This document shows, piece by piece, positions 1 to 64,000 of a stretch of DNA of 64,000 nucleotides. Below the pieces are notes generated by a model that saw nothing but the letters and a program-made list of their open reading frames with translations, was not told the origin of the DNA and did no database searches. The translations under genes and the position numbers were made by a program. Each line of letters opens with the position of its first letter. Position 1 is the first letter of the stretch. The DNA is from Gammaproteobacteria bacterium MedPE (GTDB lineage: Bacteria > Pseudomonadota > Gammaproteobacteria > Enterobacterales > Psychrobiaceae), in the NCBI GenBank assembly GCA_001874365.1, contig MPDF01000005.1, positions 1 through 64,000 on the forward strand. Reading direction: 5' to 3'.

Positions 1-87
1 GGCAATCTGCTCCTGCGTTGCCCGAATATCGACATTCATGTCGAAATCAATCGAGGGCCTTGTTTTAGTTTGATTTTCTCTTCGCAC
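1..87 (-). CDS. possible N-terminal fragment of an unidentified gene leaving the window
   Basis: An open frame on the minus strand runs off the left edge. An in-frame stop lies at 103-105. The first possible starts are GTG at 85-87 and ATG at 37-39. The ATG version begins MNVDIRATQEQIA. It would be divergent from the spermidine-synthase-like gene. There is no convincing ribosome binding site and too little protein to recognise a family, so this is only a candidate. Confidence 0.25.
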   Translation of the reverse strand, partial: MRRENQTKTRPSIDFDMNVDIRATQEQIA

Positions 88-203
88 AACAAGATAACTT
101 ACTTAATACCATTGGTATAAAAAGCTGTTGCTCGATATTATGACTCGCAGTGTTTTAGCGTCATATGTATGATGTCATTTTATTTTTATGGTTTAGTTGT
201 GAA

Positions 204-2204
204 ATGCTTTATTTTGTAACCATTTTTCTTAGCGCTTTTTTATTATTTTTAGTGCAACCTATGATAGCTAAAGTCATTCTGCCTGATTTCGGCGGTGGCG
301 CATCGGTTTGGACTATCTGCATGTTATTCTTTCAAGCGCTACTGCTTGGCGGGTATTTATATGCTCATGGCATTATAAAATGGCTTAGGCCAAGAAATCA
401 GCTCATTGTTCATGCCTGTTTGATGTTGCTGGCAATTACCTTTACACCGATTGCTGTCGATACTATAGCGGTTGAGTCATCACCACAGATGACTATCTTA
501 GTGACCTTGTTGATTAGTATCGGCTTGCCATACTTTGTATTATCAGCCAATGCACCGTTGATACAACAATGGTTCTCGTACGATAAACCTAAAATATCCC
601 CTTATAAACTTTATGCTTTGTCTAATACTGGGTCATTAATGGGATTAATAGCTTATCCATTTTTGGTCGAGCCGTTTATAACATTGCAGTCTCAACTCAT
701 GGTGTGGAGTGCAGCGTATTGGTGCTTTGTCGGTTGTAGCATCGCTTTAATTGCGACACTTTTTGTTAGGCTACAAGCGCCAAAGATTGTGTCAGACGAT
801 AGTCAAGAAGCTGAACGACCAACGGTTGTATTGCCTTGGATTGGATTATCTGCGCTTGGTGTTATTGCTTTGTTAGCCGTTACAAGCTCTATGACACAAA
901 ATATATCGGCTATACCTTTCTTATGGCTATTGCCACTTAGTTTGTATCTTATTAGCTTTATTATTTGTTTTGGCAACGAACGCTTGGCAAACCGCCGACT
1001 ATGGTTAGGTGTTACCGCAGCTAGTTTACCTATTGGAATGCTATTATTTTTCTTCGCATCAATGTTTGACATTGTTGTGCAGCTTTTTCTTTATAGTTTG
1101 ATTCTATTTTCGGTATGTATGGCATGCCACGGAGAACTTGTAAGAATGAAGCCTGCGTCAACGCATTTAACATTATATTATCTGGCGATGTCAGTTGGTG
1201 GAGTGATTGGAGGGCTATTTGTAAGTTTTATCGCACCATGGCTTTTCAATCAGTTTATCGAATTCCCATTAGTCATTTGGCTAACGTTGTTGATGCTTGC
1301 TGTCTTACCGATATCACGAAATGGTAAAAGTCGTTTCTTAATACGCTTTGGTCTACCTATATATCTCGCTGCTTCCGCATTAGGTTTTATGTTGACTAAT
1401 AATCTATTTCAACAATATGACGTTGCGGCTGAACGAAATTTCTATGGCCAACTTGCTGTGAAAGATGTGACTGTTAATGGGCTTAACGAACGTCGGTTAG
1501 TCGATGGTACAACATCCCATGGTACGCAATCACTGGATCTGGCAAAAAATAACGAACCGTTGAGTTATTATCGCCGCGGAACTGGCGTTGAAGCTGCTAT
1601 TTCAACCCTGCAACAACAAGGGCCGCTTAATGCTGTTGTTATTGGTTTAGGGGCGGGGACGTTAGCTGCTTATGGTCTTCCATTAGACAGCTTTAAATTT
1701 CTTGAATTAAATCCGTTAGTAAAAGATTATGCATATCGTTACTTTACATATTTAGAGAATTCTAAGGCTGACGTGAATGTGGAGGTTGGGGACGGGCGTC
1801 AGCTTTTGGCTGGCTATACTGGTGGTGATATTGACCTATTAGTTGTTGATGCTTTTTCTAGCGATGCAATTCCTATTCATTTGATAACACGAGAAGCAAT
1901 AGCGTTATATGTTAATTCCATTCAGGATGACGGCATAGTTGCATTACATATTTCTAATAGCCATTTAGATTTAGTGCCTTTGGTGTTTGGGTTAGCTGAG
2001 GAAGCTAATTTAGCGTCGAGCTTTGTGTTAACTAAAGCCACTAGTCCGGCAGAAAACACTGCACAGTGGGTATTGTTAACGAAAAATCCAAATATATTGC
2101 AACAGCCTGCGATTAAAAAAGTCACTTCTTCTTGGCCGTCGAGCATTTCAAAGCCTGTCATATGGACGGATGATTATAGTAACCTGCTGTCAGTCCTTAA
2201 ATAG
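204..2204 (+). CDS. membrane-anchored spermidine synthase-like protein (fused MFS-type membrane region and SAM-binding domain)
   Basis: The N-terminal ~420 residues are very hydrophobic, with about ten predicted membrane segments. They begin with a conserved-looking LFLVQPMIAK block typical of 'fused MFS/spermidine synthase' proteins. The C-terminal ~250 residues have a Rossmann methyltransferase/aminopropyltransferase fold: glycine-rich VIGLGAGTLAAYG, acidic FLELNP after strand 2, VEVGDGR, and DAFSSDAIPIHL, which carries the aspartates expected near the substrate site. The classic GGGDG motif of SpeE is degenerate, so true aminopropyl transfer is uncertain. Starts at 165 and 204 are both possible. 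The 204 start (MLYFVTIFLS) gives a cleaner first membrane helix, and neither has a clear Shine-Dalgarno. No partner gene (speD-like) lies nearby. Confidence 0.75.
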   Translation: MLYFVTIFLSAFLLFLVQPMIAKVILPDFGGGASVWTICMLFFQALLLGGYLYAHGIIKWLRPRNQLIVHACLMLLAITFTPIAVDTIAVESSPQMTILVTLLISIGLPYFVLSANAPLIQQWFSYDKPKISPYKLYALSNTGSLMGLIAYPFLVEPFITLQSQLMVWSAAYWCFVGCSIALIATLFVRLQAPKIVSDDSQEAERPTVVLPWIGLSALGVIALLAVTSSMTQNISAIPFLWLLPLSLYLISFIICFGNERLANRRLWLGVTAASLPIGMLLFFFASMFDIVVQLFLYSLILFSVCMACHGELVRMKPASTHLTLYYLAMSVGGVIGGLFVSFIAPWLFNQFIEFPLVIWLTLLMLAVLPISRNGKSRFLIRFGLPIYLAASALGFMLTNNLFQQYDVAAERNFYGQLAVKDVTVNGLNERRLVDGTTSHGTQSLDLAKNNEPLSYYRRGTGVEAAISTLQQQGPLNAVVIGLGAGTLAAYGLPLDSFKFLELNPLVKDYAYRYFTYLENSKADVNVEVGDGRQLLAGYTGGDIDLLVVDAFSSDAIPIHLITREAIALYVNSIQDDGIVALHISNSHLDLVPLVFGLAEEANLASSFVLTKATSPAENTAQWVLLTKNPNILQQPAIKKVTSSWPSSISKPVIWTDDYSNLLSVLK

Positions 2205-2223
2205 AATTTATCTAATTGAAAAT

Positions 2224-2242
2224 GTGTGACAATTTGTCACAC
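2224..2242. promoter_or_regulatory. perfect inverted repeat, candidate operator upstream of the TonB receptor
   Basis: GTGTGACAATTTGTCACAC has 7-bp arms that are perfect complements around AATTT. The TGTGA/TCACA half sites resemble CRP, but the spacing is 7 instead of 6, so it is not a canonical CRP site. It sits about 60 bases before the receptor start. It could be an operator for the receptor or part of the upstream gene's 3' end. Confidence 0.4.
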
Positions 2243-2264
2243 TTGTTCATCGTAATTAATCTTT

Positions 2265-2292
2265 AAAATAGCCTTATATTTTGGGCTGTTTT
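2265..2292 (+). terminator. hairpin with U-tract directly before the TonB receptor ribosome binding site
   Basis: The arms AAAATAGCC and GGCTGTTTT pair over nine positions (one G-U) around a 10-base loop and run straight into the AAGGA Shine-Dalgarno at 2293-2297. It could end transcription of the preceding gene, or act as an attenuator or translation-masking hairpin in the receptor leader. Confidence 0.4.
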
Positions 2293-2302
2293 AAGGATGT
2301 TT

Positions 2303-4273
2303 ATGAAGTCCCCCTGTTTTAAATTACTTGTTATTAGTGCACTTTCTTTTTCTTCGTTATCGTCATTTGCCAATGACATTGAATCAATTACTATTTTAGG
2401 GAAATCTGCTGTTGTAAATGCAACACATGGCGGCGTTGATGTGAAGTTACTACCAATAAATGTTCACGTTGTTAATCGGGAAGAAATTGAGCGGCTTAGA
2501 TTTGTTGATCCTAATGAGTTGTTAGATAGAATTCCGGGAGAAACTCAAGTTAGAAACTTGCGGATCCCTAATGGTAGTAAAGGCTACACCATAGTCTTGG
2601 TCGATGGAATGCCGATTGAAAATCCGTATGGCGGCGCGACTAGTCGTTTAACCCGCTTAAACACCGCTGATATTGAGCGCGTGGAAATTTATAAGGGCCC
2701 ATCGTCAGCGTTATTTGGCAACAATGCTTTTGGCGGCGTGGTAAATCTTATTACTCGCGGCACGCCAACAGAGTCTCGTCATAAGGTCCATGTTGAGAGT
2801 GGCGAGCATGGGCGTGTTCGTTATGGCGTCGACAGTGAAGGATTACTAGGTGATGTTGGCTATGTATTTAATGCTAATAGTCGAAAAATCGATGGTTTAC
2901 GAGAAGAAGGCAAAGACGACAAAGATCAGCTGAGCAGTAAATTCTCATATGATTTTAATGACACTACATCACTTATTGCCCGTGTTGAATATTTAGATGA
3001 AGACACCGTAACGCGTGGTGATTTAACTGCCGAACAAATTAGCGATGATAAAGCGCAAGCAGGGGCGTTATCGTCATCAGAACAGGTTAAGCAATCATTA
3101 GCGGCCTTTAAAATCACTCATGAATTTGATGATGCGACACTAGAAGTTTCACTCGCTAACCGTTTGCACAAGGCTATCGGTGTCTCTCGTTATCGCGGCC
3201 CAAAAGATACCCGTGACCGCGGTATTATGGCGAAGGTTAATTATTTACAGCAGCTCGACAGTGGTAACTTTGTTATTGGTAGCGAGCATTACAATGGCAA
3301 CGAAGATGTTAAGGCCTTTGGTCGTAAAGATCTTGCCATGACAGGTAGCTATACCAGTCAATTTAATGAATTTGAAGACTTAGCGCTTTTTTATCAACAG
3401 CATTGGCAAATTGATAATCAATGGTCGGTAGATGTTGGCGCTCGTTATGAACGTATTTCGCTTGCCGCGACACAAAGTGCTGAACGTCAGCGTATTGAGT
3501 TCGACGATTTATCGCCAAAGCTTGGCGTAAGTTATCAGCTCAATAGCGATAATCGAGTGTGGTTAGGATTGTCACAGGGCTTTTATGCACCGCATCTTGA
3601 CGATGTTTACAGTACTGATGCGGACAGTAGTAACCCTAATTTATCCCCTGAAAAGTCGAATAATATTGAACTTGGCTTACGTGGCCACATTGGAAGCTTT
3701 AGTTATGATAGCTCGTTATACGTCAATCGCATTTCTGATTACCTCGTTGAGCAAGAATTTGTGCGTGGTGATGGTTCAGAATATCAGCGCGTCACTAATG
3801 CTGGACAGGTGTCGATTCGCGGTTTGGAAACAGTGCTCGAGTATCGCTTACATCAAGATTGGAGAGTGTCTTTAACTCATACTTATACCGATAATACTTA
3901 TGACAAATTCGTGCAGTCAATTGCAGGTGCGAATGATGATTTGTCTGGCAAAGTGATACGCCGCTCTCCTGCTCACCATTACAACGCTCGTGTCGCGTGG
4001 AATCCGCTTGAGGGATTAAATATTGAATTAGAAGGAGATTTCTATTCAAGTTACTTTGCTGATCACCAAAACTCTCCTGAATCTAAATTTAAACGTGACG
4101 AGCGAATAAATTTACGCGTTAATTATCAATATGATGAGCATTGGAAGTTTTGGATTAACGGCTTGAATCTCACCGATACTTTGGAAGATCGCGCAACATA
4201 CAGCCGCGGTAAAATGAAATTTAGAACTATCGATGGTCGTACGCTGTACGCTGGCCTGTCGTATGAGTTTTAA
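2303..4273 (+). CDS. TonB-dependent outer membrane receptor
   Basis: This is an outer-membrane active transporter for a siderophore, haem or similar metal chelate, energised by TonB. A signal peptide covers about residues 1-23 (ends SSLSSFA). It is followed by a TonB-box-like ESITILGK, a plug domain (about residues 50-165) with VDGMPIENPYGG, IERVEIYKGPSSALFG and GGVVNLIT, and a beta-barrel ending in the C-terminal LYAGLSYEF with terminal phenylalanine. Length (656 aa) is normal for the family. ATG at 2303 is chosen over 2297 because AAGGA at 2293-2297 is then well spaced. The PepSY protein follows after 12 bases, so the two are almost certainly co-transcribed. The ligand cannot be read from sequence, and I found no Fur box. 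Confidence 0.93.
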   Translation: MKSPCFKLLVISALSFSSLSSFANDIESITILGKSAVVNATHGGVDVKLLPINVHVVNREEIERLRFVDPNELLDRIPGETQVRNLRIPNGSKGYTIVLVDGMPIENPYGGATSRLTRLNTADIERVEIYKGPSSALFGNNAFGGVVNLITRGTPTESRHKVHVESGEHGRVRYGVDSEGLLGDVGYVFNANSRKIDGLREEGKDDKDQLSSKFSYDFNDTTSLIARVEYLDEDTVTRGDLTAEQISDDKAQAGALSSSEQVKQSLAAFKITHEFDDATLEVSLANRLHKAIGVSRYRGPKDTRDRGIMAKVNYLQQLDSGNFVIGSEHYNGNEDVKAFGRKDLAMTGSYTSQFNEFEDLALFYQQHWQIDNQWSVDVGARYERISLAATQSAERQRIEFDDLSPKLGVSYQLNSDNRVWLGLSQGFYAPHLDDVYSTDADSSNPNLSPEKSNNIELGLRGHIGSFSYDSSLYVNRISDYLVEQEFVRGDGSEYQRVTNAGQVSIRGLETVLEYRLHQDWRVSLTHTYTDNTYDKFVQSIAGANDDLSGKVIRRSPAHHYNARVAWNPLEGLNIELEGDFYSSYFADHQNSPESKFKRDERINLRVNYQYDEHWKFWINGLNLTDTLEDRATYSRGKMKFRTIDGRTLYAGLSYEF

Positions 4274-4285
4274 GGAGGATTGCTG

Positions 4286-5524
4286 ATGTCGCCAAAGATA
4301 ACTCAATGGTGCTGGCGGTGGCATGTGATAGCTGGGCTGCTATCTTTACCTTTCGTCATTTTACTTACCGTGACTGGCATTGTTTATATGTTCAAAGCGG
4401 AGGTAAATCATTATTTTTACCATCATATGACAGAAGTAACTCCTCAATTGTCTCAGCCGCTTAGTTATGAACAACAGCTCGCGTCAGTGCAGCGATTTAG
4501 AAGCTTACCTGTGGTGAGTTTGACCTTAGCCTCTAATGCCAATCAAGCTAGTGTGTTTCGACTCAAGGGCAAAGGTCGAACGAAGCATCTGGTGTATATA
4601 GATCCCTATACGGGAACTATGATGGGAGAGTTCAAGCAAGCGGATTCTCTGATGTACAACATTCGTAAGTTACACGGCGAGTTATTGCTAGATAAGCCGG
4701 GCACACTAGTGGTCGAACTCATTGCCAGTTGGTTTATCGTTTTGCTGATCACTGGGCTAATCATATGGTGGCCGAGCACTAAGCAATTGGCGGGAGTCTT
4801 TAGTATTCGTTTTAATGCATCAAGACGAATTTTATGGCGCGATTTACATGCTGTAACCAGTTTTTGGATCGGCCTGATTTTGTTAATCGTCATTGCAGGT
4901 GCGATGCCTTGGACAGATGTTTTCGGCACTAATTTAAAACGCGTCCAAAAGATCACTGATAGCGGATACCCTATGGCGTGGCGCAGCGATAAGGGAGTTT
5001 CCTCGCAAATTGTTGGCCGTCCGTTGACCTTAGATGAGATGGTCCTTAAAGCGCAATCTCAAAGCTTACAAGGCGTGATTGAAATTAAGTTACCGCAAAA
5101 AGGTGAGAGTCCGTTTAAAGTGTCAAATCGGAGTTTTTGGCTTAGCGACCAGCAGGTGATGTATTTTGATCAATATTCGGGTGAAGTCTTAAAGCAGCTA
5201 ACTTGGAACGATGTCGGGATCTTAATGGATATGAGGCAGGTCTTTATGCGGTTACACCAAGGAGAGTATGGGCGCGCAAATTGGTGGATTTTATTGATCG
5301 GCTGTGTATTGTTTTTGATGGCAAATATAGCATCGATTATTGCTTATGTTAAACGCAAACCACGACAACGGTTTGGCATTCCAGCTGTGCCGAAGTCTTT
5401 TAAAATGGGTTATGGGCTATTGCTTTTAATTGCGCTACTAGCCGTTGTTTTTCCATTGTTTGGCTTGAGTGTGATACTCATCGTTGGCGGGCAATATGTT
5501 TTTAAGAAGCGATTAAGCGCCTAA
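4286..5524 (+). CDS. PepSY-associated TM (iron-regulated) inner membrane protein
   Basis: This PepSY_TM family protein has four or five membrane helices: one near residues 13-35, one near 145-165, one near 190-210, one near 330-355 and a final one near 375-405. A PepSY-type soluble domain lies between them. Conserved WRWHVIAGLLSLPF at the N terminus and RDLHAVTSFWIG, with its histidine, fit the family. Members beside TonB receptors are thought to act in siderophore uptake or periplasmic ferric reduction. The exact reaction is not established here. The start at 4286 is supported by GGAGG at 4274-4278. It is the second gene of the receptor operon. Confidence 0.88.
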   Translation: MSPKITQWCWRWHVIAGLLSLPFVILLTVTGIVYMFKAEVNHYFYHHMTEVTPQLSQPLSYEQQLASVQRFRSLPVVSLTLASNANQASVFRLKGKGRTKHLVYIDPYTGTMMGEFKQADSLMYNIRKLHGELLLDKPGTLVVELIASWFIVLLITGLIIWWPSTKQLAGVFSIRFNASRRILWRDLHAVTSFWIGLILLIVIAGAMPWTDVFGTNLKRVQKITDSGYPMAWRSDKGVSSQIVGRPLTLDEMVLKAQSQSLQGVIEIKLPQKGESPFKVSNRSFWLSDQQVMYFDQYSGEVLKQLTWNDVGILMDMRQVFMRLHQGEYGRANWWILLIGCVLFLMANIASIIAYVKRKPRQRFGIPAVPKSFKMGYGLLLLIALLAVVFPLFGLSVILIVGGQYVFKKRLSA

Positions 5525-5528
5525 CAAA

Positions 5529-5559
5529 AAGGCCGATTCATTGATAATGAGTCGGCCTT
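5529..5559. terminator. bidirectional intrinsic terminator between the PepSY gene and dcp
   Basis: A 14-bp stem (AAGGCCGATTCATT with its complement, one G-U pair) has a 3-base loop and is flanked by A-rich sequence on one side and T-rich sequence on the other. It lies between convergent stop codons. Confidence 0.85.
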
Positions 5560-5584
5560 CTTAATTGCATTGTGGAAATCGATA

Positions 5585-7741
5585 TTAGTCGATTAAACCA
5601 CGGCTTTTTAATAGTGGTTGAATACTCGCTTCCTTACCACGGAACTTACGGTACAAGTTAAGAGCATCGTCGCTGCCGCCAGAAGATAAGATGTGCTTTC
5701 TGAACGCATCAGCAGTTTTCTTATCGAAAATACCATTTTCTTGGAAGGCTGCGAACGCATCGGCGCCGAATACATCAGACCAAATATAGCTGTAGTAACC
5801 CGCTGAGTAGCCACCAGAGAAGATGTGAGCGAAATAAGTTGAACGATAACGTGGATCGATCTCATTAATTAAGCCCCATTCTTTTAGTGCGTCAGCTTCA
5901 AATTTTGCTGTGTCACGGATCTTGTCGTCTTCTAGCGAGTGCCAGTTTAAGTCTAACAAGGTTGCAGCCATGTACTCGGTAGTAGCGAAGCCTTGGTTAA
6001 ATTTACTTGCCGCTTGGATCTTGTTAACCAGTTCTTGTGGGATCACTTCACCAGTTTTGTAGTGTTTAGCAAACTGAGCTAGCACTTCTGGTTGTAACAT
6101 CCAGTTTTCCATTACTTGCGATGGGAACTCTACGAAGTCGCGCGGTGTTGCAGTACCCGTTTGTGAGCGGTATTTACCGTCAGACAACAAGCCGTGTAGC
6201 GCATGGCCAAACTCGTGGAATAGGGTGCTTGCTTGGTCGAATGTTAATAGCGCTGGCGCATCGCCTGTTGGGCGTGGGTAGTTCAATACGTTAACAATGA
6301 TTGGCGTAGCGTCCTCGCCGTTCATGTTGTATTGCTTGCGGTAAGAGTTCATCCAAGCGCCGCCACGTTTGCCAGGGCGTACGTAATGATCAGCGAGGAA
6401 TAAACCAACGTAAGTGCCATCAGCTTCGTAGATTTCGAAGGTACGAACATCGTCGTGGTATTTAGGTAAATCGGTGCGCTCTTTTACTGTGATGCCAAAG
6501 AGTTTTTGTGCGGTGTGGAAAACACCTTGTAGCGTAGACTCTAACGCGAAGTAAGGACGTGTTTGTTCTTCGTCTAAATCGTAACGTGCCTTGCGAATTT
6601 TCTCTGCGTAGTATGGGTAGTCCCAAGCTTCAATCTTGAAGTTGCCGCCTTCTGCATCAACAAGCTTTTGCATATCAGCCACTTCAACTTTCGCTTTTTC
6701 TAGTGCCGTTGGCCAGATTTTGTTAAGTAGTTCGTAAACTGCAGCTGGCGTTTTAGCTACGCGATCTTCTAACACGAAGTGAGCGTGAGATTTGTAGCCC
6801 ATTAATTGGGCTTTTTGTACGCGTAACGAGGCGATCTTGGCTAGAATTTCTTTATTATCGTGCTCATTATCATTATTAGCGCGATTGATGTAGCCAAGGT
6901 AAAGCTCTTTACGTAATTCGCGGTTGTCTGCAAATTTAGTAACCGGGGTAATTGAAGGGCGATGTGTCGTGAATACCCATTTTCCTTCCTGCCCGCGATC
7001 TTTAGCGGTGGCTGCAGCTGCTGCAATAACAGAGTCTGATAAACCAGATAGCTTACTCTTGTCATCAACAACGACTTCAAAACTATTGGTTTCAGCTAAT
7101 AAGTTGTCACCAAATTGCAGAGTTAACTTCGCTAATTGAGCATTAAGTTCACGGATCTGATCTTTTTGCTTTGCATCCAATTTAGCACCACTTCGAACAA
7201 ATCCGACGTAGGTATCTTTAAGTAGTTTTTGCTGAGCTGTTGTTAACTCTAAGCTGTCTTTTTTATCATAAACGGCTGCTACACGTTGGAATAGAGCATC
7301 GTTTAATGAAATATCGTCTGAATGTGCAGACAATAACGGAGAAACTTCTTTGGCGATAGCTTTGAGTTCATCGTTAGTTTCTGCTGATGTTAAGTTGTAA
7401 AACACGCCAGCTACTTTATCTAGCAGGTTGCCACTAAATTCAATTGCTTCAATGGTGTTTTCAAACGTTGCCGCTGATTTTTGATTTACAATCGCGTCAA
7501 TTTCTTGCTTTTGTTGCTTAATAGCTGCTTTAAATGCAGGAAGGTAATGATCGTTTTTAATGACTGCAAAATTAGGCATTTCATGTGCCGTGCCCCATTT
7601 TTTAGAAAAAGGGTTGCTATCAGCGAGTAGCTTTTGTTGTTCAACTGCTGGTTTTTCTTGTGTAGCTGTTGGAGTTTTTGCTGAATCACAGCCAACAAGT
7701 GCGATGGCAAGCGCAAGTGGCGCTAAGGTAAATTTCTTCAT
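5585..7741 (-). CDS. dcp: peptidyl-dipeptidase Dcp-like M3 metallopeptidase, lipoprotein
   Basis: Removes C-terminal dipeptides from oligopeptides (family M3, zinc-dependent). The zinc motif HEFGH is at residues 509-513, and RDFVEFPSQVMENW further on supplies the third ligand glutamate. The N terminus MKKFTLAPLALAIALVGC ends in a lipobox (LVGC), so the protein is probably attached to a membrane and periplasmic. Length (718 aa) equals Dcp plus this leader. It is transcribed alone and ends at a bidirectional hairpin. Oligopeptidase A is a relative, but the lipoprotein signal and overall pattern favour Dcp. Confidence 0.93.
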   Translation of the reverse strand: MKKFTLAPLALAIALVGCDSAKTPTATQEKPAVEQQKLLADSNPFSKKWGTAHEMPNFAVIKNDHYLPAFKAAIKQQKQEIDAIVNQKSAATFENTIEAIEFSGNLLDKVAGVFYNLTSAETNDELKAIAKEVSPLLSAHSDDISLNDALFQRVAAVYDKKDSLELTTAQQKLLKDTYVGFVRSGAKLDAKQKDQIRELNAQLAKLTLQFGDNLLAETNSFEVVVDDKSKLSGLSDSVIAAAAATAKDRGQEGKWVFTTHRPSITPVTKFADNRELRKELYLGYINRANNDNEHDNKEILAKIASLRVQKAQLMGYKSHAHFVLEDRVAKTPAAVYELLNKIWPTALEKAKVEVADMQKLVDAEGGNFKIEAWDYPYYAEKIRKARYDLDEEQTRPYFALESTLQGVFHTAQKLFGITVKERTDLPKYHDDVRTFEIYEADGTYVGLFLADHYVRPGKRGGAWMNSYRKQYNMNGEDATPIIVNVLNYPRPTGDAPALLTFDQASTLFHEFGHALHGLLSDGKYRSQTGTATPRDFVEFPSQVMENWMLQPEVLAQFAKHYKTGEVIPQELVNKIQAASKFNQGFATTEYMAATLLDLNWHSLEDDKIRDTAKFEADALKEWGLINEIDPRYRSTYFAHIFSGGYSAGYYSYIWSDVFGADAFAAFQENGIFDKKTADAFRKHILSSGGSDDALNLYRKFRGKEASIQPLLKSRGLID

Positions 7742-7826
7742 AAAAAAGCCCTAAAATTTTTGGTTATTTTTGTTTTCGATGCTTATCCTACGGGGATTTG
7801 GAGTTGATGTAAAACGTGAATAGGTG

Positions 7827-7842
7827 AAACAAATCTTTGTTT
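7827..7842. repeat. short palindrome in the dcp/yrdD divergent intergenic region
   Basis: AAACAAATCTTTGTTT has perfect 7-bp arms and a 2-base centre. It lies between divergent genes, where an operator could sit. No known regulator motif is recognised. Confidence 0.25.
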
Positions 7843-7871
7843 ACAAAATATGACCTAGCGAAGGCTATTTA

Positions 7872-7900
7872 TTCACATTTTCTCGTCAAATCGCTATAAT
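7872..7900 (+). promoter_or_regulatory. sigma-70 promoter for yrdD
   Basis: TTCACA (7872-7877) and TATAAT (7895-7900) are separated by 17 bases, matching the consensus at 5 of 6 and 6 of 6 positions. The -10 element lies about 30 bases before the yrdD start. Confidence 0.7.
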
Positions 7901-7931
7901 TAAGCGACTTGACTAACCGCCGGATAATGCC

Positions 7932-8486
7932 ATGACTAAACAACATGAAGCGTTGTTTTCACATCACGAACATGCGCTTGAAAAAGAATATGAATCTTGC
8001 CCTAAATGTTCGTTGTCTTTGCAGATCCGACATTCCAAACATGGTCCTTTTTTAGGCTGTACTGGCTACCCAGCGTGTGATTACAGTCGTCCGTTGGTTG
8101 AGCATGAAAATATGGAGCATCAGATAATTGCTGGCTCTGTGTGTCCTGAATGTAGCCATGAACTCGCGATTAAGAAAGGACGTTACGGTATCTTTATTGG
8201 TTGTACTAATTATCCTGAGTGCAAGCATATTGAACATACTGAAGATGAAGAAGAGGTTATTGATTGTCCTGAATGCAAAAAAGGGCATATTACACAGCGC
8301 GTTTCGCGTTATGGAAAAACCTTCTACGCTTGTGATTCCTACCCAAAGTGTAAGTTTGCTGTGAATTACCATCCAGTCGTTGGTGAGTGTGAAAAATGTC
8401 AATTTGGTTTGTTGGTTGAACGCAAAATGAGCGGCGAGAAACGATTAGTTTGTGCTAAAAAATCTTGTGGCCATAAACAATCCTAG
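7932..8486 (+). CDS. yrdD: topoisomerase-type C4 zinc-ribbon protein (YrdD-like)
   Basis: The 184-residue protein consists of four consecutive C4 zinc ribbons like those at the C terminus of topoisomerase I. Each has a CPxC pair followed by a GxCxxYPxC-type pair (for example FLGCTGYPAC, FIGCTNYPEC, YACDSYPKC), and the last has CEKC and CAKKSC. It has no topoisomerase catalytic domain. YrdD is presumed to bind single-stranded DNA, but its role is unknown. In enterobacteria it sits directly before tsaC. Here purE and purK, on the other strand, are placed between them. It has its own good promoter at 7872-7900. Confidence 0.88.
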   Translation: MTKQHEALFSHHEHALEKEYESCPKCSLSLQIRHSKHGPFLGCTGYPACDYSRPLVEHENMEHQIIAGSVCPECSHELAIKKGRYGIFIGCTNYPECKHIEHTEDEEEVIDCPECKKGHITQRVSRYGKTFYACDSYPKCKFAVNYHPVVGECEKCQFGLLVERKMSGEKRLVCAKKSCGHKQS

Positions 8487-8496
8487 CCATTGATTA

Positions 8497-8530
8497 GCAA
8501 CTTCAAAAAGCAGTAAACTTTTGAAGTTGC
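8497..8530. terminator. hairpin terminator between yrdD and purK
   Basis: A perfect 12-bp stem (GCAACTTCAAAA with its complement) has a 10-base loop and lies between convergent genes. The T-rich arm ends serve as weak U-tracts in both directions. Confidence 0.7.
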
Positions 8531-8540
8531 CTTGCATTAA

Positions 8541-9677
8541 TCAAGAGCATTGTTCGTCAATATATTGCTTGATATCGCTGAACGCATTAATTGGCAATAA
8601 CGCTGCAATAGCCATCAGACGTTTATTTAATTGCACAGTGTCATGTCCAGATACGTTAATGTGTCCCATTTTACGTCCAGCACGTTTTTCTTTACCATAC
8701 CAATGAACATTAACGCCATCCATGCCTAATATTGCTAGTGGTAGCGTATCTTCGCCTAAAATATTAATCATAGCGGTCGGGCGTGTTAATTCTGTGGTTC
8801 CTAATGGTAAGCCACTAACCGCGCGGATATGATTTGCAAATTGGCAGCAATCACTGCCCTGTTGGGTCCAATGGCCTGAGTTATGAACACGAGGGGCTAT
8901 TTCATTAACCAACAGAGTGTCTCCAACTTGAAAGAACTCAATGGCTAGCACACCTACGTAATTCATCGATTGTGTTAAGCGCGTAAAGGCTTCTGACGCT
9001 TGCTGTTGCAATGATTCGTTGTCACAAAGCGCAGTGGACACTGATAATACACCGTCAGTGTGATGGTTTTCGGTGAGGGGATAAGTCTTCACTTCACCAT
9101 TAATACTGCGCGCACCAACCAAGGAAACTTCACGAGAAAATGGAATCATTTGCTCAGCAATGACACCTTGATTTGGATTCGAGCTAATAAAACGTTCGAT
9201 GTCTTGCCAAATATCATCTGCATGGTCGACAGATTTTAAACGCCATTGCCCTTTGCCGTCGTAACCTTCTAATGCACTTTTTAATATAATTGGCAGTGAA
9301 AGTTGATTAATCGCTTGCTTGAAATCTTGTTCGTTTTTTATGATCAAATGTGGCGCGTTAGCTACTTTACATTGCGTTAATAACGCTTTTTCTAAGCGGC
9401 GGTCACCACCAATTTTAATGGCGTTGGCGCTTGGTTTTAGTTTGCCTGATGCTTCACACTGGGCGAGTACATCATGAGCGACATGTTCAAACTCTGCGGT
9501 AATGACATCCGCATGGTTAATACCTGACTCAAGGTCACCAATTTTTTGTTCAGGCGCAAGTGGATTAACAACCTGCTTTGACGTCACATCATAAGCGAAA
9601 ACATCGATATTAAGTGGCTTAACGCTCAATGCCATCATGCGTGCCAGTTGACCAGCACCTAAAACCAAAACATTCAT
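8541..9677 (-). CDS. purK: 5-(carboxyamino)imidazole ribonucleotide synthase PurK
   Basis: ATP-grasp enzyme of purine synthesis that carboxylates AIR to N5-CAIR using ATP and bicarbonate. The N terminus [18 protein letters not shown] is the family hallmark. [11 protein letters not shown] and [16 protein letters not shown] belong to the ATP-grasp region, and [25 protein letters not shown] is the conserved metal/substrate segment. The 378 aa length is normal. It lies 11 bases after purE, so purE-purK form an operon, and their products act consecutively. Confidence 0.97.
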
Positions 9678-9688
9678 GCTAATTCCTA

Positions 9689-10171
9689 CTACACTGCTGG
9701 ATCAGGATTGTTTAATATGTTTTCAGTTTGTGCCTTGCGGAAAGCCTCTACATTAGCCATGACTTTCTCATCATGCGTGCCAATTATTTGTGCCGCCATG
9801 AGACCCGCATTAGCCGCACCGGCTTCACCAATTGCCAATGTACCTACAGCAATTCCTTTGGGCATTTGAACAATTGATAGCAGAGAGTCTTTACCACTTA
9901 ATACACGTGACTGTACTGGAACACCTAACACTGGCAGGCTAGTGTACGCTGCTGCCATACCTGGTAGATGCGCTGCGCCGCCTGCGCCAGCAATGATGAC
10001 TTTTAGTCCGCGCTCTTTTGCTGATTCTGAGTATTCCGCCAATAAATGTGGAGTTCGGTGAGCTGATACAACTTTAGTTTCATAAGGAACACCAAGTTCA
10101 TCAAGCATTTGAGCTGCATGTTGCATAGTTGGCCAGTCTGATTTTGAGCCCATGATAATACCGACAGTCAT
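9689..10171 (-). CDS. purE: N5-CAIR mutase PurE (class I)
   Basis: Converts N5-CAIR to CAIR in purine biosynthesis. It shows the class I pattern: [10 protein letters not shown] near the N terminus binds the phosphate, SAHRTPH holds the catalytic histidine, and [15 protein letters not shown] and GVPVQS follow. At 160 residues it has the family's usual length. It is the first gene of the leftward purEK operon. I looked for a clear PurR operator upstream and did not find a convincing one. Confidence 0.97.
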
Positions 10172-10364
10172 TTTTATTACGCCTATGTAAGATGGTTTAT
10201 TGTGTGTGCTAGGTCACATTTTTCGGGGATTATATACCCAAACGACCTTAAGATGCTAGCTTGGTTCTTAGCCACTTTTGTGAAACCAAAATTAAAGTTA
10301 TGACTAGTTGCCGTGTTGTAATCTTGGTAAAATCTGCTGTAGAAATATTTAGTGAGAAATAACC

Positions 10365-10913
10365 GTGATATATCAAAGTGCACAACAAGCTTTTTTAGCT
10401 GGTGGATTGATTGCTTATCCCACCGAAGCTGTATTTGGCGTTGGTTGTGATCCCGATAATAATCAAGCGCTTGAACGTTTATTGGCAATGAAGCAACGCG
10501 ATCCAAATAAAGGACTGATTTTGTTGGCCAGTAGCTTTGAACAGCTAATACCCTATATTGACCAAACGCGATTAACTCCTGATATGATAACCAGTATGTT
10601 GAGTCGATGGCCAAATGGAGTGACCCAAGTGGTACCTAAGGCCGTTAATTTAGCGCCTTTATTGTCTGGTCAATTTGACAGTATTGCGGTGCGAGTAACT
10701 GATCAACCTGATGTCGTTGCATTATGTGAAGGCGTAGGGCGACCTATTGTGTCCACAAGTGCAAACCTGTCAGGTATCGAACCTGCTACAACGTGGCAAA
10801 AACTAGACCCTCATCTTATTGAGAAGCTAGATTATGTTATAAAAGGCATAACACTTGGATTTGACAAGCCGTCGACAATCGTCGATGCAATTAGCGGTCA
10901 ATGTTACCGCTAG
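10365..10913 (+). CDS. tsaC: threonylcarbamoyl-AMP synthase TsaC (YrdC/Sua5 family)
   Basis: Makes threonylcarbamoyl-adenylate from threonine, bicarbonate and ATP for the t6A37 modification of tRNA. The YrdC fold motifs are visible: [18 protein letters not shown] near the N terminus, [14 protein letters not shown], and [11 protein letters not shown] in the C-terminal half. The 182 aa length matches short bacterial TsaC; there is no Sua5 extension. The start is GTG at 10365, which fits the first conserved residues. hemF follows after 24 bases and is probably co-transcribed. Confidence 0.94.
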
Positions 10914-10937
10914 AATAATTTTAAAAGGCATTAATTT

Positions 10938-11849
10938 ATGACAACCCAGATTTCGGCAGAAGTCGTAAAAGAGTATTTACTATCGCTTCAATCGAGTATT
11001 TGTAAAAGCTTGGAAAGCCAAGAACCAAGTGCGCGATTTGAGCATGATGCATGGCAACGAGTTGAGGGCGGTGGTGGTGAAAGCCGTGTATTGACCAATG
11101 GTCATGTTTTTGAGCAAGCGGGTGTAAACTTTTCTCATGTGATGGGAGATACCTTGCCTCCTTCCGCCACGGCAGCGCGTCCAGAGTTAACAGGCCGGCG
11201 GTATGAAGCAATGGGGGTTTCGTTAGTGATTCACCCTAATAATCCATATGTGCCAACATCTCATGCAAATGTACGTTTCTTTATCGCTTACAAAGAAGGC
11301 GAAGATCCTATTTGGTGGTTTGGTGGTGGTTTTGATTTAACGCCGTATTATGGCAACGAAGATGATTGTAAACATTGGCACCAAACAGCAAAGGATTTAT
11401 GTGAGCCTTTTGGTGAAGACAAGTATCCCCAATATAAGCAGTGGTGTGACGAATATTTCTATTTGAAGCATCGCGATGAAGCCCGTGGTATTGGCGGTTT
11501 GTTCTTTGATGATTTAAATGAAGATGGCTTCGAGCAAAGTTTTGCATTCATGAAATCTGTTGGCGATGGTTTTATCGAAGCGTACTTACCGATAGTCAAA
11601 GCGAGAAAAGATGCAGAATATGGTGAACGTCAGCGTCAATTCCAGCTATATCGTCGTGGTCGCTACGTTGAGTTTAATTTAGTTTACGATCGCGGGACAC
11701 ATTTTGGTTTGCAAAGTGGCGGACGTACTGAATCTATTCTGATGTCGATGCCGCCATTGGTTCGTTGGGAATATTGCTACGCCCCAGAAGAAAATTCTGA
11801 AGAAGCGAACTTGTATTCACATTATCTTCCGGTACGCGATTGGATTTAA
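10938..11849 (+). CDS. hemF: oxygen-dependent coproporphyrinogen III oxidase HemF
   Basis: Aerobic oxidative decarboxylation of coproporphyrinogen III in haem synthesis. Clear family blocks include [64 protein letters not shown] and [21 protein letters not shown] (shown in parts). The 303 aa length is normal. It shares the window with hemG (26.4 kb) and siroheme genes but not an operon. It is the second gene after tsaC, and AAAGG lies 11 bases before the ATG. Confidence 0.97.
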
Positions 11850-11882
11850 ACACATAAAATTTTTAACCCTAAGGATTTAACT

Positions 11883-12131
11883 ATGAAACAAATTTTATTA
11901 GCTGCAGCAACGCTCGTTCTGTTAACGGCTTGTGGCAAACTTAACAATGAAAATTATCAACAAATTGAAGTAGGTATGGATTATAGCGAGATTGAATCCT
12001 TGTTAGGTAATCCAGCTGAATGTGATGAAACCTTAGGTATGAAGCAGTGTATTTGGGGTGGTGATGAAAAGAATATTAGTGTGAAGTTTGTTGCGGATAA
12101 AGTGACTATCTATTCTAAAAAAGGCTTATAG
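11883..12131 (+). CDS. small BamE/SmpA-like lipoprotein
   Basis: 82 residues with a lipoprotein signal ending LLTAC (cysteine at about position 17). They are followed by a compact domain with the pattern NYQQIEVGMDYSEIESLLGNP, typical of the SmpA/OmlA/BamE-like fold (DUF3862-type small lipoproteins). It is too short and divergent to be BamE itself. It is probably an envelope protein of unknown role, last in the tsaC-hemF run, and a hairpin follows inside the convergent gene. Confidence 0.7.
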   Translation: MKQILLAAATLVLLTACGKLNNENYQQIEVGMDYSEIESLLGNPAECDETLGMKQCIWGGDEKNISVKFVADKVTIYSKKGL

Positions 12132-12134
12132 ACT

Positions 12135-12815
12135 TTAATCCATAAAAACCACTTCAAAATGACAATTCATGGGTGCATAGAAGTGGTTTTTTGTTGTTGG
12201 GCTAAATAACATTGCTGGCCTCACGCCAAGCGATGTTTCTCGGGTAATATTGCGCCTAGTAAAGTGTGCTTCCTCATTAGTATCTAGAGTAATTGTCAGT
12301 GTATTACCATCATATAGCCAGTTACCATGCTGGAACTGCAATCTATATTGACCATCTTGGTGAATTTCTGTTTCAAACTCTACGGTGTGATCTGATTGGA
12401 ACGCTATTGTTACGTATCCTGTTTTACAGCCTACAGACGATAAGTATGGTGGCATTGCATCATCTGGATTAATGTCTGGATGTCGTAAATAAAGCCCAAT
12501 ATGCCCTTGGTGGTAGTAATGTCTGCTTTGGCCAAACCTTAGTTCTGTCGCCTCTTCGAGTTTGTTGTCATGAATAAAGCTTTTTAGCAATGAGAGATCT
12601 TGTGCTGGCTTGTGAGCCGGACTGATGGCAATGACACTGGATGGGTAATTTTTGGGGATTAATATATTATTTATCTCAACGTCGAATCCCTTGTTAATCA
12701 ACTGTTGTTCAAACTGATTAACTTCTTGCTTAGAATATCCTTTTGTTACTAAATGCACCGTTGTTACACAGCCAGACAAGCAAAGAGTGATAAAGATAAA
12801 TATTAATTTATACAT
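12135..12815 (-). CDS. uncharacterised lipoprotein
   Basis: 226 residues. The N-terminal signal ends CLSGC (lipobox LSGC). The mature part begins with a short alpha/beta segment (YSKQEVNQFEQQLINKGFDVE) that could be a SPOR-like or other small domain, followed by a beta-rich C-terminal half with no motif I recognise. Its last 60 bases contain the terminator of the convergent small lipoprotein. No function assigned. Confidence 0.6.
   Translation of the reverse strand: MYKLIFIFITLCLSGCVTTVHLVTKGYSKQEVNQFEQQLINKGFDVEINNILIPKNYPSSVIAISPAHKPAQDLSLLKSFIHDNKLEEATELRFGQSRHYYHQGHIGLYLRHPDINPDDAMPPYLSSVGCKTGYVTIAFQSDHTVEFETEIHQDGQYRLQFQHGNWLYDGNTLTITLDTNEEAHFTRRNITRETSLGVRPAMLFSPTTKNHFYAPMNCHFEVVFMD
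12145..12192 (+). terminator. terminator of the tsaC-hemF-lipoprotein run, embedded in the convergent gene
   Basis: AAAACCACTTC pairs perfectly with GAAGTGGTTTT over 11 bp, with a 24-base loop and six T residues at the end. It lies wholly inside the 3' coding sequence of the opposite-strand lipoprotein. Confidence 0.65.
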
Positions 12816-12836
12816 GACATCGCAAACGATAATAGA

Positions 12837-12870
12837 AAAACCAAAGATTACATGTGTAATCTTTGGTTTT
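12837..12870 (-). terminator. rlmJ terminator, 34-base near-perfect palindrome
   Basis: 16-bp perfectly complementary arms (starting AAAACCAAAGATTACA) flank a 2-base centre. On the minus strand the hairpin ends in a T run, downstream of rlmJ and before the next leftward gene. Confidence 0.8.
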
Positions 12871-12926
12871 CAACTCTTTTTTATACGATGCTAGATCCTA
12901 CTCATAGTGAGCTATTGGCGCGTTAA

Positions 12927-13769
12927 TTATTCTTCAACCAGCCATTCAACGGTGTAATTTGCATGTTCATCTTGTGCTAAGTGCTTAACTAGCCATGGCA
13001 AGGATTCTTTTAATTGCTGTTCTAATTTCCAAGGTGGATTAACAATAATCATGCCTGTACCAGTCATTCCGTATTCACTAGTGTCTTGTTTGACATTTAA
13101 TTCAACTCGCAGAATTTTACGGATCCCTTGTCGCTTGAACTTCTCACAGAATCGCTCTACTTGCGCTCGTGAAACAACTGGATACCAAAGGGCGTAAATA
13201 CCGGTAGCAAACTTTTTGTGAGCCGCCACAATACCGTTGATTGCATCATCATGTTCTGTCTTTAGTTCATACGGCGGATCGATAAGTACCAATGCACGAC
13301 GCTGAGCTGGTGGCATTGCACCTTTTAGGCCTTTATAACCATCGGTTTTTTGAATGCGGACTTTTCTGTCACCAGCAAATTCTTGTTGTAACAAGGCTAA
13401 ATCTGTCGGGTGTAGTTCAGTCAGTTCCATGCGCTGGCTGTGACCAATCATCGATTTGGCAACTAAAGGAGAGCCTGGGTATTGTGACAATTCATTGGTT
13501 GGGTTAAATGATTTTATGATATCAACGTATGTTTCCATTGGCGCTGGGATATCGTCACGTTGCCAGATCCGGCCGATGCCGTCTTTATATTCACCTGTTT
13601 TTTCGCTGGTTTTGTCTTTTAGATTATACCGACCGGCTGCTGAATGCGTATCGTGATAGACAAATGGCTTTGGCTTTTGCTGCAGCGCCTCAATAATTAA
13701 CACTTGAGTAAGATGTTTTAAAACATCGGCAAAATTGCCTGCATGAAAACTGTGGCGATAACTTAGCAT
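12927..13769 (-). CDS. rlmJ: 23S rRNA (adenine-2030-N6)-methyltransferase RlmJ
   Basis: SAM-dependent N6 methylation of A2030 in 23S rRNA. The N terminus MLSYRHSFHAGNFADVLKH is nearly the family signature, so the ATG at 13769 is chosen over an upstream in-frame start at 13781. Other blocks: YHDTHSAAGRYNL (SAM site), ELHPTDLALL, VLIDPPYELK with the catalytic DPPY, and MTGTGMIIVNPPW near the C terminus. The 280 aa length matches E. coli RlmJ. It is divergent from the moxR operon. Confidence 0.96.
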   Translation of the reverse strand: MLSYRHSFHAGNFADVLKHLTQVLIIEALQQKPKPFVYHDTHSAAGRYNLKDKTSEKTGEYKDGIGRIWQRDDIPAPMETYVDIIKSFNPTNELSQYPGSPLVAKSMIGHSQRMELTELHPTDLALLQQEFAGDRKVRIQKTDGYKGLKGAMPPAQRRALVLIDPPYELKTEHDDAINGIVAAHKKFATGIYALWYPVVSRAQVERFCEKFKRQGIRKILRVELNVKQDTSEYGMTGTGMIIVNPPWKLEQQLKESLPWLVKHLAQDEHANYTVEWLVEE

Positions 13770-13862
13770 GAAAAGGTCCAAAAATTATTTTGCGATAGTA
13801 TACCCCTTAACCATTGAATGTTTTAGGATGGTAATAAATAAATTGATGAAAATGAGAGATTA

Positions 13863-14765
13863 ATGAATTCTGCCGTTAAGCCATTGGTTGAGCAAATTGA
13901 CCGCGTTTTATTGGGTAAGCAACATCAAATTAAATTGTCGTTATGTTGCTTAATGGCCGGTGGTCATTTATTAATAGAAGATGTGCCTGGTGTGGGAAAA
14001 ACAACTTTGGCTAATAGCTTAGCTCATAGCTTAGGGTTAACTTATCAGCGTGTTCAATTCACGAGCGATATGCTGCCAGCGGATTTATTAGGTGTCTCCA
14101 TTTTTAATCAAGATACTCATAAATTTAGTTTTCATAAAGGCCCTATATTTAGTCAGGTGGTATTGGGTGATGAAATCAATAGAGCAAGTCCTAAAACGCA
14201 AAGTGCTCTGTTAGAAGCAATGGCCGAAGGACAGGTGAGTATCGATGGTGATACTTATTCATTGCCACAGCCATTTTTTGTTATAGCAACGCAAAACCCG
14301 TTGGAGCATTCCGGTACTTTTGAATTGCCTGATTCTCAATTAGATAGATTTTTAATGCGTGTAACGCTTGGATATCCGAGCACAGATGCTGAAAAAGCAA
14401 TGTTAATGCAATCAACTCAGAATGTAGCGTTACAGCAATTAATTCAAGGTGATGCGTTGTTGGAAGTTAAGCGTGAAATTGAAAGCATTAATGTCGCTGA
14501 TGCCGTGATTGATTATATTTTACGAATTGTTAATGAAACCCGCAGCAATAATAAATATACCCATCCGTTATCTCCTCGTGCGACCCGTTCGTTATTGGCT
14601 GCTAGTAAATCGTGGGCGTATATCGAAGGGCGCGAATACGTATTGCCTGAAGACGTGCAGGCTATCTTACCAGCTGTGTGTGAACATCGACTTCGTGGTT
14701 CATCGCAGTCTCACGCACAAAGCTTGAGTGAACAGCTTCTTCATAGTGTTGATCCATTAGGATAA
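13863..14765 (+). CDS. MoxR-family AAA+ ATPase
   Basis: MoxR ATPases act as chaperones, often with VWA- or DUF58-domain partners. Walker A is EDVPGVGKTT at residues 40-48. Walker B/metal site is VVLGDEINR (D103-E104). ATQNPLEHSGTFELPDSQLDR is the sensor-1 region (shown shortened: ATQNPLEHSG). A winged C-terminal lid includes HPLSPRATRSLL. It is the first of three tightly packed genes with a DUF58 protein (4-base gap) and a transglutaminase-like membrane protein, a conserved trio in Gammaproteobacteria. Confidence 0.93.
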   Translation: MNSAVKPLVEQIDRVLLGKQHQIKLSLCCLMAGGHLLIEDVPGVGKTTLANSLAHSLGLTYQRVQFTSDMLPADLLGVSIFNQDTHKFSFHKGPIFSQVVLGDEINRASPKTQSALLEAMAEGQVSIDGDTYSLPQPFFVIATQNPLEHSGTFELPDSQLDRFLMRVTLGYPSTDAEKAMLMQSTQNVALQQLIQGDALLEVKREIESINVADAVIDYILRIVNETRSNNKYTHPLSPRATRSLLAASKSWAYIEGREYVLPEDVQAILPAVCEHRLRGSSQSHAQSLSEQLLHSVDPLG

Positions 14766-14769
14766 ATAA

Positions 14770-15720
14770 ATGAAGAAATTATTGGAGCAGCGTTGGCTAC
14801 AATGGCTTAAAAGACGAATGCCGACGTTAGAAGAAGTTGAACTTCATCGACGTAACATCTTCATTTTACCAAGTAAATTCGGTGTTTTTTTTGCACTGCT
14901 GAATGTACTGCTCTTTGTGATGGGGGTTAATTATCAAAATAACTTAGTGATTATTCTAAGTAGTTTTTGTTTTTCGTTGTTTGTTACAACGATGTTGCTC
15001 TGTTATCAAAATATGGCTGGTATGTTGATTAAGCCTGTTTTACGGCAAGAATATGTAGCGACACAATTATTAAGCATCGAATGTCAAATACGAACTGTTA
15101 AAGTAAAGCATGGTATTTGTTTTAACTATAAAGCGCACCCTCAGCGATTTATCCCGATGTTAGAGCAACAATCTTCCATTGCGCTTACGGTAAAGGGAAA
15201 ACCACGGGGCGTGCATCGTTTACCTCGATTAGTGGTTTCAAGTGAATATCCGTTAGGACTTTTTCGTGCTTGGGCAAATCTTGAATTTGAGCAAGATGTT
15301 GTTGTTTTTCCTAATCCAATCGCTAGTGCACAGCAATTGTCAGCAGTTGAGCAGGGTGATGGCGCTTATTCATCAAAACGAACAATTAGCGGTGATAGTT
15401 TTTCTGGATTAGAGCCCTATCGTGAAGGAGAGTCTCTTAAGCGCGTTGCTTGGAAACAGCTTGCTCAGGGAAGAGGGTTTTTAAGTAAACAATTCGAACA
15501 AACACTTGGTGAACCTCAGTGGCTAAATCTCGATGAGATTGATGGCAGTGATATTGAAATGAGATTAAGCCATATGGCCTATTTGGTGAACTATTATTCT
15601 AGTTTAAATCAACCATTCGGCGTCAAACTTGGCAACAAAAAAATTCCTGTTGGACAGGGCAACAGCCATCGTAAAAATACCCTTACGTTGTTAGCAACTT
15701 TCGGTGTTTATCATGAATAA
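14770..15720 (+). CDS. DUF58 domain protein
   Basis: Two adjacent membrane helices lie at residues ~35-80. A DUF58/VWA-like domain carries the signature FSGLEPYREGESLKRVAWKQ (residues ~207-226), normally seen in partners of MoxR ATPases. Likely inner-membrane with a cytoplasmic or periplasmic C-terminal domain. It sits between the MoxR gene and the TgpA-like gene and overlaps the latter by 8 bases, so the three are probably translated together. The biological function of the complex is unknown. Confidence 0.9.
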   Translation: MKKLLEQRWLQWLKRRMPTLEEVELHRRNIFILPSKFGVFFALLNVLLFVMGVNYQNNLVIILSSFCFSLFVTTMLLCYQNMAGMLIKPVLRQEYVATQLLSIECQIRTVKVKHGICFNYKAHPQRFIPMLEQQSSIALTVKGKPRGVHRLPRLVVSSEYPLGLFRAWANLEFEQDVVVFPNPIASAQQLSAVEQGDGAYSSKRTISGDSFSGLEPYREGESLKRVAWKQLAQGRGFLSKQFEQTLGEPQWLNLDEIDGSDIEMRLSHMAYLVNYYSSLNQPFGVKLGNKKIPVGQGNSHRKNTLTLLATFGVYHE

Positions 15721-17701
15721 CTCATGGCTGGTTAATCGACATATCATTATTTGGATGATTGCGGCGTATTTCATCAGCTTGTTGATGTTACTTGATTATA
15801 CACCTTGGTGGATACTACCGTTTAGTGGTGTCGCTATTGGTTGGCGCTGGCTATATGTTATCGGCAAGGTCAGTGTTTTTAATCGTCTTGCACATCACGG
15901 GTTAACGCTTTCTGCGGTTGCCATGCTTATTGTTACTAGTTTAAATAATGGCATGATGGAAAACATGGTAAACCTATTACTGCTTGCCTATGGCTTAAAA
16001 TTCATAGAGCTACGGCAAAAGCGTGATGTGTTAGTACTTGTTATTGTCGGCATGATTACTATTGCTGTAACTTTTATTTATAGCGAGGCACTAACGACGA
16101 CATTAGTCGCTGCCATTTTGGTCGTGCTGCATTTGAGTATTTTATTGTCATTGCACGCACCGCAAATGCCTTGGTATAAACAATTACGAACCGCAGCCAA
16201 AATAGGCGCGCTATCTTTACCATTAACAGCTAGCCTGTTTTTAGTGATGCCTCAAATTGGTCCGTTATGGTCTATTTCAGTTGCTAGTGGCGCAACTACA
16301 GGGTTATCCGACAATATGTCGCCTGGGGATATAGCTCAGCTTCGCGGCAGTGCTAAGTTAGCTTTTAGCGTGATTTTTGACGACGAGCCAGTGCCGGAGC
16401 AGCAACGTTATTGGCGTGCATTAGTACTCGATAAGTTTGATGGTCGTCGATGGCAACAACGAGAAAAGCGTTCACGCTGGTTACCTTATAAAGATGAAGT
16501 TACTTGGCCAGATCTCTCCGGTGAGCCGAGTATAAAATATAGAATAATCGCTAAATCCAGTAATCAACATTGGTTGTTTGGATTAAATGTTGCGACAAGC
16601 GCCGATAATGATGTGAAATCGATGGCTGATCTGACGCTAAAATCTAGCACGCCACTAGCGTCTACAACGGCCTATGATGTAGTTAGTTATCCGCAGCTCG
16701 CACGTAAATTGACATTGTCTGCAGCTCAGCGCAGATATAACTTGATGGTGCCAGCGGATAGTAACCAAAAAACTAAAGTCTGGGTTGAAGCTCAACGAGT
16801 GCAGTTTTCTTCTGATCTGGCCTTTGCGCAATCTGTATTGCGGATGTTTAATGAGCAACCTTACTTTTATACGCTTGAACCTCCATTGTTAGGTGATGAC
16901 AGTGTCGATGAATTTTTATTTACAACACAACGTGGATTTTGTTCTCACTATGCCAGTGCATTTACGCTAATGATGCGTTATGCCAACATTCCCGCGCGCG
17001 TAGTGACGGGATATCAGGGGGGAGAATGGAATGAAGAAGTTAAATATTTAAATGTTTATCAATATGATGCGCATGCGTGGACCGAGATTTGGATTAATGG
17101 CTCTGGTTGGGTTCGTGTCGACCCAACTGCGAATATTCATCCTGATCGCGTCATTTCAAGCGTAGAGGATGACCAAGCGCAACCATTTCTTGGGGGTAAT
17201 ACATTTAGCTTGGTTCGATATAAACAGACCCCTTGGTTAAATAGCTTGCGATTAACCCTAGCTAACATCGAGTTTTATTGGAGTCGCTGGGTTGTTGAAT
17301 ACAACAGTGAAAAGCAGATGAAGCTGTTGGAAATGTTGTTGGGTAAATTGACGAGCTTAAAGGTTATTGTGTTTACGCTGGCGTTGATGAGTATTATTGG
17401 TGTTATGTTGTGGTGGCAAAGTGGATTTCGCTGGCAACGACCAACGACTAAACAGCGATTTGAACTTGTTTATACATCATTGATTACGAAGATGTCACGT
17501 CATGGGGTGATTCGCCAGCGCCACCAAACACCTAACGATTATTGCCAATTGGTAATGGCAAGGTATCCTAACATTACAGATGAAATTCAAGAGTTTACTG
17601 ATTTTTACAATCGAGTTAAGTACCAAGGAGTAGCCGGTGTTTCACAACAAGATGTCAAACACGCTAAACGTTTATTGATGCAGTTACTCAAGAAAATCTA
17701 G
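15713..17701 (+). CDS. DUF3488/transglutaminase-like membrane protein (TgpA-like)
   Basis: The N-terminal ~200 residues have five or six membrane helices (DUF3488). A periplasmic transglutaminase-like domain follows, with the Cys-His-Asp triad visible in TQRGFCSHYASAFTLMMR, YDAHAWTEIW and GWVRVDPTA. One more helix lies near residue 555 and a cytoplasmic DUF4129-like tail follows. Length (662 aa) fits TgpA of Pseudomonas, which is essential there. The substrate is unknown. ATG at 15713 is preferred to a GTG at 15704 and overlaps the DUF58 stop. Its end overlaps the convergent hydrolase gene by 18 bases. Confidence 0.92.
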   Translation: MNNSWLVNRHIIIWMIAAYFISLLMLLDYTPWWILPFSGVAIGWRWLYVIGKVSVFNRLAHHGLTLSAVAMLIVTSLNNGMMENMVNLLLLAYGLKFIELRQKRDVLVLVIVGMITIAVTFIYSEALTTTLVAAILVVLHLSILLSLHAPQMPWYKQLRTAAKIGALSLPLTASLFLVMPQIGPLWSISVASGATTGLSDNMSPGDIAQLRGSAKLAFSVIFDDEPVPEQQRYWRALVLDKFDGRRWQQREKRSRWLPYKDEVTWPDLSGEPSIKYRIIAKSSNQHWLFGLNVATSADNDVKSMADLTLKSSTPLASTTAYDVVSYPQLARKLTLSAAQRRYNLMVPADSNQKTKVWVEAQRVQFSSDLAFAQSVLRMFNEQPYFYTLEPPLLGDDSVDEFLFTTQRGFCSHYASAFTLMMRYANIPARVVTGYQGGEWNEEVKYLNVYQYDAHAWTEIWINGSGWVRVDPTANIHPDRVISSVEDDQAQPFLGGNTFSLVRYKQTPWLNSLRLTLANIEFYWSRWVVEYNSEKQMKLLEMLLGKLTSLKVIVFTLALMSIIGVMLWWQSGFRWQRPTTKQRFELVYTSLITKMSRHGVIRQRHQTPNDYCQLVMARYPNITDEIQEFTDFYNRVKYQGVAGVSQQDVKHAKRLLMQLLKKI

Positions 17702-18547
17702 AATGGCATGGGCAACATCACGTGGTGCCTCCATCGGCAAAAGGTGATGTTGTCCTTGAAATTCAATATAGGTATCGTGCGGTTTAATTTTTTTCCATTT
17801 TAACCATGATTTTGGTGTTAGGAATTCAGATTTTTCTGCCCGTAATCCCAAAAACGGTTTGTTTAGTTTACGTAACATAGGCCATGCATGTGGCGGATGT
17901 TGGTAAAACCAAGCTTCCCATTGTTTGCTATAGCGCAATTGCCAATGTGATCCCGTTTGTTTAGTGCCGCCCACAATGAATTGCCATAACGCTGGATCTG
18001 AAAGTGCTTGATAAGCCCGTTTACTGCGGTGAAAATCGAATGCTTGCTGTAGGCTCTGCCATTGATCTGGACGACCAAGGGTTTTTTTGATCATTTTGGT
18101 GTTACCAGTGAATTTATTCGGCAGGTAATGTGCTAATTTCACTAATGGTGTCGGCAGAAATATCGGATCAATAAAGACAACGTTATCAAATAATTCAGGT
18201 GCTTGTTCAATTGCCATCAGTAAAACAACGGCACCCATTGAATGACTAACACAATGGAAAGGTTTACTTTGACGGTGGGCTCGGGCAAATTTTACTAAAT
18301 CGTTAGCGAGTCTTGGCCACTGGTTTTCACGCCATGGATCACTGTCATCCCAACATGCACGGCTCAGCGGTGCTAACACATCATAGCCCTTTAGCTGTTC
18401 GAGTAATGGTTTGTAACAACCACTTGGATAGCCATTAGCATGAATAAACAAACATGGTGTATCACCTTGGGAGAATTGGATATATGGGATCTTAGTTGAC
18501 TGACAAATTAGTTCGTCAACGCTATCATGCTTGTGGCTAGTATCCAT
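17684..18547 (-). CDS. alpha/beta hydrolase
   Basis: 287-residue cytoplasmic alpha/beta-hydrolase. The oxyanion region reads FIHANGYPSG, the nucleophile elbow is SHSMG (SHSMGAVVLL), and the catalytic histidine is probably in GQHHLLPMEAP near the C terminus. The HANGYP motif is shared with a group of uncharacterised proteobacterial hydrolases. It has no signal peptide. It overlaps the upstream convergent gene at the stop codons and is divergent from another hydrolase 41 bases away. Substrate unknown. Confidence 0.85.
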   Translation of the reverse strand: MDTSHKHDSVDELICQSTKIPYIQFSQGDTPCLFIHANGYPSGCYKPLLEQLKGYDVLAPLSRACWDDSDPWRENQWPRLANDLVKFARAHRQSKPFHCVSHSMGAVVLLMAIEQAPELFDNVVFIDPIFLPTPLVKLAHYLPNKFTGNTKMIKKTLGRPDQWQSLQQAFDFHRSKRAYQALSDPALWQFIVGGTKQTGSHWQLRYSKQWEAWFYQHPPHAWPMLRKLNKPFLGLRAEKSEFLTPKSWLKWKKIKPHDTYIEFQGQHHLLPMEAPRDVAHAILDFLE

Positions 18548-18588
18548 GTTCTGGCATCATACCTATTCTAAAATTATTCGGAAAAACA

Positions 18589-19536
18589 ATGAGTCACTGG
18601 TTAGGGAATTTACAACAAAGTACGCTTCAAGGCACTAATAATATTACAATTCATTATTGTGCAATGGTGCAGACTGAACCATCTCCAGCCATGATAATGG
18701 TTAATGGACGGACCGAAAGCTACTTAAAGTATCAATCGTTAATCAATGAGTTTTATCAGTTAGGCTATAGTGTTTATATGCTTGATCATCGTGGTCAAGG
18801 GTTGTCGCAACGGTTGTTGAATAATCATCACAAAGGCCATGTTGAAGATTTTTCTTTTTACGTTGAAGATTTAACACAGTTTATTGATGATGTCGTACTG
18901 CCTAACGAGCATTCTCATCATATTTTATTAGGCCACTCTATGGGCGGCACCATTGCAACTCGCTATGTTCAAACCAAAAATCATCAAATTGAACGCCTTA
19001 TTTTAGCAAGTCCAATGCATGGTATTTTACTACCAGCACCGCAATTTATTGTTGAACAACTGACTAACGCTGCCATGATGACAGATAAGTTATTACAGCG
19101 AGAATCAAGTTATGTATTAGGCGGTAAACCCTATGATAACGCAGAGTTTGAAGGTAATGATTTAACACAAGATGAGTCGCGTTATTCAAACTTTCGACAA
19201 GTGTATGAAGATACTCCACAGCTGCAATTAGGCTCTCCAACTTACCACTGGTTACAAACGTCACTGCAAGCATGCAAGGCTTGTTTACGAGATGCCGATA
19301 AAATTTCTATTCCAACATTGTTATTACAGGCTGGTGCAGACACTATTGTTGATAATAATGCACAAGATGAATTCGCTCGTAATATGCAACCATCACTCAT
19401 TGAAAAAGTAGAGATTGACGGTGCTCGCCATGAGCTATTTTTTGAATTAGAAGATTACCGCACTCAAGTTATTGCTCAAGTGCGACGATTTTTAGCATTT
19501 AATGATGAAGCTGAAAAAGTTAGTGGTGATGTTTAG
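18589..19536 (+). CDS. alpha/beta hydrolase, lysophospholipase (PldB)-like
   Basis: Monoacylglycerol-lipase/lysophospholipase-type Serine hydrolase. YMLDHRGQGLSQR precedes the elbow LGHSMGGTIATRY, AGADTIVD carries the acid, and GARHELFFELEDYR holds the catalytic histidine and matches PldB-type enzymes. It has no signal peptide (315 aa). In E. coli pldB is close to other lipid genes; here it stands alone. It ends 17 bases inside the convergent metallo-beta-lactamase-fold gene. Confidence 0.87.
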   Translation: MSHWLGNLQQSTLQGTNNITIHYCAMVQTEPSPAMIMVNGRTESYLKYQSLINEFYQLGYSVYMLDHRGQGLSQRLLNNHHKGHVEDFSFYVEDLTQFIDDVVLPNEHSHHILLGHSMGGTIATRYVQTKNHQIERLILASPMHGILLPAPQFIVEQLTNAAMMTDKLLQRESSYVLGGKPYDNAEFEGNDLTQDESRYSNFRQVYEDTPQLQLGSPTYHWLQTSLQACKACLRDADKISIPTLLLQAGADTIVDNNAQDEFARNMQPSLIEKVEIDGARHELFFELEDYRTQVIAQVRRFLAFNDEAEKVSGDV

Positions 19537-20389
19537 CCGTTAAGCTTCGATAAAACAACTCAGTCGTGCGTTCTTGTGATAACCAACTACTGTATTTCAG
19601 GTTTAGCGGATTTAACGGTGCCATAGCAACGACCTGTGCCATCGTTTTGTTATTACTCATTGCTTCTACCATCAAGTTACGCGCTCGCTTTAATAGCACT
19701 AAGTACTTTTTTAAAGCTTGCTTATCAGTGATTTGCCCATGACCTGGAATAATAATAGTTTTGTCATCGGCGTAGGTTAATACATCTGTTACAGCATCAA
19801 TTACACCGCTTAAACTACCGCCACTATCAACATCAACAAAGGGTAGGCCACCGAGATTAAAGTAAATATCGCCTAAATGAATAACATTTGCTTTAGTGAA
19901 AAATACAACAGAATCGCCATCAGTGTGAGCATGAGGGTAATGTTTTAAATTGGCTTTTTCATCATTGAAATGCAAAGTCATATCGTGGCCAAAGCTTAAT
20001 ACAGGAAGAAACTTTGAATTTTTACCGTGTTTTTCTTCCAATCTTTTATGAACATTGTGATGAGCAATGACATGACTGCCGTCGTTGGCAAAATTTTCAT
20101 TGCCACCCGTGTGATCACCATGATGATGGGTACTTACAACAAATTCTGCTCGATTAGTTTGAATATTTCCCAATGCTTTTTTGATGTCATTTGAGAGGCG
20201 GGCAAATTGGTCATCAATGATATAGAGTCCGTCCTTACCGTGGCTTACCGCTATGTTGCCACCTTGTCCGTAAATAACATGCAGTTGATTAGCAATTGGT
20301 GTTACTGTGAGAGGGCTGTTGTGTTCGTCTGCAATAGTTAGTGGGGAACAAAGCAATAAACCGGCACTTAATAATGTAGTTAATTTCAT
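19520..20389 (-). CDS. secreted metallo-beta-lactamase-fold hydrolase
   Basis: A signal peptide (MKLTTLLSAGLLLCSPLTIA, cut near residue 20) is followed by an MBL domain. STHHHGDHTGG holds the HxHxDH metal motif, HAHTDGDSVV the next histidine, LGDIYF the bridging aspartate and IPGHGQ the last histidine. The aspartate where B1 beta-lactamases have cysteine points to a two-metal glyoxalase-II-like hydrolase, not a classic beta-lactamase. ATG at 20389 is chosen over 20428 because it gives the clean signal peptide. Substrate unknown. Confidence 0.85.
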   Translation of the reverse strand: MKLTTLLSAGLLLCSPLTIADEHNSPLTVTPIANQLHVIYGQGGNIAVSHGKDGLYIIDDQFARLSNDIKKALGNIQTNRAEFVVSTHHHGDHTGGNENFANDGSHVIAHHNVHKRLEEKHGKNSKFLPVLSFGHDMTLHFNDEKANLKHYPHAHTDGDSVVFFTKANVIHLGDIYFNLGGLPFVDVDSGGSLSGVIDAVTDVLTYADDKTIIIPGHGQITDKQALKKYLVLLKRARNLMVEAMSNNKTMAQVVAMAPLNPLNLKYSSWLSQERTTELFYRSLTAKHHH

Positions 20390-20473
20390 TATCGATACTC
20401 TTATGTGTAGTTGGTTATTGCTTCTCACTTTGACATACTAGGCTCATAAGGTAAATCATAGAAATGTAACCAC

Positions 20474-21583
20474 ATGAATATACAGTTGTTAATCGTTAGC
20501 CTCTTCGCCATTAGTAGTTGTTCCGCGTTGGCAAATAATAAAAATTTCGCCGTTGATAACCAATCCGTTACAGGGAAAATTGTGCCGCTTAGCAGCCAAG
20601 ATTTGTGTGATGTTGCAGCGGGTACCAAAGCTTATCTAAACAAGGGACAAGCTTATGATTCATTCGCTAATCACGCGGGTATTAGCGAAGCGTTTGGGGG
20701 GGATCTTGCACGAGTTAAAGCAACGCTTTCGTTTATTTGTAAAATTAATCAAGAAGATAAAACGGCAAAACGCCCATCTCGATTACATAATATTGATTTT
20801 ATTAATCAACATTTTGACCAAGTTCGCTGGCGACCAGATCAAGCGCAATCTGTTAAGTTTTCACATAAGAAACCATTATTAGAAAACATGCCTGCAGACA
20901 AGTTACTGCTAACGAAATATTACATAAAAAAAGCAACAGGAAGCCTGACTAAATCGAATAAAACACCTCATGCATTATATCAAGTCCCCTATGATGAGGA
21001 GTCGTTAACGCTTGAGCAAGCAGATGAGAAAAAGGTGACTATTACTCGATACAAATATACAAAGCAGCAAGTATTAACAGGTGTGTTAGATAAGCAACAC
21101 CTTGCCAAACCAATGATTTGGTTATCTCGAGATGATCTGGAAGACACTTTAATGCAAGGCACTGTGATGATTGAGGGCGAAGACGGCAAACCGCTAAGCT
21201 TTTATAACGTTCACCGCAATAACGGCATTGGTTATGATCGCAATCTAAAGAAAGAGCAACAGGGCCGATATTGGTATTTTAAACAAACAGATAGCGTTTT
21301 GGGCTACGGTAAAGATGCGAGCTATAAAATTCCCATCAAACCTTTAGTTACCGTTGCTGGCGATCTTGCTCATTTGGGCCTAGGTAAACTTATCATGCTA
21401 AGTCACAACAGTGAACATCGTTTAGTGGTGTTGGCGGATACAGGGGGGGCATTTGAAAACAATCAGTATCAGTTGGATTATTTAGGTGGTTATTTTTATA
21501 ACTGGCAAGATTACATCAAGACTTATCGCCATTTCCCTGATTATGTAGAAGCCCGCATCTTATTATTGAAGAAAGGGCATTAA
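20474..21583 (+). CDS. MltA-type lytic transglycosylase with 3D domain
   Basis: An export signal at residues 1-20 includes a possible lipobox (ISSC, Cys16). Two MltA features are visible: TKYYIKKATGSL...HALYQVPYD at residues ~147-173, parallel to the GYYxPxxxASRT...YPLY block, and MQGTVMIEGEDGKPLSFY with NNGIGY (227-253). The C-terminal 3D barrel ends VVLADTGGAF, where D322 corresponds to the catalytic aspartate of MltA. It should cleave peptidoglycan strands, though identity to MltA looks low and activity is inferred. The gene for a membrane-bound regulator begins 2 bases after the stop. Confidence 0.75.
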   Translation: MNIQLLIVSLFAISSCSALANNKNFAVDNQSVTGKIVPLSSQDLCDVAAGTKAYLNKGQAYDSFANHAGISEAFGGDLARVKATLSFICKINQEDKTAKRPSRLHNIDFINQHFDQVRWRPDQAQSVKFSHKKPLLENMPADKLLLTKYYIKKATGSLTKSNKTPHALYQVPYDEESLTLEQADEKKVTITRYKYTKQQVLTGVLDKQHLAKPMIWLSRDDLEDTLMQGTVMIEGEDGKPLSFYNVHRNNGIGYDRNLKKEQQGRYWYFKQTDSVLGYGKDASYKIPIKPLVTVAGDLAHLGLGKLIMLSHNSEHRLVVLADTGGAFENNQYQLDYLGGYFYNWQDYIKTYRHFPDYVEARILLLKKGH

Positions 21584-21585
21584 TC

Positions 21586-23610
21586 ATGTTGGCGCCACAA
21601 TGGATAAATGATCATAAAGTTGATTGGCAACGAGGTGAAGTGACGGTTGCAACACAAGTGAAGTCGGTTGAACCAAAAGCGATGGCGGTGTTGCAAGTGT
21701 TGGTTGAGGCTAACGGCAATGTTGTTACTCAGCAAGAAATTCTAAACCGTGTGTGGAAAGATGTTGTAGTTGCTCCAAACGCTCTTCAGCGGTGTATTGC
21801 GCAGTTGCGTAAAGTGTTTAATGATGATGCTAAAGTGCAGTCGGTCATCAAAACTCACCCTAAGCTCGGTTATAGCTTAGCTGCCCATGTTTCACAGTCA
21901 TCTAGCGAACGATTAGTGACTAGCAGTTCTTTTAAGCTGTACACATTAATAGCCTTTGCTGTGATAGCGTTAGTGAGTGGTTTGTTATGGCCACCACAAG
22001 ACAAAGTAGCTACTAGTATTCATAAAATCTCAATGATTACTAGCGATGATGTTGCGCAGTTTGGTGGGGCAATTGTTGCTGATAATATTGTTTTTATTGA
22101 GGGCACTCAGCCTAGACAGCAACGAATTGTGGCTAAGCAATTAAACGGCAGTAAGGCGCAGGTGTTATCCGACAACTTATGGATCAACGGTGGACTGGCT
22201 GTTAATGTTGAGCAAAATGCTCTCTATTTTAGTCGCTTGTTATTTATTGGTGATACTAAATGCAGCGAAATCGCTAAACTGCCATTACCGCAAAACATCA
22301 ACCAAACCAGTGCCACTGATTTGAATTACCCTGAGGCTGTGATCCCTTGTGTAAAAGGCTTTTATCATCAGCCACAATCATATGGGACAAATCAATTGTT
22401 AACACTGCATCATAATGGGAATGATGTTAATCGTCTCCAATTGCACGATTTAATTGACGGTGGTGTGCAAAATATTTCTCACCAGCTGGGTAATTTGGTC
22501 GTACTCTCAGTAGAGAGTGAGACTAAACAACTCGCAATTCTTAGCCATCAACAAGAAAATTTTCAACTGAGTTTGGCACAGTTAATCAAGGGTAGGGTTG
22601 AGGTTATACAACAGTGGGCTGTTGACGATGTTGTCGCGCAATCTGCAATTCATTGGATATCAGCCAAAGAGTTTGCTGTTGTTGGTAGTCAATCACTTGA
22701 GTTTTTTGCTCAAAACGGACATCGACGCTCAGTGAGTATGCCGAGTCGCGACGAGTTATTTGCTGTTTTAAATTATGATGACCGGCTGGTGGTAGAGCTT
22801 GGGCGCGAAGACTGGGACGTTCATCAAGCATCACTTGGGCGCGATGGTTCAGCGATCAAACCTGAAGTTATTGCGCGTTCAATTTACGCAGACTCATCTG
22901 GTCGTTTTAGGCCAAAACATGCCTCTATCAGCGTATTGTCGACGCGAAGTGGTTCAAGTCAATTGTGGCTTAAGAGTGACAGGGCTACTCATCAATTGAC
23001 TGATAGTCAATTTGATGTGTCATCTTATGTTTGGTCTGCAGATGGCCAGAGTGTCGTTTATGTTAGTAACGACCTACTCTGGACGCAAGTCATCGGTGAA
23101 TCAGCGCAACAAATAGCAACGCCATTTAAAGTAAGTAGTATTTACCAGTGGTTGTCAGGTGATAAGAATCCTCACGTGTTATTGAATTCGATCATCGACG
23201 GACACCATTGGCTCGTCGAATTTGATTTAATTCAACGTGTAGTGACAGCCAAGCTCGATATTGACACGCAGTGGGCACAGCGCGTCGAAGAAGGTCAATA
23301 TGTTATTAGTGCTCAAGATGGATACTTGAAAAAACTGCAGCTTAGCAATAACGAACTTGCGATTAGCGACATCGATAAAACGCGGCCATTAAAGCTGCAA
23401 TGGCGTTTTTTTTATCGTGCCGATTACGGTTTGTATTTTCAGGACAAACATCAGAATATCTGGCGCTGGTCTAACGCTGACCTTAGCTTGGAAAAAGTCG
23501 GTCATTATGATGAAAAAACCTTGTTGATGACTGATATAGCTCCTCAACAAGGGCGTTTTTTAAGCGATGTGTTTAAGCGTAAAGTTAGAGATTTTGCGTT
23601 TATTGATTAA
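21586..23610 (+). CDS. CadC/ToxR-like transmembrane transcriptional regulator
   Basis: Residues ~1-103 form an OmpR-type winged helix (VEPKAMAVLQVLVEANG, EILNRVWKDVVVAPNALQRC, KTHPKLGYSL). A single membrane helix follows at ~118-136 (LYTLIAFAVIALVSGLLW), then ~535 residues that look like periplasmic beta-propeller/WD40-type repeats (for example YVWSADGQSVVYVS and SRSGSSQLW-like). This is the one-component ToxR/CadC layout with DNA binding in the cytoplasm and sensing outside. It lies directly downstream of the MltA-like gene and is probably co-transcribed, so it may respond to cell-wall state. Target genes are unknown. Confidence 0.85.
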   Translation: MLAPQWINDHKVDWQRGEVTVATQVKSVEPKAMAVLQVLVEANGNVVTQQEILNRVWKDVVVAPNALQRCIAQLRKVFNDDAKVQSVIKTHPKLGYSLAAHVSQSSSERLVTSSSFKLYTLIAFAVIALVSGLLWPPQDKVATSIHKISMITSDDVAQFGGAIVADNIVFIEGTQPRQQRIVAKQLNGSKAQVLSDNLWINGGLAVNVEQNALYFSRLLFIGDTKCSEIAKLPLPQNINQTSATDLNYPEAVIPCVKGFYHQPQSYGTNQLLTLHHNGNDVNRLQLHDLIDGGVQNISHQLGNLVVLSVESETKQLAILSHQQENFQLSLAQLIKGRVEVIQQWAVDDVVAQSAIHWISAKEFAVVGSQSLEFFAQNGHRRSVSMPSRDELFAVLNYDDRLVVELGREDWDVHQASLGRDGSAIKPEVIARSIYADSSGRFRPKHASISVLSTRSGSSQLWLKSDRATHQLTDSQFDVSSYVWSADGQSVVYVSNDLLWTQVIGESAQQIATPFKVSSIYQWLSGDKNPHVLLNSIIDGHHWLVEFDLIQRVVTAKLDIDTQWAQRVEEGQYVISAQDGYLKKLQLSNNELAISDIDKTRPLKLQWRFFYRADYGLYFQDKHQNIWRWSNADLSLEKVGHYDEKTLLMTDIAPQQGRFLSDVFKRKVRDFAFID

Positions 23611-23613
23611 GCG

Positions 23614-24750
23614 CTATTTGCTCTCAATAATCCGCTGAATATAATCGATTGCTTCTTGGTTGTTTTGAGATTGTGCGAGCATGAGCGCCTTGTTAATGAC
23701 TTTTTTGTATCGCGCAGGTTGGTTATTCTCTAAATGAACATTAGCTAAAATAGTGCGGTAATAAATATTGTCTGGTTTTAATGTCAGAATATATTCAAGT
23801 ATTTCTATTTGTGATGTTAACTGACCATGACGGCCATAGTAATCGCTTAAATCGTGGAGCGTATTTATCGGTGATAGCGCATAACCGTATTTTCTTTCTA
23901 ACGATTTGTAGTAACGATTGACTGCAGGTACACCTTCCTTTGCCATTAATGACAAGTTTTTTGGATTGCGATCTGCGAATACTTGTTCCAATGCCTTAGG
24001 TAATAACGCCATCGGAGCAGTGTAATAATTGATGTGACTTTGATTATCTAAATTGAGCATCAATTGAGATTTGGTTTGATGACTAAACGCTGATAATTCT
24101 TCAAACTTACTACTATTCTGAATAAAGCTGCCTAAAGAAATATACGCAGAGCGAAACGTTAACTGGTCACTGGTCAATTGCTGTTTCAACCGATCCATCA
24201 GATTGCTCTTATCTAATACCCAAGCAGGGTTGATACTAATATAAGCATTAAATAAGTACGGCGCATCAGCTAGGATATTTAATGGTAAATTAGCGTTGGT
24301 TGAGTAGCCTTCCAAAATACTAAATGGCAATAATGGATATCGTTCTCTTATTTGAGGCAGTATTTCGCGCTCTAATATCTTTATGGTTAATTTTGTATTA
24401 AGTCCCGATGCTTGTACGTCTTTTCCTTGTTGTTCATTGGGGGCGGCGATGTAAGGTAACTGCACGATAATAAGTGGGGGTATGGGGCCAAAACTCACGT
24501 GACTCATCCAGTCTACTTGCTCAATCATAGACTTTAAGCGTCTATCACCTGCGGTTGTGTAAAGAGCAATGTAGCGCTGATCATCGTTATCTTTGAAGTT
24601 AGCGGGTAAGGTTATCGATACTGAGAGCGGTTGTTTGGTAAATTGACTCTTGATGTTAATTTGGTGAGTCATTTGTTCGTTCGCGTGAGAAAATATGCTC
24701 ATCCCCAGTAATAGTGCAAATATTAGGGCGTTGCTTGTATTTAAAAACAT
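23614..24750 (-). CDS. secreted esterase-fold (Fes/IroE/YbbA-like) protein with TPR-like tail
   Basis: A signal peptide (ends SIFSHA, residue ~23) is followed by an alpha/beta esterase-like domain of the siderophore-esterase type: a beta-strand-rich start, ALYTTAGDRR, and an elbow EGYS with Ser150. The classic GxSxG ends in Asn152 instead of Gly (G-Y-S-T-N). A histidine in QSHINYY could complete a triad. The last ~90 residues (LSDYYGRHGQLTSQIEILEYIL, ALMLAQSQNNQEA) look like tetratricopeptide helices. Activity is uncertain. It is convergent with the regulator gene, with a 3-base gap. Confidence 0.7.
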   Translation of the reverse strand: MFLNTSNALIFALLLGMSIFSHANEQMTHQINIKSQFTKQPLSVSITLPANFKDNDDQRYIALYTTAGDRRLKSMIEQVDWMSHVSFGPIPPLIIVQLPYIAAPNEQQGKDVQASGLNTKLTIKILEREILPQIRERYPLLPFSILEGYSTNANLPLNILADAPYLFNAYISINPAWVLDKSNLMDRLKQQLTSDQLTFRSAYISLGSFIQNSSKFEELSAFSHQTKSQLMLNLDNQSHINYYTAPMALLPKALEQVFADRNPKNLSLMAKEGVPAVNRYYKSLERKYGYALSPINTLHDLSDYYGRHGQLTSQIEILEYILTLKPDNIYYRTILANVHLENNQPARYKKVINKALMLAQSQNNQEAIDYIQRIIESK

Positions 24751-24850
24751 AGTGATTCCTGTTAAATGAAGATATTTGGAATCTAAGCCATTTGGATTGC
24801 TAATAGATTGATTTTTCTATGTGTAAAAGCTGATGTTTTTGTGATGATTA

Positions 24851-24870
24851 GTTTAAATGGCCATTAAAAC
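24851..24870. promoter_or_regulatory. 20-base near-perfect palindrome upstream of trkH
   Basis: GTTTAAATGGCCATTAAAAC matches its reverse complement at 9 of 10 positions per arm. It lies about 92 bases before trkH in the divergent spacer. Candidate operator of unknown protein. Confidence 0.35.
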
Positions 24871-24962
24871 TTGATGAAAGACAAAGCGATATTCTTCATA
24901 TCTAAGCTATGATACATTAGCGCTTATATCCCTTACTTAAATAACATGACACCCTCGAACTT

Positions 24963-26420
24963 ATGCAAACACGCTCTTTGATTCGAATTCTTGGTTTATT
25001 AATTACCATATTTAGCACGACCTTGCTTATACCTGCGTTAATTGCGGCGTTGTATGACGACGGTGGTGGTGTTGCATTCGTTCAATCATTCATTGTCTGT
25101 GTCATTATCGGTTTATTTTGTTGGTACCCTAACCGAGAACATAAACGCGATTTAAAAGTGCGCGATGGTTTTGTCGTGGTCGTCATGTTTTGGTTAGCGT
25201 TAGGCAGTGTAGGTGCTGTTCCATTTGTTCTATCAGACAAACCTGATATGAGTTTGACGGATAGTGTTTTTGAATCTTTTTCTGCTCTGACAACCACTGG
25301 CGCCACCGTTATTACTGGGCTTGATAATCTGCCGAAAGCGATATTGTTTTATCGACATTTACTACAATGGTTAGGTGGAATGGGGATAATTGTATTAGCG
25401 GTGGCCGTTCTGCCGATGCTTGGTGTCGGTGGCATGCAGCTATACCGAGCCGAGACCCCTGGACCAGTAAAAGATTCGAAAATGACTCCTAGAATTGCCG
25501 AAACAGCAAAGGCGTTATGGTATATCTATTTGGCATTAACAACATTGTGCAGCTTAGCTTATTGGGCTGCTGGTATGACGCCATTTGACGCCATTTGTCA
25601 TAGCTTCTCGACGATTGCAATTGGTGGTTTTTCGACGCATGATGCCAGTATTGGTTATTTTGACTCTTCTCTTATCAATTTGATTTGTGTGATATTTTTA
25701 TTGATATCAGCGATTAACTTTAGCTTACATTACGCGGCAATCATTCGTCCTAAACAAATGCTCAGATCTTATTTCAAAGATCCGGAAATGCGCTTGTTTT
25801 TCTTATTTCAATTAGCGCTTGTTGTTATTGTCTTTAGCGTTTTATATCGTGAAAATATTTATAACTCTGTAGACGAAGCCTTTGATCATGCGTTATTCCA
25901 AGCGGTTTCAGTATCTACAACAGCGGGGTTTGGCACGCAAAGCTTTAGTGGTTGGCCGTTATTTTTACCGTTGTTATTAATATTTGCGTCCTTTGTTGGT
26001 GGGTGTGCAGGTTCAACCGGTGGTGGCATGAAGGTTATACGTGTTGTCTTGCTATTTTTACAAGGCGCTCGTGAATTAAAACGATTGGTTCATCCTAGAG
26101 CTGTTTATGCTATTCGGTTAGGTAACAAAGCATTACCTGATCGAGTGGTCGATGCGGTGTGGGGATTCTTTGCGGCGTACGCATTGGTATTTGTTATCTG
26201 CATGCTCGCGTTATTGTTTACAGGGCTTGACGATATTACCGCGTTTAGCGCAACCGCTGCTGCGCTGAACAATCTTGGCCCTGGACTTGGAGAAGTTGCT
26301 GCACATTATGGTGATATTAATGATCCTGCAAAATGGATTCTCGTTATCGCTATGTTGTTTGGGCGTTTAGAAATTTTTACCTTGTTAGTATTATTTACAC
26401 CCGTATTTTGGAAAAACTAA
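24963..26420 (+). CDS. trkH: Trk potassium uptake protein TrkH
   Basis: Membrane pore subunit of the Trk K+ (Na+) uptake system, partner of TrkA encoded at 27599-29026. The four selectivity-loop segments can be read in order: TTTGATVITG, STIAIGGFST, STTAGFGTQ and NNLGPGLG. 485 aa is the usual length, with about ten helices between and around the loops. Stop TAA and the hemG ATG overlap by one base (TAATG). The same trkH-hemG pairing occurs in E. coli. Confidence 0.97.
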   Translation: MQTRSLIRILGLLITIFSTTLLIPALIAALYDDGGGVAFVQSFIVCVIIGLFCWYPNREHKRDLKVRDGFVVVVMFWLALGSVGAVPFVLSDKPDMSLTDSVFESFSALTTTGATVITGLDNLPKAILFYRHLLQWLGGMGIIVLAVAVLPMLGVGGMQLYRAETPGPVKDSKMTPRIAETAKALWYIYLALTTLCSLAYWAAGMTPFDAICHSFSTIAIGGFSTHDASIGYFDSSLINLICVIFLLISAINFSLHYAAIIRPKQMLRSYFKDPEMRLFFLFQLALVVIVFSVLYRENIYNSVDEAFDHALFQAVSVSTTAGFGTQSFSGWPLFLPLLLIFASFVGGCAGSTGGGMKVIRVVLLFLQGARELKRLVHPRAVYAIRLGNKALPDRVVDAVWGFFAAYALVFVICMLALLFTGLDDITAFSATAAALNNLGPGLGEVAAHYGDINDPAKWILVIAMLFGRLEIFTLLVLFTPVFWKN

Positions 26421-26953
26421 TGTCAACGATTGCTCTAATTTATTCAACTCATGATGGCCAAACATTAAAAATATGTCAGCGGTTAGCACAGCGTATGCAG
26501 GCTAATGATCAGCAAACATCATTACTTTCATTGGCTGATTGCAGCGCGATAAACTGGCAAGAGTATGATCAAGTTATTCTGGGTGCATCTATTCGTTATG
26601 GCCATTTAAATAAAGCGCTGTATCAATTTATAGAAACTAATAAAGAATCGTTGAATCAGATAAATAATGCGTTCTTTTGTGTCAATCTTACCGCTAGAAA
26701 GCCAGAAAAAAACACGCCAGAAACTAATGCTTATATGAAGAAGTTTCTGACGTTATCTTCATGGCAACCGCAGAAACTGGCTGTATTTGCTGGTGCGCTA
26801 CTTTATAGCAAGTACGGATTCTTCGATAAGTTTATGATTCGATTAATAATGAAAATAACAGGCGGAGAAACGGATACCAGTAAGGACATTGAATACACTG
26901 ATTGGGATAAAGTCGATCAATATGCTGATGAATTGTTGGCGTCTCTAACGTAG
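26420..26953 (+). CDS. hemG: menaquinone-dependent protoporphyrinogen oxidase HemG
   Basis: Flavodoxin-like FMN enzyme that oxidises protoporphyrinogen IX in haem synthesis, coupled to quinones. STHDGQTLKICQRLA is the FMN phosphate loop, and GASIRYGHLNKALYQFI and FFCVNLTARKPEKNTPETN match the family's conserved blocks. 177 aa is close to E. coli HemG (181). ATG at 26420 overlaps the trkH stop; an upstream in-frame start at 26333 lies inside trkH and is rejected. Confidence 0.95.
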   Translation: MSTIALIYSTHDGQTLKICQRLAQRMQANDQQTSLLSLADCSAINWQEYDQVILGASIRYGHLNKALYQFIETNKESLNQINNAFFCVNLTARKPEKNTPETNAYMKKFLTLSSWQPQKLAVFAGALLYSKYGFFDKFMIRLIMKITGGETDTSKDIEYTDWDKVDQYADELLASLT

Positions 26954-26964
26954 TCGCTACGGGA

Positions 26965-27618
26965 ATGAAATTACCGATCTATATTGAGTCACCAGCCCCA
27001 AATTTTAAGCGATTTTTTATGCTAGGTGGTGCTTTGTTATTAGCATTGGCCATTGCAGGACAGTTGTTGTGGCCATCGATGGTATTGCAATTCGGTATAT
27101 TGTGTCTTGCCGCTGTATCGTTAATATCTGTTGGTATTGCTAAACATTTTGAACCGCCAATTAGTGTAAGCTTGACTGAAAATTCCGTACGTTACTTTCA
27201 TCGATATGGGCAGTGGAAATTAGCGTGGACGAATATTAGCCGTATCCATATTCCCCGTTTTTACCATCAGTTAGAACATCGAGAAATATCTTATATAGGC
27301 GTCAAAGTCGATGATTTAGAAGCACTAATTGATAATGTATCACCGCGATTTGCCAGTAGAATTATTCATGAACATCGAGATATCTTAGCCCTTGCTATTT
27401 CACAAGGAGATATCAATGCAGCGCAGGCACAAATTAATCTATCGCCATTTAAACTGCCATCTGGATTTCAAATAGCTGGGCCATTGGCTCCATTTTTCCA
27501 TCAAATGATATTGTTAGAAAAACTGTATGGGGCTCATTTGTTTATTCCATTTAGCGGCTTTACAACGTCTCCGCAAGAGGTTGTTAACCAAATGAATGCT
27601 ATAAGAAAAATGCGCTAG
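26965..27618 (+). CDS. DUF2982 membrane protein
   Basis: 217 residues with two adjacent membrane helices at about 17-55, then a cytoplasmic domain. The domain resembles DUF2982, a family of uncharacterised gammaproteobacterial proteins; the block [17 protein letters not shown] is PH-like. It sits 11 bases after hemG and is likely part of the trkH operon. Its 3' end overlaps the trkA 3' end by 20 bases on the opposite strand. No known function. Confidence 0.75.
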
Positions 27619-29026
27619 GTGAGAATAATCGTTCGATGTCACCAATGTGCTTTTTGTCGATTAAAAACAAGATGACGTGATCGCCTGTCTTAATTTCAGT
27701 TTTATCGTGAGCAATTAATACATCGTTATCACGGACAATGGCACCAATGGTAGCGCCCGGCGGCAGTTTTATATCCATGATACGACGACCCACAACTTTA
27801 GATGTCATCGAATCGCCATTGGCAATCGCTTCAATGGCTTCAGCGGCGCCACGGCGTAACGAATAAACGTTACTGATGTCACCGCGTCTTACATGAGAAA
27901 GTAAGGCAGATATGGTGATTTGTTGCGGTGATATGGTGATGTCAATGTTGGTATCTTCCATCAAATCAGCGTAAACGCTGCGTTGAATTAGCACCATGAC
28001 TTTTTTCGCGCCCATCCGTTTAGCAAGCATCGATGACATGATGTTAGCTTCGTCATCATTAGTTACTGCGATAAAGAGATCTGTTTGCTCAATGTGTTCT
28101 TCGCTTAATAGCTCATGATCTGCGCCATCGCCGACAAATACCGTAGCATTAGTCAATTGTTGAGATAAAGCTTCTGCGCGCTTAGGGTTGCGCTCAATGA
28201 GTTTAACTTGATGGCTTTGTTCTAACTGTTTGGCAAGGCCCGTACCTATATTGCCACCGCCAACAATCATGACGCGTTTATAATGATTTTCAAGTTTTTG
28301 CAGTTCACCCATCACAGCACGAATATGGCCAGTCGCAGCAACAAAGAAAACCTCGTCATCAGCTTCGATAATGGTCGTACCTTGTGGTCGAACAGGACGA
28401 CCTTGTCTAAATATTGCTGCCACGCGAGCGTCAATATTCGGCATATGCTCACGTAACGCTGATAGTGCATGTCCAACAAGTGGGCCACCATAATAGGCTT
28501 TTACAGCAACTAAACTGACTTTCTTATTGGCAAACTGTAAAACTTGTAATGCGCCTGGATAATCTACTAACCGACGAATATAACCGGTTACTAAGGTTTC
28601 TGGCGAAATGAGTTCATCGATAACAAAGCCGCCGTGAGGCTGATTTTTGTCTCGTTTCTTATCATCGTTAAAGCACGCTTTTTTTGAGTGGAATAATCGC
28701 TTAGCGACGCGTAAATAGTCTTCATTTCGAATGCGAGCTATTTTAGTTGGCACCTTATACAAAGAGTAAGCAACGTGACAGGCACTCATGTTTATCTCAT
28801 CAGAATTGGTTACTGCAATGACCAAATCAGCATCGTCGGCCCCTGCATCTAGTAATACCTGCGGATGAGAAGCATGGCCGTGAACAGCGCGTAAATCTAA
28901 TTTATCTTTGAGTTCAGCAAGGGCCGCACGATCACTATCAACAATAGTAATGTCACTGTCTTCACCGACTAAGTTTTCTGCAAGACTACCGCCTACTTGT
29001 CCTGCACCTAAGATAATTATTTTCAC
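27599..29026 (-). CDS. trkA: Trk potassium uptake regulator TrkA
   Basis: Cytoplasmic NAD(H)-binding regulator of TrkH/TrkG. Two RCK-N Rossmann domains start at [16 protein letters not shown] and [13 protein letters not shown], each followed by an RCK-C domain. 475 aa is about 17 longer than E. coli TrkA. The difference is a charged insertion near residues 115-135 ([15 protein letters not shown]) between the first RCK-N domain and the following segment. Last gene of the def-fmt-rsmB-trkA operon, the same order as in E. coli, and it ends opposite the trkH operon. Confidence 0.96.
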
Positions 29027-29041
29027 GCGACTTACCTTTGT

Positions 29042-30334
29042 TTATCGTTTTTGTAATTTGGCGTAGTAAAAACCATCACTGTCGTTATCGCCAGGTAACA
29101 ACTGCCATCCTGGATTATCAGATGTATCATTTTGATGTAATGGAATTAATTCAGCATCTTGATGACGTTGTAAGAATTTTGCGACTTGTTGACTATTTTC
29201 GTTGGGAAGAATCGAACAAGTTGCATAAACAAGCGTACCGCCAGACTTTAATAGTTTCCAGCTCGCATCGAATATTTGTTGCTGTAATTCGACTAATTGC
29301 TCAATATCGCTATCGCGACGTAGCCACTTTATATCTGGATTACGGCGAATTACACCCGTTGCCGAGCAGGGGGCATCTAATAAAATGCGATCAAATTGCT
29401 TTTTATCCCACCAATCATCAGGTTGGGTACCGTCTCCGCAAATTAACTCTGCGTTGAGGCCAATACGTGTCAGGTTCTGTTGAACACGATCCAATCGTTT
29501 TTCATCACAGTCGAGAGCAACAACCTCAATATCCTTCGTTAATTCAAGGATATGGCACGTTTTACCGCCAGGAGCCGCACAGGCATCTAGAATACGTTCG
29601 CCAGGTTGGGCGCCTAGCAGTTCAGCTGCTTGTTGGGCTGCAATATCTTGCACCGAGCAGGCGCCAATTTCAAAATTTGGCAGAGCTGTTACAGGCAATG
29701 GTTGCGCTAACAAAATACTGTTGTCACCAATTTTACCTGCTGTTGCTTCGATATCTAATGTCGCTAATTGTGCAAGGTATGCATCACGACTTTGCATGGC
29801 GCTGTTGTTACGTAGCCACATCGGCGAGCGTTGGTTATTCGCTTGTAAAACCTGTTGCCACTGTTTCGGGTAGGCAGCTGTTGCACGTTTAATAATCCAT
29901 TTAGGATGGTTAAACGTGATAGGCCCCTTGGTGGGCATTTTTTTAGCAATATTTTCGTGTTGACGTTGCAGGTTTCTGAGGACACCGTTTACGAGATTTT
30001 TAAATTTAGGGCGTTGAATATCTTCAACAGCAGCAACAGTTTCACTAAGCGCTGCATGCGCAGGTACGCGAGTGTGTAACAATTGATAAGCACCGACTAG
30101 CAATAGGTGATGAACAATGCGTTGTTTTCCTTTTAATGGTTGATCCATCAAGGTATTAACAAAGTATTCAAGTTGCGTCAGTTCACGCATTACACCGTAA
30201 GTAATTTCTTGGAGCAATGCTTTGTTTTTTGGGTTATCAATTGATGATTGCGCGTGAGGTAAGGCGGTGGCAAGAGATTCGCCACGTTCTAGTACTGCTG
30301 CTACAGTGTGTGCTGCAAGGGCACGTAAATTCAT
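29042..30334 (-). CDS. rsmB: 16S rRNA (cytosine-967-C5)-methyltransferase RsmB
   Basis: Methylates C967 of 16S rRNA. The N-terminal ~140 residues form a NusB-like RNA-binding domain ([15 protein letters not shown]). The SAM domain has [33 protein letters not shown] and [15 protein letters not shown], which carries the two catalytic cysteines. 430 aa, like E. coli. It overlaps the fmt stop by 4 bases (ATGA), so translation is probably coupled. trkA starts 15 bases later. Confidence 0.97.
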
Positions 30335-31272
30335 AGTTGACTGCCTACTTCAAATAATGCTTTGCGACTATTTAAAATGTCGTTAATTGCCATTGCTTTT
30401 TTGCCTGGGAATTGCAAATTTAACAACGTGATTGAGCCTTCTGATGTAGCGACGACAATGCCTTTCTTATCTGCGCTAATAATAGTACCCGCGGATGCTG
30501 ATGTTGGCGTGCTATCACTCGTCGCTTGCCAAACTTTGACATTCATTTCTGCGACTTGAAAGTAAGAGACTGGCCACGGATTAAAAGCCCGAATGCAACG
30601 TTCAATGTGCTGAGCGCTGTCATTCCAATCAATTTTAGCTTCATCTTTAGATAGCTTGTGTGCATAGGTTGCTTGTTCATCATTTTGAGCTTCGGCATCG
30701 AGTTTATCTTGGCTCAATAAATCAATGGCTTCAACAAGCGCATTTGGTCCAAGCTCCGCTAATCGATTGTATAAGGTTGCACTTGTTTCATCGCTAGCAA
30801 TATCTAAGCTTGCTTTATATAGCATAGCACCAGTGTCTAAGCCTTTATCCATCTGCATGATGGTGACGCCGCTTTGTGCGTCGCCTGCCCAGATGGCGCG
30901 CTGAATTGGTGCTGCGCCGCGCCACTTTGGTAATAATGAGCCATGAACATTGAGACAGCCAAGGCGAGGTGTGTCTAAAACTGCTTGAGGTAGAATTAAA
31001 CCGTAAGCAACGACAACCATTAAATCTGCATTAAATGCGGCAAGTTCTTGTTGGGTGTCGTTATCGCGCAGTGACTTAGGCTGTATTACTGGTAGGTCAT
31101 GCTCCAATGCTAAGTGCTTTACAGCACTAGCTTGTAACTTTTTTCCACGACCTGATGGTGTATCTTCTTTGGTGTAAACCGCCACAATCTCGTGTGACGA
31201 TTCAATTAAAGAAGCAAGGTGCTTGGCAGCAAAATCTGGTGTGCCAGCAAAAATGATTCGCAATGGTTGCAA
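30331..31272 (-). CDS. fmt: methionyl-tRNA formyltransferase
   Basis: Formylates initiator Met-tRNA with 10-formyl-THF. Visible blocks: [15 protein letters not shown] at the start, [18 protein letters not shown], and the catalytic N-H-D region [17 protein letters not shown] followed by [17 protein letters not shown]. The C-terminal OB domain begins near residue 210. 313 aa is normal. Ten bases after def and directly coupled to rsmB. Confidence 0.98.
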
Positions 31273-31282
31273 GCTACTTTCC

Positions 31283-31789
31283 TTATTTTGCTAGTAATTT
31301 AGCTTCTTTTTCTAATTTTTTGGTAATTCGCTGGCGCTTTAGCGGCGATAAGTAATCGACAAATACTTTTCCAAGCAGGTGATCAAGTTCGTGTTGAACA
31401 CAGATCGCTAGCAACTCACTGGCATCAAATTCAAATTCTTTACCATCACGGTCTAGTGCTTTAACGGTCACTGCTTCGGCTCTTTCAACGCTTGCATAAA
31501 CGCCAGGAACAGATAAACAGCCTTCTTCGTTCATCATAGACCCTTCGCGCTTAATGATTTCAGGGTTTACCATAATGATTGGCGTGTCTTGATCTTCAGA
31601 ACAGTCCATAACGACAATGCGTTGGTGAATATCAACTTGAGTGGCGGCTAGGCCAACTCCTTTTTCGTCGTACATGGTTTCTAACATGTCGTCGATAATT
31701 TTCTGAGTTTCGCTGGTGACTTCTGCTACAGGTTCTGCAACTGTGCGTAGTCGTTTATCTGGAAATCGTAATACTGTAAGAATGGCCAT
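31283..31789 (-). CDS. def: peptide deformylase
   Basis: Metal-dependent removal of the formyl group from nascent peptides. All three motifs are present: [15 protein letters not shown] with the metal-binding cysteine, and QHELDHLLG with the HExxH histidines and glutamate. 168 aa. First gene of the def-fmt-rsmB-trkA operon, divergent from the LysM-dprA-smg operon as in many Gammaproteobacteria. Confidence 0.98.
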
Positions 31790-31934
31790 AATTTTTCTCG
31801 TTCAAACTACCAATCTAATGGTAGGTCCGCTATGAATCTGTGATATGTTGTTATTTTAAACATTTCATCAGCGCTTTGACAGTTTTATCTGGTTGAAGTG
31901 ACTGGATTTTGAGATCATTGTTGCAATATTATTT

Positions 31935-31953
31935 CTTGATTGATTAAATCAAG
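31935..31953. repeat. inverted repeat in the def/LysM divergent spacer
   Basis: CTTGATTGATTAAATCAAG has perfect 7-bp arms around a 5-base centre, about 45 bases before the LysM gene. The following T-rich tract could make it an operator or a leader hairpin. Not assignable to a known regulator. Confidence 0.3.
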
Positions 31954-31996
31954 ATACTTTTAATTTTTTTATGACGATTTACGCAAGGATTTAGCT

Positions 31997-33073
31997 ATGT
32001 GGCGAGTATTGATTTTATGCATTTTTACCTTGGTTGCTCATCAAGTCATTGCAGATGAATTAAAGGTGAAATCTGATTCGCCTAAACGCTATGTGGTCGT
32101 TAAAGGAGATACTTTATGGGATATCTCAAGTAAGTTTTTGTCGACGCCTTGGCGCTGGCCAGAGCTTTGGGGGATGAATAAGCAAATTGCAGATCCTCAT
32201 TGGATTTACCCAGGCGACGTATTGAATCTAGTGATGGTCGATGGAAAGCCACGTATTGTTATTGAACGCGGTAAACCAGCCCTTAAAATGACGCGTCATG
32301 GCCGTAAATCACGCAAGGTTAACCCGATACCAACAATTCCGTTATCAGATATAAAACAACATCTTACAGAGCATCAAATTGTAACGCTCGATGAGTACGA
32401 TGGGCTTGCAGTACTAGTCGGTTCAGAACGCGATACTGTTTTTTATAAACAAACCGATATTGTTTTTGTGAATCAAAAACTTGTTAAAGGCAATAAATAC
32501 GGCATCTATTCTAGAGGCCGTGTTTTTTCATCGCCTAAAACGAATCAAACCTTAGGCTTAGAGCTGAATTTAATTGCAACTGGTGAGGCAACTGAGTCTG
32601 CTGATATTAGTCAATTGAGATTAGAAAGTGTCAAATCACAAGTCAATACTGGGGCAGTTATTATGCCATTGCCTCCAGAAGACCTACCTACTTATTTTTT
32701 GCCGCAAGCAGCGTCTGATAATGTGGCCTCTGAAATCATCGGGTCAGCGAAAATGTATCGTGAGTCTGGTCTAAACGATGTTGTAGTTATTGATGGTGGC
32801 AGTGAGCAAGGCATCAAACAGGGCAATGTATTTAGTGTTTTCCAACCGGGTAAAATTCAATTTGTAGATTCTGATGGTTCAGTACGAGATCCTAACAACT
32901 TTCGTTCATATGACCGTATTAAGACGTATTTTGTTGATGACGAAACACAAAAGTTGCCCAACGTTTATCGTGGAAAAATAATGGTTTTCAGAAGCTTTTC
33001 AAATTTGAGCTATGCTTTAATTATCGATATTAAACGTCCAGTTAGATTAGGTGATGAGTTAATTAACCCTTAG
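31997..33073 (+). CDS. LysM peptidoglycan-binding domain protein
   Basis: A signal peptide (MWRVLILCIFTLVAHQVIA) is followed by one LysM domain at about residues 32-80 (YVVVKGDTLWDISSKFLSTPWRWPELWGMN, shown in two parts: VKGDTLWDIS and PWRWPELWGMNKQI, then WIYPGDVLNL). The remaining ~270 residues are beta-rich and lack a catalytic motif. Probably a periplasmic cell-wall-associated protein. LysM proteins of this kind commonly precede dprA in Shewanella and Vibrio relatives. The dprA start is 45 bases downstream. Confidence 0.9.
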   Translation: MWRVLILCIFTLVAHQVIADELKVKSDSPKRYVVVKGDTLWDISSKFLSTPWRWPELWGMNKQIADPHWIYPGDVLNLVMVDGKPRIVIERGKPALKMTRHGRKSRKVNPIPTIPLSDIKQHLTEHQIVTLDEYDGLAVLVGSERDTVFYKQTDIVFVNQKLVKGNKYGIYSRGRVFSSPKTNQTLGLELNLIATGEATESADISQLRLESVKSQVNTGAVIMPLPPEDLPTYFLPQAASDNVASEIIGSAKMYRESGLNDVVVIDGGSEQGIKQGNVFSVFQPGKIQFVDSDGSVRDPNNFRSYDRIKTYFVDDETQKLPNVYRGKIMVFRSFSNLSYALIIDIKRPVRLGDELINP

Positions 33074-33117
33074 GTATTAATTGTTCATTCTCCTTTTAGG
33101 CGTGATTAGGAGAATGA

Positions 33118-34230
33118 ATGCAACGTTTACATCAGGTCCTCACGTTAGATTTGTTGCCGCAATTAGGTGTTTACCGCCTATTGCAGCGTTTGAGTGGACT
33201 CGATGCATTTCAATTATTTAACTTAACAGGCCCTCAACTTAAAGCGCTTGGATTTAGTACTTCACAGATTTCATTAATTCAACATCCTCCTATCGATAAG
33301 CTTACAGCCATAGAGCATTGGTTGGCGCAGCAACCTAATCGATATGTGATGAGTTATTTTGATGATCATTATCCGCCATTACTAAAAGAAATCTCTTCCC
33401 CGCCTTTGTTGCTTTTTTGCCAAGGGAATATCGGTTTAATGCATTCGCCGCAAGTGGCAATGGTCGGAAGTCGAGCAGCAACTGTATCAGGCAAAGAAAC
33501 TGCAAAACGGTTAGCCTATGAATTAGCTGCTCATGGAATTTGTGTTACTAGTGGGTTAGCGGCTGGAATTGATAGCTGCGCTCATCGAGGTGCACTAAAT
33601 GCACAGGGGCCGACCATTGCAGTGATGGGCTGCGGATTAAACACTATCTATCCTAAATCTAATGTGTCTTTGGCGAGTGAAATTATTAACCATGGGTTAT
33701 TGATATCGGAGTTTTGGCCAGATGTCACACCTAAAGCATCACAATTTCCCAGACGAAACCGCATTGTTAGTGGTTTATCTTTAGGGGTTGTTGTCGTTGA
33801 AGCGGCTGATAAAAGTGGTTCTCTCATCACGGCTCGTCTTGCGGCCGAGCAAAATAGAGAGGTATTTGCTGTACCTGGTTCTGTTAACAATCCGAAAGTG
33901 GCAGGTTGCCACAAATTAATTAATCAAGGAGCTAAACTTATTACTAGTGTGGCCGATATTTTAGAAGAGCTTACTCACTACAATCTCGTTCGAGGTGTAG
34001 AAAATACTGAGGAAGGCTCACAAGACAACATTCTCACGTGTTCAGATCCGGAATCTTCTGTTGATCCTGTATTAATTAATATAGGTTTTGATACAACAGC
34101 AGTTGATGTTATTGCACATCGATGTAATTTAACGATTGAACAAGTGCTCGAGCGCCTTTTGATGCTTGAATTGTCCGGCCATGTTAGTTCTCAACCTGGT
34201 GGTTATATTCGTATTAAGGGGGCTATTTAA
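33118..34230 (+). CDS. dprA: DNA processing protein DprA
   Basis: Loads RecA on incoming single-stranded DNA during natural transformation; also found in non-competent bacteria. The Rossmann-like core has GSRAATVSGKETAKRLA, CVTSGLAAGIDSCAHRGAL, MGCGLNTIYP and FPRRNRIVSGLSLGVVVVEA (around residues 115-235). A SAM-like N-terminal region and a winged-helix C-terminal domain (residues ~310-370) complete the 370 aa protein. Its stop overlaps the smg start by one base. The same dprA-smg pair occurs in E. coli. Confidence 0.95.
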   Translation: MQRLHQVLTLDLLPQLGVYRLLQRLSGLDAFQLFNLTGPQLKALGFSTSQISLIQHPPIDKLTAIEHWLAQQPNRYVMSYFDDHYPPLLKEISSPPLLLFCQGNIGLMHSPQVAMVGSRAATVSGKETAKRLAYELAAHGICVTSGLAAGIDSCAHRGALNAQGPTIAVMGCGLNTIYPKSNVSLASEIINHGLLISEFWPDVTPKASQFPRRNRIVSGLSLGVVVVEAADKSGSLITARLAAEQNREVFAVPGSVNNPKVAGCHKLINQGAKLITSVADILEELTHYNLVRGVENTEEGSQDNILTCSDPESSVDPVLINIGFDTTAVDVIAHRCNLTIEQVLERLLMLELSGHVSSQPGGYIRIKGAI

Positions 34231-34703
34231 TGTTTGAATGTCTTATGTATTTATTTGAAAACTATAATCATAGTGAGATGGACGTGATGATGGAAAACAA
34301 AATCCTGACTGATGAGTTATCAGAAGCTGGCTTTCAAAAAGATGCTGTATTTAAAGCATTGGCGTGGATTGAAGGCTTAGCCGATATGCAAAATCGTTTA
34401 GATTACTCAGCACAATCGCAACAACCTGTGCAATCTGTTCGTGTTTTTACGTCTAATGAATGTGTGCAATTAGATAAAGAATGTCGTGGCTTTGTTTATT
34501 TTCTTGAAACTATCGGTGTATTGAATCCTGAAACTCGCGAAATGGTCATTGACCGAGCAACACAGATTGAAAGTAAATCCTTTTCCGTTGATGATCTTAA
34601 GTGGGTTGTACTCATGGTGTTATTTAATTTGCCTGATCAACAGGCTGCCTTTACTCAATTGGAAGGGTTAATGTTTGATGAAGGTGGCGGGACCATGCAT
34701 TAA
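34230..34703 (+). CDS. smg: Smg protein (DUF494)
   Basis: 157-residue acidic protein of the Smg family with the hallmark N terminus MFECLMYLFENY and a DUF494 body. Function is unknown; it is conserved next to dprA in Gammaproteobacteria. In E. coli yrdD and tsaC follow smg, whereas here those genes are about 23-27 kb to the left and siroheme genes follow instead. A hairpin at 34728-34751 ends the operon. Confidence 0.94.
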   Translation: MFECLMYLFENYNHSEMDVMMENKILTDELSEAGFQKDAVFKALAWIEGLADMQNRLDYSAQSQQPVQSVRVFTSNECVQLDKECRGFVYFLETIGVLNPETREMVIDRATQIESKSFSVDDLKWVVLMVLFNLPDQQAAFTQLEGLMFDEGGGTMH

Positions 34704-34727
34704 CTAGTAATTAGTATCAAATATTAG

Positions 34728-34751
34728 AACCGCTAACTTAGCGGTTTTTTT
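34728..34751 (+). terminator. terminator of the LysM-dprA-smg operon
   Basis: AACCGCT pairs with AGCGGTT (extendable by A/T pairs) followed by a run of seven T, 25 bases after the smg stop. Confidence 0.85.
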
Positions 34752-34852
34752 AGCTTTGTTGTACTTTGTTATAACTAATAAGTTAAAAACTGTTGTTTGT
34801 TATTCCAAATAAGTATACTTTTGTTGGTATTACGATGATCGGGTAATAAACA

Positions 34853-35704
34853 ATGAGTAATTTAATTCAACAAATAGCAAGTAAAAGCGTGTTCGCCAGA
34901 GGCGAAGTTGCTTTGGTTGGGGCGGGCCCAGGTGATCCCGAGTTGTTAACTATTAAGGCGTTACGTTTTATTGAACAAGCTGATGTTGCTGTTTATGATC
35001 GCTTAGTTAGCCCGGAAATCATGTCATTGCTCAGCGACGACTGTGAATTAATTTATGTTGGTAAAAAACAAGCCGATCATCGTTTAACTCAAGATAAAAT
35101 TAATGAATTACTAGCAGAACAAGCCAAGTTAGGTAAACGTGTTTTACGTCTTAAAGGTGGCGATCCCTTTATATTTGGTCGTGGTGGTGAAGAAGCGCTT
35201 CATTTATTGGCTCAAGGAGTCAGCTGTCATGTGGCACCGGGAATGACTGCTGCTTCATCCTGTGCAGCCTATGCTGGCATACCGCTAACTCATCGTGGTG
35301 TTGCACAAGGCTGTAGTTTTATTACGGGTCATCTGCAGACCGAGGGTCGCTTGGATTTACCATGGCCTGCGTTGAGTATTGATTCGCAAACTATTGTTTT
35401 TTATATGGGTATTAATACGTTAGAAACAATCAAGCAGCAGCTGATAGCTCATGGGCGTAGCCCTGATACGCCTGCTGCAATTATTGAGAAAGGAACGCGC
35501 CCCGAGCAAAAAACAATTCGTGGGACCTTAACGTCATTACCTGAGTTAGTTAAGCAACACGATATAAAGCCGCCTTCATTAATTATTATTGGTCAGGTGG
35601 TTAATCAGTTTGACGAGCAGAATTTAAATAATAACGGCTATTTTCAAGCCATAGAGTCCGAAGATGCAGTATTTTCCGATTTTCGTCGATACACAGCAGC
35701 TTAA
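34853..35704 (+). CDS. cobA: uroporphyrinogen-III C-methyltransferase (SUMT)
   Basis: Two SAM-dependent methylations convert uroporphyrinogen III to precorrin-2 for siroheme (and B12). It contains VGAGPGDPELLTIKAL, YDRLVSPEIM, LRLKGGDPFIFGRGGEEA, PGMTAASSCAAYAGIPLTHRG and VFYMGIN. At 283 aa it is a single-domain SUMT, equivalent to the C-terminal half of CysG. Its last 41 bases overlap the next gene, which holds the other CysG activities, so the pair functions as a split siroheme synthase. Confidence 0.95.
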   Translation: MSNLIQQIASKSVFARGEVALVGAGPGDPELLTIKALRFIEQADVAVYDRLVSPEIMSLLSDDCELIYVGKKQADHRLTQDKINELLAEQAKLGKRVLRLKGGDPFIFGRGGEEALHLLAQGVSCHVAPGMTAASSCAAYAGIPLTHRGVAQGCSFITGHLQTEGRLDLPWPALSIDSQTIVFYMGINTLETIKQQLIAHGRSPDTPAAIIEKGTRPEQKTIRGTLTSLPELVKQHDIKPPSLIIIGQVVNQFDEQNLNNNGYFQAIESEDAVFSDFRRYTAA

Positions 35705-36617
35705 TGTTTTAGTGGTTGGCGGTGGCGAAGTTGCCACCCGAAAAGTAGAGCTTCTACTTAAGAGTCATGCCTGTATAACTGTGGTAGCTCCTGATTTATC
35801 TCATGATATTCAGACACTTGTCAATGAAGGACGTGTCGAGCATATCGATGGTCTTTATCATGAATCTATGTTGGCGGGTCGTCGGCTTGTTTTTGTTGCA
35901 ACCGCTAATAATGAACTAAATGCTCAAATTAGTACGCAAGCCAAAGCACGTAACATTTTTGCCAATGTTGTTGATTCACAAGCGCTATGTCATTTCATTA
36001 CCCCGTCTATTATCGACCGTTCTCCGATGGTTTTTGCCATAAGTAGCGAAGGCGCTGCACCAGTACTGGTGCGTTATTGGCGTGAGCGATTAGAAAGTAT
36101 CATTCCATTGGTGCTGGGTAAGGTTGCAAGCTTTTCTGGTGCCAAGCGTCAAACAATCAAAGACAGATTTAGTGATGGTAATCAGCGACGTCGCTTTTGG
36201 GAGCGTTTTTTTTCGTCGGGTGACAGTGATAATGTGTCAAAGTTAGACGGGCTATTTGAACGATTGCTAAATAAAGAACAACAGGTCGATGGTGTGGACG
36301 GTGAGCTTTATATGATACAAACAACTGATGCACAAATGTTATCTCTGGCAGCTCTGCGTCATATGCAGCAATCTGATATTGCGTTAGTTGATGATAATAT
36401 TGATGACCAAATTATTGAGCTAGTTCGGCGAGATGCGAATATTTCAAAATTAAATCAATTAGATAGATTAAATCAGATCGAACGATTATTAAAAGATAAT
36501 CAACGGGTGTGTATCTTAACTAATGAACCCTTGGCGGAATGGCAAGGTGTTTATCAACAATTTTCTGAAGGTTTCACGGTGCGTCAGTTTAATTCTGCGC
36601 TATCAATTAACGAGTGA
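35664..36617 (+). CDS. precorrin-2 dehydrogenase / sirohydrochlorin ferrochelatase with decayed SUMT-like tail
   Basis: Equivalent to the N-terminal half of CysG: NAD-dependent oxidation of precorrin-2 and iron insertion to give siroheme. The Rossmann motif VVGGGEVATRKVELLL is at residues 17-32. NVVD (D104) and FAISSEGAAP (S128) keep the catalytic aspartate and the serine of E. coli CysG at the same numbers. Residues ~150-185 give the CysG dimer region (RRRFWERFF). Residues ~212-290 then align with the start of SUMT (GELYMIQTTDAQ, ALRHMQQSDIALVDDN, IIELVRRDAN) but lack GAGPGD and GGDPFIFGRG, so this domain should have no methyltransferase activity. cobA just upstream supplies it. Confidence 0.9.
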   Translation: MQYFPIFVDTQQLNVLVVGGGEVATRKVELLLKSHACITVVAPDLSHDIQTLVNEGRVEHIDGLYHESMLAGRRLVFVATANNELNAQISTQAKARNIFANVVDSQALCHFITPSIIDRSPMVFAISSEGAAPVLVRYWRERLESIIPLVLGKVASFSGAKRQTIKDRFSDGNQRRRFWERFFSSGDSDNVSKLDGLFERLLNKEQQVDGVDGELYMIQTTDAQMLSLAALRHMQQSDIALVDDNIDDQIIELVRRDANISKLNQLDRLNQIERLLKDNQRVCILTNEPLAEWQGVYQQFSEGFTVRQFNSALSINE

Positions 36618-36628
36618 TAGCGCTAGAG

Positions 36629-36653
36629 TAAGCTCATTATTAGTTTGAGCTTA
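36629..36653 (+). terminator. weak hairpin after the siroheme gene pair
   Basis: TAAGCTCA pairs with TGAGCTTA (8 bp) around a 9-base loop. The T-tract is poor (TTGAATTGTT), so it may only partly terminate. Confidence 0.4.
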
Positions 36654-36663
36654 TTGAATTGTT

Positions 36664-37113
36664 ATGAATATTTGGGTCGATGCCGACGCTTGTCCTGTTG
36701 TTATTAAAGAAATCTTATATCGCGCGGCTCATCGCGCCAAAATTTCCATGACGTTGGTGGCTAATCATGCACTGACAACGCCTCCTTCCCCCTATATTAA
36801 AACACAAGTCGTGTTGAGCGGATTTGATGTCGCTGATGATGAAATTGTTAAACAAGTTGAGCCTAACGATTTAGTGATTACTAGTGATATTCCACTCGCT
36901 GATGAAGTCATCACTAAGAAAGCGAAAGCATTGAGTCCGCGTGGTGAGCTGTATACCAAGGCTAATATTAAAGCGAGATTAAATATTCGTGATTTTATGG
37001 ATACTATGCGGGCTAGTGGTGTTCATACCGGGGGGCAAGCTCCGTTAAGTCAAACCGATCGCCAAAACTTCGCGAATCATCTCGATTCTATTATCCGCAA
37101 GGCACAGTCTTAA
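36664..37113 (+). CDS. yaiI: YaiI/YqxD family protein (DUF188)
   Basis: 149 residues with the DUF188 N terminus [20 protein letters not shown] and blocks [23 protein letters not shown] and [20 protein letters not shown]. The fold is PIN-like and the aspartates suggest a metal-dependent nuclease, but the function is not established. It directly abuts the SDR gene (stop 37111-37113, start 37114). Confidence 0.95.
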
Positions 37114-37869
37114 ATGACGTCTCCAATAAAAGTAGCATTGATCACCGGTGCTAGTCGTGGCATTGGCGCTGCAACAGCTCGAATATTAGCGCATAAAGGT
37201 TACCGAATTTGCATTAATTACCGTGATAATCATCAAGCGGCAATAGAGCTACAACAAGAATTATTGGCAATATGTGAGCATGTGATAATCAAACAGGCAG
37301 ATATTGCAAAAGAATCTGACGTTATTGAACTCTTTGAGTGCATTGATGAAGAACTAGGAACCATCACCGCGTTAGTGAATAACGCTGGTATTTTGAAACA
37401 ACAGTGCCGCCTGCAAGACCTAACAGCTGAGCGAATTAATGAGATTTTTCAGACTAATGTCACTGGTAGTTTTTTATGTGCTCGTGAAGCCGTGAAAAGA
37501 ATGTCGACAGGGCTAGGTGGTCAAGGTGGTGCAATAGTTAATGTTAGCTCCGCAGCGTCATACACTGGCGCGCCACGTGAATATGTCGACTATGCAGCCT
37601 CTAAAGGTGCGATGGACAGTATGACGAAGGGGTTGTCATTAGAAGTCGCCGCTGAAGGCATTCGGGTTAATAGTGTACGGCCTGGCTGTATTTATACAGG
37701 CATGCACGCTGATGGTGGTGAAGCAGGTCGAGTGGATAGACTTGCGCCATTAATTCCGATGCAGCGTGGCGGGCAGCCAGAAGAGGTGGCTAACGCTATT
37801 GCATGGTTATTATCTGACGAAGCATCATATGCGACAGGCACTTTTATCGACCTTGCTGGTGGCCGATAA
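37114..37869 (+). CDS. SDR family oxidoreductase
   Basis: Short-chain dehydrogenase/reductase, 251 aa. TGASRGIGAATARIL binds NAD(P) at residues 10-24. NNAG, the catalytic serine region VNVSSAASYTG, and YAASKGAMD (YxxxK) are intact. RPGCIYTGMHADGG follows. It resembles glucose/3-oxoacyl-ACP reductase-type SDRs and the substrate cannot be told from sequence. Convergent with the DUF2959 gene 16 bases away. Confidence 0.92.
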   Translation: MTSPIKVALITGASRGIGAATARILAHKGYRICINYRDNHQAAIELQQELLAICEHVIIKQADIAKESDVIELFECIDEELGTITALVNNAGILKQQCRLQDLTAERINEIFQTNVTGSFLCAREAVKRMSTGLGGQGGAIVNVSSAASYTGAPREYVDYAASKGAMDSMTKGLSLEVAAEGIRVNSVRPGCIYTGMHADGGEAGRVDRLAPLIPMQRGGQPEEVANAIAWLLSDEASYATGTFIDLAGGR

Positions 37870-37885
37870 AAGTCATTTCAGCCTA

Positions 37886-38524
37886 TTATTTAGATAGTGT
37901 TTCAATAAACTTATTAGATTCGGCAATTGATTGATTCACTTCTTTAATCAAAACCGCAATCTCTTGTTTTAGTTGTTTAAATTCAACTTCTATTGCATTC
38001 ACTGCATTGGCGTTTAAGTTATGTTTTAAATAGAGAACATTATCATTTAATGCCGCTAAAACTGGGTCCATTTTCTTTTCTGATTGATGCATACTTCGCA
38101 GCATTCTGGCGTAAAGTCGTTTGGTATCATTTAGCTGTTTTGAGCTGTTTCGTTTAAATGTTGCGTTGCTATATTGGTTTATTTCATCTTCCCATTCACT
38201 AAATAGTGCTTGGGCAACTGATTCAACATTGTCGATACGTTTTGATACGAGCTCTTTGGCTTCAGTGCTAGCAGCGTATTGGTCGTTAAGATTGTTATAG
38301 ATAGTTTCTAGTTCGCCACCATTAAAATTAATGAGTGCCGACAATTCTTCTAATGCAGAATTAAACTGCTGCTGAGCTTCGTTTTGTGCATCACGTGTGT
38401 CTTCTACGCGATCGACTAAAATATCACGCTTGTGAATGCCGACTTTTTCCATCGCGCCGTAATACGCACTTTGGCATCCGACTAAGGCAACAAGTGTTAG
38501 GGCAAATAAAAAGTTTCTTTTCAT
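37886..38524 (-). CDS. DUF2959 lipoprotein
   Basis: Signal peptide with lipobox ALVGC (cysteine about residue 17), then a long, mainly alpha-helical, charged body (residues ~35-210). Predicted coiled-coil-like stretches are rich in E, N and K (AQNEAQQQFNSALEELSALI; TETLSK-like end). The pattern agrees with DUF2959, a gammaproteobacterial family of unknown function. Divergent from yihY. Confidence 0.85.
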   Translation of the reverse strand: MKRNFLFALTLVALVGCQSAYYGAMEKVGIHKRDILVDRVEDTRDAQNEAQQQFNSALEELSALINFNGGELETIYNNLNDQYAASTEAKELVSKRIDNVESVAQALFSEWEDEINQYSNATFKRNSSKQLNDTKRLYARMLRSMHQSEKKMDPVLAALNDNVLYLKHNLNANAVNAIEVEFKQLKQEIAVLIKEVNQSIAESNKFIETLSK

Positions 38525-38616
38525 TATTATATCCTTATCAATCTATTTGAAATCGTGCAATTTCAAGTGGTTTGGTTATTATTGTATCTATACATTGTTG
38601 TGCAAAGGTCTGCCAA

Positions 38617-39540
38617 GTGAAAAATAGGTTTTCAGTCGAAAATATCAAATCCATCATCGCTACTATTCCGGCATTAGTGGTACATGTTTTTTATCGTGCA
38701 AAACAAAATAGATTACGCATGGTAGCTGGCTACCTCGCGTATGTGTCACTGTTGTCTATAGTACCATTGGTCACGGTGATATTTTCAGTTTTATCTGCGT
38801 TTCCAGTATTTAAATCGATGCGGACTCAAATCGAAAATTATGTGTATGGCAATTTCATTCCAGCGTCTGGTGATGTCGTGCAGCAAACGATTGGCGAATT
38901 TGTTGACAATGCGTCCAAAGGTGGTGCGATTGGTATTGGCGCACTAGTTATTTTTGCGTTAATGCTGATTTCTAATATTGATAAAGTATTAAATCAGATT
39001 TGGAAAAGTCCTAAAAAGCGCCCGTTGATTATTTCTTTTTCGATCTATTGGATGGTGATTACGCTAGGCCCATTATTTGTTGGCGCTAGTATTGCTATTA
39101 GTTCATATGTGATTTCACTAGGTGGACTGCAAGAAGGGGTGTTTAGTGGCGTAGTGGAGTTCTTTTTGCGCTGGTTACCACTATTTTTCTCTGTATTGGC
39201 ATTCTTAATGATGTATTTGATGGTGCCGAATGTTCGCGTTAAGGTGAGAGATGCGCTTATTGGGGCAGTGATCGCTGCGATATTATTTGAGTTAACCAAG
39301 AAAGGTTTTGCTATTTATATTAGTAATTTCCCTTCATACCAAGCGATTTATGGCGCATTGGCAGCGATTCCTATTTTATTCGTGTGGGTTTACTTGTCTT
39401 GGATTGTTGTTCTTATTGGCGCTGAAATCACAGCAGGATTACCAGAGTTTTATGCACCTAAAGATACTGATGAGCAAGTAGAGAAACCTAATGAGGAGTT
39501 AACAGATGAACGTGTTATTTCCGGAGATAAAACCGTTTAA
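38617..39540 (+). CDS. yihY: YihY/BrkB family inner membrane protein
   Basis: UPF0761/YihY family with six predicted helices. AGYLAYVSLLSIVPLVTVIF near the N terminus, NIDKVLNQIWKSPKKRP and FPSYQAIYGALAAIPILFVWVY (quoted in parts) are family signatures. Once described as RNase BN, the family has no confirmed RNase role. The start is taken as GTG at 38617 because AAAGG lies 8 bases before it and the sequence then matches the family N terminus; a TTG-initiated frame begins at 38572. The last 35 bases overlap pip. Confidence 0.92.
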   Translation: MKNRFSVENIKSIIATIPALVVHVFYRAKQNRLRMVAGYLAYVSLLSIVPLVTVIFSVLSAFPVFKSMRTQIENYVYGNFIPASGDVVQQTIGEFVDNASKGGAIGIGALVIFALMLISNIDKVLNQIWKSPKKRPLIISFSIYWMVITLGPLFVGASIAISSYVISLGGLQEGVFSGVVEFFLRWLPLFFSVLAFLMMYLMVPNVRVKVRDALIGAVIAAILFELTKKGFAIYISNFPSYQAIYGALAAIPILFVWVYLSWIVVLIGAEITAGLPEFYAPKDTDEQVEKPNEELTDERVISGDKTV

Positions 39541-40471
39541 AGAACAGACATTATCGGTTAGTGCTATCCATACATTGAGTATTGCACAATACGGTAACCC
39601 CGACGGGATCCCTGTGGTCATTTTACATGGTGGCCCCGGCGGTGGGAGAAGTCCTCGCTTGACTCAATTTTTTGATCCTAAGCATTATCACATGGTGACT
39701 TTTGATCAGCGTGGTTGTGGTCTATCAACGCCGTATGGCGAACTACGAGATAATAACGCACAGGCACTAATTGATGATATTGATTCTATTCGGCAATTAT
39801 TGGGAATAGACCAGTGGCTTGTTTGTGGCGGCTCTTGGGGGGCGCAACTTGGTTTGAGATATGGCTTTAGGTATGCAAAAAATGTTTTTGGTTTTATTCT
39901 ACGTAGCCCATTTTTAGGACGCCGACAAGATTTACAATGGCGTTTTTCGCCTCATGGAGGAGCGGCACAAATATTTCCTGACCATTATGCGGAATTTAGT
40001 GCACGATTAGAGCAATCTGATACTTTAGAGCCTGTGTTAGCTTATTGTAATACCTTTCAACACGGTAGCGAATTCGAGCAACTTGCTGCCGCGCAACAAT
40101 GGTCAATTTGGAAAGGCAGTTTGTCTCATTTAGTGCCGCCTAAGGTAGCGAAAGAACGCTTTGGACTTGGCAAGGAATCACTTGCATTAGCGCGCATCGA
40201 AAGTTACTTCTATAAAAATAAATGCTTTATGCCTGACAATCATATCATTGATAATATAGATAAAATAAAGCATCTAAACTGTATTTTGATTCATGGTCGT
40301 TATGACATGGTGTGCAAATTGGAAGGGTCACAAATGCTGGCACAACAGTGGCCTAATTGTCAGTTACAAATCGTACCCGGCGCTGGGCACTCTAGTAGCG
40401 AAATTGGCGTTATCGATGCATTGATTCAAGGTTCTAATAATATGGCAAATTGGTTAAGTAAGAGAGTTTAA
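39506..40471 (+). CDS. pip: proline iminopeptidase
   Basis: Serine peptidase S33 that removes N-terminal proline. HGGPGGG forms the oxyanion region, [12 protein letters not shown] follows, and [10 protein letters not shown] is the GxSxG elbow. An aspartate in HGRYDMVCK and a histidine in GAGHSS complete the triad. 321 aa is normal. GAGGAG precedes the ATG inside the end of yihY. dtd starts 8 bases after the stop, so yihY-pip-dtd-yiiD form an operon, a pattern like yihY-dtd-yiiD in E. coli. Confidence 0.94.
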
Positions 40472-40479
40472 GTAGTAAT

Positions 40480-40917
40480 ATGATTGCGCTAATTCAACGA
40501 GTAAAACAAGCAAAAGTAGAAGTCGATAATCAATCGATTGGTGAAATTCAGCAAGGCTTATTGGTGTTATTGGGGGTAGAAAGAGATGACACGCCTGCAT
40601 TAGCTGATAAATTATTAAAAAAAGTGGTGAGCTATCGTGTTTTTAGCGATGTAGAAGATAAGATGAATTTAAGTCTTAAAGATATCGGTGGGGAGCTACT
40701 GGTGGTATCTCAATTCACTTTAGCAGCTGACACGAGTAAAGGGCTGCGACCTGGCTTTTCTGCCGCTGCGACACCAAGTGATGCAAAGTCGTTGTATGAA
40801 TATTTTGTAGCGCAGAGTAAAGCAATGAATATTGATACTCAAACCGGAGAATTTGGTGCCGATATGCAAGTCTCTTTAGTTAACGATGGGCCCGTTACTT
40901 TTTCTCTAAAGGTTTAA
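40480..40917 (+). CDS. dtd: D-aminoacyl-tRNA deacylase
   Basis: Hydrolyses D-aminoacyl-tRNAs such as D-Tyr-tRNA. Start [16 protein letters not shown], the active-site motif [18 protein letters not shown] and the cis-Gly-Pro loop NDGPVTF are all present in 145 aa, the standard length. Between pip and the GNAT-hotdog gene, and separated from the latter by 4 bases. Confidence 0.97.
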
Positions 40918-40921
40918 TTTA

Positions 40922-41698
40922 ATGAAAATAAATTGGAATGTTCTGTCTTGTGATAACTTGAGATTATGTCAGTTTATGGCGAATTATGAGTTACGCCAGC
41001 AAGATTATATGGTGGCATTCGACGGTGATCATATTCTGGGTGCGGGATTATTAAATGACGACGGTAATGTTGCTCATGTTGATGTAGTGGTGGCGCCTGA
41101 GTATCGAGGGCAAGGCCTAGGAAAACAGATCGTTTCACGTTTGATTGAATCAGCAAAAGCCAGCAATGTGGAACGTCTCACTAGCCATGGCGACTTTGGT
41201 TTTTGGCAATCGCTTGGCTTTGAAAAGCTTGGCAATGGCGATTATTGTTTGTTATTGCCAGCAGCAAAACAACGATTGGTAGAGACTTGGCATCAAGGTA
41301 TTCCGGTGACTGAATTCTTAGGATTAGATATTACCTATAATGATGCATCGCGTGTCGAAACCTGTGCTGATATGGAAAAAAGCATTAATGTACACCAAAG
41401 TATGTTTGCTGGTGCCATATACTCACAAGCCGTTTTAACTGGTTGGGGGTTGATTCATTTACGCGCTCAACAGGCTGGTGTCAACGGTTCCATCGTGTTA
41501 GCGTCTGGTGATATTAAGTATCGAAAACCGATTACAGAATCACCACGAGGTGTTGTGGAAGAAGCAATATCCTTGATTGATTTTTCAGAACTCGAACAAG
41601 GCAACAAGTTCCGCATTGAGCTTAAAGTAAACATGTTTCAAGGTGATAGCGAAGAAGCTAGCGCCCAATTTATTGGACGCTACGTAATTCTTCCTTAA
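40922..41698 (+). CDS. yiiD: YiiD-like GNAT acetyltransferase-hotdog thioesterase fusion
   Basis: Two domains. Residues ~1-115 form a GNAT domain with the acetyl-CoA loop VVAPEYRGQGLGKQIVSRLI. Residues ~120-258 form a hotdog YiiD_C domain (FAGAIYSQAVLTGWGLIHL, ASGDIKYRKPI). E. coli YiiD (329 aa) is reported to be a malonyl-ACP decarboxylase (MadA/FabY) that primes fatty-acid synthesis; transfer of that role here is inference. The protein is about 70 residues shorter than E. coli YiiD. It follows dtd as in E. coli, and its stop overlaps the convergent DUF3014 gene. Confidence 0.85.
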   Translation: MKINWNVLSCDNLRLCQFMANYELRQQDYMVAFDGDHILGAGLLNDDGNVAHVDVVVAPEYRGQGLGKQIVSRLIESAKASNVERLTSHGDFGFWQSLGFEKLGNGDYCLLLPAAKQRLVETWHQGIPVTEFLGLDITYNDASRVETCADMEKSINVHQSMFAGAIYSQAVLTGWGLIHLRAQQAGVNGSIVLASGDIKYRKPITESPRGVVEEAISLIDFSELEQGNKFRIELKVNMFQGDSEEASAQFIGRYVILP

Positions 41699-42600
41699 TC
41701 TTGAGCTTTATCTTCTAGCTGCTCTAAAGCACCTTGAATTTGTTGTAATTTAGGGCGCAGCTTGGTGATATTATCTGGACCCATTCTCAACATGAGTTTT
41801 TGAATATCGGATAAACCTTCTAGTTGAGGATCTGCGTATTTGTACATCGCCGATGGTGCAACAACCTTAATTGGATTTCTTATAACTGGCGCTTGCAACA
41901 TTTCAGCCAGTGCTTGATTTAAGGTGCTAATGAAGGCTCCTTCGTCATAGCCTAATTCCATATACGCTTCATCAATGAGTGGTGCCATGAACACTAAGGC
42001 GTTTATCGCCATATCAACATTGAGAGAATTGATGGTGTCGACATACGGCGTATAACGTTCATAGCTTTGAGGGTCGACGTACATCTCTTGGTCAATTTCA
42101 TTGACTGAAAACTTAGCCTTGGGTGAAAAAATTGGACTAAACTTAGTCGCAAGATCTCCACGCGATGCATTGTCTACAAAAGTAACGAAGTTTCTTATTA
42201 AGTCTTTATTATTTATATGGTTAGTTGCCGTTGGCAACCAAGAAAGTTCCTTTGCCTTATCAATAGCTAGTGTATCTGATGCATCCAGTTTAGGAAGCGG
42301 CTCTGGTTCTGGCTCTTGAACAACTTCAGGTTCTATGATTTCTGTTGCCACCGCTTCTGGGGCTACAGTTTTTTCCTCAATAACTTTTATCGGTTCAACG
42401 ATTGGGCCGGCGGTTGGTTCAACTGTAGAGTCTGATGCTGGAGTTACTTTGGGTTCTACAATCTCAATTGGTGTTGGTGGCTGCGGTGTTTCGTCATTGA
42501 GAATAATAATACCAGCAACCGCTGACACTAAAACTAATGCGCCAATCGCATATACTTTCATCGGGGCTTTCGTTTCTGTTGAGCGTTGATTTTCTTGCAT
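41695..42600 (-). CDS. DUF3014 membrane-anchored protein
   Basis: A short cytoplasmic N terminus and one membrane helix (MKVYAIGALVLVSAVAGIIIL, quoted: KVYAIGALVLVSAVAG) are followed by a long Pro/Glu/Val-rich linker and a ~200-residue DUF3014 domain of unknown function, probably periplasmic. ATG at 42600 is chosen because AGAGGA precedes it; the in-frame start at 42645 would overlap recG. Placed just downstream of recG on the same strand and probably co-transcribed. Confidence 0.88.
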   Translation of the reverse strand: MQENQRSTETKAPMKVYAIGALVLVSAVAGIIILNDETPQPPTPIEIVEPKVTPASDSTVEPTAGPIVEPIKVIEEKTVAPEAVATEIIEPEVVQEPEPEPLPKLDASDTLAIDKAKELSWLPTATNHINNKDLIRNFVTFVDNASRGDLATKFSPIFSPKAKFSVNEIDQEMYVDPQSYERYTPYVDTINSLNVDMAINALVFMAPLIDEAYMELGYDEGAFISTLNQALAEMLQAPVIRNPIKVVAPSAMYKYADPQLEGLSDIQKLMLRMGPDNITKLRPKLQQIQGALEQLEDKAQD

Positions 42601-42613
42601 ATATAAATCCTCT

Positions 42614-44695
42614 TTACGCTTGGCTAAAGTGACTTTTATTCCCAAGCCAGCGTTTTACAATGGGGCCAACCCATTGTGGGTAATGAATAATTAACTGATT
42701 AGCTAAGTAGCCAACCTGTGGTACTAATTGCTGATCTCTAACTAAATCAGCAATTTTTAAATCTGCTAAGCCGGTTTGCTTGGTACCTAATACTTCGCCG
42801 GGGCCACGAATTTCCAGATCCTTTTGTGCAATCACAAAACCGTCATTAGTTTCTCTTAGCACGCCTAATCGTTTGTTCGCGGTATAAGATAATGGTGTTT
42901 TGTATAGCAACACGCAATGGCTTTCAACGCTGCCACGACCGACACGTCCGCGTAACTGATGAAGTTGAGCTAAGCCAAGGCGTTCTGGGTTTTCAATAAT
43001 CATTAAACTTGCATTAGGGACGTCAACACCGACTTCAATGACAGTTGTAGCAACTAGAAGATGAATGTCGCCTTGCTTAAATGACTCCATCACCATTTGT
43101 TTTTCTTTGGCACTCATACGGCCATGAACTAAACCTACTTTTAAGTCTGTTAATAACGCCGTTAGTTCCGTTGCAGTTTGCTCTGCTGCTTGACATTGCA
43201 ATACTTCAGATTCATCAATCAGGGTACAAACCCAATAACTTTGACGGCCATTTAGACAAGCACTTTTTACACGCTCAATAACTTCATCGCGTCTCGTATC
43301 GCCAATGGCCACAGTTTTTACAGGAGTTCTGCCTGGCGGGAGTTCATCGATGATTGACGTGTCTAGATCAGCGTAAGCTGTCATTGCTAGCGTGCGAGGT
43401 ATCGGGGTCGCTGTCATAACAAGTTGATGAGGATAGCAATTGTTATGTAATCCTTTTTCACGTAATGCGAGACGTTGTTGGACACCAAATCGGTGTTGTT
43501 CATCAATAATAACTAAGGCGAGATTGTGATAATTGACGTCTGGCTGAAAAACAGCATGGGTTCCGACGATCATATTCACAGTACCATCAGCGATTTCCTG
43601 CATTGTTTTCTCGCGCTTCTTTCCTTTTAGTTTTCCCGCTAACCAACCTACTTTAAGTCCTAAAGGGGCTAACCAGTGCTCGAAGTTAATGGCATGTTGC
43701 TCAGCTAATAACTCCGTGGGCGCCATTAATACGACTTGGTGGCCTTGGGACAATGGGCCAAGAGATGCCAAGGCTGCAACAAGCGTTTTCCCTGAACCAA
43801 CGTCCCCTTGTACCAATCGCATCATTGGTTGTTCTAACGTCATGTCTTGTTTTATTTCACCAATGACTCGTTGTTGTGCATTTGTCGGAGAAAATGGCAG
43901 TGAAGATAATAATTTTTTTTCAAGCGCGTTAATTGGATTTATGATGATCGATTTTAAGTTTTGCGTTTGTTGCTTAGCTTGTAGCATCGATAAGTTATGA
44001 GCAATGAGTTCTTCGAGTGCTAAACGTTGCTGCATTGGATGCTGACCTATAGTCAATAACTCTACATCTGCTTCTGGTGGCGGCTGATGTATATATAAAA
44101 GTGCTTCTTTTAATGTTGACTGTTGCGCATAGAGATTTGGCGGCAAAAGGTCGGTTATTTCAAAGCGCTGCAGATAATCGACTGCTTGTTGTGCAATATT
44201 GCGCATAGTGATCTGCTTAACGCCATCGGTGGTGGGGTAAACAGCAGTGAGTGATTCTTGCGTTTCAATCTGACTATATTCGTCAACAAACTTGTATTCG
44301 GGATGCACAATTTCAATACCACGGCTACCGCGTTTTATCTCGCCAAAACAACGTATTTTTCGTCCAGCCTGTAATGCATTTCTTTGACTTGCAGCAAAAT
44401 TGAAAAATAGTAATGAAGCACGTCCAAAATCATCACTCACATGACATATCAGCATACGTCGGCGACCGCTGGTTATCTCACTATGTTCGATTGTTGCAAT
44501 AAAACTGACATGATCACCAGGTACTAGCTGATTGAGAAAATAAAGCTTGGTGCGATCTTCGTATCGACTGGGTAAATGAAACAGCATGTCTTCTATTGTT
44601 CTTAAATCTATTTTTTCGAGACGTTGCGCCATTTTCTCACCAACGCCTTTGAGATCGGTGAGAGGGGAAGTAAGCATGCTGGTGCGATGTAACAT
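42614..44695 (-). CDS. recG: ATP-dependent DNA helicase RecG
   Basis: Remodels stalled replication forks and branched DNA. The wedge/OB domain occupies residues ~1-250 (LTDLKGVGEKMAQRL near the start). The helicase motor has QGDVGSGKTLVAALA (motif I), IDEQHRFGVQQR (DEQH), VMTATPIPRTLAMTA, and QLRGRVGRGSVESHC near the C-terminal end. 693 aa is the usual length. In E. coli recG follows gmk-rpoZ-spoT-trmH; here it is separated from spoT by two nuclease genes and ridA. Confidence 0.97.
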   Translation of the reverse strand: MLHRTSMLTSPLTDLKGVGEKMAQRLEKIDLRTIEDMLFHLPSRYEDRTKLYFLNQLVPGDHVSFIATIEHSEITSGRRRMLICHVSDDFGRASLLFFNFAASQRNALQAGRKIRCFGEIKRGSRGIEIVHPEYKFVDEYSQIETQESLTAVYPTTDGVKQITMRNIAQQAVDYLQRFEITDLLPPNLYAQQSTLKEALLYIHQPPPEADVELLTIGQHPMQQRLALEELIAHNLSMLQAKQQTQNLKSIIINPINALEKKLLSSLPFSPTNAQQRVIGEIKQDMTLEQPMMRLVQGDVGSGKTLVAALASLGPLSQGHQVVLMAPTELLAEQHAINFEHWLAPLGLKVGWLAGKLKGKKREKTMQEIADGTVNMIVGTHAVFQPDVNYHNLALVIIDEQHRFGVQQRLALREKGLHNNCYPHQLVMTATPIPRTLAMTAYADLDTSIIDELPPGRTPVKTVAIGDTRRDEVIERVKSACLNGRQSYWVCTLIDESEVLQCQAAEQTATELTALLTDLKVGLVHGRMSAKEKQMVMESFKQGDIHLLVATTVIEVGVDVPNASLMIIENPERLGLAQLHQLRGRVGRGSVESHCVLLYKTPLSYTANKRLGVLRETNDGFVIAQKDLEIRGPGEVLGTKQTGLADLKIADLVRDQQLVPQVGYLANQLIIHYPQWVGPIVKRWLGNKSHFSQA

Positions 44696-44846
44696 TGATT
44701 TCTTAGTCGAGCTTAGTGTTGTTTGACAATATACGCCGTGTGACTAAATCGCAAGTGCTAGCTGTGACAAAATATTACACTGAGTCACGCAAAATCAGGA
44801 AACCATGGCGTTAACAAATAATTAACAATGATTGAGGTTAGATACT

Positions 44847-44860
44847 TGTCACTAGTGACA
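44847..44860. promoter_or_regulatory. perfect 14-base palindrome TGTCACTAGTGACA
   Basis: Fully self-complementary, in the recG/nuclease divergent spacer. Could be an operator. No regulator is identified from sequence. Confidence 0.35.
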
Positions 44861-44923
44861 GATTATTGATATGTGAACTAGCCCTTGAAAAGTAGGTTGT
44901 TTTTTATTCTACCTGAATGTCTG

Positions 44924-44939
44924 TGTGATGCCTGTCACG
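44924..44939 (+). promoter_or_regulatory. CRP-like binding site upstream of the nuclease pair
   Basis: TGTGATGCCTGTCACG matches the CRP consensus TGTGA-N6-TCACA at 9 of 10 half-site positions. A TAATAA hexamer at 44962-44967 lies where a -10 box of a class II CRP promoter would fall. The first nuclease start is about 275 bases further on. Confidence 0.45.
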
Positions 44940-45213
44940 CATTTGGTATGTTGCAATATTGTAATAATTATCGCTTGGTTTTGATAATGCTATTTAATTC
45001 AAACCTTTATATTTAAATAAATCACTTGTGGTTCTTTTGTACTGATTTTGGTCTGTGGACAATGCTTTTGGACTTAGGTTAAATGCCTGAAAATTGGGAA
45101 ATTAAGAAAAGTTAATTTTTCTTCTGACGTTTTATTGCTCAGTAGCTGAGCTAGCATCAGTGCCAATTTTACAAACGCGTTTAACGCTTTATAAAAAATC
45201 ATGGAATCCAATG

Positions 45214-47595
45214 ATGAAAATAACTAACAAGCTACAATTAAGTGCATTAGTTTTAGCACTTGGCGTATCAACTGCCGCAAATGCAGATTTGATTATTACT
45301 GAGTATGTTGAGGGTGGTAGTAATAATAAAGCTGTCGAATTAACTAACCGTGGTTCAGAAGCATTAGATTTAACAGGGTATGTTTTAAATCTTCATTCTA
45401 ACGGCGGAACAGATGCTCGTAATCCACAAGCATTAACAGGGGAATTAGCAGCTGGCGCCAGCTTAGTTCTCTATAATAGCCGAGCAACCGATTCATTTAA
45501 AAAGCCTGCACCACAAGGCATTGAATCTTCAGTGACCTTTTTCAATGGCGATGATGCATTAACACTGACCTTAAATGGTGTCGTTGTTGATAGCTTTGGT
45601 CAAGTAGGTACAGATCCTGGCTCGTCTTGGACTGGTGCAAATGGCTTTGATACGAAAGATAGAACCTTAAGACGTCTTGAAAGTGTCGTCACAGGCGATG
45701 TAATCGTTGATGATGCATTCCCTGCTGTAGAGTCGCAATGGCAAACATTCGATAAAGACACTGCAAGTGGCTTAGGCTGTGATGGTGTTGAAGCTTGTGA
45801 CGGCAGTGTTACTCCACCAGTTGACCCAATCGATCCAGTTGAGCCAACTCCCCCATCAGAATTACCAACAGCCGAATCGCCACTAATATTTTCTGAATAC
45901 GTTGAAGGTGGTAGCTTCAATAAAGCGATTGAGATCGCGAATACTGCGGCGACAGAATTAGATCTTGCAGGCTATTCAGTAGCGATGTATTCAAATGGCG
46001 CAACTGATGCTAAATACACACTTGATCTATCTGGTGCATTAGGTGCTCAAGGCACTTTAGTTATCTACAACAAAGGTGCAGTAAACGCATTTAAAATTGC
46101 TGATGGTATTGAATCAAACGTTACGGCCTTTAATGGTGATGACACTATTTTGTTACTATTAAATGGCGCAGTGGTTGACAGTTTTGGTCAATACGGTAGC
46201 GATCCTGGTACGTCATGGTCAAATGGCGATTTCAATAGTAAAGATAAAACACTTCGTCGTAAGAGCAGTGTTGTTGCTGGTGATAAAATCGTTGGTGATG
46301 AATACCCAGGCGTTGGTGTAAGTGAGTGGATTGTTTTACCAAAAGATACTAGCGATGGCCTAGGCTGTTTTGGTGATCAAATATGTCCTGACGTTGAGCG
46401 TGTTCCAGAAGTTCAACCAAATGATGACGAATGCACTAACTGTCCAACGGTCGCTAAAATTGCTGATCGTGCAACGTACAATGAAAACGTTTATTACGCT
46501 AATGCATTAGTGGCTTCTGATGAAGAACTACGTGGTGCTATTAACCAAGATATCACTAAAAATCAGAAAAAATTAACTTACAGTGAAGTTTGGACCGTCG
46601 TTACACATTCAGATGAAGATCCAAGTGATGCTGGTAAAGTTATTGAAATTTACACGGGTCGCTCAATTGGTAAAGGCTTAAATGCAGGAAAAATCGGTAA
46701 CAGTGGTGACGCTTGGAACCGTGAACATGTTTGGGCTAAGAGCCATGGTTTCCCAGACCAAGGTCAATTTGCATACACCGACGCACATCATCTACGTCCT
46801 GCTGACGCATCAGTAAACTCTGAGCGTAGTAATTTAGATTTCGATAATGGCGGTACGCCAATTACTGAAGCGCCTGAAAACGCAAAAGATGGCGATTCAT
46901 TTGAACCTCGTGACACCATGAAAGGTGATGTAGCACGTATGCTGTTTTACATGGATGTACGTTACGAAGGTGCGGCGTCAGACAACACACCAGATCTTGT
47001 ATTAGTCGATCGCGTTGGTACTGAAAATGGTTCTCCTGAATTAGGTAAGCTGTGTACGCTTTATGCTTGGCACCAAGCTGATCCGGTAAGTGATTGGGAG
47101 CGTAATCGTAATAATGTTGTATTCGAATTCCAAGGTAACCGTAACCCGTTTATCGATCGTCCTGAATGGGTTCAACAAATCTTTGGCGCTTCTTGTGGTG
47201 ATGCACCAATCGTAAATACAGCACCAACTTTAGATATTCCAACAGTTGATGCTGTGACTGAAGGCGAGTCAGTATCTGTGACTGCAACAGCAGTTGATGC
47301 TGAAGGTGATGAACTAACTTACCTTTGGACGCAAACGACTGGTCCCGCTGTAGAGTTTGACGCGACGAGTGCAACATTAAGCTTCACGGCTCCGGAAGTT
47401 GACGAAGATACAACAGTAGCGTTCATGCTAGCTGTATCTGATGGTGAATTCTCAGTTGAAAGTGACGTTTCTATTGCTGTTGAAGCTAAACCAGCGCCAA
47501 TTCATCCAGCTGTTGCAGCGGCAATTGCTTATATCAAGCGTATTTTAGCGTACTTTGCTTGGTTGCAGTCTCTGTTCTCTAAATTTTGGTTCTAG
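45214..47595 (+). CDS. secreted endonuclease with two lamin-tail domains (paralogue 1)
   Basis: A signal peptide (MKITNKLQLSALVLALGVST..ANA) is followed by lamin-tail (LTD) domain 1 (DLIITEYVEGGSNNKAVELT), LTD 2 (PLIFSEYVEGGSFNKAIEIAN) and a EndA/NucM-type endonuclease I domain. In the latter NREHVWAKSHG carries the catalytic histidine (H505), with DAHHLRPADASVNSERSNLDF and MKGDVARMLFYMDVRYEG. One PKD/cadherin-like domain follows, then an unusual C terminus, AAAIAYIKRILAYFAWLQSL, that is not a GlyGly-CTERM. Likely extracellular DNA or RNA degradation for nutrient use. ATG at 45214 is chosen by comparison with the neighbouring paralogue; 45211 is also possible. Confidence 0.88.
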   Translation: MKITNKLQLSALVLALGVSTAANADLIITEYVEGGSNNKAVELTNRGSEALDLTGYVLNLHSNGGTDARNPQALTGELAAGASLVLYNSRATDSFKKPAPQGIESSVTFFNGDDALTLTLNGVVVDSFGQVGTDPGSSWTGANGFDTKDRTLRRLESVVTGDVIVDDAFPAVESQWQTFDKDTASGLGCDGVEACDGSVTPPVDPIDPVEPTPPSELPTAESPLIFSEYVEGGSFNKAIEIANTAATELDLAGYSVAMYSNGATDAKYTLDLSGALGAQGTLVIYNKGAVNAFKIADGIESNVTAFNGDDTILLLLNGAVVDSFGQYGSDPGTSWSNGDFNSKDKTLRRKSSVVAGDKIVGDEYPGVGVSEWIVLPKDTSDGLGCFGDQICPDVERVPEVQPNDDECTNCPTVAKIADRATYNENVYYANALVASDEELRGAINQDITKNQKKLTYSEVWTVVTHSDEDPSDAGKVIEIYTGRSIGKGLNAGKIGNSGDAWNREHVWAKSHGFPDQGQFAYTDAHHLRPADASVNSERSNLDFDNGGTPITEAPENAKDGDSFEPRDTMKGDVARMLFYMDVRYEGAASDNTPDLVLVDRVGTENGSPELGKLCTLYAWHQADPVSDWERNRNNVVFEFQGNRNPFIDRPEWVQQIFGASCGDAPIVNTAPTLDIPTVDAVTEGESVSVTATAVDAEGDELTYLWTQTTGPAVEFDATSATLSFTAPEVDEDTTVAFMLAVSDGEFSVESDVSIAVEAKPAPIHPAVAAAIAYIKRILAYFAWLQSLFSKFWF

Positions 47596-47609
47596 CAACC
47601 ATTGATCCT

Positions 47610-47644
47610 AAAAGCCTAACTTATTTAATTAGTTAGGCTTTTTT
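47610..47644 (+). terminator. terminator between the two nuclease genes
   Basis: AAAAGCCTAACT pairs with AGTTAGGCTTTT (12 bp, 9-base loop), ending in a run of T, 14 bases after the first nuclease stop. The second nuclease therefore probably has its own promoter. Confidence 0.85.
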
Positions 47645-47721
47645 ATTTCATTGAAATTAGAAGTATTTCCGTAGTTCTGATTTTGTATTGGCGCGTTTGC
47701 GTCTTTAATCATGGAAAAATC

Positions 47722-50364
47722 ATGAAAATAACTAAAACAATAAAGTTAAGCGCATTAACTTGTGCTCTCGGGATGTCGAGCATCGCTCATGCCGATTTAA
47801 TTATCACAGAGTACATCGAAGGGGGCGGTAACAATAAAGTTGTTGAGCTGACTAACCGCGGTGGTGCAACTTTAGATCTTACAGGCTACGTGTTAAATCT
47901 ACATTCTAATGGTGCTGTTGAAGCGAAAAACCCACAGGCTCTGACTGGTTCATTAGACGCAGGAAAAAGCCTTGTTATTTATAACAAAGATGCGACTGAT
48001 GCATTTAAAAAACCTGCACCGCAAGGTATCGAGTCTACAGTAACTTGGTTTAATGGCGATGATGCATTGACATTAACGTTAAACGGCGTGGTTGTTGATA
48101 GCTTTGGTCAAGTGGGTAATGATCCTGGTTCATCTTGGAATGGCGAAAATGGTTTTGCAACTAAAGATAAAACTCTACGTCGCTTAGAAAACGTTACCAC
48201 GGGCGATAGCGTTGTCGATGACGCTTTTCCTGGTGACACTGTACAGTGGCAAGTATTTGATAAAGACACCTCTGACGGCCTTGGTTGTGATGGTGTTTCA
48301 GCTTGTGATGGGAGTACTTCTCCAACTCCAACTCCAACTCCAACTCCAACTCCTGTAGAAAATCTTCCTACAGCTGAGTCTCCTTTAATTTTCTCTGAGT
48401 ATGTTGAAGGTGGGGGTAACAACAAGGCAATTGAAATTGCTAACACATCAGATGTTGCTGTTAATTTGACGGGGTATAAAGTATCTATTCATTCAAATGG
48501 AGCTGGATTTAATGACGCAGGTTCTACATATGAATTGACTGGTTCGTTAGAGCCCAAAGCAACATTCGTTCTTTATAACACTGGTGCTGACCGTGAGTTT
48601 CAAATCCTTAATGGTGCAGAATCTAGAGTTACTTGGTTTAATGGTGATGATGCACTGCTACTGACATTAAACGATGAGATTGTAGATAGTTTCGGTCAGT
48701 TAGGAACAGATCCTGGTGACTCTTGGAGCAATGGTGATTTCAATTCAAAAGATAAAACCCTGCGTCGCAAAAATACGGTAACTGCTGGCGATAAGATTCC
48801 AGGTGATGAGTATCCGGGAGCTGGCGTTAGTGAATGGATTGTATTAGATAAAGATACTAGTAATGGTCTAGGTTGTATTGGTGAAGGTGAGTGTACTGGT
48901 GTTGAATTAATACCAGAGCCGACAGCTGACGAATGTACCAACTGTCCTGATCTTGCCAAAGTGACTAAGCAAGAAGATTACAAAGAAAACACTTATTATG
49001 CGAATGCATTAACTGCTGCAAGTGGTGAACTGCGCGCTGCAATCAATACCGATATTAGTAAAAACCATAAGAAACTAACGTACAGTGAAGTGTGGACTGT
49101 TGTTACGCATTCTGACCAAGATCCGACTGATGACGGCAAAGTAGCCCTAATCTATAAAGGTACATCTATTGGTAAAGGGTTAAATGCAGGCCTAAAAGGT
49201 AATGGCGGTGACAATTGGAACCGTGAGCATGTTTGGGCGAAGAGTCATGGATTCCCTGAGCAAAATCAATATGCTTATACTGATGCACATCACTTACGTC
49301 CAGCAGACGCTTCTATTAATTCAGCTCGAAGTAATTTAGATTTTGATCTGGGTGGAGAGCCTATTACTGAAGCACCGGAAAACAAAAAAGATGGTGACTC
49401 ATTTGAACCTCGTGATCAAATGAAAGGTGATGTTGCTCGTATGCTATTTTATATGGACGTTCGTTATGAAGGTGCGACAGCTGATAACACTCCTAATTTA
49501 GTGTTAGTGGATAGAGTCGGTACTGCTAATGGTTCACCTGAATTAGGTAAATTATGTACACTTTATACTTGGCATCAAGAAGATCCAGTTAGTGACTTTG
49601 AACGTAACCGCAATAATGTAGTGTTTGAGTTTCAAGGAAATCGTAATCCATTTATTGATCGTCCAGAGTGGGTTAAAGAAGTATTTGGAGCGGCTTGTGG
49701 TGATGCGCCAGTAGTTAATACGAAGCCTACGGCTGAAATTACAGCTGCTGCTACTGTTAAAGAAGGCGAGAGTGTACAGGTATCTGTTGCTGCGACAGAT
49801 GCTCAAGACGATACCTTAACCTATACTTGGTCTGAAGTAACCACCGTGGGTGTTACACTTTCTGCTACTGACTCTGCGCAAATCATGATGACAGCGCCAG
49901 AGGTTGATAGTGATACAACGGTTACACTTCAGGTTGTCGTTAATGATGGTGAACTAGAAACTACCGCTGAAGTGACATTAACCATTGAAGCTGACGTTAA
50001 TACCGCACCAACAGCAGAAATTACAGCAGCTGCAACTGTGCAAGAAGGTGAAAGTCTTCAAGTTTCTGTCGCTGCAACAGATGCTCAAGATGATACTTTG
50101 ACTTATACATGGTCTGAAGTTACGAATGTTGGCGTTACGTTGTCTGCAACCGACACTGCTCAAATTACAGTGACTGCGCCAGATGTTAGCAGTGATACAG
50201 TAGTTACATTACAAGTCGTTGTCAGTGATGGTGAGTTAGAAACTAAATCAGAAGTTTCATTAACTGTTGAAGCGAAGAAAAGTTCAAGTGGTGGTCTGGG
50301 TGTAATTACCTTGGCGTTACTTGGATTAGTAAGCTTATCGCGTCGTCGTTTAATATCTGAGTAA
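47722..50364 (+). CDS. secreted endonuclease with two lamin-tail domains and GlyGly-CTERM tail (paralogue 2)
   Basis: Same order as its neighbour: signal peptide (MKITKTIKLSALTCALGMSS..AHA), LTD 1 (DLIITEYIEGGGNNKVVELT), a Thr-Pro repeat linker, LTD 2 (PLIFSEYVEGGGNNKAIEIAN) and an endonuclease I domain with NREHVWAKSHG (H503), DAHHLRPAD and RSNLDFD. It then has two nearly identical PKD/cadherin-like repeats (DAQDDTLTYTWSEVT in each). It ends SSSGGLGVITLALLGLVSLS then RRR, a GlyGly-CTERM sorting signal for rhombosortase processing and type II secretion. Expected to be cell-surface or extracellular. The two genes arose by tandem duplication. Confidence 0.9.
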   Translation: MKITKTIKLSALTCALGMSSIAHADLIITEYIEGGGNNKVVELTNRGGATLDLTGYVLNLHSNGAVEAKNPQALTGSLDAGKSLVIYNKDATDAFKKPAPQGIESTVTWFNGDDALTLTLNGVVVDSFGQVGNDPGSSWNGENGFATKDKTLRRLENVTTGDSVVDDAFPGDTVQWQVFDKDTSDGLGCDGVSACDGSTSPTPTPTPTPTPVENLPTAESPLIFSEYVEGGGNNKAIEIANTSDVAVNLTGYKVSIHSNGAGFNDAGSTYELTGSLEPKATFVLYNTGADREFQILNGAESRVTWFNGDDALLLTLNDEIVDSFGQLGTDPGDSWSNGDFNSKDKTLRRKNTVTAGDKIPGDEYPGAGVSEWIVLDKDTSNGLGCIGEGECTGVELIPEPTADECTNCPDLAKVTKQEDYKENTYYANALTAASGELRAAINTDISKNHKKLTYSEVWTVVTHSDQDPTDDGKVALIYKGTSIGKGLNAGLKGNGGDNWNREHVWAKSHGFPEQNQYAYTDAHHLRPADASINSARSNLDFDLGGEPITEAPENKKDGDSFEPRDQMKGDVARMLFYMDVRYEGATADNTPNLVLVDRVGTANGSPELGKLCTLYTWHQEDPVSDFERNRNNVVFEFQGNRNPFIDRPEWVKEVFGAACGDAPVVNTKPTAEITAAATVKEGESVQVSVAATDAQDDTLTYTWSEVTTVGVTLSATDSAQIMMTAPEVDSDTTVTLQVVVNDGELETTAEVTLTIEADVNTAPTAEITAAATVQEGESLQVSVAATDAQDDTLTYTWSEVTNVGVTLSATDTAQITVTAPDVSSDTVVTLQVVVSDGELETKSEVSLTVEAKKSSSGGLGVITLALLGLVSLSRRRLISE
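48322..48351 (+). repeat. five tandem CCAACT hexamers in the second nuclease gene
   Basis: Five uninterrupted copies of CCAACT encode the (Thr-Pro)n linker between LTD 1 and LTD 2. The unit is a multiple of three, so copy-number change would alter linker length without a frameshift. The first nuclease has a different, non-repetitive Pro-rich linker. Confidence 0.9.
49720..50268 (+). repeat. tandem PKD-like domain repeat within the second nuclease
   Basis: Two units of about 270 bases each encode nearly the same ~88-residue domain (TAEITAAATV, GESxQVSVAATDAQDDTLTY, VTLQVVV, DGELET). The DNA differs at many third positions, so the protein is better conserved than the DNA. The first nuclease has only one related unit. 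Confidence 0.8.
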
Positions 50365-50379
50365 TATGTTTAATCAATA

Positions 50380-50415
50380 AAAAAGCCCAAGTAACTCAAG
50401 TTACTTGGGCTTTTT
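50380..50415. terminator. bidirectional terminator between the second nuclease and ridA
   Basis: 17-bp complementary arms (AAAAAGCCCAAGTAACT and its complement) with a 2-base formal loop, flanked by A and T runs, between convergent genes. Confidence 0.9.
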
Positions 50416-50434
50416 AATGACTTTTAGATATGGT

Positions 50435-50818
50435 TTAAAGCACCATTACGCCATCCATTTCAACTTGACTACCTTTTGGTAGAGCACTTACTTCAATTGC
50501 TGCACGTGCTGGATAAGGCTGCTCAAAGTAACGAGACATAACATCATTAACCGTTGCGAAGTTGCTTAAGTCAGTCATGAAGATATTCAGTTTTACGATA
50601 TCATTCATATTACCGCCAGCGGCTTTAGTTACTGCTGTTAAGTTGTCAAACACTTGAACAACTTGTGCTTCAAAATCTTCGCTAACCATTTCCATGCTCG
50701 ATGGAACCAATGGGATCTGACCTGATAAATACACTGTGTTATCTACTTTTACAGCTTGGCTATAGGTGCCAATAGCTGCTGGGGCATTTTCTGTTGCAAT
50801 AATCTCTTTATTCGCCAT
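50435..50818 (-). CDS. ridA: RidA family enamine/imine deaminase
   Basis: 127 residues. [26 protein letters not shown] and the C-terminal [12 protein letters not shown] are diagnostic of RidA/YjgF. The conserved arginine of the active site lies in [15 protein letters not shown]. Hydrolyses reactive 2-aminoacrylate-type imines from pyridoxal enzymes. Placed 20 bases after spoT and probably co-transcribed with gmk-rpoZ-spoT, a common arrangement in this group. Confidence 0.96.
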
Positions 50819-50838
50819 CTTATTATTCTCTATAAAAG

Positions 50839-52929
50839 TTAATGTTTGATACGTGATACTTTAATTACGTCTGTTAATACGCGCACTCGGCGGAACACAT
50901 TGGCAAGGTGAATACGATCGTTAACGCTAATTAAGGCGTCGATCATATAAATCTTGCCTTCTCTTTCTTCTGTATTCATTGAATGTATATTAGCACCAGC
51001 TTTCGAAATAGCCGTGGTTACAGCCGCTAGAATACCTTGATGGTTAATCATTTCGATACGCATACGAGTAACATACTCTTCCTCGCTATCGTTGTTCCAT
51101 TCAACGTGAACGTATTTATCTTTTTCTTTCTCGAATCCTGAAATATTGGCACAAGATTCAATATGAATGACTAACCCTTTGCCTGGACTTAGATGCGCAA
51201 TGACTGGATCGCCTGGAATTGGACGACAACATTTAGCATAAGAAACCAACATGCCGTCGGCGCCTTTAATTGAAACCTTTTGCTGATCTTCATCAACAAG
51301 ACCATCAGTCAATTGATGTGCAATTGCAAAGCTCATTGCATTGCCAAGGCCAATGTTTGATAGTAGTCCGTCAAAAGACTCGTTATTAGTGTCTTTAACA
51401 ACTTTGGCGACTAACGCTTGATCTAAGGTATCCAGATCAATATCACCCATTGCATGTTTAAGTAGACGGCGTCCAAGTTTAATTGATTCTTGGGTGTGAC
51501 GATTCTTAAGAACATTTCTAATTTTAGAACGTGCACGTGCAGTGACTACAAAATTTAGCCATGCAGCATTTGGCTGAGAGCCTGGTGCCGTAATGATTTG
51601 AACTGTTTGACCGCTGGTCAATGGTTGGCTCAACGGATAAGCTTGTCTATTAACACGACTACCTACACAAGCATTACCAACATCGGTGTGAACAGCATAA
51701 GCAAAATCAACAGGTGTTGAGCCTGCCGGAAGTTCTAACAGATTACCGTCTGGTGTAAAGACATAAATTTCGTCAGGGAATAAGTCTGTTTTAACGTTTT
51801 CGATAAATTCAAACGAGTTACCAGCACTTTGCTGGAGCTCTAATAAACTTTGTACCCAACGACGGGCACGAACCTGAGCTGTTGTCCCTTGAGAGTCATC
51901 GTTTTTATAAACCCAATGAGCAGCGACGCCTTTGTCGGCCATTTGGTCCATATGCTCAGTACGAATTTGTACTTCGACTGGAATACCGTGTGGTCCTAGT
52001 AAAGATGTATGCAATGATTGATAGCCATTGGCTTTAGGTAGCGCAATATAATCTTTGAATCGTCCTGGACGCGGCTTAAATAAGGTGTGCATAGCGCCAA
52101 GACTGCGGTAACAAGTATCGATGTTATCAACAATGATGCGAAATGCGTAAATATCCATGACATCTTCAAACTGAATCTCTTTACTACGCATCTTGTTATA
52201 AATGGAATAAAGGTTCTTTTGACGACCTACAATTTCAGCGTTGATATTTGCTTCTTCTAATCGACCGAGGATTTCTTGCTTAACATTTTTAAGCATCTCC
52301 TTGCGATTACCTTTCGCATGTTTTACTACTTCATTGAGAACACGAAAACGATTTGGGTACAGTCCTTTAAAGCCAAGCTCTTCCAATTCATATTTAATAT
52401 TATGGATACCAAGACGATTGGCTATTGGGGCGTATATATCTAAGGTTTCGCGGGCAATACGGCGGCGTTTATCAGGGCGAAGCGAACCCAAAGTGCGCAT
52501 GTTGTGGGTGCGATCAGCAAGTTTTATCAAAATAACTCGTAAATCTTGCACCATTGCCATCATCATTTTACGAAAGTTTTCGGCTTGCGCTTCTTTTTTA
52601 TCGCGAAATTTAAGCTTGTCGAGTTTGGAAACGCCTTCAACGAGTTCACCAACGGTGACACCAAATTGTGCGGCGAGTTCGTCTTGGGTGACTTCGGTAT
52701 CTTCGATAACGTCATGGAGCAAGGCGGCCATTAACGTTTCGTGATCAAGACGCATGTCTGCCAAAATTTGGCAAACAGCGACGGGGTGAGTTACATAAGG
52801 TTCGCCTGACGAACGAAATTGACCTTCGTGCGCTGCGTGAGCGACTTTGTAAGCTTCAATGACTTGCTCAACTTGAGCAGGTTCAAGGTAGCTCGATGCT
52901 ACCTCTACTAGGTTTTCTATGAGATACAA
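50839..52929 (-). CDS. spoT: bifunctional (p)ppGpp synthetase/hydrolase SpoT
   Basis: Stringent-response enzyme. The HD hydrolase domain is at residues ~30-180 ([20 protein letters not shown] with H72-D73). The synthetase domain has [15 protein letters not shown] and [12 protein letters not shown]. The TGS domain has VYVFTPDGN-like [19 protein letters not shown], and a C-terminal ACT domain ends the protein. 696 aa is near E. coli SpoT (702). Start codon TTG at 52929 gives MYLIENL, matching the MYLFESL start of SpoT; GGGGTG lies 5 bases before it. Follows rpoZ after 34 bases. Confidence 0.97.
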
Positions 52930-52963
52930 TATTCACCCCGACGTTGAAAAGGATGAAGCGTAA

Positions 52964-53245
52964 TTACTCGCTGATTCGGCCTTCTGCAATGGCAGCTACC
53001 GCAGCAAGTTCAGCCGCTTCTTGTTCGCGTTGTACAACACGCTCACACTCATCCATTGTTTCATTGGTCACTAGACCTTTTTCAATTTCACGAAGTGCTA
53101 CTACTGTTGGTTTATCGTTTTCTTCGTCTACTAGAGCGTCTTGGCCGCCGTTTGCTAACTGACGAGCACGACGTGCTGCTGTTAGAATTAAATCAAAACG
53201 GTTGCCAACTTGATCTAAAGCATCTTCAACTGTTACGCGAGCCAT
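52964..53245 (-). CDS. rpoZ: RNA polymerase omega subunit
   Basis: 93 residues beginning [20 protein letters not shown], with the conserved [10 protein letters not shown] helix and [10 protein letters not shown]. Stabilises beta' and helps ppGpp respond at RNA polymerase. Between gmk and spoT as in E. coli. TAGGAG lies just before the start. Confidence 0.98.
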
Positions 53246-53301
53246 GGAAACTCCTAAATTTGTGTGTATAAAAAATGACGCAAAAGTATACTCGATTTGA
53301 A

Positions 53302-53928
53302 TTACTGCGCCAACAGATCTTTTAACATATCACTATGTTTTAGTGATTGTTGTGCTCTAGCTAGACGATTGCCTTTGATAATAGCACTAAAATCGGCTAA
53401 GGCTTGTTCAAAATCATCATTAATAATTAAATAATCATACTCGTCATAATGTGACATTTCACTAACTGCTTGCTCCATGCGCGACGTGATGACTTCATCA
53501 CTATCAGTGCCGCGACCAACTAAGCGTCGTTCAAGCTCATTACGCGAAGGCGGCATAATGAAAATTCCTTTTGCTTGTGGCATTAGTTCTTTCACTTGGC
53601 GAGCACCTTGCCAATCGATATCTAGGAACACATCAATACCATTGGCTAGTTGTTCTTCGATTACGGTACGTGAAGTACCGTAATAGTTATCAAAAACCTG
53701 CGCCCATTCAAAAAATACACCGTCATCGATCAATGATTTGAACTCATCAACATTAACAAAGTGATAGTGAGTTCCATTTTCTTCGCCCGGACGTGGGCCG
53801 CGAGTCGTATGTGACACAGAAACTTGCAAGTCATTGGCTGTGTTTTTTTGAATTAACGCCGAAATTAAACTTGATTTACCTGCACCGCTTGGGGCTGAAA
53901 CAATGTATAAGGTGCCTAACGCGGCCAT
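53302..53928 (-). CDS. gmk: guanylate kinase
   Basis: Phosphorylates GMP to [22 protein letters not shown] is the P-loop; [20 protein letters not shown] and [13 protein letters not shown] bind [15 protein letters not shown] completes the kinase core. 208 aa. ATG at 53928 is preferred because TTGGAGAC forms the ribosome binding site. The longer frame from TTG at 53943 runs through this site. First gene of the gmk-rpoZ-spoT-ridA operon. Confidence 0.97.
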
Positions 53929-54107
53929 GGATGTCTCCAACAAACTTGTTTAAAAAATTTGTTACAAATATACCGTAATTCATGGCTAATGCCCATCAAC
54001 AAAGTATCCTTGAGGTAATTTTTGTGCATTGACACTATTGTTACTTGCTATTGCTAATTTTTTGCGAGATAACAAGGCATTATTTTGAGGGCAAACAAGG
54101 TTTATAC

Positions 54108-55988
54108 GTGTTAGACAATATTCTCGCTGGGCCGATTTTACGGCGTTTATCAACGAAAAAATTGGTTTTGTGGTGGGTGAGTCCACAATCGTGTCGTGGC
54201 CAGTTTCAGTGCTATATTGACGATCAATCAGTAGTGAATGTTGCGCTGGATAAAGACAGTGTTAGTGAGTATCGCGTAGGCGCTAACGCGGTTATTCACT
54301 TATTGGATATCGAGATAGATTTACCGATAGATACCTATATTGAATATGATTTACTGCTTGATACAGAGCGAGGCATTGAGCCTTTAGCAAAGTCTATTCC
54401 TCATTTGATGTATGACGGAAAGTCGCGTCCATCTTTTATTATTCAGCCTCACATTACTAATATTTTACATGGCTCTTGTCGTAACCCTCACGCTGGTTGT
54501 GAAGACAGCCTGTTAGCTGGCGATGCTATGATCAGTAATGCGCTAAATGACAGTGAGGCAAGACCCTCGTTATTGATGATGAGTGGCGATCAGATTTATG
54601 CCGATCACGTCGCAGCACCAACGCTTTACGCGATTCATCAGGTGATAGATTTATTGGGGCTCAATGATGAGTCATTTGATGGTTGTGAGTTAAAAACCGC
54701 TGATGAGTTGCATCAAATCGATGACCAGTATTACTACCGTCATGATTATTTACCGACAACGGAACTTGGGGCTCCTTGGTATAACAAAAGCGCCAAGCAG
54801 GACATTTTCACCTCAGTTTATGCGCATAACCATTTAATTTCTTTTGCCGAGGTCATGGCAATGTACTTAATGGTATGGTCGCCATCGTTGTGGAATAAGG
54901 TTTCGTTAAGTGGTTATGACGTGCCGAGTGCGTTTGAAAAAATGCACAAGGGTGAACGCGATGCCATTGCTGGGTTTATTGATGGACTGCCGCAAGTTCA
55001 ACGTTTGCTGGCTCATATTCCAACCTACATGATTTTTGACGACCACGACGTCACTGACGATTGGAATCTAACAGCGTTGTGGGAGCAAGCAGCTTATGAA
55101 AACCCATTTTCAAAGCGGATTATTGGTAATATGATGATGGGATATTGGTTGTGTCAGGGCTGGGGTAACGATCCAACTCAGTTCAATAGAGAATTTTTAC
55201 AAATAGCCAATAATTATAATGAGTTACCAAATAAAGAGAATCATGATTCATTTGTTGATGCAGTGCTTAAACACGCTCATTGGCATTTTACATTAGATAC
55301 TTCGCCTAAGGTTGTTGTTCTCGATAGCCGTACACGGCGCTGGCGCAGTGAGCAAGATTTGGCACATCCATCCGGGTTAATGGATTGGGAGGCGATGTGT
55401 GAGTTGCAGCAAGAGCTGATTGGTGAAGACGCTATTTTGTTGGTATCGCCAGCGCCAATTTTTGGGGTTAAAATTATTGAAGCTATTCAACGTGTTGCGA
55501 CCATGTGCGGTAAACCCTTAGCGGTTGACGCGGAAAACTGGATGGCACATCCGGGCTCTGCTAGTACTATCCTCAATATTTTTAGGCACCCAAAAACACC
55601 ACAGCACTTCGTGATTTTATCTGGCGATGTTCACTATTCTTTCGTGTATGACATTGAGCTTAGGTTTAGAGAGCATTCACCGAAAATTTGGCAGGTAACG
55701 TCAAGCGGCATCAAAAACATGTTCCCAGAACCATTAATAGGTTGTCTCGATCATGTCAATCGTTGGCTTTATGGCTCGTATTCACCACTGAACTTTTTTA
55801 CCAAGCGCCGTTCTATGCGTGTAAAAGGCCGCGATGTCGTGGGTGCAGGACAACGCCGTTTAATAGCGAAAAGCGGCTTGGGTTATCTAGAACTCAACAG
55901 TGATGGTTCACCACGTTTAATTTGTGATTTACATAACGACGGTACTAAAACTGAATTTGTCGAAGGACATGAAGAACAAGTACCTTAA
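54108..55988 (+). CDS. PhoD-like metallophosphatase
   Basis: Alkaline-phosphatase-D-like phosphodiesterase/phosphatase fold with calcineurin-type metal motifs: HGSCRNPH, MMSGDQIYADH, MIFDDHDVTDDWN, and a late ILSGDVHYSFVYDIE. About 626 aa. GTG at 54108 is chosen as start because AAGG lies 7 bases before it and the sequence then begins the beta-rich N-terminal domain; a TTG at 54045 would add residues of low complexity. No signal peptide is evident, unlike classic secreted PhoD, so it may act inside the cell. Divergent from gmk. Confidence 0.85.
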   Translation: MLDNILAGPILRRLSTKKLVLWWVSPQSCRGQFQCYIDDQSVVNVALDKDSVSEYRVGANAVIHLLDIEIDLPIDTYIEYDLLLDTERGIEPLAKSIPHLMYDGKSRPSFIIQPHITNILHGSCRNPHAGCEDSLLAGDAMISNALNDSEARPSLLMMSGDQIYADHVAAPTLYAIHQVIDLLGLNDESFDGCELKTADELHQIDDQYYYRHDYLPTTELGAPWYNKSAKQDIFTSVYAHNHLISFAEVMAMYLMVWSPSLWNKVSLSGYDVPSAFEKMHKGERDAIAGFIDGLPQVQRLLAHIPTYMIFDDHDVTDDWNLTALWEQAAYENPFSKRIIGNMMMGYWLCQGWGNDPTQFNREFLQIANNYNELPNKENHDSFVDAVLKHAHWHFTLDTSPKVVVLDSRTRRWRSEQDLAHPSGLMDWEAMCELQQELIGEDAILLVSPAPIFGVKIIEAIQRVATMCGKPLAVDAENWMAHPGSASTILNIFRHPKTPQHFVILSGDVHYSFVYDIELRFREHSPKIWQVTSSGIKNMFPEPLIGCLDHVNRWLYGSYSPLNFFTKRRSMRVKGRDVVGAGQRRLIAKSGLGYLELNSDGSPRLICDLHNDGTKTEFVEGHEEQVP

Positions 55989-56005
55989 ATTTACAAGGAC
56001 ACACT

Positions 56006-56530
56006 ATGAAGAACATATATTTATCGGCAGTCGTTGGCATGTTAATGCTTGGCGCACTCACTGGCTGCCAGTCAACTGTAAAACCTGATACTGAAGTTGC
56101 AGCTACCCAAATTAATCAGTTCATGGATCAATGGCACCGTGCTGCTGCAAAAGCTGATGCTGATGGCTACTTTGGTGCGATGAATAAAGAATCTATTTTT
56201 ATTGGGACTGATGCTTTAGAAAATTGGCGTAAAGATGCGTTTTTCGATTGGAGCAAGAAATACTTTGAACGTGGTAAGGCATGGGATTTTACGGCGATAG
56301 ATCGTAATATCTATTTCTCTGAAGATGGCAAGATTGCATGGTTTGATGAGTTGCTGGATACGCCTAATTTAGGTATTTGTCGCGGTTCAGGGGTGATCCG
56401 TATGACAGATAAAGGCTGGAAGATTGAACATTATGTGTTGTCGGTTACCTCACCTAACGAAACGGTAGATAAGGTAACTGAACTTAATAAGCCCTTTGAA
56501 GCAAGCATCAAGGCTAAGTTTAAAAACTAA
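56006..56530 (+). CDS. NTF2-like (SnoaL/DUF4440) lipoprotein
   Basis: Lipoprotein signal ending ALTGC (lipobox LTGC, cysteine ~21). A 140-residue alpha+beta domain of the NTF2/SnoaL type follows, with FMDQWHRAAAKADADGYFGAM near its start. Such domains act as enzymes or as ligand-binding modules, and no catalytic assignment is possible here. It follows the PhoD-like gene after 17 bases and is probably co-transcribed. Its stop overlaps dsbC's end by 4 bases. Confidence 0.8.
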   Translation: MKNIYLSAVVGMLMLGALTGCQSTVKPDTEVAATQINQFMDQWHRAAAKADADGYFGAMNKESIFIGTDALENWRKDAFFDWSKKYFERGKAWDFTAIDRNIYFSEDGKIAWFDELLDTPNLGICRGSGVIRMTDKGWKIEHYVLSVTSPNETVDKVTELNKPFEASIKAKFKN

Positions 56531-57291
56531 CCTTTAATGCCAAGCGCTTCTGCTAATTTGTCTGCTGGTAAATAGCCAGGTAGTAGTTCGCCTGATTCCA
56601 TGATGATGGCGGGCGTTCCAGTAACACCTAAACGGTTACCTAAGATAAAGTGCTGTGCAACAGGATTATCCTTACAGGCTGCGGTGTAAACCGGTTGGCC
56701 GTTTTTCAATTTAGTTAGTGCGTCTTGCTTGTTGTCAGAGCACCATGCGCTAACCACTTTATTGTATGATGGCGAATCGATACCTGCGCGTGGGTAAGCA
56801 AGGTATCTAACTTCGATGCCTAAATCGTTAATTTGCGCTATTTCTTTGTGTAATTTACGGCAGTAACCACAATCAACGTCGGTGAATACCGTAATGCTGG
56901 TTTTCTTTTTTCCCGTTGCCGGATAAACAATCATTTCTTTTTCGTTGATAGCTGCAATGGCTGCTTTACGCGGTCCTTCAAGGCGTTTTTCTTTTACGTT
57001 GACAAAACGTTTACCCGAAATTTGAAGTAAGTCGCCAGTAAAAAAGTAATCCCCTTTAGGGACATAATAAACACTTCCTTTACCCGAGAAGTTGAGCAAA
57101 TACATACCGTCGATATCTGTGGATTCAACATCTGATACCACTAGTTCTGGGCGAACACTGGCAAATTTCTTTGCAATACGTGCCTTTTCTGCTTGAGATA
57201 CATCGGCAAAAGCAAATGAATGAGCGCTGGTCATTAGCAGCGAAGCTGGAATGGCAATGGCGGCGCATTTTTTTAATAATTTCGTAAACAT
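56527..57291 (-). CDS. dsbC: periplasmic disulfide isomerase DsbC
   Basis: A signal peptide (ends AHSFAFA) precedes an N-terminal dimerisation domain (residues ~28-95) and a thioredoxin-fold domain with DVDCGYCRKLH (CGYC active site) and a cis-proline GVTGTPAI. Extra cysteines at AWCSDN and YTAACKD match the structural pair of DsbC. 254 aa. It isomerises disulfides in the periplasm and is kept reduced by DsbD. Confidence 0.93.
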   Translation of the reverse strand: MFTKLLKKCAAIAIPASLLMTSAHSFAFADVSQAEKARIAKKFASVRPELVVSDVESTDIDGMYLLNFSGKGSVYYVPKGDYFFTGDLLQISGKRFVNVKEKRLEGPRKAAIAAINEKEMIVYPATGKKKTSITVFTDVDCGYCRKLHKEIAQINDLGIEVRYLAYPRAGIDSPSYNKVVSAWCSDNKQDALTKLKNGQPVYTAACKDNPVAQHFILGNRLGVTGTPAIIMESGELLPGYLPADKLAEALGIKG

Positions 57292-57345
57292 CTGTGTTCC
57301 TGAAAATTAAGTCTGTCGATTTGTGTGGCCAAGACTATCACAACA

Positions 57346-58071
57346 TTATGATGATTGATGCGTTTTGTTATTATTGGCCAACAGTAATTTTAAATTTGAT
57401 TTATAAACTCGTCCTACAGGAATGACCGTATCTCCAAGGGTTAGTTCATTTGCTGTTATTAATGTAACAGCATTGAGAGCAACTATATAAGAACGGTGAA
57501 CACGGCAAAAAATCTCAGCAGGCAACAACTTTTCAAAATCTGATATTTTCATTTGGCTAATAATATGAAGATGGGTGAGATAGACAGATGTATAGTTACC
57601 GTTGGCTTTGATGTAATTGATGTCGCTTAACGCCACTTTATGGTGCTTTTTATCATCTTTGATAAAGATGTGCGGTGCTGATTCATTATGCTTGGCTATT
57701 TCTTGTTGTTGTGTCGTCAATGACGCTGTGACTTTTTGCACTGCTTGTTCAAATCGCTCAAGACTAAATGGTTTTAGTAAATAATCACTAATGCCATATT
57801 CGTAACTTTCTAATGCATATTCCCGATGCGCAGAAACAATAATAATTTTAGGCGGGTTCGTTAATCCACGTAAAAATTCAAACCCTGTGATTTTGGGCAT
57901 TTGAATATCGAGAAATATGAAATCAACATGTCGTGAGTTTAATAATAGTTTGGCTTGTTCACCGTTGTGGCAGTTTCCTACTAGTGTTATATGCGCTAGT
58001 TTTGCGGCAAAATTTTCAATTAAGTTGTGTGCTAGTGGTTCGTCGTCAATGATGGCAAAAGTGAGTGACAT
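57346..58071 (-). CDS. LytTR-family response regulator
   Basis: The receiver domain covers residues 1-~115 with the acidic pocket D9-D10, phosphoacceptor D55 (FIFLDIQMPK) and K100 (LLKPF). The LytTR DNA-binding domain covers residues ~130-236 (KVALSDINYIKANGNYTSVY, FCRVHRSYIVALNAV). The gene lies 8 bases downstream of its cognate histidine kinase. Divergent from the ABC transporter genes it may control. Confidence 0.94.
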   Translation of the reverse strand: MSLTFAIIDDEPLAHNLIENFAAKLAHITLVGNCHNGEQAKLLLNSRHVDFIFLDIQMPKITGFEFLRGLTNPPKIIIVSAHREYALESYEYGISDYLLKPFSLERFEQAVQKVTASLTTQQQEIAKHNESAPHIFIKDDKKHHKVALSDINYIKANGNYTSVYLTHLHIISQMKISDFEKLLPAEIFCRVHRSYIVALNAVTLITANELTLGDTVIPVGRVYKSNLKLLLANNNKTHQSS

Positions 58072-58079
58072 GATTACCT

Positions 58080-58949
58080 CTACGTTAAGTCAATCATGAC
58101 TTTGGTGTGATATATATTGTTGTCTGCGTTAATCGTAAATTGATGTTTATTGGGATACAACAACGCAAGTCGACGTTTTAGGCTTTCAATTCCTACACCA
58201 CCAACGCCTCGTTTTGCTTTGTTGTTTGCTAAGACAGCTTCGTCAAAATTATTGCTGAGTTCAAAGCTTAGTGCTGTTTTTGATGTGCTAAGTGTGAAAT
58301 AAATAAAGTGGTTAGCGGTTTGTGTATCGACACCATGTTTAAATGCGTTTTCTAATAAATTGATAAACAACAGAGGTGGAATACGTTGTTGGTCGTTTTC
58401 AATGTTTTGCGTAAATGTAATATCAACAGCGTTTCGATGGCGGATTTGATTGAGCTCGATAAAATTATTGAGATAATTTATTTCGTCAGTAACGGAGACG
58501 GAGTCTTTTCGCCCATCATAAATGGTAAATCGCATCATCTGAGATAACTTGTAAATAACCTCTTGAGTTAAATCAGATTTATCGACGGCTAAGCCGTAAA
58601 GGTTATTCAGCGTATTAAAAAAGAAGTGGGGATTAATCTGGCTTTTTAAGAGGTTTAATTCTGCTGTTAGGCTTTCTTGGTGGAGGTTGTCGATGATTTG
58701 TTGTTGTTTAAAGCGATCTCTGATCAGAAAAATAATTGGGATCATCAATGAAATAGTAAAAAGAACAATGAGTAAATCAGCTTGGTTTTTGCTATATAAC
58801 CAATACATAAAAGCGCCATAGAAGAGCCCCCCCATTATCCATTTTACGAGTTTAATATGCGTGCTGTTGGTTATCAAAAGTGAGCCCTTAATTGACATCA
58901 TTGGTCGTTCATATAGGTTTAACTGTCGTTCGTCATTGGTTTCACCCAT
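58080..58949 (-). CDS. LytS/AlgZ-like sensor histidine kinase
   Basis: Two membrane helices at residues ~35-76 are connected by a very short loop, so there is no large external sensor domain. Then comes a His_kinase (pfam06580) domain: QINPHFFFNTLNNLYGL with phosphoacceptor H108, RFTIYDGRKDSV, the N box LLENAFKHGVDT (N201) and GVGGVGIESLKRRL (G box). It probably senses a membrane or transporter-coupled signal. Start is uncertain: 58949, or the internal ATG codons at 58901/58898, which would move it away from the divergent gene. Confidence 0.92.
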   Translation of the reverse strand: MGETNDERQLNLYERPMMSIKGSLLITNSTHIKLVKWIMGGLFYGAFMYWLYSKNQADLLIVLFTISLMIPIIFLIRDRFKQQQIIDNLHQESLTAELNLLKSQINPHFFFNTLNNLYGLAVDKSDLTQEVIYKLSQMMRFTIYDGRKDSVSVTDEINYLNNFIELNQIRHRNAVDITFTQNIENDQQRIPPLLFINLLENAFKHGVDTQTANHFIYFTLSTSKTALSFELSNNFDEAVLANNKAKRGVGGVGIESLKRRLALLYPNKHQFTINADNNIYHTKVMIDLT

Positions 58950-59005
58950 CTATAAAATGTGATTGTAAACTAGCCCAGTATGAGAAACCAGTATTAGGAA
59001 TTGAC

Positions 59006-59896
59006 ATGCTAAACATAAGAAATTTATCGAAAACTTACGACAATGGTGTAAAAGCGTTAGCGGGTGTTTCGTTAGATATTGAATCTGGACTATTTGGTTT
59101 GTTGGGGCCTAATGGCGCTGGTAAATCGACGCTAATGCGCACCATTGCAACGTTACAGTTACCGTCACACGGGCAAATTAGTTTTGATAATAAAGATATC
59201 ATTAAAAACCCAAATATTTTGCGCTCGTGTTTGGGGTATTTGCCACAGGAGTTTGGTGTTTACCCCAAAGTTTCTTGTTATCAATTACTCGAACACATGG
59301 CGTTACTTAAAGGGTTAACTGACCATAAAACGCGTAAGAAACAAATCGATCAATTGTTACACCAAACTAATCTTTATGATGTCCGTAAGAAAGATGTTAG
59401 TTCTTTTTCGGGCGGAATGCGTCAGCGTTTTGGTATTGCACAGGCGTTGTTAGGAGCACCCAAGTTAGTGATTGTTGATGAGCCAACCGCTGGACTGGAT
59501 CCTTATGAACGAAATCGCTTTCATAATTTGTTGTGTGAGATTGGCGAAAATGTTGTGGTTATACTGTCGACACACATTGTTGAAGATGTCAGTCAGCTCT
59601 GTCCCAACATGGCAATCTTGGCCAAGGGCGATGTCCGTCTACAAGGAAAGCCTAAAGATTTGATTAAGACAATTGATGGTACTATTTGGCGAAAACAGAT
59701 AGATAAAGAGCAAGTTTCTGTTTATAAAGATAAATTTGAGGTTATTTCAGAGCAACTTATTACTGGCAAAACGCAAGTTGTTGTTCAAAGTGAGTTTCAG
59801 CCTGAAATGGGATTTGAGCCTATCACGCCCGACCTAGAAGATGTTTACTTCTCGACTTTGTATCAATTGAACAAAGGTGATGACAATGATAAGTAA
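59006..59896 (+). CDS. ABC transporter ATP-binding protein
   Basis: ATPase of an ABC-2 type exporter. From ATG 59006, Walker A is GPNGAGKS at 34-41, Q-loop Q81, signature SSFSGGMRQ near 133-140, Walker B LVIVDEPTAGLDP at 154-166 and switch H190. ~70 residues follow with a C-terminal extension typical of export-type ATPases. AGGAA precedes the ATG by 5 bases. It overlaps the permease start by 11 bases, so translation is probably coupled. Confidence 0.94.
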   Translation: MLNIRNLSKTYDNGVKALAGVSLDIESGLFGLLGPNGAGKSTLMRTIATLQLPSHGQISFDNKDIIKNPNILRSCLGYLPQEFGVYPKVSCYQLLEHMALLKGLTDHKTRKKQIDQLLHQTNLYDVRKKDVSSFSGGMRQRFGIAQALLGAPKLVIVDEPTAGLDPYERNRFHNLLCEIGENVVVILSTHIVEDVSQLCPNMAILAKGDVRLQGKPKDLIKTIDGTIWRKQIDKEQVSVYKDKFEVISEQLITGKTQVVVQSEFQPEMGFEPITPDLEDVYFSTLYQLNKGDDNDK

Positions 59897-62800
59897 ACTA
59901 ACACAATTTGAATTATCTGCTCACTTTAAGCAGATTGGGTTCTGGGTGGCAGCACTTTTAATTTCTTGGATGACGTTTTTAATCACTGGCCAGCGTGGTT
60001 CGCAGCTTTTGTTTGCTAATTCATCTCATGCCATTGCACAAACCATGTTGTTTATTGTGCCAAACATTATTTTTGTTGTTTGTGTATTGGCGTCTTCCAC
60101 ATTACTACGCGATAGCCAGTATAAAATGGAGTCGTTAATTTTTGCGACTCCCATCGACAAGTTTCACTATCTGACGAGCCGTTATTTAGGGTTGGTATTA
60201 GCAACGTTAACGTTAATGGCCATTGCGATACTGGTAATGATGATAACGCTACTGAAATTAGAACCTGCGCTTGTAGGCCCATTTCAGCTATCTCACTATG
60301 TGATAAACTTTTTTATTTTTTTCGTGCCTGCTGTGCTGTTTTCTTGCTCAGTGGTTTTTGCGACAGCAATGTTTAGTAAAAGTATGATTGCGGTTTATGT
60401 CTCTGGTATTGCTGTTTATGTGTTGTACATGATCGGCTCTGTACTGGGAAATTCACCACTAATGGCTACTTCATCGCCGCTTCTCAATGAGGGCGTTGGC
60501 TTTGCAGCGTTGTTAGAGCCCTACGGCTATATTGCTTACATCGGGCAATCTGCTTACTGGACGGCGGAACAAAAGAATACGTTAATGCCTTCGTTAAGTG
60601 GGGATTTATTACTTAATCGAATTTTGTGGTTAACCGTGAGTGTGTCTTTGTTTGTGATCACTTATTACAAATTCAATTTTAGACAGCCTGCGCCGGTCAA
60701 AAAAGCCAAGAATACAGTCAATGAATCACTAAAAAGCACCCTAATTAATACTTATCAAGCTGTTGATGTTAAGCATGATTTTCATTCGTTTAATGTTCAA
60801 ATTTGGTTGTCAAAACTGCATTTAGAATATGCCAGTATTACACGTGGGTTCACCTTTATTGTTTTACTTATCATCACTGTTGTTTTCTGTGGCGCTATCC
60901 TCGTCAGTAATATTTTCAATGGCCCAATTAGCAATGGTCAGCCATATTACCCGCTCACTGCGCTAATGCTTGAAATGCTGGAGCAACCGTTATCTGATAT
61001 CGGTATGTTAGTCGCTATTTTTTACGCGGTTGAGCTTTTTTGGACGGAAAGAAACGTTAACATTAATGGTTTAATTGACACTACGCCGACTCGTAACTTT
61101 ACGTTTTATTTAGCTAAATTAACAACAGTGTTAGCTGTTGCGTTTACATTGATAACAGCAGCCATTGTTGTCGCTATATTGTTTCAATTGTCACAGTCTT
61201 ATTTCGATATCCAGCCAAGTTTGTATTTGTTCCTCTATTATTACGCTGGAATGCCAATTACGATGGCGGCGTTATTGACGCTTTTCTTGCAACGATTTGC
61301 GTCGACAAAATCACTGGGGCTGCTGTTTGGCTTTGGTATTTTCGCTGCAAATATTGTCATTAAATTTGCGTTGTTTGAGCATCCGTTAGTGTCATTTGCG
61401 TATAAGCCGCAGTTTATTTTTTCCGACATGACTCAATCGCTATATCACCTTGAAGCACTAAACTGGTACAACGCTTATTGGTTGTCTTTTGCATTGGTGT
61501 TGTCCGTTTTCACGGTGAAAATGTGGCAACGAGGTACGTCAACTGTGAGTCAAAAATTTACTCGCGGTAGTATTATCGCGCTAGTGTTATCAGGCAGTTC
61601 CTTGGCGATTAGTGGCGGTGTTGTTTTCTACCAAACGAATGTTGCTCATGAGTTTTTATCGAAACAAGAACGGTTTGATCGCCAAGAGCAATATGAACGT
61701 TATTATGAATCGTTTAAAAGCCTCGCCCTACCAACCGTTATTAGTATCGATGTTGCAGTAGATATCTATCCAAGTGAAAATAAATATCGAGCTAATGGAA
61801 GTTATGTATATCAAAATCAAACAGATAAAAATATTGAACAGTTGCTTATTTCCTTTGTTAGTTCAGGAAAACTGACTCAAGAATTGCAACTTAAAGCGGC
61901 TACACTCGTTGAGTACAACGATGTTTATAAGCAGTATATTTATCAGTTAAATCAGCCGATGATGCCAGGGGAAACTCGTTCGCTTGTGTTTGATATGACC
62001 ATAGAGCATAGCGCCTTTGTTGAACTTGATGGTGAACATTATGTGACTGAAAAAGGTACTTACATTGAGTTGGAGGACGTCATGCCTCAATTTGGTTTTG
62101 ATAATAGATTGACGATTTCTGATGAAGAAGAGCGCATTACACGTGGATTATCTGAAGAGCATTTTAGAGCGCCAACTAACGCCGATCAAAAAGTGAGTGA
62201 TGATTGGATTAATTTTGAAACAGTTGTTTCTACAAGCGCTAATCAGCAAGTTGTTGCTGTGGGGCATTTAGAAAAAACGTGGACTGAAAATGGGCGTAAT
62301 TTTTATCACTACAAAACTAAGAACAAGGTTATACAACAGCTTGCTTATGTCTCGGCAGAGTTTAATGACGTTGTAAAAAACCATAATGATGTGGCGATAA
62401 AAATCTATCATCACCCTAAGCATAATAAAGATAATGAGCTAATCTACGATGCGTTAACCCAAACGATGGATTATTTTAATCATCATTATATTCCTTACAA
62501 GAGTGATGAGTTTACGGTGGCTGAATTACCGTATTTCTCAAGTAATCAATCATTTGGTAGTGCTCAACCAGGGATTTATTTAGGGGTTGAAAATCGCTTC
62601 TTTAATTTAGATAACGAAGATGCACAACACAACCCGTTGTTACGTGGTGTGTCTCATGAATTTGCCCATCAATACTGGGGCGGTTATCTAGAGCCAAATT
62701 ATATTGGCGGGTATGCAACATTGACGGAAACGCTTTGTAAATATACAGAGTTGGTCATGGCGAGAAAGCTCTATGGCAAATATGCGGCTAATGTAGAAGT

Positions 62801-63428
62801 ACATTTATCGATAGATCGTTATTTACAGATGCGCTCTTACAATTCCCAAGTTGAAAACCCGCTGTATGCTGTTGGCTTTGAACCATTTATTTATTACTCG
62901 AAAGGCAAGCAAGTGATGCATGCCATGTTAGATCTATTAGGTGAAGAAAAGATTAATCGTGCGTTGAAGGGGTTATTGCTATCTCATGGCTATCCAAATA
63001 AACCCACATCATTAGATTTAATTGATGCATTTTACTCAGTCGCGGAGCCGGCGCAGAAACCCATTATCGATGACTTGTTTAAGCGCGTAGTCTTTCATGA
63101 GTTTGAAATTCATGATGCTAACACGACACAAAACGCACAGGGACTATATGTGACAGAAGTGGATGTTAGTACACGCAAGCTGGTCCTCAATCGTGACACT
63201 AATGAAGAAGAGTATGAATTAATTAATGAAGAGCTTGAAATAGGCCTATATAGCGGTTATCCCGATGTGGACAACGGTAATGTTTTGACGTTATCTAAAA
63301 TTCATTTTAATCAGGATAGAAGCACTATTTCTTTGTATTCAAAAGAAAAACCAAGCTATGTACAGATTGATCCCAATCGATATCGCATTGATAGAGCGAT
63401 GGTAAATAATGTCATGGAATTGCCATAG
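59886..63428 (+). CDS. ABC-2 type permease fused to a C-terminal M1-family peptidase
   Basis: 1180 residues in one chain. Two permease halves, each with about six membrane helices (roughly residues 15-260 and 310-575), are followed by ~600 residues, likely periplasmic. The zinc motif HEFAHQYWGG is at 924-928 and a third ligand glutamate sits at residue 948 (HExxH-x19-E). A GxMEN-like GVENRF precedes it. Equivalents occur in other bacteria as ABC permease-M1 fusions of unknown role. AAAGG at 59873-59877 supports the ATG at 59886. Together with the preceding ATPase this forms a complete ABC module with an attached protease, possibly cleaving the exported or surface substrate. Confidence 0.92.
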   Translation: MISKLTQFELSAHFKQIGFWVAALLISWMTFLITGQRGSQLLFANSSHAIAQTMLFIVPNIIFVVCVLASSTLLRDSQYKMESLIFATPIDKFHYLTSRYLGLVLATLTLMAIAILVMMITLLKLEPALVGPFQLSHYVINFFIFFVPAVLFSCSVVFATAMFSKSMIAVYVSGIAVYVLYMIGSVLGNSPLMATSSPLLNEGVGFAALLEPYGYIAYIGQSAYWTAEQKNTLMPSLSGDLLLNRILWLTVSVSLFVITYYKFNFRQPAPVKKAKNTVNESLKSTLINTYQAVDVKHDFHSFNVQIWLSKLHLEYASITRGFTFIVLLIITVVFCGAILVSNIFNGPISNGQPYYPLTALMLEMLEQPLSDIGMLVAIFYAVELFWTERNVNINGLIDTTPTRNFTFYLAKLTTVLAVAFTLITAAIVVAILFQLSQSYFDIQPSLYLFLYYYAGMPITMAALLTLFLQRFASTKSLGLLFGFGIFAANIVIKFALFEHPLVSFAYKPQFIFSDMTQSLYHLEALNWYNAYWLSFALVLSVFTVKMWQRGTSTVSQKFTRGSIIALVLSGSSLAISGGVVFYQTNVAHEFLSKQERFDRQEQYERYYESFKSLALPTVISIDVAVDIYPSENKYRANGSYVYQNQTDKNIEQLLISFVSSGKLTQELQLKAATLVEYNDVYKQYIYQLNQPMMPGETRSLVFDMTIEHSAFVELDGEHYVTEKGTYIELEDVMPQFGFDNRLTISDEEERITRGLSEEHFRAPTNADQKVSDDWINFETVVSTSANQQVVAVGHLEKTWTENGRNFYHYKTKNKVIQQLAYVSAEFNDVVKNHNDVAIKIYHHPKHNKDNELIYDALTQTMDYFNHHYIPYKSDEFTVAELPYFSSNQSFGSAQPGIYLGVENRFFNLDNEDAQHNPLLRGVSHEFAHQYWGGYLEPNYIGGYATLTETLCKYTELVMARKLYGKYAANVEVHLSIDRYLQMRSYNSQVENPLYAVGFEPFIYYSKGKQVMHAMLDLLGEEKINRALKGLLLSHGYPNKPTSLDLIDAFYSVAEPAQKPIIDDLFKRVVFHEFEIHDANTTQNAQGLYVTEVDVSTRKLVLNRDTNEEEYELINEELEIGLYSGYPDVDNGNVLTLSKIHFNQDRSTISLYSKEKPSYVQIDPNRYRIDRAMVNNVMELP

Positions 63429-63440
63429 GCAGGTTTGATT

Positions 63441-63472
63441 GACAGTCGATATTAGGTTTTATATCGGCTGTC
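63441..63472 (+). terminator. hairpin after the permease-peptidase gene
   Basis: GACAGTCGATAT pairs with ATATCGGCTGTC (12 bp, one G-U) around an 8-base loop, 13 bases after the stop. The T-tract is weak. Confidence 0.5.
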
Positions 63473-63555
63473 GTTGGACTTTAATTGACGACGATGATAC
63501 AAAACGCTCCTTAGGCTGCCGAATACGCGACACCTACAATAAAAAGAGCGGTATT

Positions 63556-64000
63556 ATGATCGAAAAATTAAAATCACTGGGTTTGGTTAGCCAAATCATT
63601 ATCGGGATTGTCCTTGGTGTGGTGTTAGCTTTGACTGCACCAGATGCTGCAAAGTCACTATCCCTGTTGGGTTCATTATTTATTGGTGGCTTGAAAGCTG
63701 TTGCGCCCATTCTAGTATTTGTTTTAGTGGCATCGTCAATTGCTAATCAAAAGTCAGATAGTGAAGCGAATATTAAACCAATTATTGGCTTATATTTTTT
63801 AGGCACACTGAGCGCAGCAATGATTGCCGTGCTCATGAGCTTTGCGTTTCCTACCGTACTGACACTTGATTTAGCTGGTGCTAATGCGAATCCGCCTCAA
63901 GGGTTAGCGGAAGTATTACAAACCTTAGCGTTTAAGATTGTTGATAATCCAATTAACGCGATTATGACAGGTAACTTTGTCGGTATTCTGGCGTGGGGTA
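63556..64000 (+). CDS. sstT: serine/threonine:sodium symporter SstT (5' part, cut by window edge)
   Basis: 148 codons are visible. MIEKLKSLGLVSQIIIGIVLGVVLAL and the following helices (LGSLFIGGLKAVAPILVFVL, SSIANQ) match the N-terminal part of SstT of the dicarboxylate/amino-acid:cation symporter family. It takes up serine and threonine with Na+. The start is ATG 63556 and the gene continues beyond position 64000. The leader before it holds no clear promoter. Confidence 0.92.
   Translation, partial: MIEKLKSLGLVSQIIIGIVLGVVLALTAPDAAKSLSLLGSLFIGGLKAVAPILVFVLVASSIANQKSDSEANIKPIIGLYFLGTLSAAMIAVLMSFAFPTVLTLDLAGANANPPQGLAEVLQTLAFKIVDNPINAIMTGNFVGILAWG

Follow-up and report, generated by a model that had tools for sequence, protein, structure and literature searches.

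A short CysG-derived protein with a degenerate methyltransferase lobe that may serve its dehydrogenase/chelatase site

Within the window, by which we mean the whole 64,000-nucleotide stretch analysed from Gammaproteobacteria bacterium MedPE (contig MPDF01000005.1), a stand-alone gene for uroporphyrinogen-III C-methyltransferase (SUMT) runs into a CysG-type gene whose product ends in the remains of a second SUMT domain, which raises the question of why a protein would keep part of a methyltransferase that has lost its methyltransferase motifs. We hold with good confidence that this short CysG is a secondarily bifunctional CysG, in which the SUMT N-lobe was kept because its RRD(A) loop serves the dehydrogenase/chelatase site. 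The features on which the argument depends are as follows.

34853 to 35704, plus strand: cobA, stand-alone SUMT (uroporphyrinogen-III C-methyltransferase; TIGR01469 302.9 bits, cut-off 185)
35664 to 36617, plus strand: short cysG, 317 aa (TIGR01470 212 bits, cut-off 62.3), its product a predicted precorrin-2 dehydrogenase/sirohydrochlorin ferrochelatase with a degenerate SUMT N-lobe
35664 to 36278, plus strand: CysG-B module, residues 1-205 (Pfam NAD_binding_7 and CysG_dimeriser; active-site residues)
35973 to 35975, plus strand: codon of D104 (position checked), the general base in CysG (PMC7018833)
36045 to 36047, plus strand: codon of S128 (position checked), the phosphorylation site of Salmonella CysG (PMC7018833)
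36300 to 36518, plus strand: core of the SUMT remnant, residues 213-285, from N-lobe strand 1 to strand 4, with SAM loop and VGK absent
36366 to 36368, plus strand: codon of Q235 (Salmonella Q240 by alignment), a CysG-specific glutamine
36426 to 36437, plus strand: R255-R256-D257-A258, equivalent to Salmonella R260-R261-D262-A263 by phmmer and multiple alignment
36519 to 36614, plus strand: C-terminal end, residues 286-317, a predicted helix, strand and helix completing the lobe, weakly constrained in sequence

The two genes overlap by exactly 41 bases (35664 against 35704), as the initial annotation had it, and the upstream cobA has its GAGPGD, VGK and GGDPFIFGRGGEE motifs all intact. The motifs that had been quoted for short CysG were likewise all found, with D104 and S128 of the front half in place. 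This half is a CysG-B module, made up of a Rossmann, a dimerisation and a helical domain, that has its full catalytic set, and the pocket residues K27, N101, D104, S128, G130, P133, R137, R140, R162, K166, R175 and W179 are all present, including the D104, S128, P133, R137 and R162 that go with the N-terminal dehydrogenase/chelatase module of a CysG. The functional C-terminal SUMT of a CysG, with GxGPGD, VGK, GGDPF and both lobes, is missing, and the protein scores 249 bits with PRK10637, under the full-length cut-off of 400. As a SUMT with intact SAM and uroporphyrinogen-III sites it scores only 14.5 bits with TIGR01469 against the cut-off of 185, the motifs being absent.

That the C-terminus of the frame is a degenerate SUMT domain, as first proposed, is confirmed by profile, alignment and fold. 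When compared by phmmer, residues 1-259 match residues 1-264 of Salmonella CysG in one unbroken stretch (E 9e-50), and the tail alone has profile similarity both to the NCBIfam CysG model (E 1.3e-7, profile positions 227-265) and to SUMT profiles (E 6e-4 to 5e-3). The suggested alignment of short CysG with the CobA of the window also succeeds, over 66 residues at 29% identity (BLASTP E 1e-5). A profile of 49 short-form tails from the main group scored 97.8% (E 7.5e-13) in hhalign against 26 stand-alone SUMTs, whereas 19 of 20 column-shuffled controls scored 0.1-0.5% and one reached 23.7%; tails of the f7 group gave 96.5%, and the single tail from family f23 gave 88%. A Pfam scan of the tail returned nothing besides a match to NucS_C (E 0.1-0.5), which we set aside as chance.

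The predicted structure extends this similarity. The AlphaFold2 model built on 40 short forms (pLDDT 93, pTM 0.78) has, after the linker, a strand (214-219), a helix (228-236), a strand (239-242), a helix (248-251), the RRDA loop (255-258), a strand (259-262), a helix (265-277), a strand (281-286), a helix (290-301), a strand (305-309) and a final helix (312-316); in the model this alpha/beta order is the one expected of a tetrapyrrole methylase N-lobe, and there is no C-lobe. The similarity to SUMT thus stands, but not the stop that had been placed near residue 260-290, as the predicted fold takes in SUMT strands 3-5 and reaches the C-terminus. The top Foldseek match is Salmonella CysG (1pjq_A, TM 0.85 by query length, 333 columns), and SUMT and CbiF structures match over about 113-124 columns. 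A similar picture emerges from a second model, of the f7 short lineage (pLDDT 88), with a TM of about 0.78-0.79 to 1pjs_A and 110 columns at 2.4 A to the SUMT 1ve2_A. The comparison with CysG that had been called for therefore finds the SUMT N-lobe kept, and neither of the two outcomes that had been named as refuting came about. Of the CysG dimer, chain A matches both models along the whole chain, over about 330 columns, and chain B fits less well, consistent with the asymmetric CysG linker described in PMC7018833. Whole-chain superposition on Salmonella CysG would place the RRD residues in the dehydrogenase/chelatase pocket.

What selection has kept in this lobe was read from an alignment of 58 short forms, 67 fused CysG proteins and 26 stand-alone SUMTs. 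R255 and D257 are present in 100% of the short forms, and R256, A258, L226 and Q235 in 98%, while the SAM-loop glycines (0% and 28%), V263-G264-K265 (17%, 0% and 3%) and the GGD motif are lost, bearing out the claim that the SAM loop and GGDPF are gone. Among positions invariant in the fused forms, just one of the 22 shared with stand-alone SUMTs is retained at 90% or more in short forms, 21 falling below, compared to four of the five that are fusion-specific (Fisher p 0.0014, with columns that are not fully independent). Once more lineages were included, the RRDA motif is found in 72/73 short forms and 72/82 fused forms; in stand-alone SUMTs R255 and R256 are each found in 0% and D257 in 23%. 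This retention is not an artefact of the homologue search, since the 200-residue front half supplied most of the search score and tail-less proteins came back as well. Mean pairwise identity of the lobe among short forms is 36% for residues 213-252 and 24% for 259-285.

The sole short form lacking RRDA (L122 of genome G028, family f20) has RQDC in a 283-aa protein on a very long branch, and its f20 neighbour L166 keeps RRDA. Q235 is found in 100% of fused forms and about 27% of stand-alone SUMTs; PMC7018833 gives no role for its Salmonella counterpart, Q240.

In Salmonella CysG the SUMT module contributes R260, R261 and D262, which crystallography and mutagenesis showed to make up the back of the dehydrogenase/chelatase pocket (PMC7018833). 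There R260 binds the acetyl group of ring C, R261 contributes charge close to ring B, and D262 is positioned above the ring, opposite to D104 (PMC7018833). In the R260A variant dehydrogenase activity is abolished and cobalt-chelatase activity is down to about 1.5%, R261A cuts both activities and D262 variants are reduced, the R261 and D262 mutants retaining some activity (PMC7018833); the yeast enzyme Met8p functions without equivalents of any of the three (PMC7018833). Given this residual activity and Met8p, the triad is, by analogy, better seen as helpful to the chemistry than as strictly required.

From the homology, conservation and fold we infer that the triad would do the same job in the short forms, and that the lobe would persist for this reason. 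A stand-alone SUMT would supply precorrin-2, after which the fused SUMT domain could lose its SAM site, its uroporphyrinogen site and the whole C-lobe, with the N-lobe scaffold staying as the holder of the RRD(A) loop in the dehydrogenase/chelatase site. By homology to the Salmonella enzyme, the acetyl carboxylate of ring C would be bound by R255 (R260), R256 (R261) would bring a positive charge close to ring B, and D257 (D262), above the ring and opposite to D104, would orient the arginine; short CysG would then carry out both the dehydrogenation of precorrin-2 and the iron insertion that yields siroheme.

The idea that a CysG fusion came before the degenerate form agrees with the dominance of the fused form elsewhere in Gammaproteobacteria, which we take to be ancestral as nearly all listed homologues in a class-wide sample have frames of at least 460 aa. 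All sampled members of the window's genus, with a named Psychrobium among this group, carry a short form; others come from Moritella, Shewanella and Vibrionaceae (Vibrio/Photobacterium), with further scattered cases in families f7, f8, f12, f20 and f23, of which f7 groups with fused Alteromonadaceae. The remnant tail is thus conserved across several marine lineages, a point on which the initial annotation had asked for evidence. In a 63-row tree of residues 1-186 the short forms fall in three places. A 78-row tree with more lineages gives 6 changes in the best tree and 5-6 over bootstraps, at least 3 of them forced by well-supported branches, its deepest branches being weak and the f20 rows lying on very long branches of unsure placement. 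The tree favours five or six independent losses of SUMT, essentially all retaining RRDA. A recent single event limited to this genus is ruled out by the short forms in Shewanella, Moritella, Vibrionaceae and the other scattered lineages. Likewise, a local split of cysG into cobA and a remnant is unlikely, as cobA has no RRDA and the two are 29% identical over 66 residues.

Two genomes of family f12 (L172 in G207 and L173 in G114) hold a fused CysG plus a short, RRDA-bearing paralogue. Tail-less CysG-B homologues of 192-215 aa are also found in the same order (L167, L168, L169 and L171 in family f3; L170 in f18), the f3 proteins having an NVVD motif with D104 kept. Such homologues count against a need for the RRD lobe, and they provide a useful natural control for that need.

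The suggestion that a stand-alone SUMT took over is supported, as a further SUMT-like frame was found in 32/32 short-form genomes tested; for one of them (G031) the match is no more than a 481-aa frame at 36%. In the window's assembly cobA is the only SUMT found, the other two TP_methylase matches being RsmI-like and borosin-type. Sulfite or nitrite reductase domains, found in 10/10 relatives tested, speak for the reading we favour; on the other side, no sulfite reductase turned up in the draft genome that the window comes from, an assembly 81% complete. Elsewhere in this genome, outside the window, a TP_methylase-family protein (L113; G000:C166:10812-11429) closely matches the borosin alpha-N-methyltransferase SonM (7ltc_A, phmmer E 2e-65), a likeness that suggests a split borosin RiPP pathway.

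Several other explanations for the remnant have to be weighed. Were it a pseudo-domain decaying neutrally on its way to deletion, one could point to its last 32 residues (286-317), where dN/dS is 0.4-0.7, well above the remnant core, and to short-form lengths that vary from 283 to 388 aa. However, dN/dS for residues 213-285 is 0.06-0.18 by NG86, close to the 0.05-0.12 of the front half, and 0.12, 0.25 and 0.41 by YN00, in each case for computable pairs only, these values coming from a few pairs of close relatives with high dS, several of which are saturated under NG86. The purifying selection that had been asked about is thus seen in the core, and RRDA has survived in whole bacterial families and through what are probably five or six separate losses. 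On these two grounds we reject a pseudogene or neutral tail, and we give next to no credence to decay.

The lobe might instead be a structural or dimerisation element, stabilising the CysG-B dimer or shielding the surface left by the loss of SUMT, with RRD kept for packing. Its fold is indeed kept well beyond RRD, and Q235 and L226 are kept with it, but CysG-B has a domain of its own for dimerisation (PMC7018833), and that domain is intact here; apart from Q235 and L226 strict retention is confined to the active-site triad and A258 while the rest of the lobe varies. The original proposal of a structural dimer contact is not supported as the main role, for the same reason: the strictly kept residues are RRDA and Q235, with L226 nearly so, and RRD are chelatase-site residues in Salmonella. 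We consider a purely structural role unlikely, though the lobe may also do some structural work beside its active-site one. Less probable still is a docking or sensing module that pairs with the stand-alone SUMT for precorrin-2 channelling or binds a tetrapyrrole- or SAM-related regulatory ligand. The N-lobe does belong to a normally dimeric SUMT domain, and in the window's genus cobA and short cysG are usually neighbours, overlapping or nearly so. In nearly all other short-form genomes searched, however, the SUMT gene lies far from short cysG (about 6 kb away in G028), the SAM loop and VGK are lost, and no conserved surface was seen beyond RRDA and Q235.

Short CysG can be set beside its closest known systems. 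It has in common with CysG of Salmonella and E. coli (PRK10637; PDB 1PJQ and 6P5X) the first 205 or so residues with the catalytic set, and an N-lobe and RRDA loop that would be placed alike, in an alignment continuous to residue 264, but it has no SAM loop, VGK, GGDPF or SUMT C-lobe and needs a separate SUMT. Yeast Met8p and the stand-alone enzymes of PIRSF004999 would be expected to share its two activities and its use of a separate SUMT. Met8p lacks the SUMT-derived lobe and RRD (PMC7018833), whereas short CysG has a SUMT N-lobe by profile and fold, and Met8p matches it weakly (E 0.57 by sequence, TM 0.52 by fold). SirC of Bacillus (PDB 3DFZ) has a homologous Rossmann and helical scaffold, but is a shorter, monofunctional dehydrogenase without D104 (PMC7018833) or a remnant. 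Stand-alone SUMT/CobA proteins (PF00590, TIGR01469) have an N-lobe homologous to the remnant over about 110-125 structural columns; they lack RRDA, and short CysG lacks their methyltransferase motifs. With the sequence features of the bifunctional class in place and cobA present, an apt family-level name would be bifunctional precorrin-2 dehydrogenase/sirohydrochlorin ferrochelatase derived from CysG, the protein being neither CysG itself nor Met8p.

Pennington et al. (2020) raised the possibility that the SUMT-module residues explain the benefit of the CysG fusion, with D262 not strictly required (PMC7018833). The short forms are a natural experiment on this question, in which the methyltransferase is removed and one can ask what selection keeps; at the level of sequence, RRDA in 72/73 of them is an argument that the borrowed residues are important in vivo, probably in binding the tetrapyrrole and in choosing iron over cobalt. 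We think it fairly probable that fusion made the chelatase dependent on residues of its partner, so that the inactive domain was no longer free to be deleted when a separate SUMT stepped in, and that five or six lineages then dropped the methyltransferase independently while a residual lobe went on carrying the Arg-Arg-Asp loop. Our searches of the open literature found no report of the short forms or of this pattern. The finding offers a functional reading for a CysG-type stretch in Vibrio, Photobacterium, Shewanella, Moritella and others that has no model of its own in Pfam or NCBIfam scans and, if true, it would be a naturally replicated case of an enzyme domain turned into a trans-domain part of the active site of another enzyme.
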